From Tubulanus polymorphus (Eukaryota; Nemertea; Palaeonemertea; Tubulaniformes; Tubulanidae), in assembly GCF_964204645.1 (NCBI RefSeq), contig NC_134025.1, positions 10,173,001 to 10,237,000 on the forward strand: a stretch of 64,000 bases of DNA, given 5' to 3'. Positions 1 through 64,000 of the stretch are shown here, piece after piece. The position numbers and the translations under genes are program-made. Position 1 is the stretch's first letter. Each line of letters begins with the position of its first letter. The notes beneath the pieces are model-generated. The model was not told the origin of the DNA, made no database searches, and saw only the letters and a program-made list of their open reading frames with translations.

Positions 1-519
1 CATTACCGGTAAAAATTGCATATATACCACTGTTATATCAGTCAGATGATCTACGAGCAACAATCAGTACAGGGCATAAAATGGTAAGACTGTAATTTTA
101 AACGATGCTATTGATTTTTCTGTTAAAAAATCATCTATCTTTTTTATAAATGATAATTTGATTGAATAATTCATGGTTTTCGATGAATTAATGATTCACT
201 GTGTTAAGTAAACATAAAAAGTTTGATAAAAACTTTCTAATGAACACTATATATTGTTTGCAGACTTACAAGTAAGTCATCTACAAAAACATTAAGTCAT
301 CTATCTTTTTTATAAATGATAATTTGATTGAATAATTTATGGTTTTCCATGAATTAATGATTCACTGTGTTAAGTAAACATAAAAAGTTTGATAAAAATT
401 TTCTTATGAACACTATATATTGTTTGCAGACTTACAAGTAAGTCACCTACAAAAACATTGTACATGTATAATGACATGCAAATGAAAATGCTTGAATTGA
501 TAAGGTGTCACTTTTTTAG
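1..519. other. Upstream region of the UGT gene
   Basis: No gene is visible here. The stretch is AT-rich and mostly made of a tandem duplication (listed separately) that ends about 60 bases before the UGT start codon. It probably holds the UGT promoter and lies inside an intron of the opposite-strand ATG2 gene. Confidence 0.6.
128..459. repeat. Two-copy tandem duplication, period 166 bp
   Basis: Copy one runs from about 128 to 293 and copy two from 294 to 459. The anchor TCATCTATCT occurs at 131 and again at 297. The copies differ at only a few positions, so the duplication is recent. Each copy ends with the near-palindrome GACTTACAAGTAAGTC or its one-base variant. The array sits just upstream of the UGT coding region, so it may have doubled promoter elements. 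Confidence 0.9.
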
Positions 520-2100
520 ATGATTTGTCTGTGGAAATTAGCGGCAATTCTAATGCTCAATTTTGCGGCATGCGAAGCAGCGAAGATACTCTTGATCGCA
601 CCGGGAAGCCCGAGCCATCTGCAACAAGTCTACGTCATCGGTAAACAATTGGTGAAGTCGGGGCGTCATGAAATAACCGTACTGGTGCCGAAGCACATCG
701 AGAATTCGCCGATACTGACTAATGACAAGATCAACGTTTTAACTTACAAGGCCAGTCCCGCGGCGGAGCGGATGGACACTGACGACGATATACAAAAAGA
801 ATGGCAGAAAACGGCTTTAGAAGGCAATTTGTGGGCAATGTTACGTAATTTGAGGGAATTCAACTATGAAGCCTGTACGAGTTTTTTGAAAGATCAAGAA
901 TTGTTCGCGAAAGTCAAAGCGAAGAACTTCGATTTCGCGATCATCGACGGCATATCGTTTTGCCGGTGTATGTACTTCATGGCGTACCGGTTGAACATTC
1001 CGTACGCGACGGTCGTCACCGTGCTCGCGCCGGACATGATGTCGTCGGTTCTGAATTTGCCGTCAATTCGCGAGCCGCTGACCGTCAACGCCGTGATCGG
1101 CGACGACGAAGGCACGTTCGTATGGCGCGTGAAAAACGCCTTGAAATCGGTGATGTTCGTACTTGTCGAGTCGTTTACGATCAATCAAAATCAGTTCGCG
1201 TACCTCGTTCCTGAGCGTCCGCCGACTACCGTCGAAAAATTGGCGCGCGATTCGAAAATCTGGCTGATCGATTCAGACAGTTCGCTCGACGCTCCGCAAC
1301 CAATCATGCCTCATGTATTTCAAGTAGGCGGTCTATCTATTTCAAAACCTAAACAGCTCGAGTCGAAATTTAAAGCTATCGCCGATAAAGCTACCGACTC
1401 CTTAGTGCTGATTTCATTCGGCGGTAATGTTAAAGCAATGGACGATGAATATTACAACAAAATCTACGAAGCCTTGAAGAAACTGCCGCAGTTCACGTTC
1501 ATCTGGAAGATCAAACAACATCCGAAGGAAAATCCACCTAAGAATGTTCACATATTCGACTGGATACCTCAGAGAGAAATTCTCGCTCATAAGAACGTAG
1601 TGCTGTTTATAACTCACTGCGGTAACGCCGGACAATACGAAGCTCTATACAGCGCCGTTCCAATGCTGGGAATACCGTTCTTCGGAGACCAACATTCGAA
1701 CGCAATACGAATGTTCAGAAGGGGCTTCGGCCAATTTCTCGATTTGAAAACGTTCACGACGCCGATGCTCACGGATATGATCGTCGAAATGACGTTGAAT
1801 CCTCGATACAAGCGGGCGATCCGAAAAGCGTCCGCTCTTTACTGGTTGAAAGAGCCGGCTATCGAACGCGCGGCCAAAGCTATCGAACACGTTTTAGAAC
1901 ACGGTTCGGATCATTTACGTTCACCGGCGGTAGAACTCGAATGGTATCAATTGCTGATGTGGGACGTCGCTTTATTTCTACTGATCGTTACACTTGTGGT
2001 GATATTTATCATCGGGTTTTGCTTGAGTAAATGTTACAAATGTTGCCGACGGTATTGTTGTAGATCAGGCAAACAAAAAAGAAAACAGAAACAAAGATAA
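520..2100 (+). CDS. UDP-glycosyltransferase (UGT), single coding exon, 526 aa
   Basis: Transfers a sugar from a UDP-sugar to small lipophilic acceptors on the lumenal side of the endoplasmic reticulum. The protein has the full UGT layout. A signal peptide covers about residues 1-20, and His33 in PGSPSHLQQ matches the catalytic His, with Asp143 as its likely partner. The UGT signature runs from DWIPQ (347-351) through THCGNAG (365-371) to GDQ (389-391). One membrane helix lies at about 481-502, followed by a short basic tail ending KQKQR, a KxKxx-type ER-retrieval pattern. The start is a normal ATG just before the signal peptide. No intron interrupts the coding region, which is unusual beside these intron-rich neighbours and could reflect retroposition. 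A possible poly(A) signal AATAAA lies at 2367-2372. The acceptor substrate and UGT subfamily cannot be told from sequence. Confidence 0.95.
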   Translation: MICLWKLAAILMLNFAACEAAKILLIAPGSPSHLQQVYVIGKQLVKSGRHEITVLVPKHIENSPILTNDKINVLTYKASPAAERMDTDDDIQKEWQKTALEGNLWAMLRNLREFNYEACTSFLKDQELFAKVKAKNFDFAIIDGISFCRCMYFMAYRLNIPYATVVTVLAPDMMSSVLNLPSIREPLTVNAVIGDDEGTFVWRVKNALKSVMFVLVESFTINQNQFAYLVPERPPTTVEKLARDSKIWLIDSDSSLDAPQPIMPHVFQVGGLSISKPKQLESKFKAIADKATDSLVLISFGGNVKAMDDEYYNKIYEALKKLPQFTFIWKIKQHPKENPPKNVHIFDWIPQREILAHKNVVLFITHCGNAGQYEALYSAVPMLGIPFFGDQHSNAIRMFRRGFGQFLDLKTFTTPMLTDMIVEMTLNPRYKRAIRKASALYWLKEPAIERAAKAIEHVLEHGSDHLRSPAVELEWYQLLMWDVALFLLIVTLVVIFIIGFCLSKCYKCCRRYCCRSGKQKRKQKQR

Positions 2101-2437
2101 TCATGACAACTTTCCAGACAATCACTTATGCCATAGATAATTTTTCTATCTTGTGACAGGTACTCAATACGATAAATGATTAGATTTTAACGACATCATG
2201 ATGGTCATGATGGTAGGCTTCTGCAGTTAAAAGGCCTTGCGCGCTTGCTGGTTATGTACCATATACAACTAGGCCCCCCCACTAGTCTAAATTCCAAGAT
2301 GTTCAGTGAAATTCACAAATTTCAATTTCAAATTTCAATATTTCGACCTGGTGACTAGTGGTTAACAATAAAAATTCCATACTACAATTTTATGAGCAAG
2401 AAATTAGAAAATTTGGCAAAAACTTGCCTCGACTTAC
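2101..2437. other. Gap between the UGT stop and the leftmost ATG2 exon
   Basis: No coding potential is seen on either strand. It contains a short GATCATGATGG-like repeated stretch near 2200 and an AATAAA at 2367-2372 that would serve the UGT transcript. On the minus strand this is the start of the next ATG2 intron. Confidence 0.5.
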
Positions 2438-5400
2438 CGTGAAGTTCACGACACGTGATGTCAAACGATTGACAAACATCGCTCGACGAAAACGACGAAT
2501 GGAAACTCGCGTCGCTCGATTCGAGTATCATTGTTTCATTGCGCAACGCTCGTTTCCACCACGGAAATCTATCGACTTGTCCCGTACGCAGATCAGGAAT
2601 CGGAAATCTGTAAAGACGGTGAAGAAAAATATGTCGTAAAATGGTGTCATGGGCAGATATTATGTTACATTCTTATGACAGGGATTCGAACCCAATGGCA
2701 TCTGATATCATAGTTCACCATTAGGTATAGTACATAAGCCTAATAGTATTTTTAACTACCCGGTATGTAGAAAATGTAAATAAGTATTGAAATTGTTGTA
2801 GGCCTGTCAAAGATTACGTTTTCTGATGCTACATAGTAGTAATGTTTCGGTTCTCACCTGACAAACAAAGTTGCATTTGGACTAGATATGTTGATGTCAT
2901 ATTTCCTATCACTACTAATACTTCCTTCGTCAATAGCTTGGCTAAAATATGACTGTCTTGACTGGAAATATGAAGTACATTCAATATTAGTTTTTTTCTC
3001 TGAAATTTTTGGCGAATGACTTTACTTTCCCTAAATTTACGATAGTCACATAATCCTTGAATCGATGACTAATCACACGCAAAAAAAATATACCCGGTAC
3101 ATGTTTCACGAGCAAAGCCATGACTATACAGCCTTCAACAGTTCTAAGCCATCAATAAAACTCAAACTACCTCAGGGGCCAGTTGCTAAAAAGTTGGTAT
3201 AAGATAACCCCAGTGGATTATCGTAACAATGAACTTTCAATTGCGACTATCCACTGATTAAATCTACACCATTTTTGAGCAGCTGGCGCCTGATAATCAA
3301 GTTAGCTTTGTGAACCCGTAGTACTAATCAGGGAGAGTTCGGGAAGAAAGTTTCTCACCATATGCGGATGGAAAGACCGTGTGAAATTTCCATCGCTACA
3401 TTTCGCCAATGGTTCCGGATTCAACAGAGAGTTAATGCGATCCACGATCGTTACGTCGAGTTCCGACTTGAATTTGCCGAGTTCGACGCGTACGTCTGTT
3501 TTCGGCAATTGCAGCGATCTGTTCGTTTTCTATCGGATGAAAAAATAGCGATGTTTTTAACGAAGTACGGGTCAAAATGATAAAGAAAATCGGAAGAATT
3601 TAGAAAAAAGAGTTTTAATTTTAGAAATATGCTTTCTAGATTTGTTATAGTATCTTTTATAATTTTATCTTACAGAATATCATCGAAGATTTATCCGGTA
3701 TCTACTAGCACCATGGACTCTAAAAACAATTTATTCGTTTTAGAGTCCATGCTAGCACGAAAGGAAAAATTTACCCCCTTACAGATTAAACTATCTATGC
3801 TTATGTGATTTTTATCTTCATTGTTATCGATTGAAAGATGGTTTTTATTTTTGATAGAATTGATAAATTTTGATGTCGAGTAGACCAACTCATAGTTGTA
3901 ATAAAAATAGAATTTATAGTTAATGAAAAATAGAATTTATAGTTAATAAAACGAGATTTCGATGAAAACTTTGTGTTCAGATTCTCAGTAGTTTGCATTT
4001 CTTTCTTACTTGACTGTTTCGTTCGTAGTTATGTAAGCGCAGTTTGACGCACGGTGACGCCGCCTGTTGCAGAGTCGAGAAATCATGGCGTTTATTATCT
4101 GTATTGGTTTCAAATACGAGTATCTGAAAAGAGAGATGAGACGTTACGGTTTTATTTGAATTGAAATGTGAAATATTGATCCCTGTAACTGTAAAGAACA
4201 GTTAAACCTTATTTGTTTCTTACACATTCCTTTTTATTGAGCAACCCATACAAGGCCAGCGGGTTCCAAGTTTCCCTATTAAGTGATATGGGGGAAAACT
4301 GTTGGCCCAGAAATGCTGAATCAAACATGAACCAGGGATGGATTCAGACAGTAGCAACGTAGGCTCATGCTACCATTGCAAGAACTTCATGCCTTTTTTC
4401 ATTTCATTATTGCTTGAAAATCGCACGATAAAGCAGTAAATTTTCCAAATTTTCATGGATGATGCCCTTTTTTATGAATTGCGCTACCCCCAACAGCGGT
4501 CCCTGGATCCGGGCCCAGTGAACTCTGGATTGTTGCCCGATTGAGACCGTCACGTAATAGAATACCCGTATGTCTGCGGATAAAATGGGCTTTGAATGCG
4601 GGCCCTATTGAATTGATTTTTATTGCGTAATTTCCATCACAAATAAGTCTGCACGAAAAGACTTACGATATATTTATCATACAAAATACAAATGTTCCGT
4701 AGTCGCGCAGAAAAAAATACAATTGCAGCTGGTTTCGCGCACAACGAGCGTGAAATACTACGCATTCAAAATCTATGATAGATTATTCAACGAATCATAG
4801 TCATAGTTAAATTTCCATGAACAAATGAACAAAGCTGCTACACGCAGCTCGTTATAAGTACGAAACAGATGGATGCTAGTAAACTTCGCTTGTACTGGTA
4901 TCATCAGGGGGTAGGGGTATCTTGTCACAGCTGTCACCCGTCATTGTTTATACCCGATCTACACATAAAGGGCATTTGTCAACCACGACTGTATAAATAA
5001 TCATGCGCCGCGATATGATATATTTTTGCTCTTTCTACCGTCTATTTTTAGTTCACTACGATACGTCTTATTCCTCATTGAGAAAAATGTTTTACTCGCT
5101 TAAAAGTAACAATAATCAAATCAGTATTTATCAGTAAATAGTAACAAATATTGAAAATCAAGAACAGTTAGCAGCCCCGGCTATGAGCATAAAAAATGAC
5201 GTTATCGTAGTTTTGAATCTATGAAGCAAAATAGTTTAAAAGTAATAATCGGATATCTATGCTCTTAGGTATTCCCTATTGTTGCCTGAAGTATTTACTA
5301 TCTATCTTCATCAAATTCTATACTTTAGTTCCATTGAAATTTTACTTAGGATTTTTACCCGGGCGATTCTTCACTAGGGGAATTTTTACCCAGCGAGGGG

Positions 5401-8400
5401 GATTATTACCTACACTTGTTTAACTTTTTTATTTATAATACAGATAAGTTTTATTTCCATCAAAATAATGTACATTATCTTTATCTCACTACGCGGCATA
5501 TACGGCATTACGGGCTTGTGTAACTCTATTGGATACAAGTACTGTCTCGAGAGTCAGTTAGTATATATTATCGATCGATACCATTTTCCGGGTAACTATC
5601 GACTTGTTGACGTCAACAACATCAACACAGATTTACACCATTCTGTGCCGCTGAAAGACTCGATACATAAACAACGGCAGGTTCAGAGTTGACTTCAAAA
5701 TAAATTAATCATTTGATTTCAATAACAGATATCGGTGGTTAAATACGGCATTATCAATGGGTGTGGTTCATAATATATGACTCACCCTCGGAGAGAAATG
5801 ACTCACACCAGTCGCTAAGCAACATATGTCTGTGTACAATGGCGATAGGGCCGTTATGAGCTCACAAGCTTTTATAGCCCATTGTTAATGAACACTTCAT
5901 GAACACTTGTAATATGGAAAACTTCGATGCCAGGCAGTCTCTGTTTGCCCAGGCACTTGCAATATTCATCTAAAATCATGAATTTCAATTTCGCTCGCAT
6001 CAAAATTCAAATTTGTTGTCGTCTAACCGTGGAAAAATTGATTTTAAATTTTTCGAAATTTCATGCCATTGACTTAATTAAAACTTTGAGAGAAGTCTAT
6101 CTCGAAGATGTCCGGTGTAGAGAATATTAATAGATTTACAGAGACACTTCATCTGTGAACCAGCGCCCATCATCAGGCTAAAATAAAATGGATACCTTGT
6201 TTCTCAAAATCGGCCGGGTCACATTTGTAAACTGATATAAAATTTGTAATCAGTTCATTTCTATAGCTGTTGGGTCTGTAGTGGTTAGCTTGATCATGAT
6301 TTAAAAAAAAGTAATGTACAGGGTATAGGCAGCCGGGTCAAGTTTTAAGCTAAGCAGAAATGAGAAACAAAAGGTATCAATTTTTCTTAGCCTAAGGTAG
6401 AATTTCTGAATCACCATTTCCAAAATTTCGACTGTATTCCAGACGTCATCGACATAAATGAGGCGAGAATGGACGAGACAGTTTGAAATAGAGCAACCTT
6501 ACTCATAGAATGAGCTATGTATAAAAAATCATATACGTTTGTTTTTTGACAAGTTTCGGTTAGGTACAGGTAATAATACGACGGATTATCATCGCGTTAT
6601 TTGTTATCAATCGAACTAAAACAGCGCAGCAATCACAATAATCCTTAAACCCGATCGAAAATAACGATGGATCAACGTCAATGTTTATTATGTAGCATAT
6701 TAGACAATGGATCTGGCGATTACTACGCTTGCCGATAATGATATTACCCGGCGTGACTCGAAAATATCATATCGACGAAAACTGGAAAAATTCGGCTGCT
6801 GAAGTCGAATGGACATGCGCGACTTGGTTGCGTAGATTCAGTTTAGAATCGTGTATACCTCTACTCGAGACTTCGTTATTTCATTAAGTTTACACCGGTG
6901 GATTACGACGTAATTAAAACGCGAAATCAGCGAATATTTACGACGCGGTATATTGTGACATCACAGCGCCGTTCATGTCACACACACACACACACTCACA
7001 CAGGCGGTATCGATCAGTCATCTGCTAGTGCGCTACACACCCGACTAGTATTAGGTGACACATGAGTCTGTCCGTCCCCGTCTGCCGTCCTCTATCTCTC
7101 TCTAACGCCGACGATAAACAAACATCGGGATATAGATATATTCATAATATGTAAACTAGAAAACGATTTTTGATTTTTAAAATTTTGGATAATTTTTATA
7201 CTGCTGAGATTTTCGAAATAGCGAGAAGTAACCGGCAACACGATGAAAACGGAGTCAAAAGGTGAGCAGCGTAATATACGTTTCATTCGTGCGTTTAATT
7301 CAATTTATCTTCAGTTCACTCTTTTCGATGTGAGATTCGACTGAATCGAAAACAACTGGTTTTCAATATACTTGTAACTGATTTATATTAATTATCGAAT
7401 CAAGTAAATTCCAAATTTTCAACACTTTTCAACGGCGACTCATTAGAAATCTGATCACAAGAAAAAGGACTGATTATCTGTATGATTTTCCTCTTTTTCT
7501 AACTAAACTCCAATGAATAGAAAAATCGAAAGCCCTTGTGGTGAAATGAATTTTCACGAGTTAATTAATTTTTGGCCTTTTCAATATTAGATACTCATTC
7601 GAAAATTTGATCTTCAGAAAAATGACTGATTATCTTCATTCTTGTCATCTTTTTCGAACTTAAATCGATAATTCTAATGAAACAAAAATCAAACACACTT
7701 TTTTGTAAAATGAATGTTTCATGAATAACGCCAATTAATTTTCGGCCCTTTTATATTCGTCACTTTTCAGCGACGATTTTCCAGCTGTTGGCTTTCGGGA
7801 TTCTAACGATCGCGAGCATCGGCGACGCCTGCCCAATACCGACGTGTAAGTGTAACGTGAAGAAGGACGGTGGCGTCGAAATCGACTGCAGCGGACTGGG
7901 CTTGAAAACCGTTCCGAAATTCAACTCGACCCAGGTCAGAATATCCGAGGATTACTCATCGCTCGTTTTGGATAACAATGATATCACGACGATTACACCT
8001 GGCGCGTTCAGGCAATTCCGCTTGAAACGATTAAGCCTACGCGACAATCCGCTATCGGAGCTGAGCGATGACTCATTCGCCGGCCTCGAGCCGTATTTAC
8101 TCGCGCTGACTTTGAACGTCGATAAAACAAAAACCGTCAAATTCCCGTGGAAGCAAATTCGCAAGTTCCACAAACTCAAAGAGCTACACCTGAAAAATTT
8201 CATCGTGCCGACGCTCTACGCGGCGGGCATGAACGGTACGGCGCTCGAGAAGTTGACGCTAGAATCGTGTCGAATCGACACGATCGAAGACGGCGCATTC
8301 CTCGGCGTTCACGCGTCGTTGCGCGAGCTGAACTTGAAGGCGAACGTGCTCACCGAAATTCCGACGTACGCGATGTGGAAACTGACGAAGCTGCGAAAAA

Positions 8401-11400
8401 TCTCGCTCAGCAACAACCGAATCGAAAAATTGGTCGCGTACGTCTTCCTCTATTTGCACGATCTAGCCGAGTTGGATCTCTCGCAAAATCACATCAGCAA
8501 CGTGGCGAGGGAGGCATTCGACGGCCTCGGACACCTAGAATACTTAGGCTTGCACATCAATTTCCTTACGGTCGACAGTTTACACGCGTTGGAATCGCTC
8601 GTTAATCTCGAGCAACTGAATCTAGCTATGAACAATATCGACGCGATACCCGTGGGCGTATTCTCGAAACTGAACAAATTGGCGTATTTGAATTTGCAAG
8701 AAAACGTAATCGGGGAAATATCGAAAAGCCTTCTACACGGTCCGCACAGCCAACTGACCGTTTTGCTACTGTCCGACAACAAAATCAACGAAATTCCGCC
8801 GAAAACCTTTGAAAAGTTCCGATACCTCGAAACGCTGTATCTCGAAGGCAATCCGTTGGGACACGGTTTGTATAACGACAGCTTCCTCGGTCTGGAGAAC
8901 ACGTTGAAATCGCTGTTCCTCGACCGCACAAAGTTCGGCGGCCGATCGTGGACGACGTTGAAAAGCCTGAAACAACTCGTCGTATTGAACCTCTGCGAAA
9001 ACGACATGAAACTATTGCCCGAAAACGCGTTCCAAGGCTTGGAGAATTTGGCCCACTTGTCGCTTTGTTTCAACAACATCGAAGCGATTTCGCAACAGAG
9101 CTTCTACGGACTGGACAAATCGATGAAACACATCGACTTGTCGAATAACCGGATTACGAAGATTCCGCAATGCACGTTCTACCGATTCACCGAGTTGAAC
9201 TCGATCGGTTTGACCGGTAATCCGCTACAGTGCGATTGCCATTTGTCGTGGTTGCGACTTTGGGTGAGCAATCTGAACGAGGCGCAACGTCTCGGCATCG
9301 ACTGGACGTGCAGCGCGCCGTCGATAAACAAGAACAAACTGTTCCGCGAAATCATGCCGTACGATTTCCGCTGCAACCACACCGGTCTGCAACACGACCA
9401 CAACGCGTTGTGCAAGCAGCCGCCGTCGTACAACGCTCAACTGACCGTCAACAACAATCCGGCGCCGTTCCTACCGTCGCTGCCCACGGTGAAGACGATC
9501 GCGTTCAAGTCGATCGGCAAACGCTCGATCTATATCGAGTGGCAGCTGATGAAAACGACGCCGGCGAACATCAACTTCCTGCGCATATACCACCAGGTGA
9601 TCGGCGAGAAGGACTTCACGAAGAGCGTGCCGCTCGATCCGACGACGCGCGACTACGTGCTGACGAATCTACAACCGAACACCGAATACACGATTTGCAT
9701 ACACGTCGACACCGAAAACGGATTCTACCTTCAATGGCCGAATTGTCGGACGGTCCGTACGGCCGGCAAAGAAACTACGAATGTCGCGCGAATCGGCGAC
9801 GGCTCGCCGATCGGCGAACCGAACTTGATCCTGATCGCCGGATGCGCGGCCGGTGGAATACTCGTGTTCATAGTGATCATGACGACGATCATCGTTTGCG
9901 TGCGTCGCCGCCGTACGGAACTCGACACGTCGAAACTGGCGATCGTCACGTCGGAATTGGAGTCGCGTACGACCGACGGCTCGCAGCGATATTCAAAAGG
10001 CAGTCACAGCAGTTCGGATGTGGCGCGGATCTCCGTACCGTCGCCGCCGTACGTCGTCGAAGACGCATGCAAAAAACGCATATTTGTCAGCGAGGCCGAT
10101 TTGATGAAAGCGGATTTGTTCAGAAATACGACGTTGCCCGTCAGCAACAGTCAGACGGGTTTGAGCGCATCGCAGAGGAGCATACGTTTCGTGCACGACC
10201 CGTTACCGATTCCGCCCGTTCCGCCGCACGGAGTTCGCACGTTGTCAGTTTGCCTCGACAATCTGCGCGGTCAAGCCGGCAGTCGAAGGTCGTTCGACAC
10301 GCGCAGCGAATGCAGCACACATCTTTACGACGAGATTTGCGACAGCAACGAAAGCGCGTACGGCAGTCGGTTCCAGTACAGCCTCGACGACGAAATCGTT
10401 TACTACGACAACGAAGGTCGTATCGAGGACACCGCTTCAATCCATCTCTAAAACCTTACGCCGATTGTACGAGATCCGGCCCGATCATTGGATCATAAGG
10501 AATCAGCAACCAGTCGCCGATTTTTCAGTTGGGGAACTTTTGCAACATGAGTGTACTTAAAATCGTTAAAACTTATCGCGGAGATCAGTCGTAAGCCAAT
10601 CAGACATCTTAAATTTTCACAACCATCGGATCGGATCAGAATGGATCTTATGTGACCTGAGTGTACTTACGACCGATCGTAAGGTCGTAGCCATCAAACA
10701 GCGCCGTACACATCACGTGACTTAAGCGTTCCGTTTAAAATGATTGCGGATCTCGAAGACCAAATTGTAGGCGACCGCAGGAGCGTGACTCGAGTTAAGC
10801 TTAAAATATGGTTTACTATGATAGCGCGGACCAATCGCGATCAAGAAAACTATCAAAAAATCGGTACATATTTCATCTAATTAAGAACAATCGTAATCTA
10901 AACGTTTTTCCGTAATTGAAAGACGTGGATTAAAACGAGCCGATATCATAGGATTATTCCAATCTGGATTATAGAGATTTGACTGTACATGAATCATCTT
11001 AAACCCATCCAAAAAATGAACAGTATTTTTCCGAATATATTGAGTGTTAACAACGGCAATCCATCCGATTTAAAAACTGTATATTTCAACGTTTCAGATT
11101 GTTAATAGTGTTTTCGGCATTCCATCCAACGAACATTTCCAGCCATTTTTAGCGAGTGATTTATTGTATTTTGTATAGAAAAAAAAAGGAACAACCTTCT
11201 ACAACATTCCATAGAATGTGTTTAGCGTGCTTGCAATTAAGAAATAATTTATTTCTCGATCTTTGAGACACTAACTAAAACACTTTTTACTTATTAGTTG
11301 ATATCTTAAAATATTTTCTATGCCATATCTATGTTAATATTTGCTTTGAAAACTAATGCTTTTCATAGTTTTAGTCGAAATTGCCAATATCAAAAGCAGG

Positions 11401-14400
11401 CCCTGATAGAATGCCCAATTACACAGTTTCAACTTTAAAGTTTAAACTGGTATTAATATACGTATTTGGCTTGCTTAGAGTTCTATTAATTTTTTGCTAA
11501 CATTCTTTCTAATATTGTTTTATTGTGCATAATTTAATGTATAAGATAGCTACTCATCTATGTTGTAAAGCATCGTGTAACATAAACATTTTAGTTAACG
11601 GTAATCTTAGAATATTTTTCTCGAAATCTATTTCTATTTTTTTGCTAAAATTAGCGATCGAAATGATGGATATTGAAAACATGATATTTCTAAACTAGTC
11701 AAAAGAGGAAAAATTCTAATTTAAAAATTTGAAAAGATAAAATTTTACAGTGTAAATGATAGAAATGTTACATGAATAGTATTCTAAATTCTTTTAAGGA
11801 CAGGTAATAGTACCATACATTGGAGCCGCAATCACACGCAGCGATGATTTGGCCCAAGCCAAATTGGCACCGATTAGGCCTGTGCCTAATTAAAGAGCGC
11901 AAACCACTCACTCGATACCGAACAATGCTTAAACAAAGTGAATTGAGTCATTTCTCAGAACCTGTAGCAATTCACACGCAACGATTTTACCCGCGCAAAA
12001 TTTGGCTCGGGCCAAAAATGCTTGTGCGATCGCGGCATATGTAATAGGCATGTACCCGGTGCCAGAGTTATGGGATACATAACATTTTACCTAATAGTAG
12101 AGTTATTCGATTTCAAATCTTAAACATTAGATCTAAGCAAGGACTGCAGACTGCACGGATATCGATCGTGCTTAGTCCATAAGAATCTAAATGAAATTGT
12201 AAATATGATGTTATTATAATTACTTGTTTTTATATGTTATAAACCCCTGTGATATAGTATTTATCATACTGTATATATTGTTTTGATATTTGATGATACG
12301 AAAATAAACGCGAAATAATATTATATTTAAACAAAATTAGAATCGGTTTTAATCAAGATTTTCGTTTTTTCATCGGTAGTTTCTAAATAGATACGATCTT
12401 CTATGCGGCCAGATAGCCTAAGCAATGCTGACCTGAATGCCGAAGAAAATCTATCCATGGTAACAAATATACACATTGTATAACTACATCAATTATCTTG
12501 AATACAAATTGTTGACATTGTGCGCAAGTAAATACACGGAACAAGTTTCATTGGCAAGGAATTGTAGGTACCTAGCTTAGGGGTGAACTGGGGTTAACAA
12601 GAATCCTATTGATTGACATCAAAGAAATGTTACCAAGGGAAATTGAATCCCACGCACACAAAAATTATTTTCAATTTTATACCATTGAATATGATTCTAA
12701 AAAGACAACATTTTTTATAATTACAATAAGAAAAAAGTTTTCATGTCTGGGGCTGCTTTATACCTCATACAAAATACAAAAACCAAATATCAAGACCATA
12801 GACCTACAGCAAAGTGTTTAAAAACCTCCCAGGAAAACTAGAAGTAAACACAATAGCCCGCTGGGTCTAAACTTCCAAGTGGGCTAAAGATACAAATGGC
12901 TAAGTATACAAATCTATGGTTTATGGTACAACCAGTACAACAAGTTTATGGTACCACACCTAACATACTCAAGTTTTGATGTCTTTAGTGTCAAGTTTAT
13001 CCTGAGCTTATTGGTTTAAATCCCACTGCATCCAGCAGATGAAAAAGAGAGGGCAGATTTGAGCAGCTTGAGCAGTAATAGGCAGGGCGGATATGGGGGG
13101 CTTGGGTGCTAATAGGTTAATACAGAAACAGTGTGGGTACTTTAAACATCCTTGGATGGGTTCTTTGCTAGTTGTCAATATTCTCGCTCTTGATAATTCA
13201 CGCGTATTGATGCTAATACATTTTTACCAGGCAGTGCGATCACCGAACTCAAACGTAGGGAACAGACAATAAGATAAAAACCCATTGTTTGAAAAAATAA
13301 ATTCTCGATTTTAAAATTCTTTTAATTTTTACATAGTGGGTTTTTATCTTATTTTTACCAGGCATTGGAATCTTTGAAGCGGTAATACAGTAGACTTACC
13401 TCGCTATAATAAGGCAATGCGTTATCAATAGGAAGACTGAAACCGTACGGACTGGCGGCTGTGAAGTTTATTCGATCGAAAAGAGCTTCGATGACTTCGA
13501 TTACGCCAACGGTCAAATCAACGCTCAACGTCGTATGCGATGAGGACGACTTCTGATTACACTCTAGTGATAACGGTTTACCAACGCAACTAAAACACAA
13601 ATTACAAATACATTTCAGCATAACCAATTAACAATATCTACATGCCGAGAAAGAAACGCTCATATCACGGCAGGACCTTCCTACTAGTGCCAGTTGCTCA
13701 AAAGTATGTTAAAGGTAACTGGTGGATAAATACCATAGCGACAATGAACTTGCAACGGTCACTATGTCAACTATCCACTGGTTAACTCTGGCCGATTTTT
13801 GAGCAAATGACCCCTGGTTACTTTCAAAATCGAAATGCAATGCAGTTCCCTAAGTTAGTTAAATGAATAGTTATAGAATTCACGAGCAGATGTCAGCACC
13901 TACCAATAATGTCACTAGATTCGAAACACTGAATTGAGTCGACAATTATAACACACCCATACCCTTACAACATTTATTAGCAGGGGCATCGGAAAGTAAT
14001 CTACAACAGTGTGGGCAGTTCTTAATCGTTAATGTAACAATGTTACATCGTTTTAAGACAAACTTTGATGCCAATAACAGAAAATCTTTACCAAAATTTG
14101 GATCATTTTGTGCTGGATACAGAGAGCTCATTTGGTCTCAGTAAGTTCGTTCTCATTATGTGAGATATGAGACTTCAATGCAATTGAATTTAGTTAAGAT
14201 TGAATAGGGAAGGTCTTTTAATTATTGATAAGACATACCAGAGGTGATCATGAGGACAGGCTTGTGAAAACTGTTCTCGTAGCGACGCGACATCAGCGGC
14301 CATTCCTCCGAGCGTAATTCTGGAGGTTTCGTCGAAGAATTTCCGCGACATATTCGATAGTTTCGTTTGTGACGATACTTCGGGATCGATTCCGTCCGAC

Positions 14401-17400
14401 GGTGTCGTCGGCGGATCCTCGTGTAGAACAGTCAACGAGAAGAACGCGAGTTTCACTTTGTACCTCGTCAATTCAGCAGCGGGATCGTCCAGCAGTCGTT
14501 GTAGCGGATCTTAAAATAAAAGCCATGAATTCGTTGAAATTTAAACTCCAATATGATATGTGAATCATTAAGCGTAAAAGACAAATTGTACTTTGAAGGA
14601 TAACAAGATTTATTTGAAGTACCGGTACGAGCTTTTGATACTAGAACACAGTTGCATCATCAGGTAAACAACCGTCACTCATTACCAGGTGAAGCTGCTA
14701 CACAGTAGTAGCGATAACTTGTACTTCAAATGAATCTATAGTCAAACTTCAAAGTACAATTTGTCCTTACGCTTACTGAGTCTACACCAGGTTCACCCTT
14801 TCAGTGTGTTTACACCGCAGTGTGGTGTATAAATCGGTGATAGACTTTGCTAGTATATTGCATCGTGGTGTAGTAACATTAGTTATAGTATACATTCCTT
14901 ATACAGGCAAAACATTGGCTGCAAGTGCTTATGTAAAAGGTTAAGTGCAACAGGACCCAGTTCCACAGTCAACCATAAAATTAGCTGTAGACTAGTTCAT
15001 TTTCAATTATCAAAATCTCCAGTAAAATTCTAACCCAGGCACTATATTTACAGTCACATACAGAGGTAGGGTTAAATAATGTTTTCAAATGTTTCAGTCA
15101 TTTACTACCAGGTTTTTTTAGTTTCCTAGTTTTTAATCTAATCTAAAGATGTTGTACACTAGATAACTTCGATACTGAGTCCATGAATCTGGGCCGGTGG
15201 CTGTGGAACAGGCTCCTGGCTTAAGCCCACATTATAAAACTGATACAATAAAAAACTTCAGGGGATTTGTTTCTTACCTCGAGGTTTATTCGACGGTAGA
15301 TTCCGCGCTGCTTTGGGTATAGCTGCTTGAAAAGGGGAATCAGGTTTAAAATGATACCCCACACCATAGTTGTACTGTAAACCTTCGATAAGTAATGACA
15401 ATAGAATGAAGTTTAAGTTTTAGTAAAACGAGCAATGATTCCCAAAAGAACAATAAGTTTAACCCAATGAAATCAACTTATGCCTATTTCCAGTAAATCA
15501 GTATCATTTGATTAGGGAATGAGGCGAATTTTTATAAGCATGCATGCAATATGTCAATGCAAATATAATACCCCAGGTAATAGACGTGTCATACTCACTA
15601 GATGCAGAACTGGAAGATCTAAACGTGCTGTTACTGCACTGACTCGATCGGGACGATTCCATATCTGTGAGCCCTGTGTTGCTGGCGCTCATCGAAAAAT
15701 ATAAATACTCTTCGTCATAATTATCTACAGAACAGAAGAATATTGATTACATATTGTTAGGCGCATAGAATGTGGTATTTCTGCGATTCATTATGTATTA
15801 TTGTAACAGAAGAACTAAAATAAGCTGAAGAACTGTGTTTCTTAACCTCTCAAATACCGCCGCAACCACTGACCATATCAGCAGTAGCTTTTAACCCTTT
15901 CAGTGCGTCTACACCGCAGTGCGGTGTACAAATCAGTGATGGATTTTGCTAGTACACCGCACTGCGGTTTATTGATTTAATTAGTAATTACTAATTATCT
16001 CTATTGAAAGATGGCAGCACCAGTCAAACATAGTGAAATATCAGTAACTAACGATACACCGCACCGCGGTGTAGACGCACTATAGTGGTATTCCCGTTAT
16101 TCGACACACTAGGGTGGAACTTTTTAGAATTTTCAAATTATCTTCAGCACTATAGGGTATTAATTAATTAATTAAATAGATCAGTCAAACATCCTATCTA
16201 CCAACCCAGAAGCATATACTCAGGTTATCAACGCCCATTATCGAACAAAATCCCACAAAAGCTCTGGTCCAGACGAGTTACAGCTATTTGGTAGTCAAGA
16301 GGTGAAACTAACTATGTATGAACTAACTAATCAGATACAAGAAACTACTGTTAAGAACCATCTTTATGCCATATTAGTAGTAAATCAAAAGGTTATTAAG
16401 AATACGAGAAGGACTGAAACAAATGGTTCCTAATACCTCTGCGTTTATTCGTAGTGGGCAGCTGGTGTGGCAGAACTGCAGCATCTAGAATCAGGAGTTC
16501 CATAGAAAAACGTATAACACACATAGCACATTAACTAACAGTGCTCACATAGAAATAAATGAATAACACAACTATTCAAACAAAACTATTTCATTACAAA
16601 CTATTCAGCCTAATTGAGTCAACCGATCATGCTGCAAAATTTCCCATCTCTGACATAAATAGAACCCAGCGTGTAAATGGTTCAAAACTTTACTCAATAC
16701 TTGTAGATATTCAGTCATGCAACATCAAGAAATAATTCCCACACAAAGTTCTGAAATTGTACAAACCTTGATTTGAAATGGGAGTATTCGACCATTGACC
16801 AGACGCAAATTTCGATACTGTACTGAGAAATGATTCGGGTTCTTCAGAAGCGGATAGATGACGCTGCAATTCCTGTTCGACCCGATGATAGTCGTCCGGC
16901 AGCATCGGTTTATTCGTGCTACCACGAGGTTTCACATTGGAATTATCACATGTTCCTAGAAAAGTCAGGAAGGGAGAATGAAATGGAAAAATTTATGATA
17001 CTACCACAACAAAATAAACAATTAGGCTTCATTGGTCCAAGGGCATGTTTTGCAAAAATACTGATGAAACCTAGTGAAGCAAACTGCCAGACGCAAAGTC
17101 CACAGTTGCCACTTAACAGTTAACTGATTTCCAACTTGGAAATAATTTCCATTTGTCTACCGGGTAAACTCAAATTTGAACTTAACTTTGACTAACAATC
17201 AGTGGTTTACCCGTAGCAGAAAAATACAGACCTGGTGATGAAAGCCCATTGGCAAGATCGAGTAAAATGTGCACTTTTTTCGGAGATAGAAAAGCGTTGA
17301 AGGCACCCAGGTGACAATCGATTTCCAGCTGAAAACGAATCAAAATCATTCAAATTTCAGGGCTCATCATCATCACTGTGAACTATAAATTGTACCGTAG

Positions 17401-20400
17401 TTCGATCATAATATACCTTTGGACCGGGCAACGAATCTTTCTGCTTCAGTTTGAGTTTCAGTTCCTGGCGGCCCGATAAAGTCGCTACTTTAATCGGATC
17501 TTCGTCTTTTTGTTGGGCCTGCGGTGAACTGGACAGCGCCGGCTGTTGAGACACAACCGGTGGAGATAGCTGCAATTACAAGTGCGATTTAATCATCAGC
17601 AACAGGCTGAAAATGAACCTATAACAAAATGTCACTGCAAAGGGGATATATTAGAAATTATGCTGCGTTTACATCACATCCTAACATTTTTCCACAGTAG
17701 TGCAATCTATCATAAGCCTTTTTGTAGATTATGTCGTGAATTCATTCTGATTGGAATGTCAAATTTTTCAATCAGGTAAGTATTAGGTTTAAGCCTATGA
17801 ATGAAACTTAAGTCCGACGAATGGGTGAAAATATGGGGCACCATTAGGTTTTACGATACCGGTACCTGTGAAGTTATTTCGAAAAAAACAATTTCATATT
17901 TCGTTATCGAACTATGGACACTAAAACCGAAACTGCCAAAACCTAACGTAAGCCAATCATGAATAATGGAAATACCACTTAGGTTAAAATTTAACTGATA
18001 CTTAAGACCTAGGCTAGGTTGCACAGTCGTGACTTGAGCCAAAAAGTTGTCTTAAATCTTGGTCTTAAGTCGTTAGATTGTTAGATAGCCTTAGACTGAG
18101 CCATGACTATGCAACTGACCCCAGAGTGTTTTAATAACTAATCAACGTCTTACTTTAGTCGGTGATTGTGACGATGAACTGGACGATGTTTTCGAGAATG
18201 TGCGATGAGATTCGGGAAACTGATCACAGTAGAACGTCACTCCCATCAGGTGAAAGTTCTTGTGTTGTACGGCGGCCGGTTCATAAATACTCCTACTATT
18301 CGTCGATGCCTGATCGACGGAACTGCCTTGATCAGCGGCCAAATCATCGAAATAGTCAAACCTAGAATGAAACGAGTATCAGTTTTACCACTATAATTGC
18401 AAGCAGGTTTAAGGAACAGATTATAAAAGTACCACTGTCGACTTAAAGACCTATTTTGCAGGGGTGGTTTTTCCCGATTCAATAGCATGGAAACAAACAT
18501 TCAATAGTTACTATCAGAATCAAATCAAACTATGGACTGGTGTGCCTTAAAACACATGGGCTCCTAATTTTTGATGTAAATTTCTTTTTTTTCAGAAGTA
18601 TATAGAATTCATTAATCTAAGCTCTTGTAGGCATTTCCACAATTTTGTCGAACATGCATATTACATATATTCTGGATATACCTTTTAATTCGAATCTCTA
18701 ACGCTACACCGAGAGCGCTGTCTTTAGGTAGATGTTCTACTCTTATCACTGTATCGACAAACGTCAGTTTGATGCGAGACAACACTGCAAAAATGCAAAA
18801 CGACATACAGATCATTTTTAATCGATGAAAAACCCAATCTGAACTTAGGCTATCCGAACGGAAATCACGTCTCAATTGTGGGTTACCGGTACACGCGAAT
18901 CAAACGATCATTATCCTTCACCTATCTAATATGAACCCACGGAGGCATATAGGCCTATGCATAATTGATATTTCAATTCATTGAATTGAAATTCTTGGTA
19001 AAGAAATGCCATCATATAGCCTTACTAAAAATGAATACCTAGGTATGAATGGGGTCCATCCACAGAAAAACAAGCGGATAACTTACCAGATTCTATAGTT
19101 TGAGCGAACATTTCTAGACCCTCGAACGGCTGCGCTGCCTCTGCTTGGTATTCACCGTCAGTTGTGTTTTGTTTCAGACATTCCTGCGCTAACTGAAGAC
19201 TGCTTGTCATGCTCATCATCGAGTCGAACATTGGAGCTGTAAAAATACGGGAATCGATAACATGACTTTTCATTGGACCAGCACCGTATTTATCAGGGGC
19301 CAATCGTTCAAAAATTGGTTCAACCGTATGGGTGTAGACTGCTGGTAGACCTATAGGCCTAATATAAGGATGTAAGGATGTTGGGTCAGTACAATCAGGA
19401 TCAATTGAGTACATTTTACTTTTGGGGCGCAAAAATCGACTTGTTCTCGCATTTGCAATAACGTATGAAGATGAAATCATGGTGCACTGAGATGGCTGTT
19501 AGTCAACAGCCAGCTCACAAGATGGTTAAAGATAACCAACAGATAAATACCATAGTAACAATGAATTTTGTCAATGTCAACTATCCGTCCGAAACGTTTG
19601 GTTTCATTTCAATAAATTCTATCATCTAAAATTCTACTGCGGGAATTCTTCAGGCTTTCTAGCCAACAGTTAAGTGGGGATTGCTTTGCTAGATTGGCCA
19701 GGCCTATCATTTACTTACTCGCAGGACCGGCTTCGACTCTTTCTTTCGGTTGAAGCGTCAGCTCTAAACCGGTCACTTCCATCACCGTATTATCATTGGT
19801 CAACGCCGACCAAGGTATCGACACGCAAATACTGCTGATAAATCCGTCGACAAGCTCCAGAGGTACATTGTTAGCTTCGAGATGTTCATTCAGGGACTGC
19901 AGAACAATTAAGAAAAAGAATAGAAAGAGGCCAAATGTAAATGTGGCTAATTCATGATTCATTAAATAGTCCCCTATTCTTGAATCGCACCACTTAATTT
20001 TTTAGGCCTATTTATAATTCAGGCTTTTAAAAAATATTTCTTGGAGCTTCTGCCATGGGAATTCCACCAAAAACAAAGGAATTTTTTTTAAAACCTATGT
20101 TGTCTTAGTTTTCAAAAGAAAATATCATATTTCTGGTATTTCCGGCTGGATTGAGTAACTAACTACGGAGAAATAGGATCAACCACTTCAAACTTTTGAT
20201 GACAGAAGCAATAAAATCCCTACTGCCTAAAATGATTATCAACGTCAACTGAGAATCACTCTCAATCTTGCTCACCCAAACATCCAAGTTGAGGTTTTTA
20301 ATTGTACCAGTGCCATTGTATAAATCAACGCTCAGCTGATCGAGTGTCAATTTCTCTTGCAGAAACTGGCCTAGATAGTGCTGTAACAAGTATCTGCAGG

Positions 20401-20443
20401 CGCGTTTCTTGATCGACTCCGACCAGGGGAAGAACCAAGGCAT
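2438..20443 (-). CDS. ATG2: Autophagy-related protein 2 (ATG2), N-terminal 774 codons, 3' part outside window
   Basis: ATG2 is a rod-like lipid-transfer protein that moves phospholipid from the ER to the growing autophagosome membrane. Exons in transcript order are 20276-20443, 19719-19896, 19087-19236, 18682-18784, 18154-18361, 17417-17569, 17232-17328, 16767-16955, 15599-15724, 15278-15322, 14239-14509, 13400-13589, 3359-3529, 2858-2961 and 2438-2607. All junctions are GT/AG and in phase, and the last leaves one base for the next exon. The start is the ATG at 20443 (MPWFFPWSESIKKRACRYL), matching the ATG2 N-terminus; the reading frame extends 31 codons further upstream but is not conserved. 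Family landmarks are the chorein-type N-terminus, EGLEMFAQTIE, TFVDTVIRVEH, FNAFLSPKKVHILLDL, QACPHDHL and RFPIPDLR. The intron between 13400 and 3529 is 9.9 kb and contains another gene. Human ATG2 is about 1,940 residues, so roughly 60% of the gene lies left of position 1. Confidence 0.96.
3177..3292. repeat. Short inverted-repeat element, GCCAGTTGCT family, copy 1
   Basis: Begins GGGCCAGTTGCTAAAAAG and ends TTTTTGAGCAGCTGG, so the ends are inverted copies of each other. The inside matches elements at about 13688-13815 and 19503-19590, including the shared stretches ACAATGAACTT and CTATCCACTG. This looks like a non-autonomous DNA transposon of about 120 bp. Confidence 0.75.
6175..6393. repeat. 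Inverted-repeat element, AGGCTAA...TTAGCCT family, copy 1
   Basis: The ends AGGCTAAAATA and TTCTTAGCCT are inverted, and the pairing continues inward through ATACCTTGTTTCTCA at the left and TGAGAAACAAAAGGTAT at the right. The inside (TCAGTTCATTTCTATAGCTG, GCTTGATCATGATTT) recurs at 22531-22749, 33538-33653 and 57207-57423. No transposase is present, so it is non-autonomous. Confidence 0.85.
6977..7003. repeat. CA dinucleotide microsatellite
   Basis: A run of CA repeats with one CT interruption, about 250 bases upstream of the LRR receptor start codon. Confidence 0.85.
7243..10451 (+). CDS. Leucine-rich-repeat / fibronectin III single-pass receptor, 899 aa
   Basis: A predicted cell-surface adhesion or signalling receptor. 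Exon 1 codes 7243-7261 (ATG at 7243, donor GTGAGC) and exon 2 codes 7771-10451. Exon 1 supplies only MKTESK and one base; the join gives MKTESKATIFQLLAFGIL, a good signal peptide. Without exon 1 the long exon has no usable ATG before mature sequence. Layout: signal peptide to about 26, cysteine N-cap from CPIPTCKC, about fifteen LRRs (about 60-485), cysteine C-cap (CDCHLSWLRLW to FRCNH, about 490-543), Fn3 domain (about 575-670, ending LQPNTEYTICIHV), membrane helix (about 692-715), RRRR stop-transfer and a 180-residue tail. The order LRR-Fn3-TM resembles the FLRT and ELFN families, but orthology is not certain. The gene lies antisense inside an ATG2 intron. The coding region is much richer in GC than its flanks. 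Confidence 0.92.
12303..12308 (+). terminator. Candidate poly(A) signal of the LRR receptor gene
   Basis: Canonical AATAAA in an AT-rich region about 1.85 kb after the LRR receptor stop. It is the strongest of several candidates. The real cleavage site needs RNA evidence. Confidence 0.45.
13268..13353. repeat. Perfect 17-bp hairpin flanked by a direct repeat
   Basis: AATAAGATAAAAACCCA (13268-13284) is perfectly inverted at 13337-13353, with a 52-base spacer. Copies of TTTTTACCAGGCA lie just outside each arm, near 13222 and 13351. It sits about 45 bases past the ATG2 splice donor at 13399, at the 5' end of the 9.9 kb intron. Confidence 0.85.
13688..13815. repeat. Short inverted-repeat element, GCCAGTTGCT family, copy 2
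   Basis: Begins GCCAGTTGCTCAAAAG and ends CGATTTTTGAGCAAATGACC, with inverted ends. The inside, TGGATAAATACCATAG then ACAATGAACTTG, matches copies at 3177 and 19503. It lies in an ATG2 intron. Confidence 0.75.
14797..14890. repeat. Partial copy of the TTAA-type CCCTTTCAGTG element
   Basis: Begins CACCCTTTCAGTGTGTTTAC and continues with ACACCGCAGTGTGGTGTA and GGTGATAGACTTTGCTAGTA, as in the full copies at 15895 and 62978. The other end is missing. It is in an ATG2 intron. Confidence 0.75.
15895..16157. repeat. Full-length TTAA-type CCCTTTCAGTGCG element
   Basis: TTAA (15891-15894) precedes CCCTTTCAGTGCG, followed by the inner palindrome ACACCGCAGTGCGGTGT. A second palindrome copy and GACGCACTATAG lie toward the right end, which has decayed. 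About 263 bp, no coding sequence. The TTAA flank with CCC ends is typical of piggyBac-type elements. Confidence 0.8.
19503..19590. repeat. Decayed copy of the GCCAGTTGCT family, copy 3
   Basis: GATAAATACCATAGTAACAA and TGTCAACTATCCG match the middle of the copy at 13688-13815. The ends are eroded. It lies in an ATG2 intron. Confidence 0.6.
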
Positions 20444-20607
20444 GTTTCTATCACTAGTTTCTATCAGGTGTCGCGCTAAAACTCGTCGAATATTCGAAAA
20501 CGTTTCATTTTTTGTACCACGTTCTCCACAATCCAAGTCAAAACAAAGTTACGCCATATTGTAAATATCATCTGACGTCAAACCCACCAGGCGGCGCTGT
20601 AAGGCGA

Positions 20608-20640
20608 AGCACGTGCTATTGTTTATAAACAAACAGCTGT
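20608..20640. promoter_or_regulatory. Three palindromes upstream of ATG2: CACGTG, GTTTATAAAC, CAGCTG
   Basis: Within 33 bases lie AGCACGTGCT (20608-20617), GTTTATAAAC (20621-20630) and ACAGCTGT (20633-20640), 165-197 bases upstream of the ATG2 start codon. The first is a perfect E-box core of the kind bound by TFEB/MITF-type bHLH-Zip factors. The second, extended to TTGTTTATAAACAAA, reads as two opposed forkhead sites. Both factor families are known activators of autophagy genes in animals, which makes the site plausible here. Binding itself is inference. Confidence 0.55.
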
Positions 20641-21639
20641 CAAACGCACTTGTACGCCTGAGTAGTAGTGCCTAGTTGACCTTAAACAGCTGTGACCCTA
20701 ACTGGTAAATTTCCCAACGCTACTGCTATCGACCCACTGTGACCTTTCTAGAAGGGCTTGCCTTAGTCGGGCTCATCAAATAAATGACCTTACCATTGGT
20801 GTTTAGATATCAAGACTTCATGAATTTCTTACTTTTTTAGGTGTCTGCTAGGATGCTATTGTCTTGAATGCGATGTCCCTTTCACGCTACATGTCTCATC
20901 TGGGTGTATTATGTCTGTTAGACAGTTATTAATGTTTAATCAAATTTTGAGATGTCATTTTTCTTATAGTATGCTTGGATACCAGCAGAAATACTTCATG
21001 TTCCCAAACTTCATGTTACAAGCCTCTTTGACTTTTTCAACTCAAGTGATGTGTGCTCGAAAATCCTTGGGGCATAGCGCGACCATAATTTCCAAACGCA
21101 AAAAAATATATATAGTTTAAGTCCTGCTGGTCTGAGAAGAAAAGAACATCCATCAACAAAACATCACAGCGAAGAAACACCTTTTCAAATAATATAGTTA
21201 TTTGTATAACTTAACTTTATTATATTATGGCAAACTATACACCAAGTTGACAGATTTAAAGATTATAAGATTATAAACATCTCAAACATTTACATCTCTC
21301 CGAATTGTGCTAGGTTACAATTACATTGATTATACAAATTATTTTTCTATTCTATGTGCTTTGCTTTTTTCTAATGGTCAGACAGATGAACGATCAGTTT
21401 GATATTCCTTCGATTTAAGACCCGACCCAAAATTGGTTACGAAATTGGTGTACACGCGTTTTGAGCACAAATACTGGAAGTGAATTGATAACATACTGAT
21501 TTTAAATATCAACAGCAGTAAACGATGAGGATGTTCATTTTATAGGATTCTATTTGAACATCGATGATTCCAAACCAGTATCGGGGCATGATATACCGGC
21601 AGACGCATCATCAGCCCTTAATGCAGATATCAATTCGCT

Positions 21640-21827
21640 GTGCGGACCCACCTCTCAGTCATTCTATCACTATTCCTCCAATTTTTATTTGGTGCATCAT
21701 CAGTTACAATATTTCACTAAGTTTGACAGGTGCTGCCATCTTTCATTAGAGATAAAAACTAATTACTTATAATATCAATTCATCACTGATGAATACACCG
21801 CACTGTGGTGTAGACGCACTGAGAGGG
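21640..21827. repeat. TTAA-type element, partial, inverted orientation
   Basis: The right end is sharp: ACACCGCACTGTGGTGTAG, GACGCACTGAGAGGG, then TTAA at 21828-21831. The inside (GGTGCTGCCATCTTTCATTA) is the reverse complement of the matching part in 15895-16157. The left end is decayed. Confidence 0.75.
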
Positions 21828-21940
21828 TTAATGAATATCTGGTGGTAATCTGTGGTTCTGGTTTGATAGATGAACAAGATCAATTTGATAACCGCACTTT
21901 CAAGGAAGCTCCTTTCCAGACTTCCACACTGTGACTGTGA

Positions 21941-22014
21941 CTATGAATGATGAACGTCTCCGAGCAGTGGTTCCAGATCGCGATCTACATTTAAATGGAA
22001 GTGTTTTTCGGGAG
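21941..22014 (-). other. Unplaced exon-like piece with stop codon
   Basis: On the minus strand an AG acceptor at 22015-22016 opens a frame that reads APEKHFHLNVDRDLEPLLGD, then VHHS and stop at 21941. The residue mix looks like real protein, and the incoming phase would be 1. No partner exon was found. The phase does not fit the last DESI2 junction (phase 0). It could be the last exon of an unrecognised minus-strand gene or chance. Confidence 0.25.
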
Positions 22015-22530
22015 CTGGTTTTTACGTTAAAACAAAACATACTCTCGATATAAAATACACTAAGGTTCGATACGTAGAGAAACCGATATACACTTCGATA
22101 TAGTTATCACGAGTTATTATAGAAACTACTACCACGTAACAAATATACAACAAGAGTGGGGAATGCCGATTAGAGGTGAAAAACATCGCCAGTAACCCAG
22201 CCACGATGTGTGAGGTCAGCGTGGTATTGAGGATCATTTTTTCTTCTGGAAATGTTTGACGAATTTCTATTTTTTGAAGGTGAATCAGATTGTACTAAGT
22301 GCCGTTAACAGTATGTACGTAGTTCACCACTGGCACACGTTCGACAACTTGTGATCATTGTTTTATACTCTGTGATTTTCGAAATGTAATATAAAATCTG
22401 ACCAATGCGTACATTGTGAAATACTATCCACTTTACTTACTGACACTACTACCCCTTCAATGTACTTTTTGTGTAAACTTCATGCTAAGTAAATTTCCGC
22501 TTAATCCAGATCATTAGCGATCAATGTTTT

Positions 22531-22749
22531 GGCTTAAAAAGAATGGTACCTTGTTTCTCATAGTCGGCCGGATCATTTTGTAAACTGTAATGAAATTTGC
22601 AATCAGTTCATTTCTATAGCTGCCGGGTCTGTTATTGTTAGCTTGATCATGATTTTGTAAAAAGTTATGTACAGGTTAGATAGGCAGCTGACTGGGTAAA
22701 CTTTTAAGCTCGGCAGAAAGGAGAAACAAGGTTTCAATTTTCTTTAGCT
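22531..22749. repeat. AGGCTAA-family inverted-repeat element, copy 2
   Basis: GGCTTAAAAAGAATGGTACC at the left and GAGAAACAAGGTTTCAATTT at the right pair as inverted ends. The inside matches 6175-6393, including TCAGTTCATTTCTATAGCTG and GCTTGATCATGATTTT. Confidence 0.85.
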
Positions 22750-22917
22750 TTTATCAAAAATCGATAATGGAACTTACGACAGGATAGGATCTGAAATGCT
22801 ATCTGTAATTGAAAATAGTTTTTCTTTTGTTTACAATTCAATGCGCCGATCTGGTAAAAATGCCGATGGAATTGATCTGGATGAAGACGGTACTGTTATA
22901 AACGCATCTAAGGATTA
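22750..22917 (+). other. Unplaced exon-like open stretch ending in TAG
   Basis: After CTTTAG the plus strand is open for about 55 codons with no ATG near the front. It ends MRRSGKNADGIDLDEDG then TVINASKD and stop. The acidic, protein-like ending suggests a terminal exon. The putative acceptor lies in the end of the adjacent inverted-repeat element, which weakens the case. I do not recognise the protein and found no upstream exon. Confidence 0.3.
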
Positions 22918-23925
22918 GGAAACGACGATATTCTATACGAATATCACACATACCGAACATAGTCGAACCACGGACTCCTCCTGTTTCGCTATTAAAGAGT
23001 CCGCGTTCGTTCGTTAGACAGTATTTGAAAACTCCTAGTCATCATATAAATATATATATGTACAGATCTTTGTTTCATAAAAATGCAGCATTTAAAACAT
23101 ATATGTCGTTTTACGAAAACTCTGCAGCCAGTCCCGGCGTTCAGTACCGGTGTAGTTTACAGTTTCCGACTATGAATAAGACTCGGACAGAACGAACAAT
23201 ATTCTGTCGCTTATTAATGATTTGAGCTACTTCTATTTATTTCGTACTAAACTATCTTTCTGTTTCTAGATAAAAATACCGATTACATTTAGCTTCATTT
23301 ACCAGACATAATATATACGGAACCCAGAATCGATATTCCGATTGCCCTAACGATATTGCCATACGTGAATGTCATCGGAGCTAAGATCAGCATCTACGGT
23401 CAAAGTCCATTATAACGCCATTGCTCACTAATGCTGCCCACAATTTACGGAGAAAAAATTTTTTTAATCCAACTCAAATTCAATGAAAATACCATTCTTA
23501 ATAACTCCGAATTCGTTTTAACGCCACATTTTTCACTTGGTCCCGACAGTGGCATTATAAAGGTCGTTTACCGTATATTGATTTTCTCCGCTTGGAATTA
23601 AGATTTAACATTTCCCGGGGTTCCCCCAAAGCACTTCTTAGATGCTTTGATGAAGGTCCAGTGACCAAAGGAAGACTGATACACAGAATTTCTACAGCTC
23701 TATGCGTGTCTTGTTCCTTTTCGACTGAGTCCACGGTTCAACTTACTGTGCGTCTGGTAAACATTGATTTACGACGTACACGTGTGTGCCGAGAGGCGTT
23801 TAAGGCAGCATTCTTCAAAGCATTACCATCTACTCCATTTACGTCGAACAGATTTTACAGTATATTTCTAGCAGGACACAGTTTTACCCTATGGTAAACC
23901 GCAATTGGTTATTGTTCATCAAATA

Positions 23926-24101
23926 CAGTCAACCCCCGATATACCGCCCTCCTGCATACCACCATCCCCGCCTATCGCCAGGTTTCCTCAATGTACATCT
24001 CTATACAAATACATAGTAAAACACCCCCGATATACCGCCATACTCTCTATACCGCAAAAAACGTTCTGCACCGATGTGGGCGGTATATCGAGGGTTGACT
24101 G
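23926..24101. repeat. TA-flanked CAGTCAACCCCCGATATAC element, copy 1
   Basis: The 176-bp element starts CAGTCAACCCCCGATATACC and ends CGGTATATCGAGGGTTGACTG, with TA on both sides (23924-23925 and 24102-24103). Such ends and a TA target site are typical of pogo/Tigger-type mariner elements. A 177-bp copy in the opposite orientation lies at 49171-49347. No transposase is encoded. Confidence 0.88.
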
Positions 24102-25236
24102 TATCAACACTCTATCCTATGATTCTGTAGCTAGAAAAGCTGATGAAGTGCCAGGCTTACCTTTACAAAACTGATTACAAAATGGGTTTATAGTTATCAT
24201 CATTTTTTTGATTTACACAAAACCCACCGACCCATTCATCTATGACTTCAGTTCCTGAGATTGTTTTTATTTATAAGTCACCACCATGACAGGCAGTTAC
24301 AAAGCTTCGAAAAATACAGCCCTAAACCCTCGCGTGCTCGGATATGTACTATTCTACTCAGTTCCATCTTATATATGTACAGTTCAAATTCGAATCATGT
24401 AAAAGATTACCGCTGCGAAAATACAGAACGAAATTCTTCGATTCAAAACGCGAAAAACACGACGAATTGAGATTGTATAAGTAAATGCAGTCGAATTTGT
24501 GACAAGTCAAAATAAAGCATCGCTCTGAAATAACACAATCCGTGTACATCTGCGTACCAATTTGCCAAACGAATTCAACACTGGGGAATTCATTCATTTC
24601 GTCAAAAAATGTGTCGGTTATTTCACACGACCGCGATCGAATAATATCAGTGGGTAAATTCATCAAAAAGACTTGAAATCAAGTAAAATGGCAACGGACA
24701 ATTCGGGATATATTACGAAATGAGATTCGTTTATCCATTCGGGGATACAGCCGAGAAATTTTAGAGATCAAGTACTAGTAAAACAAAGATCTTGTCTAAT
24801 CCGGCTGAATACAAGCGTTATTAACCTATAATGAATTTGTACACCTAACTACCGAATTAATACCTTGTAAGTGCGTTTACAAATACGTAGATGTCGTAGC
24901 CTCAACGCTTAATAAATTCAGCTGAAGCACGAAAAATCGCAGCTTTATGAACATCAATTGATTGTTAAATTAAAATATCATGATTAATACTTCATATTTT
25001 AAAGCTACATTTTTGATAGTAAATCATAAAAGCACCAAAAGGATCAAAGATCGGATTTATTTCCAACGATTCTACGTATACGTACATTTCAAACTTCAAA
25101 CTAGATTTCTACGGAAACTATAATAACTATCAAATGCGAAAATAACAAGCGAAAGCTAATGCAGCCTTGTTGTCGTGAAAACTAAGGCCTACCCTATCTT
25201 CCAGAGACACATGTATTACCGGTAGCATTCAAACGT

Positions 25237-25584
25237 CAGGGTTCTTATGGGTTGTCCAATTTGATTGTCCATACCTTTCCATACCCAGATTATAAATTTT
25301 CCATACCCCTAAATAACAAAACATCGCCAACCAGAACAGGCAATGTAGGCCCATTGAAAGTAAATAAGTGCCAAATTATCAATACTAATGACAAAATATT
25401 TTCATCTGTATAGTGACAACTCCCTGTTGTAATCAAATCATTAGTAAGACAAAATGCACATAGCCTAGAATTTAAAATAGAAGGACGCGACCATTTTCGG
25501 ATTTTCCACACCCATAGCGAAAAAAAAAAAATTTCCATAAGGACTTGAAAAAATTCCCATTTTCCAAAACCCGTAAGAACCCTG
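25237..25584. repeat. CAGGGTTCTTATGGG inverted-repeat element (hAT-like)
   Basis: Starts CAGGGTTCTTATGGGTT and ends AACCCGTAAGAACCCTG. The flanks AAACGT and AAATGT are similar and may be a decayed target duplication. About 348 bp, with no coding sequence beyond a chance 137-codon minus-strand frame. Confidence 0.82.
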
Positions 25585-26124
25585 AAATGTTCATGACCCA
25601 TGATTCCGAACAAATGACTCAAAATATATACAGTGAAATTTTTGTTTGTATTATCTGAATACTTTTGGGTCCAGGCTTCAAAGAAAAGCTTAGTAGGAGA
25701 CAAATACTAACTGTATAACTACTAATGACTAGATGATGAGCAGTTCAGATTTAGATGGCGCTGACAGTAACATTTTGTAGTATCTGAAGTATCCGCTTCA
25801 GTAGGAAATTACTATCGCTATGCATTCCGAAGTGATTCATATCCTTCCGATACATACGTTCCATCGTCGGATTTCCACATTCGGATAAACCTGTCGAACC
25901 ACAGGACGTAGAAGGTGGGTAGAACGGATTAAAAACCTTCCGAATAAAACACAATTTTGACGACGCGCGATAGATAATGAATAAACAAACTCGCAATCAC
26001 AGGGAGGGATGGCATGTCGCGTAAAGAGAATAACAATCTGCGCGCATTACCACGTGAAAAAGGCCACGAAGTTTTCACGTACGAATGCGGCGGATTCTTC
26101 TCTCAATATAACAAATGCCTATTG

Positions 26125-27766
26125 CTATAGACGCGTGAAGTGTCGTTTCGAGGTCGTATCAGACTGGTTTTGTTGCTGTTGTTGTTCTGGTTGCTGGTGC
26201 TGTTCTTGGTGGTTGATCACCGTCTGTAAAGCGACCGGCGTCAGCCATTCTTTGGGTATCGCACGCTCGATGAACGGTATACACGAACTGACGTAAGCCA
26301 ATCTGTTCACCCAACTCGGCAGCTCTTTACCGCACAAGATCTGAAAATAACATGTTCAACTGGTTATCTTCTATGTGGTATAATGCTTAAATGATTCAGT
26401 GTTCTCCATATGCTGGAAAAATTTGAAGGGACTGCATTCATCACATCAATTATATGAGATCGTGGCTGCTGAAGTGGCGAGGCTTTCGATATCCCTCCGA
26501 AAAATACAGAAAATTAAGCTAAATTCTAGTGTTATCTTCTATTTTTCACATATTTAAGCTCAATAGATTTCAAAGCAATTATCAGCACTGATAGAATATT
26601 GACATCCACTCTGGTAGAGTCAGCAGATATTACATAAGTGGTTGCTGACTTTCAGGGGTGGATGTGAAAAATGAAAGGAGTGGCCACCCCTCTAAAACCT
26701 GATGTGGAGAACAGTAATATCATTAATTTTTCAATGAACGTTATGCATGTAATACATAGGTATGAGCCGGTGCACTTTTATCAGTATGTAGCGTTACAAA
26801 AGTGTCTGTGCTACCCATTTTACCATACAACTGCAACATTGTCACTATTTCCACCCTAAAAGCTCCATTACAAACTGGTTATAACGGTCCAGTAATCACC
26901 GGATGAAAACGGAACTTCTCAAAATACTGACCTGAATTAAGGCCTCTGTGTAGTGGTTACAGTTTTTATTCAGCAGATGATACTGATCGCCACGGAATTC
27001 TTTTCCGAGTTGTTCGATAATGTTTTTCACATCTTCCGGATTAAAATCGGTTTGCCCGATAAAAATGGATGTTCTAAAATGCGACGGAAAAAAATTGATA
27101 TAGAATCTGTAGATCTTCTACTAACTTCTAAGAGCAATGAACTTTACAACTTTTTCAATTCCAATATATAATTATTAGTACTTACTTAAATTTGAAATGT
27201 TCCCCCAAGTCTTCAGCGTCCTTAGGTTCAATCTCAAAAACGCCACTGAACGGAAATGGATGGCCTCCATAAGCATATTCTGCAAGATAATTCATTATAC
27301 TTGTTCAAAACTAAAAGTAACAGGTTTGGAAAAAAATCCTGGTCCCAAGTGTACTGATTTAGGCGTAGTTTTCTGTATAAGTTCAAACATTTCCAATTGC
27401 TTATTTCTCATAATTGAAGTTTTGGGTATTTTGCTCTAAATAAATGTGTTTCAAGCACCTTCAAAAATATTTTCTGTTTAGACAGAGTTTTTAAGGAATC
27501 AATGAGTCGCAGGAATCCTGAGTTACCGGTAGCAAAGTAGGCCTATATCTGGTTACTCTATTATACATACCAGTTCCATAAACTTCAACACCGGAATGAA
27601 AAACACCAAATCCGAGATTAGCTGTGTATTCATTGATCCAGTACTGAAAATTTGACAAAACAAACTTTTGATTAGGATCAATCGAGGTAATTTTGACGTT
27701 ATTAGAATCATTTCTCAAAACGCTCACCATATCATAGACATTCACATAAATCGATTCTCCAGACAT
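26125..27766 (-). CDS. DESI2: Desumoylating isopeptidase 2 homologue (PPPDE peptidase), 187 aa
   Basis: A small cysteine protease of the PPPDE/DeSI family, which in other animals acts on SUMO or ubiquitin conjugates or as a deacylating thioesterase. Exons: 27728-27766, 27571-27643, 27186-27279, 26932-27073 and 26125-26340, all GT/AG and in phase. Catalytic His29 lies in [11 protein letters not shown] and Cys107 in NKNCNHY, at almost the same positions as in human DESI2 (His30, Cys108). Other conserved blocks are [35 protein letters not shown] and PKEWLTP. The C-terminus differs: a Gln-rich tail before HFTRL. The start chosen is [13 protein letters not shown]; an in-frame ATG at 27805 would add 13 residues that are not conserved. 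It is divergent from BCKDHA, with 1,118 bases between the start codons. Confidence 0.96.
26397..26715. repeat. CAGTGTTCTCCATATG element, copy 1
   Basis: Starts CAGTGTTCTCCATATGCTGG and ends GATGTGGAGAACAGT, roughly inverted. The inside (GGTGGATGTGAAAAATGAAA, CAATTATCAGCACTGATAGA) recurs at 54855-55130 and, inverted, at 58145-58417. It lies in the last DESI2 intron. Confidence 0.8.
27310..27520. repeat. Partial CAGGGTCCCTACGA-family element
   Basis: Contains GCTTATTTCTCA, TTTTTAAGGAATCAATGAGT and a terminal AATCCTG, matching 38090-38430 in the same orientation. One end is missing. It lies in a DESI2 intron. Confidence 0.65.
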
Positions 27767-28884
27767 TGCAGATAATCTAGAACTATTGTTGAGACGAAGC
27801 TTCATTGCACATTGACAAACACAAAATAAGTTTATTGATTCGCCATCACATACGGGTACGAATTTGCCCTTTTACCAATAGCGATCTTTTGTCTGACGTT
27901 ATCTTATTTGCTACAAAATATAGAGATAACTAATTATCAAACTGAATTAGAATTCACTGAAGATGGTTAAGCCGTTCACAGTGAATATTTGCCAGTCCGA
28001 ACATGAAGAACATATTCACTTAAATTCAGCTCGTCCCGGGCAAACTTGTGTTTTCATAGTAAATCAACTAGTGGTCAGGACTGGACTAACAAATCAAATG
28101 GACTATAATTTGATCTTATGCATTTTTATCATAGTACTCATTGACTTTTAGGTCAATCAACTTATTCTTCGCTATTTTCGCTACCGTATTATCTTCGCTA
28201 TTAAATAATGGATCTAGACTTCGACTTGGGTTTCAGGTAGTCTGTAAATCGTAAATATTGGAATTGATCAAAGTTTGCCTTGCCTCAGGACTCCATCATA
28301 AAAGGAAAGCCTTTTCTACTACCCTAGGTTTGGCCTCCAACCTTTTCACAATTTTTAAAGTGTCAATGAGACTGTCCTTCCTAGACCTAGCCCTACTGAA
28401 AAAAATACCATACTTTTTTGTCCTAGCTCACTCTGAAATTCACAATTCTTAATTACAAAAGAGTCCGCTAAATCCGTTAAGTAAATCCAAATGTGAAAAT
28501 TCATCAAAATAGACTAAGCCTACCTCATAAAGTATTGAAAGACGTAGATATTTAGGAGAAAAGGTGAATCAACAGCAAAATCAAGCCAGTGCGTACTTTG
28601 GGAAAAACGTCATTTCCGTCTTCACGCGTAACTACTAAATCCGAATATATTATACGGAACGCTGTTAATTTCTTTTTTGATAGTCTTTTCTCAAAAACTG
28701 TATAAAAGAATAAAAGATAATATACATCAGTATTTTACTAATTATAAAATTATCAGAAGTGGAAAATTTGCTATTGTATAGTAAATATTTAGTTTTATTT
28801 CATCAGCCGTTTCAGAACCTTGATAAGTCTTAATTTTCTCCCGGTTTCGATGACGTTTTTCACACACGGTGTAAAGTAGTAAGG
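27767..28884. promoter_or_regulatory. Divergent intergenic region between DESI2 and BCKDHA
   Basis: The 1,118 bases between the two start codons hold no recognisable exon. It must contain both 5' leaders and promoters. No TATA box or CpG-rich core stands out by eye. Confidence 0.5.
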
Positions 28885-31800
28885 ATGGCTGCAGTAGTAG
28901 TGCGAATGAATTGTTTTTCTACTCTCTGTCGAGGTTTTGTTCATTGTCGCAATGCCCCGAAGTCTCTCTTTCGGGTAAGTAAAATGAATGTTATTAATAT
29001 TGTTTATTATATACCGCGCGCAGTGAGCGGACTAAACTGCAATTTGGTCACCTTCCCACCCACTCGCTAGAGACGTGTAGCGGTTCCAAAAAAAGTCAGT
29101 CAAAAAATAACCCAATCAATTGCCAACAACTGGCTTTTTATTGGATGTACCACGAGAGTCACTCCACTCACAGTCCATTGCTACAAACCTTGGGCCCTAG
29201 CATCATGTTGATGTCCCAGAGGTGTTCGATGAAAGTTTTCACTTAGAACCTTAGAGTGTTAGTGGTATATCGCTAACGCTACCCCTGACACTAAGTCGCG
29301 GAAGCCATATAGTGTGATTTTAAATTCTTTTGAATTCAACTCTAATTATATCATCACTTCTCAGCTCTCGTTCAAACAATTTCAAAAAATAAACCATCAT
29401 TGCAAACCTCTGATCTTTCTTGTTCTTACTGTTGTGTTTATTTAGTCATTTTATCATCATATTTTGTGTATGAAACGATTTTTCATGACTTTTCAAATAT
29501 CCACTAGTTGCGCAGAGCGGTATCTATTGTTGTGTCGCTAAGATATTGATTTTTTCATGCGGGTGAGTCTCGCGAGGAACCGTTTTTTAGTACAACAAAA
29601 GCGGTACTAAAATATTTCTAGAGGCAATTTCCAGCCACTTGAACTTCAAATATATTCTTTGGAGTGTAAACAATGAAAAGATTACAACATAAGGTCAGTG
29701 TAGGTAGTTTATTTATTGAAATTGGATGAGTAGTTGCCGAGTACCGAGTGGTTAAAGTGCCAACTGAGCGCCAGTTGGCAATTTCGACGTAAAATAACGA
29801 CTACGTGACTGGGTGGGTGGTTCACGCGAGCTCTTTATTATAGGCACTATACGGAGCTCCGCGAACCGGCCATTCTCAGGACTGGGTGAATGAAAATTGA
29901 GCTTGCCTAATGCCCGCTTACGCCTTGCACACTACTAACCTCTGCTGTATAAAACTGAAAGTTATAAAACAATTATCAGCGATTTCATATATTATCAGAG
30001 GAGGGTTATCCCCTCAAGTGATGCTTGAACCTAATGACTGCGACCGTTTTTTTGCACTCAAGTATTGATTCCTCTGGAGTCGCGCAGTAATAGGGCCTAT
30101 ATCGTATTCCAATCATTATTTCAGCCTGTAACACTCTCCAGTGCAGTCAGACATTCTTCTACAAGTTCATCGTCGCCCATTGAACCGGAAGACCGTCCTG
30201 TATTTCCAGGATCCAGGTCGCAATGGACCGAGAAGTGTAGTTTCATTTTACCAGAGCAGTATGAAGGAATTCCAGTCTACCGGGTCATGGACAAAAAAGG
30301 AAACATCATTGATCCCAGTCAAGATCCTAAGGTAAAAATGTGCATTGGATAGATGAGGTACAACTTAAAATCGTTATAGGACCTAGATGCTTCAAGATCA
30401 AATCAATGTTTTGTACCAGCCTATTTTTCGTAACTAAGGCCTTTCAGGTTACTTGGGGTACAGATTTTTTCATTAGAATAGTGGGAGGACAAATGGAAAA
30501 AATTACTACAGGAAATTAGAGTAAAACCTTCCTTAGCGAATGTATTTATTTTATTTGTTGAAATAGTTTTCGAAAGAATTCGTGATAAAGATGTACGAGT
30601 CTGCCACAATGCTCAATACAATGGATCGTATACTGTACGAATCACAGAGACAAGGTCGCATCTCATTCTACATGACTAACTACGGCGAGGAAGGTACACA
30701 TATCGGATCAGCTGCCGCCCTTAATCCTAAAGATCTTCTATTCGGTCAATATCGAGAAGCGGGTAATTATCTTTTTCGCGTCAATCGACATCGTGTTTTT
30801 CTCTGTGATTCCTGATTAATGGAAGGGGATAGGAGTTTACAGTTAGTTTAGTTTCAGGCGAATTCAAAATAATGCATTTTATGGGTGTTAAATAAACACC
30901 ATTTTTTGTGGAACCGGGTTTGAATATATTTTCATTGTCCGTTGAAATATTATTTTCTGCATTATCCTCTAAATTTATAAACCTACAAATCACACTTGTC
31001 AACACATAGCGAGATTTTACCGGTTCAAACTGCTAAACCTTAGGTGAGAAGGGTTTATTGTAAGATAAATATTTCATGGGCCTAAGTTGTTTTTCGATTT
31101 ATATACTAAGTTTTCAATTTATATACTATGAATTCAATAAGAATTCAATATCCTATGCGCTTCTTGTTTTTGATGAATCATTTGAGATGATTCGTAAGTG
31201 TTGGTTTTGTGAATATTTCCAGGTGTTCTAATGTGGAGAGGTTTCACGTTAGACGATTTCATGAACCAGTGTTACGCGAATGCCAAAGATCGGGGTAAAG
31301 GTCGTCAAATGCCGGTACACTACGGCTCGAAAGATCTAAATTTTGTCACCATATCATCGACATTGGCCACGCAGATGCCTCACGGTACGTATAGCAAATG
31401 CTACTCCTTCTGTTAATGCCTGAAGACTTGCTTTCAAGAAAAAAAAAACATGCGTATTGGTTTAAGAATTTTGATGAAACCGAGAATTTAAGCAAGTCAA
31501 TTTCGATCATCCTGGTACCATTCCTGCTAATCTTAAGCGGACACCACGATTGTGATACATTAATCGATACTCATATATAGATATTGATTAGGAAAATCAT
31601 CAGATTTGATTATGTTTTATCAACCCATGAAGAAGCTATTGATAGATAAATTTATTGTATCTTTTCTATCCAAATAGCGTCTGGAGCGGCGTACGCATTT
31701 AAACGAGCCCAGAATGGTCTTTGCGTTGTCTGCTATTTCGGCGACGGAGCAGCATCGGAAGGCGACGCGCACGCTGCCTTGAACTTTGCCGCAACTCTCG

Positions 31801-33863
31801 AATGTCCAGTCATATTCTTCTGGTAGGTTTAATTCACATAAGATAGGCCTACTGGATATTAACTGTTCTGACAGGTTCCTTCCTTGTCGCAACAACATGT
31901 TGACTGTTCCATACTTCGCAATGAGTATTAACATTGTTCAATGAGGTTGGAACAGAGTTTGCTTCCATTGGCAATAGTAGCAGATGCCAAAATGTGAGAT
32001 ATCACCTACTGGCAACAGCTGCAGACCCAGATATCCTGATTCAAAATTATCATGGCAGAAAACCTTTATTTTAGTATGAGATTTTTCATTAATTTGTGTG
32101 AATAGATTTCATGCCATAGGTAGAAGGCAGTTTCAGAAATTTTAGATGTGTTGTTAATTTTCTTGGAGGTTACGGTAGAAGTGTGTGTGTGTTTGTGGAC
32201 TGATAATGTAGGGAAATATTTGTATTTCAGTCGTAATAATGGCTATGCAATTTCCACACCAGTCAGTGAACAGTATAAAGGTGATGGAATAGGTAAGTAA
32301 AATCATTGCAGTTGCTTTGCCTACAGTGTAATATATACCTGAAGTCATTATCCATGTACAGCAGGATCTGGGGGGACTGTAAATAAATACTACATAGTTG
32401 AGAATTTGGGAAAATTGACAGGTTCGAAAGAATTTTAGAAATCCCTGACTTCCAAAGGGTTAACTGGTACCTACCAAGTAAGGAGGATACACGCAGTGGT
32501 AATCGAAATTTGAATTTATGAAATGTTTTTTTTCAGCGTCTCGTGGACCAGGTTATGGCATGCCTACCATTCGCGTAGATGGCAATGACGTGTTTGCTGT
32601 TTACAATGCGACGAAAGCAGCTCGTGAGATGTCTATTAACGAGTCGAGACCAGTTTTAATCGAAGCTATGACTTATCGGTAAGATTAGTAAGTTGAAGCA
32701 ACGGAATACAGGGGATCTGGATATCTATTTCATTTTAACCAATACAGGTCGTTAAATTTCCGGGTTTTAAATTTCTGATTTAAATTATGTGACTTTAGTT
32801 TGGGATAAAGGACACTGAGCTTAAGCAGCAGTGGATTTTGATGTACCGTAATACTGACTATTTGTTGAATTCCACCTGCGTAAATGAATGTAAAAAATGA
32901 ATTAAAATCAGGATTTCTTATATCCGCGAAACAGACTTTTTTCCTTGGTCCCAAATGATGCCTATCAAATGGAATCTGCTGTGATTCATTTGTCAGGATT
33001 CGTACAGACCATGGAAAACAGGAAAAATCTGGGAATTTCAGAATTCAGGGAATCTGGGCTTCTTCCTTTGAAATCAGGGAAAAGTCGGGAATTGCAGATT
33101 CCAGAGGAATCTTTATGAATACCATTGTTTTGTATATACTCTCATGCATGCTCTAAGTTGTTATTAATGGTTAGCTTCGATGAATACACTACACGGTTAT
33201 TGGTATTTACAGAATTGGCCATCACAGTACGTCGGACGACAGTTCGGCGTATCGATCTGTCGACGAGGTGTCGTATTGGGATAAACACGACCACCCGATA
33301 TCGCGGCTACGCATGTACATGACTAATCAGGGCTGGTGGGATAACGATAAAGAGAAAGTGTGGATGAAAGATTGTCGAGCTAAGGTAAAATCAATCTCTC
33401 CTTTGCTTCCGGTCATGTCATGTAGGTTTACCCTTTTACTGACTTGACCAGTAAACTCAATATTTTCACTCAGTTTGATGTCAAAAACTTTGCGGTCGAT
33501 AAAACGCTCGATTTCTATAACTGCCAGGATAACTACCGTTAGCCTGATCATGATTTAAAAAAAGTAATGTACAGGGTAGATAGGCAGCCAGCCGGGGCAA
33601 CTTTCAAGTTCGGCAGAAATGAGAAACAAGGTATCATCTTTTTAGCCTAAGTAATGAAGTTTCTTACGTCGCATCTCATTCAGGTGATGGAAGCGTTTAG
33701 CCGAGCGGAGAAAAATCTCAAACCGAATCCGGAGTTGTTGTTCACCGACGTTTACAAGAACATGCCGAAACGCGTTCAACAACAAATGAACGAAATGAAA
33801 GAACACGTGAGAATGTACAAAGAACATTATCCTCTGGATAAACATGAGCCGATGTCTTCGTGA
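28885..33863 (+). CDS. BCKDHA: Branched-chain 2-oxoacid dehydrogenase E1 alpha subunit, mitochondrial, 451 aa
   Basis: The thiamine-diphosphate subunit that decarboxylates the 2-oxoacids of leucine, isoleucine and valine in the mitochondrial matrix complex. Exons: 28885-28974, 30125-30331, 30567-30762, 31223-31384, 31678-31822, 32231-32292, 32537-32678, 33213-33384 and 33684-33863, all in phase. Length is close to the human 445. A basic N-terminal targeting peptide is coded by exon 1. The TPP motif runs from GDG (240-242) to NN (269-270). [22 protein letters not shown] and RGPGYG are conserved. The phosphorylation loop [16 protein letters not shown] is intact; Ser340 matches the human site Ser337, targeted by BCKD kinase, so the switch should operate here. 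The donor after exon 1 is GTAAGT. AATAAA at 34539-34544 is one possible poly(A) signal. It is convergent with APMAP. Confidence 0.98.
28975..30124. other. BCKDHA intron 1
   Basis: 1,150 bases with no exon on either strand. It contains a tRNA-like relic at 29730-29805. Confidence 0.6.
29730..29805 (+). other. tRNA-like relic, possibly a SINE head
   Basis: The ends GTAGTTG and CGACTACG could pair like an acceptor stem. ACCGAGTGGTTAAAGTG resembles the A box of serine/leucine tRNAs, and CCAACTG...CAGTTGG forms a perfect stem. There is no proper B box at the right place and the loop is only five bases, so this is not a working tRNA. Confidence 0.3.
33538..33653. repeat. AGGCTAA-family element, right half only (copy 3)
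   Basis: GCCTGATCATGATTTAAAAA to GAGAAACAAGGTATCATCTT and TTTAGCCTAA match the right half of 6175-6393. It ends about 30 bases before the last BCKDHA exon and may supply part of its branch-point region. Confidence 0.75.
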
Positions 33864-36751
33864 TGAACTACGTTCGCTGTTTGATTAGAATATCGACTTC
33901 ATTTTCTTAACGAAAAATGAACATTGCAGTGTGGGTTTTTATTAAGTGATTGCAGAGTCGTCGTAGTAGCTCATGTGCTGCTTGGCGTTTGTTTTTTAAG
34001 CTACGTCTGTACTAGAATTTTTTCAACCCTGGTTTATTTCATCGTCTTGAAATGGTGTATTTTCTAACGCTACATGTATTTTGAAGTAAGAATTTTTCTC
34101 ATCTATCTGAAAACGTCGAATTTTGAATATTGTAGTTAATTTTTCTGCAATATTTCATGCAAATGTTCGGTAAGATTAATCAGGTCAAGAGCACCATTCA
34201 CTACAGCATTATGGTTTAATAAGCCTGAGGCAAAATTCTGATTTCTGTCTAAGACAATTGTCCATAGTATTTAAATTCTAGTATAGACATCAAGTAAGGC
34301 CTTGTTACAACAATTTTGCGATATCAGAATTATAATAACAAGGCCGAGAACAACAGCTGAGATGAGATAGTTAGAAGTAGGAATTTCCTACTTGCTGACT
34401 GTTGGCACTGAAATTGTTTGGATATTAGTATTAATTTTTGAAAAGTCATTGAATCTAATCACACCTGAGGTTATAGCATTTAGCCTTTCTATCTAATATG
34501 ATGTTTTCTCAAAAAAAGGTCGGTATTTGGAACTAGTTAATAAAGAAGACTGTGATGATTTTTAGGAATATGCCAGTTAACGTACTCTACGTACAGTAAT
34601 TGTATTCGATTAAAATACATGAAAAATCATGGGTCGATACTTTCAAGTATGTAAATTATGTTATTTTCCATGGAAATAAATTAACCTAAGGTATCTTTTT
34701 AATACTTAGTGAATTCTTACTGATATGATAGAAGTAGTTGTATATGTTTATCAAATGGATCAAAGCACGAATTAAGGCATCGTCCCTTGCAGGGATTTGA
34801 ACAAGATACCTTGAAGATAATGGATCGAACATTGAGGACAGTGCTGCTACATTGTGTATCTACAGCTTTGCAGGGTCTCTATACAACTCCTGGATTCCTT
34901 AAAAACTCTCGAACGGAAAATACTTTTAAAGGTGCTTGAAACCGTGGATGCCTAAATCGGTACAGTTGCGATTTATTACCCTTTCAGGCAGTGCCAAATA
35001 AGAAACAGAGTTTAGGTAGTCTTAAGGATAAGTTTGCTTATAAAACCACTGGATCAACGGTTTACAGAGATAAACAGTACTGATTTAGGAGTCTACAGTA
35101 ATTGTGATATGAGTGATGCAGGCGCTTCCTTAAAATTTTAAATTTTCTCCGTTATAACTCCTTTAGGTATATCCAGGAACGACTGATCTGTAGGGAACCT
35201 GATTTGATAAAAAGCCGGCACAAATATTCCTCGTCAAAAGTCGTCAGTGTAGTGAGTGAATTTTCCTTGGAATTCAACAAGATTTCCCATGATGGCATCC
35301 TCAAATCGACAAGAGACGGCAAACAGTTGCGAGAAATAAATTAAGTGTTTTGTTGATCTTTATTTCATAAATTCTGCTGTGGCATATATGTATAGACCAT
35401 GTTATGAAAATGTTATGCATAGTTGCAAAAATACACATATATAATCATTTATTAAATGCATTCTTGAATTGAATACCATCCTCCCTCGAGAGAGGGTCGG
35501 AATACATGATTAACTAATTAATCTTCAACAAAATATCGATAAAAGTGATAACACTTAACAGTCAGGATCCAGTGTCTGAACTCAGAAAAGATTTAACGTA
35601 AAAACTAAATAAAATAAACGGAATTAAGACGCATATTTTCTGAAACTGGATCCCAGAATATTGACAACAATTGACGTTTAAATTTGGCAACCTTTTGATT
35701 ACTAGTATAGCCATGCTATTTATGTAAATATATTACATATACACATATACATTATTAATCAGCTTCAAGCTAGCTTATTCCTAAACAAATGTTAATTGAT
35801 TAAAGATATTCGTTACGTTAGACTTTGTCTTACTTAGTAACATCAAAAATGTTGGTATTCAAATGAGTTGACCAATAGGCAATTAATTACTTACCTAGAT
35901 GTAAAAAAACTCCACCATGTTATTTTGTTCGATTACAAAATAGTCAATGATCTTTTGACCTATGTATAAACCTTCGTTTACACTCGACGATATCATCAAT
36001 CTCAGTCATTCTAGCAAATAAATGCGCAATGATTTTTCCGATCAATTTCAACAAAACAATTAAGAAATGGAATGTCAATAAAACCTATATAGTAACATGC
36101 ATTGATACTTGCTCATGAAGATGTCTAAAATACACTCAGAGCACTCGGTCTCTTTTGGGAGGTCTTCAAGTTCTTATAGTTGGGATTCGTTCACAATTTC
36201 ACAGTCACTTCTGATGATTTAGATAACCATGAAATTATTTAGATAACATGCAAAAAACTAAGTGTGTCTAAAAGATTCACAATGTTTTTCTTTTTACACA
36301 AACCAATCAACGAATACGGTAACAAAGAAATGTATCCTCAAGACGCAAATGTGCAGATATCAAAGATATGCAGCCAGGGCCCACCCCATCAGACATTTAA
36401 AAACTTAAATTTATCTCCATTCTTCCGTTTTCTAATTATCAAGGCTTGGAATATTTCTCATGGAAATTCAAATACAATTCTCCGATCTTCCAATTTCAAA
36501 TTATCCAGGCTTTGACTTCAGATATATTCCTCTAGGACTTTTGAACACTTCCTCGCAAGGGAAATTTTACATGGACTTCGTCCAAGACAATGTTATGGAT
36601 TGAATATGCCAGCCTTCTGACTGTTATTTTTTCAAAGGTACTGGTAATCGTCCATATTTCATGTTTCAAACGGTGAACATCTGCGAGGCTGTTTTGGATT
36701 GATATCTGCATGAATTGCTAATAAGATGCTATAAGAGGTTTCACCGGGTGG
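33864..36751. other. Convergent region between BCKDHA and APMAP
   Basis: The two genes point at each other here, so most of this should be the two 3' untranslated regions. No exon is recognised. Several AATAAA (34539, 34675) serve the plus strand. One CAGGGTCTC inverted-repeat element lies at about 34871-35211. Confidence 0.55.
34871..35211. repeat. CAGGGTCCCTACGA-family element, copy 2
   Basis: Starts CAGGGTCTCTATACAACTCC and ends near GTAGGGAACCTG. The motifs TTCCTTAAAAACTC and TACAGTAATTGTGATATGA match 43562-43902. About 340 bp. Confidence 0.7.
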
Positions 36752-39700
36752 TTAGGGTTTCGTATTCAAATCAACCATACTGATATACGGTAAATAATAC
36801 GATCCCAGATATAGAACCTTGTTGAACTCGGTCACTTGACTGACAGACGACAGAACCTCCGCATCTGGATCATGGTAGCTGCGACGTATTTTGCCGTTCT
36901 GGTTTATTTCGACGATTAGCCCATAGCTCGGCACCGCTTTGAACAAAAGCACCTGAGGAACCACCTGCAAAATCCAAAATAGAATCTTTATTTATGACGA
37001 GTTACAGCAGTGAAGGCAAATACATTATAATCCAATGCACGAACAGTAAAAGAATAGGTATGTGCATGCAGTTCGCGCATAAAGCCTACCTTAGTTAGAT
37101 ATTTCTTGAACCAGGGTCGCGTTGAAGCCCACTCCAACAACGAAAACTTCTCCTTTCGCCGGACACCGGCAAACGCAACCCAATATCCACCAGAGCTGCT
37201 CGCGCGGATGTTGTCCGGTAATCCAGGTAGGTTATCGATGAACGTTTCCAGTTTACCTTTCTTCGGACCGGTGAGATAAAACCTGTAAAAAACGAGGTAG
37301 AACTTCATCAAAACAGGAAAATATCTCGGTGGTGCAAAAATGCCGAGCATGTTCAGTATAGCCCTCGTTTGATAATGAAACACATCTATTTTCAACAGTT
37401 GCCAAAGCAATACTATCAGCTTGTATAATAAAAACATTTGACACAATCTAAAAGATAATTTTCGTTCAACTTTCCTAGATTTTTAGGACACTTCAATGAA
37501 CTTTCGCACACTGCAACAAAATAAAACGAACCGAACCAAACCTTCCTTTACTAGAACTTACTTCTTTATTCTAGCCATGGTAGTCTCGGCTATGAGCAGA
37601 AAGTCTTCTTTCGGCGACAACTGTACACCATTCGGAAATACAAGATTATCGATAACCACTTCGGTTTTGTTCAATTTTGGGTCGAAACACAAGATCCTGG
37701 AAAATCAAAAAAAAATCAGAAATCGATACAACTCTAGAATGAATGGGAAAAACATACAAGTTTCATTTTTACCAAGATATTTTACCACATATGATCGCGA
37801 TTTTTCAACTGTAACAAAATGGGTCTTTTTACCTTCCGTCTGCTTTTCCTTCTAAAACCAAATAGGAGACATCACGTCTTTGCCACTTGACGCTCGAGTC
37901 GCTGAAATATATTTTACCATCCGATGTGATGTCGAGATCGTTCAAGAATTTCGGCTTCTTATGATCAACTGGTTCTTTCGAGGAATAAAGCTTGATGAAG
38001 TCACCTTTAGATAAATAGTTAAAAAAATTGGATACACTAAAAAATACTGGCTTAAGATATTGAAAGATTAAATTTTTCGCTTTTTAAGGTATTTCCAAAG
38101 AATTTTGCACGGTAATTGATTGGTCATTCCTGGATATAAGGAGTTTCAAGGAGAAAATTTCAAATTTTGAGGAAGTGTCTGCATCGTTTTCTCCTAAATT
38201 GGTTTTGTAAGCAAATTTTTGGGTAAATAAAACTTCTGGTCCCAACGGTACCGATTTCGACATAGTCTACTGTACAACTGCAAACATTTCTAATTGCTTA
38301 TTTCTCAGAAGTGAAGTTATCTTAAACGAGTTTTGGGCAGTTTGCTCAGATTAAAGGAGGTTCAAGCATCTTTATAAAAGTATTTTCCGTCAAGGAGTTT
38401 TTAAGGAATCAAGGAGTCGTAGGGACCCTATCTATATCGTTTTTAGATTTGCCACTGAACAATGAGGAAAGTTAATGACTATAATTCTATTTACATACCA
38501 TTATCTCTGTCAATGCTGAATAAGCCTTTATACGCGTCAGCAACAATCAATCTGCCAGTCACGTCGAATCTCATACCCAGGGGTCGGCCACAATTCAGTT
38601 CATCATGCCATCCGCCTCCTACTGATTAATTCAAAAACAAACATTTGATTACATACGAAACTAACAAGTTTATGGAGCTAAATCGTTTGTTTCACTGATG
38701 TGTATTGACACAGTACTGAACAGCTGGAAATACTATCACAGCAATCGAGGATCCATCGAGGAGTGTTAGTGTGAACTCGATGTCTTTCACATATTTTTTT
38801 TTCACATTCAGTGAACAACACCAAACCTATATATTTCTCCTAATGATAGGATTCAACTACATTTCTATTATTCTGTTATCTTCCGATTGTGAATATGAAA
38901 ATATAACCAAAGGTAATTAGGTAAGTCAGTCTATATCGGTATACATACACTATAGGGCCTTCGATAACTTTTGTATCTAGCCAAGAAATATCATGGCCAA
39001 TATTTGAAAATGAACTTATATCATATGACATTATAGTAAGCATCTTGTGATGATAGACTCTGCCTCAGTGGTTACAGAATAGGATATTCATTTCATGCAT
39101 TGACTTCCGTACCGCAAGGTGGTTCTCCGAGTTCTGCCAAAATCTTCATCTCATTCGTATCCAACACCCAAATCTTTCCGTCAGCAGTTCCCGTATACAA
39201 CTTCCCTGTTACTGAAAATGAATTGATATTAACCTCTCAGGGACGAGCGATTCAAAAGTTTTATCGTATATGGATACCACGAAAATTAAGAATTCTAGCG
39301 AAGAATTTCTCCAGAAAAAACTCACTCGGATGAACAGCGATAGACTCCGGGCCTTCGATCCTATACTCGAACAATCTCTGGGCATGGCTTAAAATATAGT
39401 TCGGTTTCAGAATGCCTTCAAATCTCCGCGGTCGTTTTAAGCTGAAAAGATTATCGAAGACAATAACTATATATGGACCTTCACCCATACATAACTAATC
39501 TACATTGTATTTCTATTTGAATACGTACTTGTATTTTTCAGGCTGTATAGGGGAAGTGACAAGAAACAGCGCTAGTATGATGCCTATTATAGACAATAGG
39601 AATAGATAGATATTCAGCTTGACTATTTTCCTGAAAATATGAAAAGAATAAGTTTAGTTGGTGGAAGTTTTAAAATCTAAGTGGCTACAGGCCTATACGT

Positions 39701-40168
39701 ATAGAATCAACATCTAATATTCTGCTCTATTTTCTCTATCTCTGTTCTCCACACTTTCCTCGAACTTTTTAGTCGCACACCTGAGTGCACGTGCGATGTA
39801 TTAGTTAGCCAATCAAAATGAGTAATCGGCAAAACAGCATGAACAGTAATAATGCTGAATCGGCAAAATGAAAATATCAGCTGTCAAATTTTTTATTACG
39901 GCCTTAGCCCTAAAAAAGGCAAAGCCTAACAAAAAATAGATTAATCGAAAATCGGATACATGGAATACAGTTATACTTACTTGAATATCCAAAAACAGAG
40001 TTTCGGCATGAGACTCATCAGGCTAATGTCATCGTCATCATTCCTGGGAGCCTTCTTGTAAGGCACTTTCTCTTTTTTTCTCAGTTCCTTCATCTTTTCG
40101 GCATTGCTGGTGTTATCACTCCCGCCGCCGCCGATCTTCCTCTGGCGTAGGTCGTGCTCGGAGGCCAT
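36752..40168 (-). CDS. APMAP: Adipocyte plasma membrane-associated protein (APMAP), 445 aa
   Basis: A type II membrane protein with a six-bladed propeller of the strictosidine-synthase-like family; the mammalian protein has arylesterase activity. Exons: 39981-40168, 39529-39630, 39326-39441, 39113-39211, 38499-38618, 37833-38004, 37562-37696, 37090-37282 and 36752-36964, all GT/AG and in phase. The start [11 protein letters not shown] opens a charged cytosolic stretch of about 65 residues. A membrane helix follows at about 67-87 ([18 protein letters not shown]). Propeller landmarks are [76 protein letters not shown] and [11 protein letters not shown]. Length is near the human 416. It is divergent from GNPAT, 497 bases away. 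Frames in the reverse direction are shadows. Confidence 0.96.
38085..38430. repeat. CAGGGTCCCTACGA-family element, copy 3 (inverted)
   Basis: The right end AGGAGTCGTAGGGACCCTA is the reverse of CAGGGTCCCTACGATTCCTT at 43562. The inside TTTGCTCAGATTAAAGGAGG and GTTTTTAAGGAATCAAGGAG matches the 27310 copy. It lies in an APMAP intron. Confidence 0.75.
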
Positions 40169-40665
40169 AGTGGTCACGAAAGGATAGAAAGAACGAGCGA
40201 AGACAAGAGGAAAGGCTGAAACTGGAAATAAAAGAGACGTGTCGTTCAGAGATGCAGAAATTGCTGGAAGATTGTCATCGATTTTGACACCTTTGATGTC
40301 GACCGAAGGACATCCGCTGAGTGTCGCACCGCTCACGAAATAGTGCGTTGTACTATATCAATTTATGGTCGAAACGCAACAAGCATAAGTGCAAAATGTT
40401 ACATTTGATTTAAGTTACAGGCATCAAAAATAATATTCATTATAGACATAACCATGAAGCTAGTTTTGAACAAAGAGCGGAGCTAGGCCCGATAGTTTGA
40501 GTTAGTTTCACTGTTAGCCGTCTTAAGCTGGTGGCAGCACCTTCTGGTGCCCTTGATAAGTAATGGTGGATTTTTCTTGTGAAGTTCACTGTCCTTAGAC
40601 CGGTTATAGTCCACCGAGAATGTCCTAGATTTATATCGGCGACTCTCTTACTTCGCACAGACACA
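40169..40665. promoter_or_regulatory. Short shared upstream region of APMAP and GNPAT
   Basis: Only 497 bases separate the two divergent start codons, so the two transcripts almost certainly share a bidirectional promoter. No TATA box is evident. The frames read into it by six-frame translation are untranslated leader. Confidence 0.65.
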
Positions 40666-43600
40666 ATGGTGAATGACGCCAAACCAAAAACAGCGAATGA
40701 CAGCTGGATTAGAGAAGGTAAATGATGACAGAAATTTCCAATCTTTTTTTGGTAGGCTTACCCTACATTTTGAGTACCTTGATGAGGTAATTCTTAAGGG
40801 ATGCTGCATCTGTTAGATTGTATTTCCTCCAACGTTTGATTTTTCCCATCCATGAAAAGCTTTGACCCTTCGAGTGCATCTACACTGCAGTGCAGTGTAT
40901 AATTCGGTGATAGACTTTCTTTGCTAAGCACAGTGGCCTACTGATTTAATACACCGCATTGCAGTGTATTGATGTTAAATCAGTATTGAGTATTTATCTA
41001 GATGGATGCACTTGGCAAACATGGAATATTGTTATTAAATCACTAATGATACACCGCGCCTCAGTGTAAGACACATGAGTGATGGTATGCGCTGTGGTAG
41101 AATCTTTGAAAATTTACAAATTATCTCCCGCACTTTCTGGAATCAATCAACTCAGCACTGAAAGGGTTAATTGATTTCGCTCAACTGATAGAATTCTTTG
41201 TGATTCTTAAATTGATTTAGAGGATTTTTTGTGTCCATGGTACAATACAAACAACGGCCTACCAAGTACCTATTAGAAAAAAGGAGTTGATTAAAATTGT
41301 GTGAAAAGGGTAGGGAGGCCGAGGGGAATATTTTTTGAAAGTCAATCTGTTTTGTTATTTTCAGATGATCCGGTTCGTGCATCGACGACATCCAGACATA
41401 AAGACGCTTATGAAGATATTCTGGATGAAAGGCGTCACTCGAGTGACATCCGTTTCGTCACGAGGTCCCATAAGAACGCTCCGTCGTTTAAATACAACAT
41501 TCCCAGAACGCCGAAACAGTTGATAGACCATGTACTGAAAAGTGACAGGGTTTCACACGTTGCTGAACAGGTTCGTGATTTATTTAGAGGCATTCATTTG
41601 CATCCAGAATTTTAAAGAGCTATTTTGGTCAAACAAAAAGGAGGGTTTGAATATTCAAAAGTATTTTAGCACCTTGTTCTAGAATTTGTATGGTTTATAC
41701 ACTGTTAGATATTACTTTATAGATAGACCTATTCAATAAATTACTGTTAGACCTAAGTTAATAATAATAGTAAAAATATATTTTATTATATATCGCAGTT
41801 ACAAAATCTTAACCACCACGCTTTATATCCTGAAGCTACATTATAAGAAGTTAAAAGATTGATCATAGGTGTTTACAAGAAGAAAAGTTTTCAATCTGGA
41901 TTTGAAGGCTGAGACAGTATAAAGTTTTTAATCCTTTATCGTATATGCCTGGTAAAAAGTCCAAAACTTCAGTTTGTAAATTTCAGATCAGTAAAGAGAA
42001 GAAAATTCCATTGGCTGATGTGGCGAAAGAAGCAGAATCCATTCTGAATGAGATGGCGCACAATTTCAGAATGAGATCTATTCGCGGCGTAGCTTATTTG
42101 CTGACGAAAGTTCTCAAATCGATTTATAAGAAAATCTACGTAAACGTTGAAGGCATCGAAAAGGTAAATAGTCGATCTTCGTGTCGAGTCCAGGGTTCAT
42201 AGCGGTCATTGGAAGTCATGAAATGGAAATGGGTCGATTCAAGGCCTTGAAAGTCATTGATTGCCTCTAAAGTTATTGATTCATGTTCGTGGTCATTGAT
42301 AGCGATCTACCTTACCGCACGAATAGATTTTGAAGTTTTTAGTCACAGATAATCTGTAGCTTAGGCATTTTACATTAACCGCATTCACACTAGATTCAGC
42401 GCTTATGAAGTACCGCACTGCGCTGGTGCCGAATTCAGATTAAGACTCGGAGTCTCCCCTCTGTTTCAATTCACCCCATTTTACGGTATATAGGCGAGAG
42501 GAAGGGTTAAGGAGGTTAGAGAATACGCCGGGAAATGGTTTTCAGCGGTGAGCTTTCGTCCAAAACATGGCCTTATTCAAGCACGATACCCGTTACATTC
42601 TGAAAGACTTGAATAATTCACGTTCAAAAAAGATGGAATAAATTCCGTAAACGCCTAGTGTTAGCCTGGATTCATGTCCACCATTATTTTGGTTTCTCTG
42701 TTCTAGTTACGGGCGTTGATCAAAGAGTATCCAGTTGTATTGATGCCGACTCATCGCAGTTACACTGATTTCCTGTTGCTCTCTTATGTCTGCTATCATT
42801 ATGAGTTACCAGTGCCGGTCATCGCTGCTGCCATGGGTAAGTTCATTGTATTTCAATAAATGCACTTGACTTTACGTTAATTGATATTCACGATGGTAGG
42901 CTAAAAGGGCATTACTTCTTTTAACTGATTTTGATGCTTTCATTCAATTAAACTATGCGGTATCTCAGTTAGTCTACTCATCCCGATAACATTAAATCCA
43001 GTTCATGAAATCCCATTGTTAAAGCCTCTAGGCCTCAGCCTTTCTAAAGTTTGATCATTTATTGACGCTGAGAATCTTAACTCGACCTTTAATCACCATT
43101 TCATCCGTCATCCCTATAAGAAATGAATGTCAATTAGAAATTGGAAATCTATCTTGAATAAATATTAACGTACTACACGATTAAGATTGAGGTACTTCGA
43201 ATTTCAATGTGAATCTGGGAGGCTACTTAGAATCATTAAGCACGGTAGGCAAAAACTGAAGGCTTCTTGAAGGAATTGAGACGTCATCATGTCAATTTTA
43301 GATTTTATGTCGATGAAATTTGTTGGTGATGTACTGCGAGGTTGCGGCGCTTTCTTCATCAGGCGAACGTTCGGCTCAGATAAACTATACTGGGCCGTTT
43401 TCACCGAGTATGTGCAGGCACAGCTGTGTAACGGAGACGCACCGCTTGAATTCTTCGTCGAAGGAACGAGAAGCCGAACTAGTAAAAGTTACGTCCCGAA
43501 GAGAGGTGAGGTTATATTGCAACCTCAAGGCCATCCCGAAACAATTGTCTGCTTGCATTAACAGGGTCCCTACGATTCCTTGATTCCATAGAAACTACCA

Positions 43601-46600
43601 CTAAACAGAAAATGCTTTTAGTGGTGTTTGAAGCTTTGAAGAACTTTATCAATTTTGAGAAATAAGCAATCAGATACTAAGAAATTTTATATTAGATTAC
43701 ACCTAAATCAGTACAATTGGAAGCAGGATACTTTTTCGCAATTAGGTGGTTCCCAATTTAGAAACCAAGTTTTGTTATAACGGTTTATCAAGATAAACAA
43801 TACTGATTTAGGAGTATATCGTAATTGGAATATAAAAATGATGAGACCCTTCATCGAAATATGAAATTTTCTCCTTTAGTTCTCCTTGAAAACTGAGCCC
43901 TGGGTAGGAAGTTAGATCTTTTAGATATAGTATAGTTGCTGAGAATAATTATCATAAAAGAATTAAAGCCCATAGAAATAAGATACAGGTTATAGATATG
44001 GATTCTGATTGGGGTTAATTAGGTCTAACACCCTTGTCTTTTATTTTGGGACTGTGAATTCCTACTCGTTTTCCTGCTATGATGAGTTCCTAGCTCTGAC
44101 CATTGGAAAAATTCTCATTTCTGTAATAGTTAAATGACTTTTTATCGCAGGCATGCTCTCTGTCGCTCTCGAGCCTTACTTCAAAGCAGAGGTGTCCGAC
44201 ATAATGATATTCCCTGTCAGCATAAGCCACGATAGGATTCTCGAGGAAGGATTATACGCTTATGAGCTGTTAGGGATACCGAAGCCAAAAGAATCCACAT
44301 CGGTAAGTGTTCGGTTCATGGAAAACAGAGTATAGCTGTTGTTTTCTATGAATTAACATTTTGCATGTGATGACTTGTTCTGCCTAGTTTCATTCAATAT
44401 GCAATTTGTTTCACCATTTTATTCTTCTACGGTCCAATTACTTCTTGGCATCATATAACTTTTTAGGGTTTGTTCAAAGCTAGAAGTATTCTGTCGGAGG
44501 ATTATGGATCAGTTCATTTTTTCTTCAACGATCCGATATCAATTCGACAGTATTCGGATGGCAAAATTGATCGGATTTCACATTCTCTTTCACCGAGGTG
44601 AGTACCGTATATTCTGGTCAAGATTCAGAATCATTAGGCTCTCGGTTCTCGTGCGTCTTGAAAAATGTCTTAACTTACAGTCTTGATGTTCGATAATTAA
44701 TTGTTTGCACTGTCGCAGCACACATCTCCTCACATGGGGTTGGGATTGCCCAGTGTATTGTTGTTCTTAGACAGTATTCTCACCAGTTGTTCTCACCACC
44801 GGGAGTTAGGAAACTTAGTCTCTGAATGAGCAGAATACCTTTGTTGATATCCATTCTATGCTTTATGGATAGACTTTCGTAAATAAGATTCCCAGTGAAA
44901 CCAGACTAAACCATAAGTTGTTTTAACAATCTTAAAGGTCAAATGCAGCCTAATTTGGAAAAATAGCAAAAGATATGTGAATGTGTTATATTAATTGGCT
45001 GTAATTATTCCTAGTTCTTTTGATTGTCACCATCGTTGTATCTTTTCCTTGGTATTTACCTTTTGCAGACATTTGTCGAAGGTCACTAAGGCCGAGACCG
45101 ACTTGTGCCAAGATTTGGCGTACACGTTAGTTCGCGAACACCAGAAGCACATGTGCATATCACCGTGGGCGTTGATAGCGACGATACTATTACAGAATAA
45201 AGACGGCATTTATTTGAATGACTTACTGAGAGAAGTTGTGTGGTTGAAACGCAGTGTGATCAACCTCGATGGATACGTTGATTGGCCGGGTTAGTATGCG
45301 GAGGTTTCATTGTGAAAGGCGATTCGTTTTTGATAGTCATTAATTACAAATTCGAGTAAACCAAAAGTTTAGAGCTAAAACTAGCTCTGAACGCACTTTT
45401 GGTATGGAAATGAATTATGACAAAATTTTGCACGTCCACTTTATCTCTAGATTTTTATGGACAAACGATGGATGATTTTTGATACTTAATAAATTCTTCA
45501 ATTGATAATGAGATTTTACTCGGTAGCACTATAGATGAATAATAATGCTTGAAAGCCTGTCTAAAAATCTGACATGATCTGAATCTATTGTGAAAGAAAT
45601 TTACTGAGTTTTGGTAAGTTTGAAACTAGTGGTTGTTCATTTAAATTGACAAATTTTAACAAAATGTTTATAGGTTGCATGACACCTGAACAGGTAGCAC
45701 TGGAGCAAATCAAAACGCACGAAAATCTAGTCACGATGAACAAAGACGGCTTATTGGAACTGAAACGGGTCGTCGCCAGTCACGCGAAGAGGGCGGCCAG
45801 GGATGAAATCCTGGTGAATGGCGCTACGCATCTGGCTCTGGCGTCTTACAGGAATCAACTCGTGCATTGCTTCGTACATGTCGGTCTCGTGGCGATTATT
45901 GTCAATGCTTCGACGCAAGAGAGACTGCCTTTAGGTGGGTGTGTGAATCTATGCCAGTATTTAATCTACAGCCCGGAACACAACACCTTCCTCCCTTATC
46001 AAGACATACACTATTGTAGGCGCGAAATCTTGACAATCACTTAAATGGTTTTGAATATCTGGCAAGTGTAGTCCTTTTGACAGTTTATTTTCATTTAGAA
46101 ACTGCCCAGTTTCACAAAAAGGTTTGACTCCTTTAAATTTGTAACCGTTTGACAATTTGTAAAGGTTTGACTCCTTTAAATCTGAACACACATGAAGCTG
46201 CACTCCCAATTTCTCAATTCTCGGAGAATCGCCTAGAAACATTTCTGGCCTCGGCCCTACTGAGTTTACTTTACTTACAATCAAACATTTGGGTTTAAAC
46301 AAAAAATGTTCCTCTTCTTACTTATTCGCAGATGAGGTTTACACTAAATATTGTTTCCTGGAAAAGCTGTTGGGCAGAGATTTCATCTTCCACCCTAAAC
46401 ATAGAAAACAAGTAGGTACTCAAAACGGTTGGTCTAAAAGTTATGATTGTAGTAATGTGTCCACAGTTTACTACAGACTTAGAAGAGATTCGCATGCAAA
46501 TATTTGTATCTTTTATTTACAGGATTTTGAACATGCAGTTAAGATTTTGAACAATAGTAATGTTCTGGTTTTAGAAGGCGATTCCGTGGTCGTTAAAAAA

Positions 46601-48700
46601 TCCACGAATAAATACAACACTTTCCTGAGTCAGATGTTTGAGCCATTCTTGCTAGCTTACTGGGTAAGAATCATCCGCCATCCCTTGGCAAGGTTTTGAA
46701 CCAGATGGCGCTGCAAGACTTCACCACGGCACAAAACCCTGCCTGAATAGCCCGAGTGTGCAGGTACATGTGCAGCTTGATTCAGGATGATGTCGTTATT
46801 GGCCCATCAGAAATCGGGTTTTATTTTACCTGAGTTTTTCTATGTACAAATCAACCATAAATTTGCCTCAGCTATATATCACCAGGGAATCTGATTGGCG
46901 CCACAAGAAAAAATTTCATGTTGTGGCCAGGTCTCGATTGCATCAAGTTTAAATCCCTGTGCAACTTGGATTAACCTTCTTTAGCTTGAATTCAATCTAG
47001 AGTTGCCATCATAAAGCGGGGATTTCGTCGAGAGGGTTCTTTTTGAGAACTAAAACTATTTGTTAACTAGTAAAATGTCAACCAATCATGTGTGAATATT
47101 ATCAATCGCCCGAAAGGTGGAATTGAACCACTCTGACGCTAGTCAGCTACAGGTTTGAAGCCTGCACCCCAGACCACTGAGGGTCATTCGGGCAACCTAG
47201 AAGGGTGCCGTGGTCATTATATATAATAGTTATATTTTCAATGATTGATCTGTTAAGTGTTTTCTCGGACGTTTGATTGTCATTGAGAAAATATTTTCAT
47301 AAGCATGATACGGTTGAACCATTTCCTCATGGGTATTAAATGTTATTTTGTAACACAGTTTTTCACGGCAATCTGCGTATCGTATGCTGATGAATCCACG
47401 TAACTGCAGTTATAGATGTTATTACATCTTCTTTAGTGTTCTTAACCTCCTGAAGGTGGCGTAGTGTCCACCAGTTTTTTTATACGAGTTCAACTATCTG
47501 TGTCTAGATATCTGGAACACGTTATCAGAGTGAGATATCTACCAGTAATCTCATACTTTTCATACTTTCAGATAACTTGCCAGTATTTGATGTTTTTACC
47601 CGCGAATGAAATGAAACCGCCGAAGACAATGGCTCGTAGTGTCCAGTCATTGATCACTCAGCTATTGCTACAGTGCGCCGTCAAACATTACGAAATGTTG
47701 TCGTTGGACATGATCAACAACGCTATTCATTCTCTAGTCAATATGGATGCTGTGATAATGGAAACTAGGTAAGAAAAAACAACGCACACCCGCCTGATTA
47801 TTATTAGATTCCATGTTTACCGATAACGCTTACCTTCTTGTTATCGAAAACGAAATGTTGATATTTGTGTAAATAGCGCGTGATATGACGTTCATTATAT
47901 ATTTTTTTTTTCTAGGAACGGCGTCAAGCAAGTATCTGCGAACTATGTGCAATTGCCGAAAATAGCCGAACAAATCAGTTAGTAAACATTCTTTCCTTAT
48001 TGCTTTCTCAATTTGAATTTGAATTTTTCACAATGCTAGTTGAATTTTAGTAGATGTTGGGCAAAATAACCCCTGGGAAACGGACAAGCACATGACATAT
48101 ACCCTTGTGTAGAAGTCAATAGTGTGTAGGGGTCAACATTTTCAAGCCTATTTGTCACTTGCATCATTGACATGTTTGATATTTTAATCACAACACAACC
48201 AGTATGCTGAATGTGCGTGTTATTCTGTTTTCTTGCTGCCAGATTTAGTATCAATGCACATGCGTCATGTACCTATTACCTGATCAGGGGTGGATTTAGG
48301 GGGTGGTCTCGGCGTCCAGTACCCTGCCCTCCCAGAGGTTGCCCTTTTCACCAAGACAAAGATCATCTCTAAACCTGCAATCTGATGCTCATCCTCTCGG
48401 AATTCGTATCTTTTACGGTGTATCTTCAAAATTATATCAACACCAAGGGTGTGACCCCCACTTGTGGCCTTTGACATGGCTGCTTTATCAGAGAAATGCC
48501 TTACCATTTTCCTGCGGGAAATAGTATTCAGCATAAATGTCCCTGATAAATTGCACTGTGTCTACTTGTTGTGGCATCGCTGGTTTGTTGCTTATGAAAA
48601 CTATTCTTCTGTTACAGAATCATACATAGAGAATGCAGACGTTACGCTATCCAGTGATCTCCTGAAAACCACTTCTGTCAGCATCGCTGCCAAGCTTTAA
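40666..48700 (+). CDS. GNPAT: Dihydroxyacetone phosphate acyltransferase, peroxisomal, 698 aa
   Basis: Adds the first acyl chain in ether-lipid (plasmalogen) synthesis inside peroxisomes. Exons: 40666-40717, 41365-41570, 41987-42163, 42707-42836, 43302-43505, 44151-44302, 44467-44597, 45069-45289, 45674-45934, 46332-46411, 46523-46663, 47572-47768, 47916-47977 and 48618-48700. All joins are in phase; the donors after 41570 (GTTCGT), 45289 and 47977 (GTTAGT) are weak. [16 protein letters not shown] matches the family N-terminus. The acyltransferase HX4D motif is H161-D166 (PTHRSYTDF), and EGTRSR is at 242-247. [13 protein letters not shown] and [14 protein letters not shown] are typical of GNPAT. 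The protein ends SIAAKL, a PTS1 peroxisome import signal identical in its last three residues to human GNPAT. The last exon carries only this tail. Human length is 680. An intron holds an antisense tRNA-Sec gene. Confidence 0.97.
40866..41166. repeat. TTAA-type element, divergent 301-bp copy
   Basis: Starts CCCTTCGAGTGCATCTACAC with the palindrome ACACTGCAGTGCAGTGT and ends CAGCACTGAAAGGG followed by TTAA (41167-41170). It is longer and more diverged than the other copies. It lies in GNPAT intron 1. Confidence 0.78.
42192..42318. repeat. Partial CAGGGTTCATAGCGGT element
   Basis: CAGGGTTCATAGCGGTCATT followed by TCAAGGCCTTGAAAGTCATT matches the left part of 59310-59669. The right end is absent. 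It begins about 30 bases after a GNPAT splice donor. Confidence 0.65.
43562..43902. repeat. CAGGGTCCCTACGA-family element, copy 4
   Basis: Starts CAGGGTCCCTACGATTCCTT and ends GAAAACTGAGCCCTG. About 341 bp. It lies in a GNPAT intron, 56 bases past a donor site. Confidence 0.78.
47107..47193 (-). tRNA. tRNA-Sec: Selenocysteine tRNA, anticodon TCA
   Basis: Carries selenocysteine to in-frame UGA codons. The 87-base minus-strand gene begins GCCCGAATGACCCTCAGTGG and ends CACCTTTCGGGCG. The acceptor arm pairs fully (GCCCGAA with TTCGGGC). The anticodon arm is GCAGGCTTCAAACCTGT with TCA, and the T arm carries GGTTCAATTCC. The long variable arm CTGACTAGCGTCAG forms a perfect stem. Relative to the vertebrate gene it has a compensatory swap that keeps the pairing, so it is under selection and not a relic. 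TTATATATAATA at 47217-47228 lies 24-35 bases upstream, where the known tRNA-Sec promoter has its TATA box. It sits in a GNPAT intron, antisense. No T run follows closely; the first TTTT on this strand is about 33 bases past the end. Confidence 0.97.
47217..47228 (-). promoter_or_regulatory. TATA box of the tRNA-Sec gene
   Basis: An A/T run including TATATATAA centred about 30 bases upstream of the tRNA-Sec 5' end. tRNA-Sec genes in animals use an external TATA box and a proximal element in addition to the internal B box. The proximal element would fall near 47243-47263; I cannot define it by sequence. Confidence 0.6.
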
Positions 48701-49170
48701 GATAAAACTCTGATCGCTCGAACCGAAAGAGACATTCCAATACGATGAATTGTGGGCGATTTGCGTACGATTGAATTCCAGCTTTTCAACTCGTGTTCAC
48801 TTTTGTTCACAATTCGTCTTAAAATGTTTTAGAACGTTTTAATGTGAGATACCTGATTTCTAGGGATTTCGTCGTTGATGGATCGAATATAACCGATTCG
48901 TGCACATATTTTTCTTCCCACCACATATATATTGACCACTGATTACACAGCAGATCTCGCTTACTGGGTAATTCAGTTTTTTCAATCCAGATTTTCACTT
49001 AATTCGGATGAAATATTTGTTCTACTTAACCTAGCTCTTTGATTCGGATTTTACTTAATTCGAAGAAATCTAGGCAGTGTCTAGTCGTCCGAATTAAGTG
49101 TGTTCTACGTAAGTTCCTGAACACTGCCGTCATTCTTTTTCTTATACAGAATACCTTCTGCTTTACTATA

Positions 49171-49347
49171 CAGTCAACCCCCGATATACTGCCTGCATCG
49201 GTGCAGAATGATTTTGGCAGTATAGAGACTGTTTGGCGGTATATCGGGGGTGTTTTACTATGTATTTGTATAGAGATGTACATCGTGAAAACCTGGCGGT
49301 AGGCGGGGTTTCGGTATATGGGAGGGCGGTATATCAAGGTTTGACTG
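49171..49347. repeat. TA-flanked CAGTCAACCCCCGATATAC element, copy 2 (inverted)
   Basis: 177 bp, starting CAGTCAACCCCCGATATACT and ending GGTTTGACTG, with TA on both sides. The inside (AGAGATGTACATCGTGAAAA) is the reverse complement of the copy at 23926-24101. Confidence 0.88.
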
Positions 49348-49644
49348 TATCAACTACTGGTTATTGTCAAATGAGTTTTGATTTTATTTTGTCTACCGTT
49401 TGTGTTCTCATTCAGCGAAAAAATACAATTTTATTTACATTGATGATGAAATCAAATGGCTTAACATTTAAGACTATTTTGCTTCACATGAGTGTCTGTA
49501 TGTGGTACTAGTGCTTGATATTATATGTGCTTCCTTCAACCGCGATGTTATTTATACTATTTGAATGAGATGTTATAATATTTAAAGGGATAAATATAAA
49601 ACTAATTTTCATCTAGAAAATTTTGTATTCGTTATTTTACGAAC

Positions 49645-49855
49645 AGGGTGGCCATTTTTCTTTGATTTGCTTTTTCCCTGACATGCGCAATTCTTTCCTC
49701 GAATCCATCTGCTAATGCGCAATCTAGCTATCTTCACAAATTTCCCTGATTTGTTCAGCTTTTTTATCAAATTTCCAGACTATTCCCCATTTTTTTTTAG
49801 AGAAATGAAACTTTCCTGACATTTCCCTGATTGCCAGGTAAGTGGCCACCTTGGT
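49645..49855. repeat. CAGGGTGGCCACT-type element, copy 1
   Basis: Starts CAGGGTGGCCATTTTTCTTT and ends AGGTAAGTGGCCACCTTG, inverted ends. The inside carries TTGCTTTTTCCCTGACATGC and repeated TTTCCCTGA. Related copies lie at 50443-50802 and 61502-61745. Confidence 0.75.
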
Positions 49856-50106
49856 ATTGGTTTGTGTGGTGTGTGTGTATGAAGTCTGTGGGCTGCAGCT
49901 GCTGCCATCTAGGAATAATTGCACGCTCTACAAAGCAAAACTAATGTTTTGAGGCTCGCATTCTTATGAAGCAATCATTCTTGTTTCAACATGAAAGCAA
50001 ACAAGACTGGCAGAGATATGAAGCAGTCTACCATGCGCTCGACCCCGACTCCAACTAGTTTTAAGATAGATTTTTTTGACATCTTACGATAAACTTCGAA
50101 TAAAAA

Positions 50107-53100
50107 ATGAAACTGTCGACGACTTTGGGATATTTTCTTCTCGTCGTAACAATTAGTGGTTTATATTTCAACATTGACGGATTTACATGTCCAGAAGCGT
50201 GTGACGAGCTGAAATGCGTTGAACCGGTCGATTGTCCCGGTGGAGTAACGTTGGATTTTTGTGCCTGTTGCTCTGAATGCGCACGGCAAGAGAACGAAAC
50301 CTGCGGAGGACACTTCGGAATTTTCGGACATTGTAACCATTCGTTGCGTTGTACATACGAAGATGGATTTGAAAATGGTGGTATTTGTAGGAAGATTGAT
50401 AAAGGTAGGTCTAGTATGGAAAAGTCACGAAATTTTAGTTCAGGGCGGGCCACTTCGACTTCAGCCAGTTTATGGCCAACATCAGCTTATTGATGAAACT
50501 GCCATTTTTGGTGCGCATGCTAAAACAAAACAAACTTCTATTTTTTCACTTTCATTTGACTTGCTTTTTTTGCTGACTATTTCCTGACATGCACATTGTT
50601 TTCCTGTCTTGATCTGCTAAGAATCCAATCAATTGTCACAGTCAAATACGTAAGATGTAAGACGAAAACTGTTTGATTTTACGCACGATCTAGCAATTTT
50701 CATCAAATTTCTATGATTTTTAGCTTTTTTTTACAAAATTCCCTGACTTTTTGTAAGTAAAGAAACCCTATCTTTTTCCATGGCAAGTGGCCGCCCTGTA
50801 GTTTATACTGATTTCATCAAATTGATGAACTAATTCCGATCATATTCATCTCAGCTGCTGATTGGGAAAATTATTGAATTAGGATTTTTCCATAGACAAC
50901 TAAAAAAGACAATAGATCATTATTAGTTAATAGGAAAATATTCTTGTAATTTTATTACAAAAAAGCATTTTTTCAAATAAGAAATAATACAAAACTGTTC
51001 TGTTACAAAATTCTTCATGAGAAGTAGGAAAAAAATAACGTATTTCGCATACAGGAAGGAATTCGTAATGAGAAAAAATTAGGCTACATTATACGTGGTA
51101 ATCTGGCCGAGTGCCATAACAAATATCTCGAAGACAAAGCATCATTAAGATAAAAGTGAGAGTCACAGCAGTGTTTCACTTTCGTTCTTTTGATGTCTTT
51201 TTTTCAAAGACGCGTAACGCAACAATGTGCACAAAAAATTTACAATAGCATCGGCACGATGCTCTTATAGCTTTGATCTACATGAGACACATAAACTAAA
51301 TCTTTTGTGAAGAGTCTAGTGTACAACGAGATGGTTGTCCACTTAGGCAACTGCTCAAGTCATTTTATATCCGGTTTTCAATTCGTACTTTGTAGCAACC
51401 CGGTGAAATATGTTTACAGACCAATAATGCTACTCAGTAAAGACAGAGTTTATACACTGTAATTCACAGAAAAATTTGCATTAGTTGGATCTGCCTTAAT
51501 CGGAGCAAATCGGCCAAAATAATGAGGTTAAGAATTTTCTCATTCATGTTCCTAATAAATTCTAATCTCTAAATTTGATCGGAAGTAAAAAACACCCCTA
51601 AATCTGACAAATATTTAATCGCAAAAATACTAAACTAAAGTAAATTACATTCGAGTAATCATATTCAAAATTAAACATTTGTTATTTTTTCTTGAAACAC
51701 GTTCCCTTGTACACAGAAAAAAAGCTAAACTTATATCAAACAAAAGGGAGCAATTAATCTGAAATGGGCGGGTAAAAGTTTAAAATTTTCATCAGAGTTC
51801 TCCAAAAAAATCCTTAAATTACTATTGCTCTACTCCCCTACTTATATGAATGCGTGCACTATTTCTCAGTTGACCACATTTTGCCGTACCTATTTTGTCA
51901 CATAGTCTGACTTACACAAGCTTGACATAACCATTAAAAATCAAACACTAATCCATCTTCATTGATAAATGTAATCTCATTCTTAAAATCGTATATTCTT
52001 TTTTACTTGGACTAATGAATATCAAAATTAATGCGGACCATTTAAACATTGACAACTGTGCTATCCTCATATCGAGAAGTTACAGAATTTCATGAAAAAA
52101 ACAAATAATATATTCACAGTACACAGTATAGATTATTATGTAACATATTATCTAGTATGCGTTCACAGATATCCATATAAGTGAACACTTATAACAATAT
52201 TTCCACAAGCAATAATTGCCTTAATAATCACAGCAGATAATTATTGTGACAACGAGGAGTAAATACAGATCAAAATTCCTGACATTGTTAACAACGCATT
52301 ATCGGAATCGACATAAGGAAATGAGAGTGTTTCCCCGATAATGAATCAATGATTGCATAATCAGAATCTTTTACCGACTGAACCCCTGTAAAAGTATAAT
52401 AACATCTAGTTCGGCTGGTACAAATTAATTCGGGTTTAATAAAGATTCTAGTGTTGAGTCTAGACATCATTTATATGATTCCGAATCTAAATAGGCCGAT
52501 AACACAAAATCAACATACTGGAACTGCTAAATATCGAAACCCTTGCTAATATGATCGTTATAAAAGCTTATTACGACGAAAAAGACGAAATCTAAGTTTC
52601 AACTGTGGAACTCCTGAAAATCTTACAATTTTCATGCGCATGTAAGCCGAAGAGAAACTTCAGATAAGCATTTGAAAGCGTTCAAGACTCTTTAACTAAT
52701 AGCCATTAAGAGGTTGTTTCGTGAACATGGCAGGTTGTCATTTCGTTTGACTTTTCATTCCGTAAATGAGTGTTCATTTCTTCTTGCACGAAGTAGCGTT
52801 TTATTTTGCTCGTAGAAATTTTCACGAAGGAAAAAATAAACCACGCTATATCATTATTGCCCGTTCATTATTCATCGCGAAGTAGTTTCTACTACTGTGT
52901 TTGCTCGATTGTCACGCCGTAAAAATGACAAACCTTTTATCTCGGACATCAAAGCATCGAGTTTTCTATTTTTCTCTAAACGTCAGCCGTATTTATGATA
53001 CAACAACTAAACGAACTAGCGCACTTGTTATCCTGTTTATTTTAGAGTTTGTTGTACAAGGTTGGTTATCATTTATAATTTTTCAACGCAAGCTAAAAAT

Positions 53101-56100
53101 ACAGCATGTGAATGAGATGTTTTCCGGATGAATAAACTACGCGCTCGCTCATATTGCCGCCGATGAATGGAAAAGTGCGAGCAGAAGAGATTCCTTCCAT
53201 TCTTACGCGCTGACAAAAGGCTATTAATTACTGCTCTTACTGCCGGAAATTGAATATCCTTAGCTATCATCTCAAAATCGTTTTTTTTACCATTTCGAGG
53301 GAATTTGCATTTCTAACATTCAAGCTCGATAAAGGATGGTCATGATGATGAATCCAATGTATACACCGGTGTTACATTTCAACATTCCTACGTTACACCC
53401 GAATTTCATGCGCTCCAAATTTCAGAGAATTGTACATTTGATACCGAGTCGAGAATCGATTAAGCGATTCCTAGAAACAACATTGTAAATTCTTTAATTC
53501 TTTTCGGACTGGCGTAATTTTCTGAAGTACTTTTCCAACTATTTTTTTCGCGCTAGAAGAGGGATGAAGTAATCCGGGTATTTTCGATAGATTTAACCTA
53601 GTTTCTCAGCTGGAAATCGTCAAAATTTTCAAATAAAAGGTGTCCCTAAAGGACTATTGTCACCCTGATAAAAGCCACACGTTTTATAATCATATATATC
53701 TACAATTTCATTACGAGATGTTCGTAATATTCTAAATCTCTTACTACATGAAATACTTAATAATAATCAAAATAATAATAATAATACTTTATTTAGTAAT
53801 ATCATATTAATATTATTATTATTTCGATTATTATTAAGTATTTCATGTAGTAAGAGATATAAAATATTGCGAACATCTTGTTATGAAATTGTAGATATAT
53901 GTTATCATAAAATGTGTGACTTATATCAGGGTGACAGTATTGTAGTTGCCCTAGGAGCTAGTGATTCTATAAGCTACAACGTTGAAACGACCCCGCTTTT
54001 AGCCAAACAATTATCATGAAAATTAAATCATTCATCCGATATTTTCAGAATCTGAGAGCTCACAAAAAGAGCGCTGTGCGCATATAAAATGCCGAGTGGT
54101 ATTTTCTCCGGTTTGTCCCGAAGATTCCTTAGTCCATGGTGGAAACATTCCAGACGGCTCCTGTTGCCCGAGCCCTCCGCGTTGCGTCTGTAAACCCTGT
54201 TTAGAGCAGCACAATTGCACGAATGGTTACGAAAAGATCATCACGAAAAACGGAACGGGTGAATCGGGAAATTGCTGTGATATTAGCGAATGTAGGAAAA
54301 TGGGTGAGTTTAGTATTTGATTTCCACTTCTTTTCAGGTGTACGCCAATACTTGACATGCATTCATTTAAGTAGGGGAATTTCAGAAAAAAATGCTCTTT
54401 CATCTACTGGAAATTGATACTCCAATAGCCTCCAGAGTAACTGGTTTGTTTGTTGAAGAGGGTCTATTCAAAGATAACGTTTCTGAAGAGTAACCGATCA
54501 AAACTAGACAAAAAAGTACACTAATCGGTATTTCTTTCAAACATTTCTGACATTTTCAATGATATTTTTGCATCATATGTTTAGGAGATAAATGCGACCA
54601 TGTGAAGTGCCCCGAAAACGAAGAAACCGAGTGTCCCGCAGACAGCGTCGAATTACCAAACACCGTGTCAGATGATGGGTGCTGCGAAATTGTTCACGGG
54701 TAAATTTACAAAAACTGTATTGTCCAAATGCAAAAATACATGTCTTCAATAATAACAAAAACAGAATAACATCAAACAAGTCTAGGAACTTGTATTCCCC
54801 CAGGCAATGGCATTTGGACCTTTCTTCAAATTACTGTTGAAAATGCATATGTATTCAGTGTTCTCCATATGCTGGAAATTTTTAGAGGACACATTCTTAG
54901 TTAAGTTCATGACATTGTGGCCGCTGAAGTAACAAAGCTTTCGATACCCCAAAAAACACAGTTAATTAAGCTCATTTTGGTGTAAGCTTCTACTTTTTAC
55001 ATAAGCTCAATATATTTTCAAAGCAATTATCAGTATTATTTAGAATATCGATATCCACTCTGGTGGGGACAGAAGATATTTTTAAGGCTGATTTTCAGAG
55101 CTGTGGATGCAAAAATGAAAGGAGTGGCTGCCTAGTTGGCACACCTTTTTGATAGTTAGTTATCTTACAACTAGAATACTATAATGCACAGGGAGACATA
55201 ATATCATCCTTAGGGACTTATATTTGAGCCAGAAGACCATTGGATCAGTCAAAGAGGACTATCTATGTTAACAAATAACACAATGAAAGCTACTAAACTA
55301 GGTATACTTTTTTATACGCAACATCACAGCATTTGAGCGGTGAGCACTTATGATTCGACAGCATGTCATATCTGAGGCAGTAATTTATTTATCCATGTTA
55401 ATTAGTTCATATATATCGACGTTTGCGTACATATACAGCGGTAAATGACACATTTTTTCCTCTTGAGCGTTTAATTTCACATTTCAGCATTCTTGACAGA
55501 ATATTGACCAAATCAAGGAAGTAAAAGTTGAACTGGAAAAGAGCTTTGAAGCATTTCGCTAGCAGTAGAGTACCGGTATCAATATTCTAATGATTATTAC
55601 TGACTGAACTTCTATGCTTGTCTAAGCTTTCTCAAATGAAATTCAGCCGGTGTTTATTCTGTTAACCTGTTCTGATTCAATAACCAGAGATCACCCCGTA
55701 TTGGAAATGCATAATCAAAGGGTTTGCTAAACTACAAGCCGATACCTGGGGTCTATGTGTGTAAATAAAAATATCCTAGGTAAATAAAACATCAACATAA
55801 AACAGAATGTTTTTTACTATAAACATTAAATAAATTGTTCATCAGGAGATGCTTACTTATACATGTACATATTCACGGTCAGTGTCAATTTTCTCAAGAC
55901 CTGGGCCTAATTATCGAGAAGCCAATCAGGGGCCAATTTTTCTGTGAAAAAGGGCATCCAGGACATAGTGTTTCATCACTAATGATAATTCAAGTTAATC
56001 TTTTTTTTCAGTTGTAAATGCGAAAAACAATCAAACTGCGTGGCAGTGATATGCAAGGAGGACGAGTTACGAATCGAGGTAATACCTCCACTGGTAGAAC

Positions 56101-59100
56101 CGGGGCATTGTTGTGGTATCACAGAATGTAGAACCAGTAAGTCGTTCACCTGCTCATTACTCAGTTTTCACGCTACTTTTATCATCTTTATTCTTACTTA
56201 GAACATAAACAGAGTGGAATTTCTCATCATTGTTGTTGTTCTATATCTTCTACAGCACACCTGTAAGTAGAAAAAAAAACACATTTCAAGTCGAGTTAAA
56301 AAAATTTACCAATGAGGCGAGTCTTAACACTGCAACTATTAGAGGATTTTGAAGGTGGTGTAACCTTAACCCTTTTAGTGCTGGTTTATTAATAGCCTAT
56401 AGTGCTGGAGATAATTTGAAAATTTTGAAAAATTCCAACCTAGTGTGTTGAATGACGAGAATACCATTATTACATTAATACACCGCAGTGCGGTGTACTA
56501 GCAAAATTCATCACGGATTTATACACTGCAATGCGGTGTAGACGCACTGAAAGGGTTAAGAGCTTATTTCTTAAAATAATGTAATTTCTACATTGTAGAT
56601 GAGTAATGGTAAGGAATTAAGTTATAACTGGTCAAAAAAACTGAAAGTCAAAGTGAACTTTGATATTCGAAATATAAAAGAAAAATTGTCTAGATAATTC
56701 CAGTTCGTAAATCATACATGACCCTACAACATGAAACCAAAACACCGGCCCATGGACCATGTGATTTTAGATTTGCCGCTGACAAGAAAAATCATTGAAA
56801 TTCTAAAAAAGTATATACATGTTGGTGAGGCAGGCGTTCTTCTTAAATGCATGATGGATGCTCAGTCAACTTGTTCTTAAACTCGCTATCAAGATTATCA
56901 TCTAAATATGTTTTGAGCGAAAGACTTGTTTAGAACGTAGTAAACAACTCCCGAACAGCGAGAAGTCTAGAAGACGATCATCCCATTATTTTTTCACATG
57001 TAACCTGAACTGCAACTTATTCGCGCTAAACTGCTTGATAAGAGGCCATTAGATTTAACGTTTCTCTTTTCGAAGTACAGTAGTACACAACTGTACAAAG
57101 TTCAACTAAATTTCATTAGAATCTAGACACTATAGAGATAATCAATTTCATTCTGATAGGTGTGGAAAGTTTCGTCGTGAGCTAAATCATTTCGATTTAG
57201 TTGTTTAGGCTAGAAAATGATGCCTTGTTTCTTCAATCCTCCGCCTCATTTAGTAAACTGCGATGAAATTTGAGATTAGTTCATTTCTATGACTGTCGGG
57301 TCTGCTACAGTCAGCGTGATCATGATTTTTTAAAAGGTAATGTAGCGGGTAGTTTGGCGGCCGGTCGGGTCAACTTTCAAGCTCAGCAGAAAGGAGAAAC
57401 AAGGTATAAATCTTTTCTAGCCATATCCCATCATCTATATGGCAAAAGCAATCATTCTACCCTAAACCCCGACCTAGGGTCCAGGAGCCCAAAAACGGTT
57501 CGACTCAAATTTCATAGTTTATTATTTCAAATAGACTATTTTCGATAAAGATCACAAATAAAATGTTATTTATGTGAAAATGTCTAATTAGGACCAATAT
57601 GAGCTAGAATTGTAGTCCTGATATGACAAGATCCTGTGGGCCCAGTGGCCCAGTGGCCCAGTTTCAGAGAAGTCCAAGATCAACTTAAATCTCAATCCAG
57701 CAAAATGGACAGCACCAGAAAACTAAAAAAGATGATACCGATGGTAGATGTGAATATGAACCTTATGTTCTCTTTTACAGACATATCAACGAACTGTGAA
57801 CGCGATGGCATCATCATAAACGAAGGAGACAATATCTATACGGATAGATGTACATTATGCACGTGTAAAAACGGAGGATTACGCTGCCAAACTGAATCCT
57901 GTTCGGCCACAAGTTCATCGTGTAGTTGGATGGAAGTACGAAATGACAGCTGTTGCCCAGTATGCAAAGGTGAATAAGTACGCTAAATTTCGTAAGTGAT
58001 TAATCGATAGGAAAGATGCCGTATGTTTAGAAATTTTTCGGTTTGCCTTCTGTTTTAAAAACGCATTCTTTTGTCTCGGGTATAAACTTAGTTGTTCGAT
58101 GTAAACGAAGTTTGTAGGCTCGGCCAATATATAGATGGGTCTATCAGTGTTCTCCACAACAGGTTTCAGAGGCGCGGTCACCCCTTTCATTTTTACATCC
58201 ACCCTCTGAAAATCAGTTACCCCTTATAGAATATCTGCTGTCCCTACAAGAGTGGATGTCAATATTCTATCAATGCTGATAATTATTTTGAAACATATTG
58301 AACTAATTTGAAAAATAGAGTATGGGGATCGAAAGCCTTGCTACTTTCGCAGCCACAATGTCATACACTTAACAATGAATGCAGCCCCTTTAGAATTCCG
58401 GCATATGGAGAGCACTGGTATATAATTTGAAGGCCTCGGAAATTTGAGACTAATAGGATATTTTCATCTCAAATACTGATGGTTTCTTGGTGATAATCTC
58501 GTCCAAAGTCGGGAGTAGTCAGGGGTTGAATAAACCCTCTTACAAGTTACCTGAATGAACTATTTCTGAAAACTATAAGACTGTTTCTGCTATAGGATGT
58601 ACATCGAAATCTGGAAGCACATGGAAAAATGGGGAAACTTGGAAAGAAGATTCCTGCACGACATGTCGCTGTTTGGACGGCGAAGCTTTTTGCCAATCGA
58701 CGTGGTGTTCGGCACAATGCTTGTACCCGAAATGGATCGACGGCGAATGCTGTCCAATTTGTGATGGTATGCATCAGTAAGTAAAATGATTGGCGGAGAA
58801 ACATGTAACCACGACGAACAGTTCTTCTGCCAACGAACATAAATCATTCGCATAGATGAAACGCATGGATTTTTTCATGACAAAAAAATAGATGTTTTCT
58901 ACCATCCCATAAAGAATGAGCCAAGATTGCACGGAATTTTATTTACAGATTTGAGCATTATCAGCGTTCCGGATTTATGTACATCGTTGGACAAGTGTAC
59001 AGAGGTGTGCCTGCATGGATATATGGAAAACAGTCAGGGTTGTGCAGTATGTCAGTGCAGACCTGGTACGATCCGCAATTCATCAATTTCATCACTTTTT

Positions 59101-62100
59101 CTGTGACTCATTCCCTGCCAATAAACAGTTAGTTAGATTGCTCAGAATTAATAAATCAGCAAGTGCCCATCCAGTAGTAGCAAGAGCAATATTGACAGAG
59201 CTTATTAAGCAAGTCCATAAAATAACATATAATTCAGTCACAGCCTATGCAATAATTGCATAGATGATATTCATGAATGAAGCTATCAACTATTAATGAT
59301 AAACACTATCAGGGTTCATAGCGGTGCTTGAAAGTCCTAAGATGGTAATTCAAGGCCTTCAATATCATGGAGTAGGTTCTAAAATGCTTAAATCATAGTC
59401 ACGGTCCTGGAATGGCATCACATCACCACGTGTTTACAATTTGAAGGTTCTGGTCGCATATCAGCTAAGGTGTACAGTTCATCAGATCATGGTATTTCTT
59501 GGTCTAGTTTACTAGTCTGATGGATAGACCCAACCCAATGTAAATTGGAAATCTTGTGACCTATTACAAAAAACCTGAAATCAAGTGTATAGGGAAAGTC
59601 CTTGAATCAGAGGCAAATGAGTCCTTGAAAGTCCTTAAATGAAATTGGTCATGGGAACGATGAACCCTGTACTATTTTTTGTACTTAATTTGGATTCATT
59701 GTGTAAATGACATTCGTTGTGTAAACCAAAAATTTCTCAATTCTTTCCTTCAATTTCTTCACACTTTTTTCCCCCAGAAAACTGCAGCCTAGAATGTCCG
59801 TATGGCTTCGAAGTAGATGAAAACCTGAATAATGCGGAACTGTGCCGTTGTAAGGAAGGTCCTTACGAATGTTCGAACATCAGCTCCTGTAATAAACATT
59901 GCACGTACGGCTACAAGTCCGAGTCAAACGGCTGCTTGACCTGCCACTGCAATCCGTGTCCACCATTCGTTTGTCAGCAACATTGTCCGATGGGATACAC
60001 GCAAAACAAAGATGGCTGCTCAATTTGCAAATGTATAGGTAAACTTACTATGTATTGGTATAGAAAAACAATGCCCGTAACATCACTGACCACTTTAATT
60101 CAAACACTTTGAGAAGCTTTCAGAGCCTTTTAGACTTGCAGCTTAAATTAAAGACTTTCATAGATATAAGTCTTATTTGAAATGATTCAAGACTTGTTCA
60201 AGTGATGATCCAAGATCCAAGAAAACAAATTTGATCATATATCCTATGAAAAACCCATTCATTATTGCCTTTAAAATACAACAATCTAAACGATTCATTG
60301 ACAAAACCTAAAACTGCCTGCCAAGTGAGCATGTATATCTCTTATTAAGAGATTAAATTATATTGTTAAAAATATATAATCTTTTACATGCTTTATAATT
60401 TATACATGTGTAAATCAGTAAGTCTGTTGATGTTTGCGGTAGTTATGAAACATTCGAAGATCTGACTTTAACTGATTTATCTCAATTGATTGATCCACCT
60501 TCGATGGCTGGTATTAACCATGAAGAACATAAGATTTAAAAAAAATTTTCCATTTAAAAACATTTCGTAGCAAGGACGAGTCAAGTAACTGGTAAGCTTG
60601 TACAGTATACCTTTTACAAAAAACGTATTTGTTTATAGCCGGTATCAAAAATACACCTATTTTCGTTGGTATGTATATAAGTCAATAATGTGCCGAACAC
60701 GTTGCGTTCGCAGCTAAAAAACATCCCCAACCACCGGAGCAGACGCCGATCAATTTCAAAGGAAGAACTGCGTGATTTAAGCGCGGTTCCCTGTTTACCT
60801 TTTAGAATAAAGTTTTATTGATGTTCTGAAACCTAACCGGAACTATCTGAAACGCGTGGAGAATTTCGCATTCGAAACCGCGGCGGAATTTAATCTCGAA
60901 TTTAAAAACAATGAATCGGGTAACCGTAGATGCGAAGCGCCCCGGTCTACCTAATTAGGGGTCAGAGATTCGACGTAATCCGATCTATGAATCGAAATAA
61001 ACGAAATTCTTTCGAACATCGAAGTGGAAACATCATAACTTGAAGAGGGACAAATCCGTGTTGGAATCAATAACGAGCAAAAATGAAATACTTCGATGCC
61101 AGTTTCATCTAGACTAAATCATATGCAGGGTATTCTTAAAAGTTTCTCTCACGTTGCCCTAGTTCGACTATTTTTACTCTGAGAAATTATTATTTCACCA
61201 TCCTTTTCCCGCCTACCGGAAATTAGACCCTGTTTTTTTATCTAAGATAATTCCGAATGGCTTAGAATAATGCACGTTTTTGATAATAATGGCTGTTCCC
61301 TAGAATAAACGATTTCCCGCCCTTTTGGAGTCGTAATTCCCTCAATCTACAGCTGTGGATCGACCCATGTGATGTGAAAACCTTGTGGAAAATTTCAATA
61401 TCATATTCATAACTGGGGGTGCATAAACAGTGACGATATGGGGCTCCCAAATAAAAATTGATATTTTTCCAAGTGAAAATGGGTGGTAGAATGGGGAAAA
61501 AACAGGGTAGCCACTTATATTTGACTTGCTTTTTCCCTGACTTTTCCGGCCCTGACTATTCCCTGACATGCGAGGTTGGTTTTCAGCTAAGAATCCAATC
61601 AATCAACAAACAGTCAAATAAGTAAAACATAGACAGAAACCGTTTTAATTTACCGTGCGATCTAGCAATCTCAACAAATTTTCCCTGACCTATCCCTGAT
61701 TTTTAGCTTTTTTTAAATAAAATTCCATGATTTCGAGTTAAAGCATGCTTCTCATTATAGATTCTACACATTTGCAACATGTAACAGGATTGATATACAA
61801 TCCGGATATACGTAATACACTAAACATTCATTCATGGATACTTGGATTTTTTCTAAAATTTTCTATGTCAATACATGTGTGGAAATGCAAGTGTGATAAT
61901 GAATGTGATTTATATATACATATATATAACAATAGTACAAGTAGTGTATTTAATTATGTTGTAATGAATACCTGGTATATATCGTGGTTGAGTACTTAAC
62001 ATTTTTGCGGTTTAGTCCATGTCTGTCTATTTTTGTTCACCACAAAATATATATATATATACTTTTAGTAATAACGCATCTTCCACAAAGATCTTTTTCT

Positions 62101-63998
62101 ATATCGCGCTCTCATCACATTGTTGCAAATTTGAGAAATTAATTTCATATAAGTGAAAATTAGAGAATCATTCGGTTTGAATGTTGCCAAAAAGCTGTCA
62201 AAATCCATCAAATAACCGGTGAAATACAATAAAACATGCATCACGAATAGTTTTGAAAAAAAGCGAAAAAACGACCCAACAATGCAGGACGAAAGTACCA
62301 AAACAACATGGCGACTAGCAACTTTAAAATGGCTTATTACAGTATATATTCATTACTAATCGGGTAGATTCACGCTGCGGTATCTTTCAGTATCAGTTCC
62401 ATCTCAAAATTCCACGGAACCCATCTGCATTAATTATGATAATCGTATACTGGTATATACTTAGGAGATTATTATTGGACATATCGACTTAACATCTCTC
62501 TTCTATCATCAATATTTACGAATATACGGTTTCCTTACTTTGGCAAAATGGTAATCTATATAGCATTATATTGCCTGCATGTTAGCCCTAATCATGAATC
62601 TAACAGACTTCGAGTTATCGTTCTTCTGTAATATATTAGTCTTGACTCAAGAGTTAATCTTTCCCCGTGTAAACTTAACTGTAATCTATTTGTAATCTAT
62701 CGGGTTCGTTTTCATATTTTTCCATCTAACCATCAAGATCCGAAAGAACAAGGCAGTAACACTACAGAAATCATTCCGATTACCAGGCAGCCGTGTATAG
62801 CAGCTGATGGCGAAGACATATTTGAAGACGGAGAGTCATGGTTTGACGGATGTCGACATTGTTTCTGTTACAATGGATTAGAAATGTGCGCTCTCATCCA
62901 CTGTCCAGCGCTGCAGTGTGACCAACCGATTGTGAAACCACGAGACTGCTGCCCGTCTTGTCCAGGTAAGATCAACCTTCTCAATGCATCTACACCACAG
63001 TGCGGTGTATAAGTCGGTGATAAACTTTGTTAGTACACCGCACTATGGTGTATTCACGTTAATGGTTTTTATCTCTAATGAAAGATGGCAGCACCTGTCA
63101 AACACAGTGAAATATTAGTAACTAACAATACACTGTGCTGTGGTGTAGATGTGGTGTGGTATGCCTGTTATTTAATGCACGGGTGGATTTCAAAATTTTC
63201 AAATTATCCCCAGCACTTTTGGGTAAGCACTGAGAGGGTTAAGTCTTCTAACTACTGATTGGGTTTAAAAAGTGTAAGCCCTCATCAACAACGCATAATT
63301 TGCCCGTGAATACCCGTGAAATTCATCTGCTTTTTAATAACGAATTTGTATTGAAAATTCTATCTCGAATATTGAGAAAAATTGCAACATGTCAAGATTA
63401 TGCTTTGAATTTAGATTAAGTCTTATCTTTCAGCTGAAAAAGGACCTCTTCTCACTAGAAAAGAACAAATCTGTGTCTCCATCTCTGGAAATAAACACTA
63501 TACAGAGGGAGAAGCCTGGATGATGGATACATGTACGTATTGCGTCTGCCATCGCGGTAACACGATGTGTGATGTTGAGACATGCCCGCCAGTTCTATGT
63601 CAGAAGCCTGTTACCATCAAAGGGAAATGTTGTCTTTCTTGCACAGGTAAGCGTCGAATTGGATTTCTAGAAATTCATTAACCCAGTAACTGGGAAAAAG
63701 TTCAGGGCAGGACAAAGGGCTAGATCAGGTCACACTTTAATCGACAATAAGTCATTTCTCATTTACATGAATTTTTCAGAGGAAGATCCAAACTTGGGAG
63801 CATTCTTACCAATGCCTGGAACCCCATGTTACTCAAAAGTCCATCAGCTTCATGAACATGGTGAAATTTGGAAATCAAACCCATGCCAGAGTTGTACCTG
63901 TCGCCACGGTCAGATACACTGTTATACACAATCCTGTAAACAGTCGAACTGCAAAAATTCTGTCCTCAAAAAAGGCCAGTGTTGTCCTCATTGTATAG
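50107..63998 (+). CDS. CRIM1: Cysteine-rich motor neuron 1-like protein (CRIM1), N-terminal 730 codons, 3' part outside window
   Basis: A secreted or membrane-anchored BMP/TGF-beta-binding protein. Exons: 50107-50404, 54049-54303, 54585-54699, 56012-56136, 57781-57969, 58596-58766, 58949-59065, 59778-60038, 62738-62965, 63434-63646 and 63780-63998. The window ends on the next donor GT. Domains in order: signal peptide (about 1-25), IGFBP-like N-terminal domain (CACCSEC, CGGHFGIFG), two CRIM-type cysteine blocks (FSPVCPEDSLV, CCPSPPRCVC; CCEIVHGCKC), two VWC domains (CERDGIIINEGD; CTSKSGSTWKNGE), four antistasin repeats over two exons, then three more VWC domains. This is the CRIM1 order. Human CRIM1 has six VWC domains, a membrane helix and a short tail, so at least one VWC and the anchor lie to the right. 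Nearly all exons are phase 1-1; only the 54699/56012 junction is phase 2. Confidence 0.95.
50443..50802. repeat. CAGGGTGGCCACT-type element, copy 2
   Basis: Starts CAGGGCGGGCCACTTCGACT and ends GGCAAGTGGCCGCCCTG, inverted ends. The inside TTGACTTGCTTTTTTTGCTG and CTAAGAATCCAATCAAT matches 61502-61745. About 360 bp. Confidence 0.78.
53646..53952. repeat. Large foldback: two inverted arms of about 140 bases
   Basis: The left arm (about 53646-53787) and right arm (about 53808-53952) are inverted copies with a 20-base loop. Shared blocks include TGTCACCCTGATA, TCTACAATTTCAT, ATCTCTTACTACATGAAATA and CTTAATAATAATC. A few substitutions and short indels separate the arms. No coding sequence. It lies in CRIM1 intron 1, about 100 bases before exon 2, and would form a long RNA hairpin in the pre-mRNA. 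Confidence 0.9.
54855..55130. repeat. CAGTGTTCTCCATATG element, copy 2
   Basis: Starts CAGTGTTCTCCATATGCTGG. The inside GTGGCCGCTGAAGTAACAAA, CTTTCGATACC and GATGCAAAAATGAAAGGAGT matches 26397-26715. The right end is lost. It lies in a CRIM1 intron. Confidence 0.78.
56370..56555. repeat. TTAA-type element, short inverted copy with perfect TTAA flanks
   Basis: TTAA (56366-56369), then CCCTTTTAGTGCTG to GACGCACTGAAAGGG, then TTAA (56556-56559). The 186-bp copy is inverted relative to 15895-16157 and lacks the middle. The best evidence for the target site of this family. Confidence 0.88.
57207..57423. repeat. AGGCTAA-family element, copy 4
   Basis: Starts AGGCTAGAAAATGATGCCTT and ends GAGAAACAAGGTATAAATCT then TTTCTAGCC. 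The inside matches 6175-6393 (GTTCATTTCTATGACTG, GATCATGATTTTTTAAAAGG). It lies in a CRIM1 intron. Confidence 0.83.
58145..58417. repeat. CAGTGTTCTCC element, copy 3 (inverted)
   Basis: Starts CAGTGTTCTCCACAACAGGT and ends CATATGGAGAGCACTG. The inside TTCATTTTTACATCCACCCT is the reverse complement of the copy at 26397. About 273 bp, in a CRIM1 intron. Confidence 0.82.
59310..59669. repeat. CAGGGTTCATAGCGGT inverted-repeat element, full length
   Basis: Starts CAGGGTTCATAGCGGTGCTT and ends GGGAACGATGAACCCTG. ACTAT directly flanks the left end and recurs within two bases of the right end, perhaps a decayed target duplication. About 360 bp, in a CRIM1 intron. Confidence 0.8.
60714..60775 (+). 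CDS. Candidate alternative last exon of CRIM1 (short secreted form)
   Basis: After the acceptor CGTTCGCAG the frame continues in phase 1 from the exon ending at 60038, adding AKKHPQPPEQTPINFKGRTA and then TGA at 60773-60775. AATAAA follows at 60806-60811, then a T/G-rich stretch. A transcript using it would end right after the four antistasin repeats and give a soluble protein of about 560 residues lacking the distal VWC domains and the membrane anchor. The phase match, stop and nearby poly(A) signal fit together. The acceptor has a poor pyrimidine tract and no homologue is known to me, so chance is possible. Confidence 0.42.
60806..60811 (+). terminator. Candidate intronic poly(A) signal in CRIM1
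   Basis: Canonical AATAAA 31 bases after the candidate alternative stop codon, followed by GTTTTATTGATGTTCTG. The spacing suits a cleavage site near 60.83 kb. Confidence 0.42.
61502..61745. repeat. CAGGGTGGCCACT-type element, copy 3, right end eroded
   Basis: Starts CAGGGTAGCCACTTATATTT and carries TTGACTTGCTTTTTCCCTGA, CTAAGAATCCAATCAAT and CGTGCGATCTAGCAATCTC as in 50443-50802. The right end is not preserved. Confidence 0.72.
62046..62061. repeat. AT dinucleotide microsatellite
   Basis: A short AT run in the CRIM1 intron. Confidence 0.8.
62978..63239. repeat. TTAA-type CCCTTTCAGTGCG element, full length
   Basis: Starts CTTCTCAATGCATCTACACC and contains ACACCACAGTGCGGTGT, TACACCGCACTATGGTGT and AAGATGGCAGCACCTGTCAA. 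It ends CACTGAGAGGG. It is nearly colinear with 15895-16157. It begins just 12 bases past a CRIM1 splice donor. Confidence 0.8.
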
Positions 63999-64000
63999 GT

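Follow-up and report, generated by a model that had tools for sequence, protein, structure and literature searches.

Two tRNA-Sec Genes in the Nemertean Tubulanus polymorphus: a Probably Functional Copy With a Type 3 Pol III Promoter, Antisense in an Intron of GNPAT

Introduction

A genome is commonly taken to have just one gene for tRNA-Sec. The closest described counterparts of the gene reported here, human TRU-TCA1-1 and the Rfam family RF01852, have the same length of 87 nt, TCA anticodon, long acceptor stem, long variable arm and G73. Multi-copy tRNA-Sec genes have already been described, as table 3 of the Secmarker survey lists more than one intact tRNA-Sec in a brachiopod (Lingula), a lancelet (Branchiostoma), crustaceans (Daphnia), chelicerates (spider) and others (Santesmasses et al., PMC5330540). 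In these animals, as in the genome studied here, there are two copies with G73 and their pairing is kept (PMC5330540). The present case differs in that its two copies are separated by one pair going from G-U to A-U and by one substitution in the linker, with no full double compensation between them, and in that one copy lies in an intron of GNPAT. Such a placement is uncommon, and no publication linking tRNA-Sec and GNPAT was found in a literature search.

A second, intronic copy of tRNA-Sec also exists in humans. This gene, tRNA-Sec2, lies in an intron of PARVB. It has no G73, pairs of its acceptor stem are broken and it shows no Pol III occupancy, and its origin was attributed to retroposition by Santesmasses et al. 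(PMC5330540). The copy described below resembles tRNA-Sec2 in its intronic position and in a similarity confined to the tRNA, but differs from it in having G73, intact pairs, a PSE and a TATA box. Introns with a Pol III unit on the antisense strand are already known as well. In one such case, an antisense MIR in an intron of Polr3e, itself a Pol III unit, interferes with its host gene and lowers it (PMC5358760).

Here, we describe a tRNA-Sec gene in a 64-kb stretch of the Tubulanus polymorphus genome, referred to as the window. With a probability of about 0.83, we consider this gene to be a functional duplicate, one of two in the genome, with a type 3 promoter that drives Pol III transcription.

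The tRNA-Sec Gene in the Window

ARAGORN calls just one tRNA in the window. It is a tRNA-Sec on the minus strand at 47107-47193, and its anticodon is TCA, or UCA in the RNA. It matches RF01852 over the full model (1-91 of 91) at 81.1 bits and an E-value of 3.7e-15, with a gathering cut-off of 47 bits, and its long acceptor stem and variable arm satisfy the covariance model. The match is real and far from chance, and on the strength of the ARAGORN call and this full-length match the complete tRNA-Sec(TCA) proposed in a preliminary description of the DNA is upheld. The predicted RNA fold contains the expected arms at -38 kcal/mol, with a z-score of -3.67 against shuffled sequences.

The discriminator G73 stands at 47107, where the gene ends in ..TTTCGGGCG and is followed by ATTGA, and CCA is not encoded. 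The RF01852 alignment, the fold and the promoter scan revealed none of the signs of a pseudogene looked for (broken pairs, loss of G73, loss of the promoter), nor was an A-tail found directly 3' of the gene. The first downstream run of four T, at 47072-47075 on the minus strand, lies at +32 after G73 and is possibly the Pol III terminator, with a second TTTT at +52. That the nearest T run is a TTTT only, and lies 32 bases downstream, is a point against function. In comparison with the human gene, 83 of 87 positions are equal; the window copy differs in a flipped pair of the variable arm, in A6 instead of G6 and in C11 instead of T11.

The Host Gene and Its Intron

The recognised part of GNPAT, with exons for the acyltransferase domain through to the C-terminal region, extends over 43280-47769 on the plus strand. 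It comprises a Pfam Acyltransferase match at 43280-43558 and two ORFs with GPAT_C matches, one at 45583 and the other at 47446 (47446-47769), and the C-terminal part of human GNPAT matches six stretches, in order, across 43448-46666 in a tblastn search. An exon ending at 46663 (..FEPFLLAYW) joins an exon starting at 47572 (ITCQYLM..) across a phase 0 intron at 46664-47571 on the plus strand, which has GT..AG ends and is 908 bp long. The tRNA-Sec gene lies within this intron on the opposite strand. The antisense placement claimed earlier is therefore borne out by the Pfam and tblastn exons on the plus strand and the tRNA on the minus strand; the long host gene also claimed is not, as the host intron is short. 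The same intron contains an interspersed repeat at 46680-46907, present in about 40 or more copies of about 73% identity and partly palindromic.

A Second tRNA-Sec Copy on Another Chromosome

In a whole-genome search with RF01852, exactly two matches exceed the cut-off, the window copy and a match at C3:4932292-4932377, which scores 81.6 bits, 0.5 bit above the window copy. The C3 match belongs to an intact tRNA-Sec gene of a different chromosome, at C3:4932291-4932378. The remaining matches, at 46.7 bits or less, were rejected as tRNA-Sec, and the six next-best that were examined are tRNA-Ser(GCT). The number of tRNA-Sec genes in this genome is two, and the two are nearly identical, differing at 2 of 87 positions. 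At position 6, a G in the C3 copy is an A in the window copy, which changes a G-U pair to A-U and keeps the pair. The other difference, T in the C3 copy and C in the window copy at position 11, sits in the linker between the acceptor and D arms, outside any pair. The C3 copy and the human gene both have T at this position, and the C of the window copy is a second point against its function. Linker residues of tRNA-Sec are on average well conserved (PMC5330540).

Beyond the tRNA, the flanks of the two loci are not similar. When the whole intron region was used in a DNA search, the C3 gene was matched over the tRNA alone (88 bases), and a comparison of 400 bases on each side of both copies gave no similarity above that of shuffled sequences. 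Because the flanks are no more similar than shuffles, a recent segmental duplication was rejected as the origin of the two copies. On the C3 chromosome, a protein gene runs away from the tRNA-Sec in the divergent direction, with the tRNA-Sec on its upstream side; translated by eye, its first exon apparently begins MEFQDLVNDLHFDFDQL.. at a distance of about 1 kb.

The same flanks bear on whether the second copy could be an assembly or haplotype artefact, leaving a single gene in the genome. Many extra identical copies in the Secmarker survey were artefacts of assembly (PMC5330540), but the copies here lie on different chromosome-scale contigs and differ at two positions, and their unrelated flanks argue strongly against this explanation, which we regard as highly improbable.

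The preliminary description took a compensatory base-pair change in the variable arm as an argument for function. The change itself is real: relative to the human gene, a U-A pair has become A-U. It is present in both copies, and it accounts for the 2 differences that separate the C3 copy from the human gene, as against 4 in the window copy. Because both copies carry the same pair, it is no evidence of selection on the window copy. Being common to both, it is therefore older than their split, or was spread by conversion.

These observations leave room for a different history, in which the window copy is a recent retroposed or otherwise displaced, silent copy of the C3 gene, as human tRNA-Sec2 is within PARVB. 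The similarity of the copies ends at the ends of the tRNA, as in the human intronic pseudogene (PMC5330540), and the C3 copy is the nearer of the two to the human gene. Against this history, the window copy has kept G73 and its pairs, with neither an encoded CCA nor an A-tail directly after it. Since an intronic copy with similarity limited to the tRNA is the very pattern of human tRNA-Sec2, the promoter had to be tested.

The Promoter of the Window Copy

For this test, a weight matrix for the PSE was built from upstream regions of U6, U6atac, RNase MRP, U1, U2 and U5 genes in the same genome, to which no tRNA-Sec contributed. The training sites were anchored by eye, and a check in which families were left out recovered the positions in U6, U6atac and MRP. 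Most of the snRNA and MRP upstream regions have a TATA box as well as a PSE with the core CACC(G). In U6 genes on two chromosomes and two high-scoring U6atac genes, the PSE starts at -70 and the TATA box at -32, while in the MRP gene they start at -69 and -32.

The window tRNA-Sec is like these type 3 Pol III promoters in the starts of both elements. Its PSE, AAAACACTTAACAGATCAAT (47244-47263, minus strand), starts at -70 and scores 11.2 bits (per-site p = 7e-5), and is the top match in the 120 bp upstream. Its TATA box, TATATATAAT, spans -32 to -23 (47225-47216, minus strand), sharing its start with those of U6, U6atac and MRP. The TATA run reported earlier at 24-35 bases upstream is thus present, and a matched PSE can be added to it. 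The spacing of 38 between the two elements is that of U6 and U6atac, with an alternative register of 40 inside the same TATA run. The PSE reads CACTTA.. as opposed to CACCG.. in most of those promoters; CACTTA also occurs in the U2 genes and one U1 gene. In a scan for distal elements (SPH/octamer), only an octamer with one mismatch was found, at -107, and the U6 genes are likewise without a clear site.

Scored together, the PSE and TATA box of the window copy reach 17.9 bits, the top of either strand in the 64 kb, with a runner-up at 13.9 bits. Only four sites among about 319,000 scanned positions attain the score of this pair. Two of them are the window site itself, seen in the window and in an overlapping locus, and the other two would be the two U6atac promoters, at 29.0 and 26.3 bits. 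The top PSE match of the C3 copy, TATATACCGTGTTTGTAAAG at -69, scores 4.9 bits (per-site p = 0.0024) and is accompanied by TATTTAA at -31; the pair scores 7.4 bits, which about 6 in 10,000 positions attain. Judging from these elements, both copies resemble Pol III genes of type 3, and the promoter of the window copy is the cleaner one.

This result weighs on the displaced origin set out above. A retroposed RNA would not carry an upstream PSE and TATA box, and the window promoter is the better of the two, with the exact positions of U6. Such a promoter is not what one would expect of a silent retroposed copy, and we consider that origin unlikely. The preliminary description had set against function a better-scoring copy elsewhere together with decay of this one in relatives. 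The C3 copy does score slightly higher, but the window copy is without decay, having kept its pairs and G73, and its promoter is the stronger.

The U1, U2 and U5 genes of this animal, of the Pol II class, have TATA boxes near -30 besides the PSE. By eye, the spacing between PSE and TATA box is mostly 33 in these genes and 37-38 in U6, U6atac, MRP and tRNA-Sec, a difference reminiscent of the plant spacing rule. When the idea that the two polymerase classes of snRNA genes can be told apart by this spacing was put to a blind test, the result did not reach significance (p = 0.085), owing to the weakness of several PSEs in the Pol II class. The U2 genes form a tandem array at C7:13975223-14013011, in which each unit is about 1,804 bp long.

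The Selenocysteine System

The preliminary description also held that this lineage keeps the selenoprotein system, and the genome contains several parts of it. SEPSECS is represented on C2 by eight exon matches. A GPX4-like exon has an in-frame TGA (NVASK-TGA-GLTEKNYTQL), and downstream of the last GPX4-like exon lies a SECIS with an AUGA / AAAC / UGAU core, which scores 30.9 bits (E = 0.001 in a 1.5-kb search), below the Rfam cut-off of 35 bits, with the full core kept. In addition, a SelW-like exon reads GG-TGA-GYGPRFRELSQQI (also given as GG-TGA-GY). These matches show that this genome has a Sec system. Four GPx-like genes stand in tandem at C4:8420821-8438200, and the exons seen start at the active-site position or immediately behind it.

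In the functional duplicate that we favour, SNAPc would bind the PSE at -70 and TBP the TATA box at -32, so that a type 3 promoter outside the gene would direct Pol III transcription within the GNPAT intron, on the opposite strand. The product would be loaded with serine, SEPSECS would carry out the conversion, and the tRNA would then be brought to UGA codons of selenoprotein mRNAs, of which the GPX4-like mRNA with its SECIS is an example. Both copies may be used in this way; as a point against this reading, the slightly better-scoring C3 copy could carry the whole tRNA-Sec load.

The antisense site raises the further question of an effect on the host, namely that the gene is functional and that its Pol III transcription regulates GNPAT by transcriptional interference. 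An intronic antisense position with a strong external promoter would suit such a role, for which the Polr3e MIR offers a precedent (PMC5358760); yet the host may well be unaffected by a Pol III gene that occupies a single short intron. We think this role improbable. GPX4 protects against lipid peroxidation, and ether lipids are prone to peroxidation. On this basis we suggest, as a very long shot, that antisense transcription of tRNA-Sec might damp GNPAT and so tie selenoprotein supply, through GPX4, to ether lipid synthesis.

Significance

What is new and of most use here is the second tRNA-Sec copy, together with the matched promoter. The PSE and TATA box, learned from the animal's own snRNA genes, provide a promoter test that speaks to whether a copy is live, which the shared compensatory pair cannot do. 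Tubulanus polymorphus is a well-supported case of two tRNA-Sec copies, and the two-base signature that separates them (A6/C11 and G6/T11) would make the use of each copy measurable from RNA reads.
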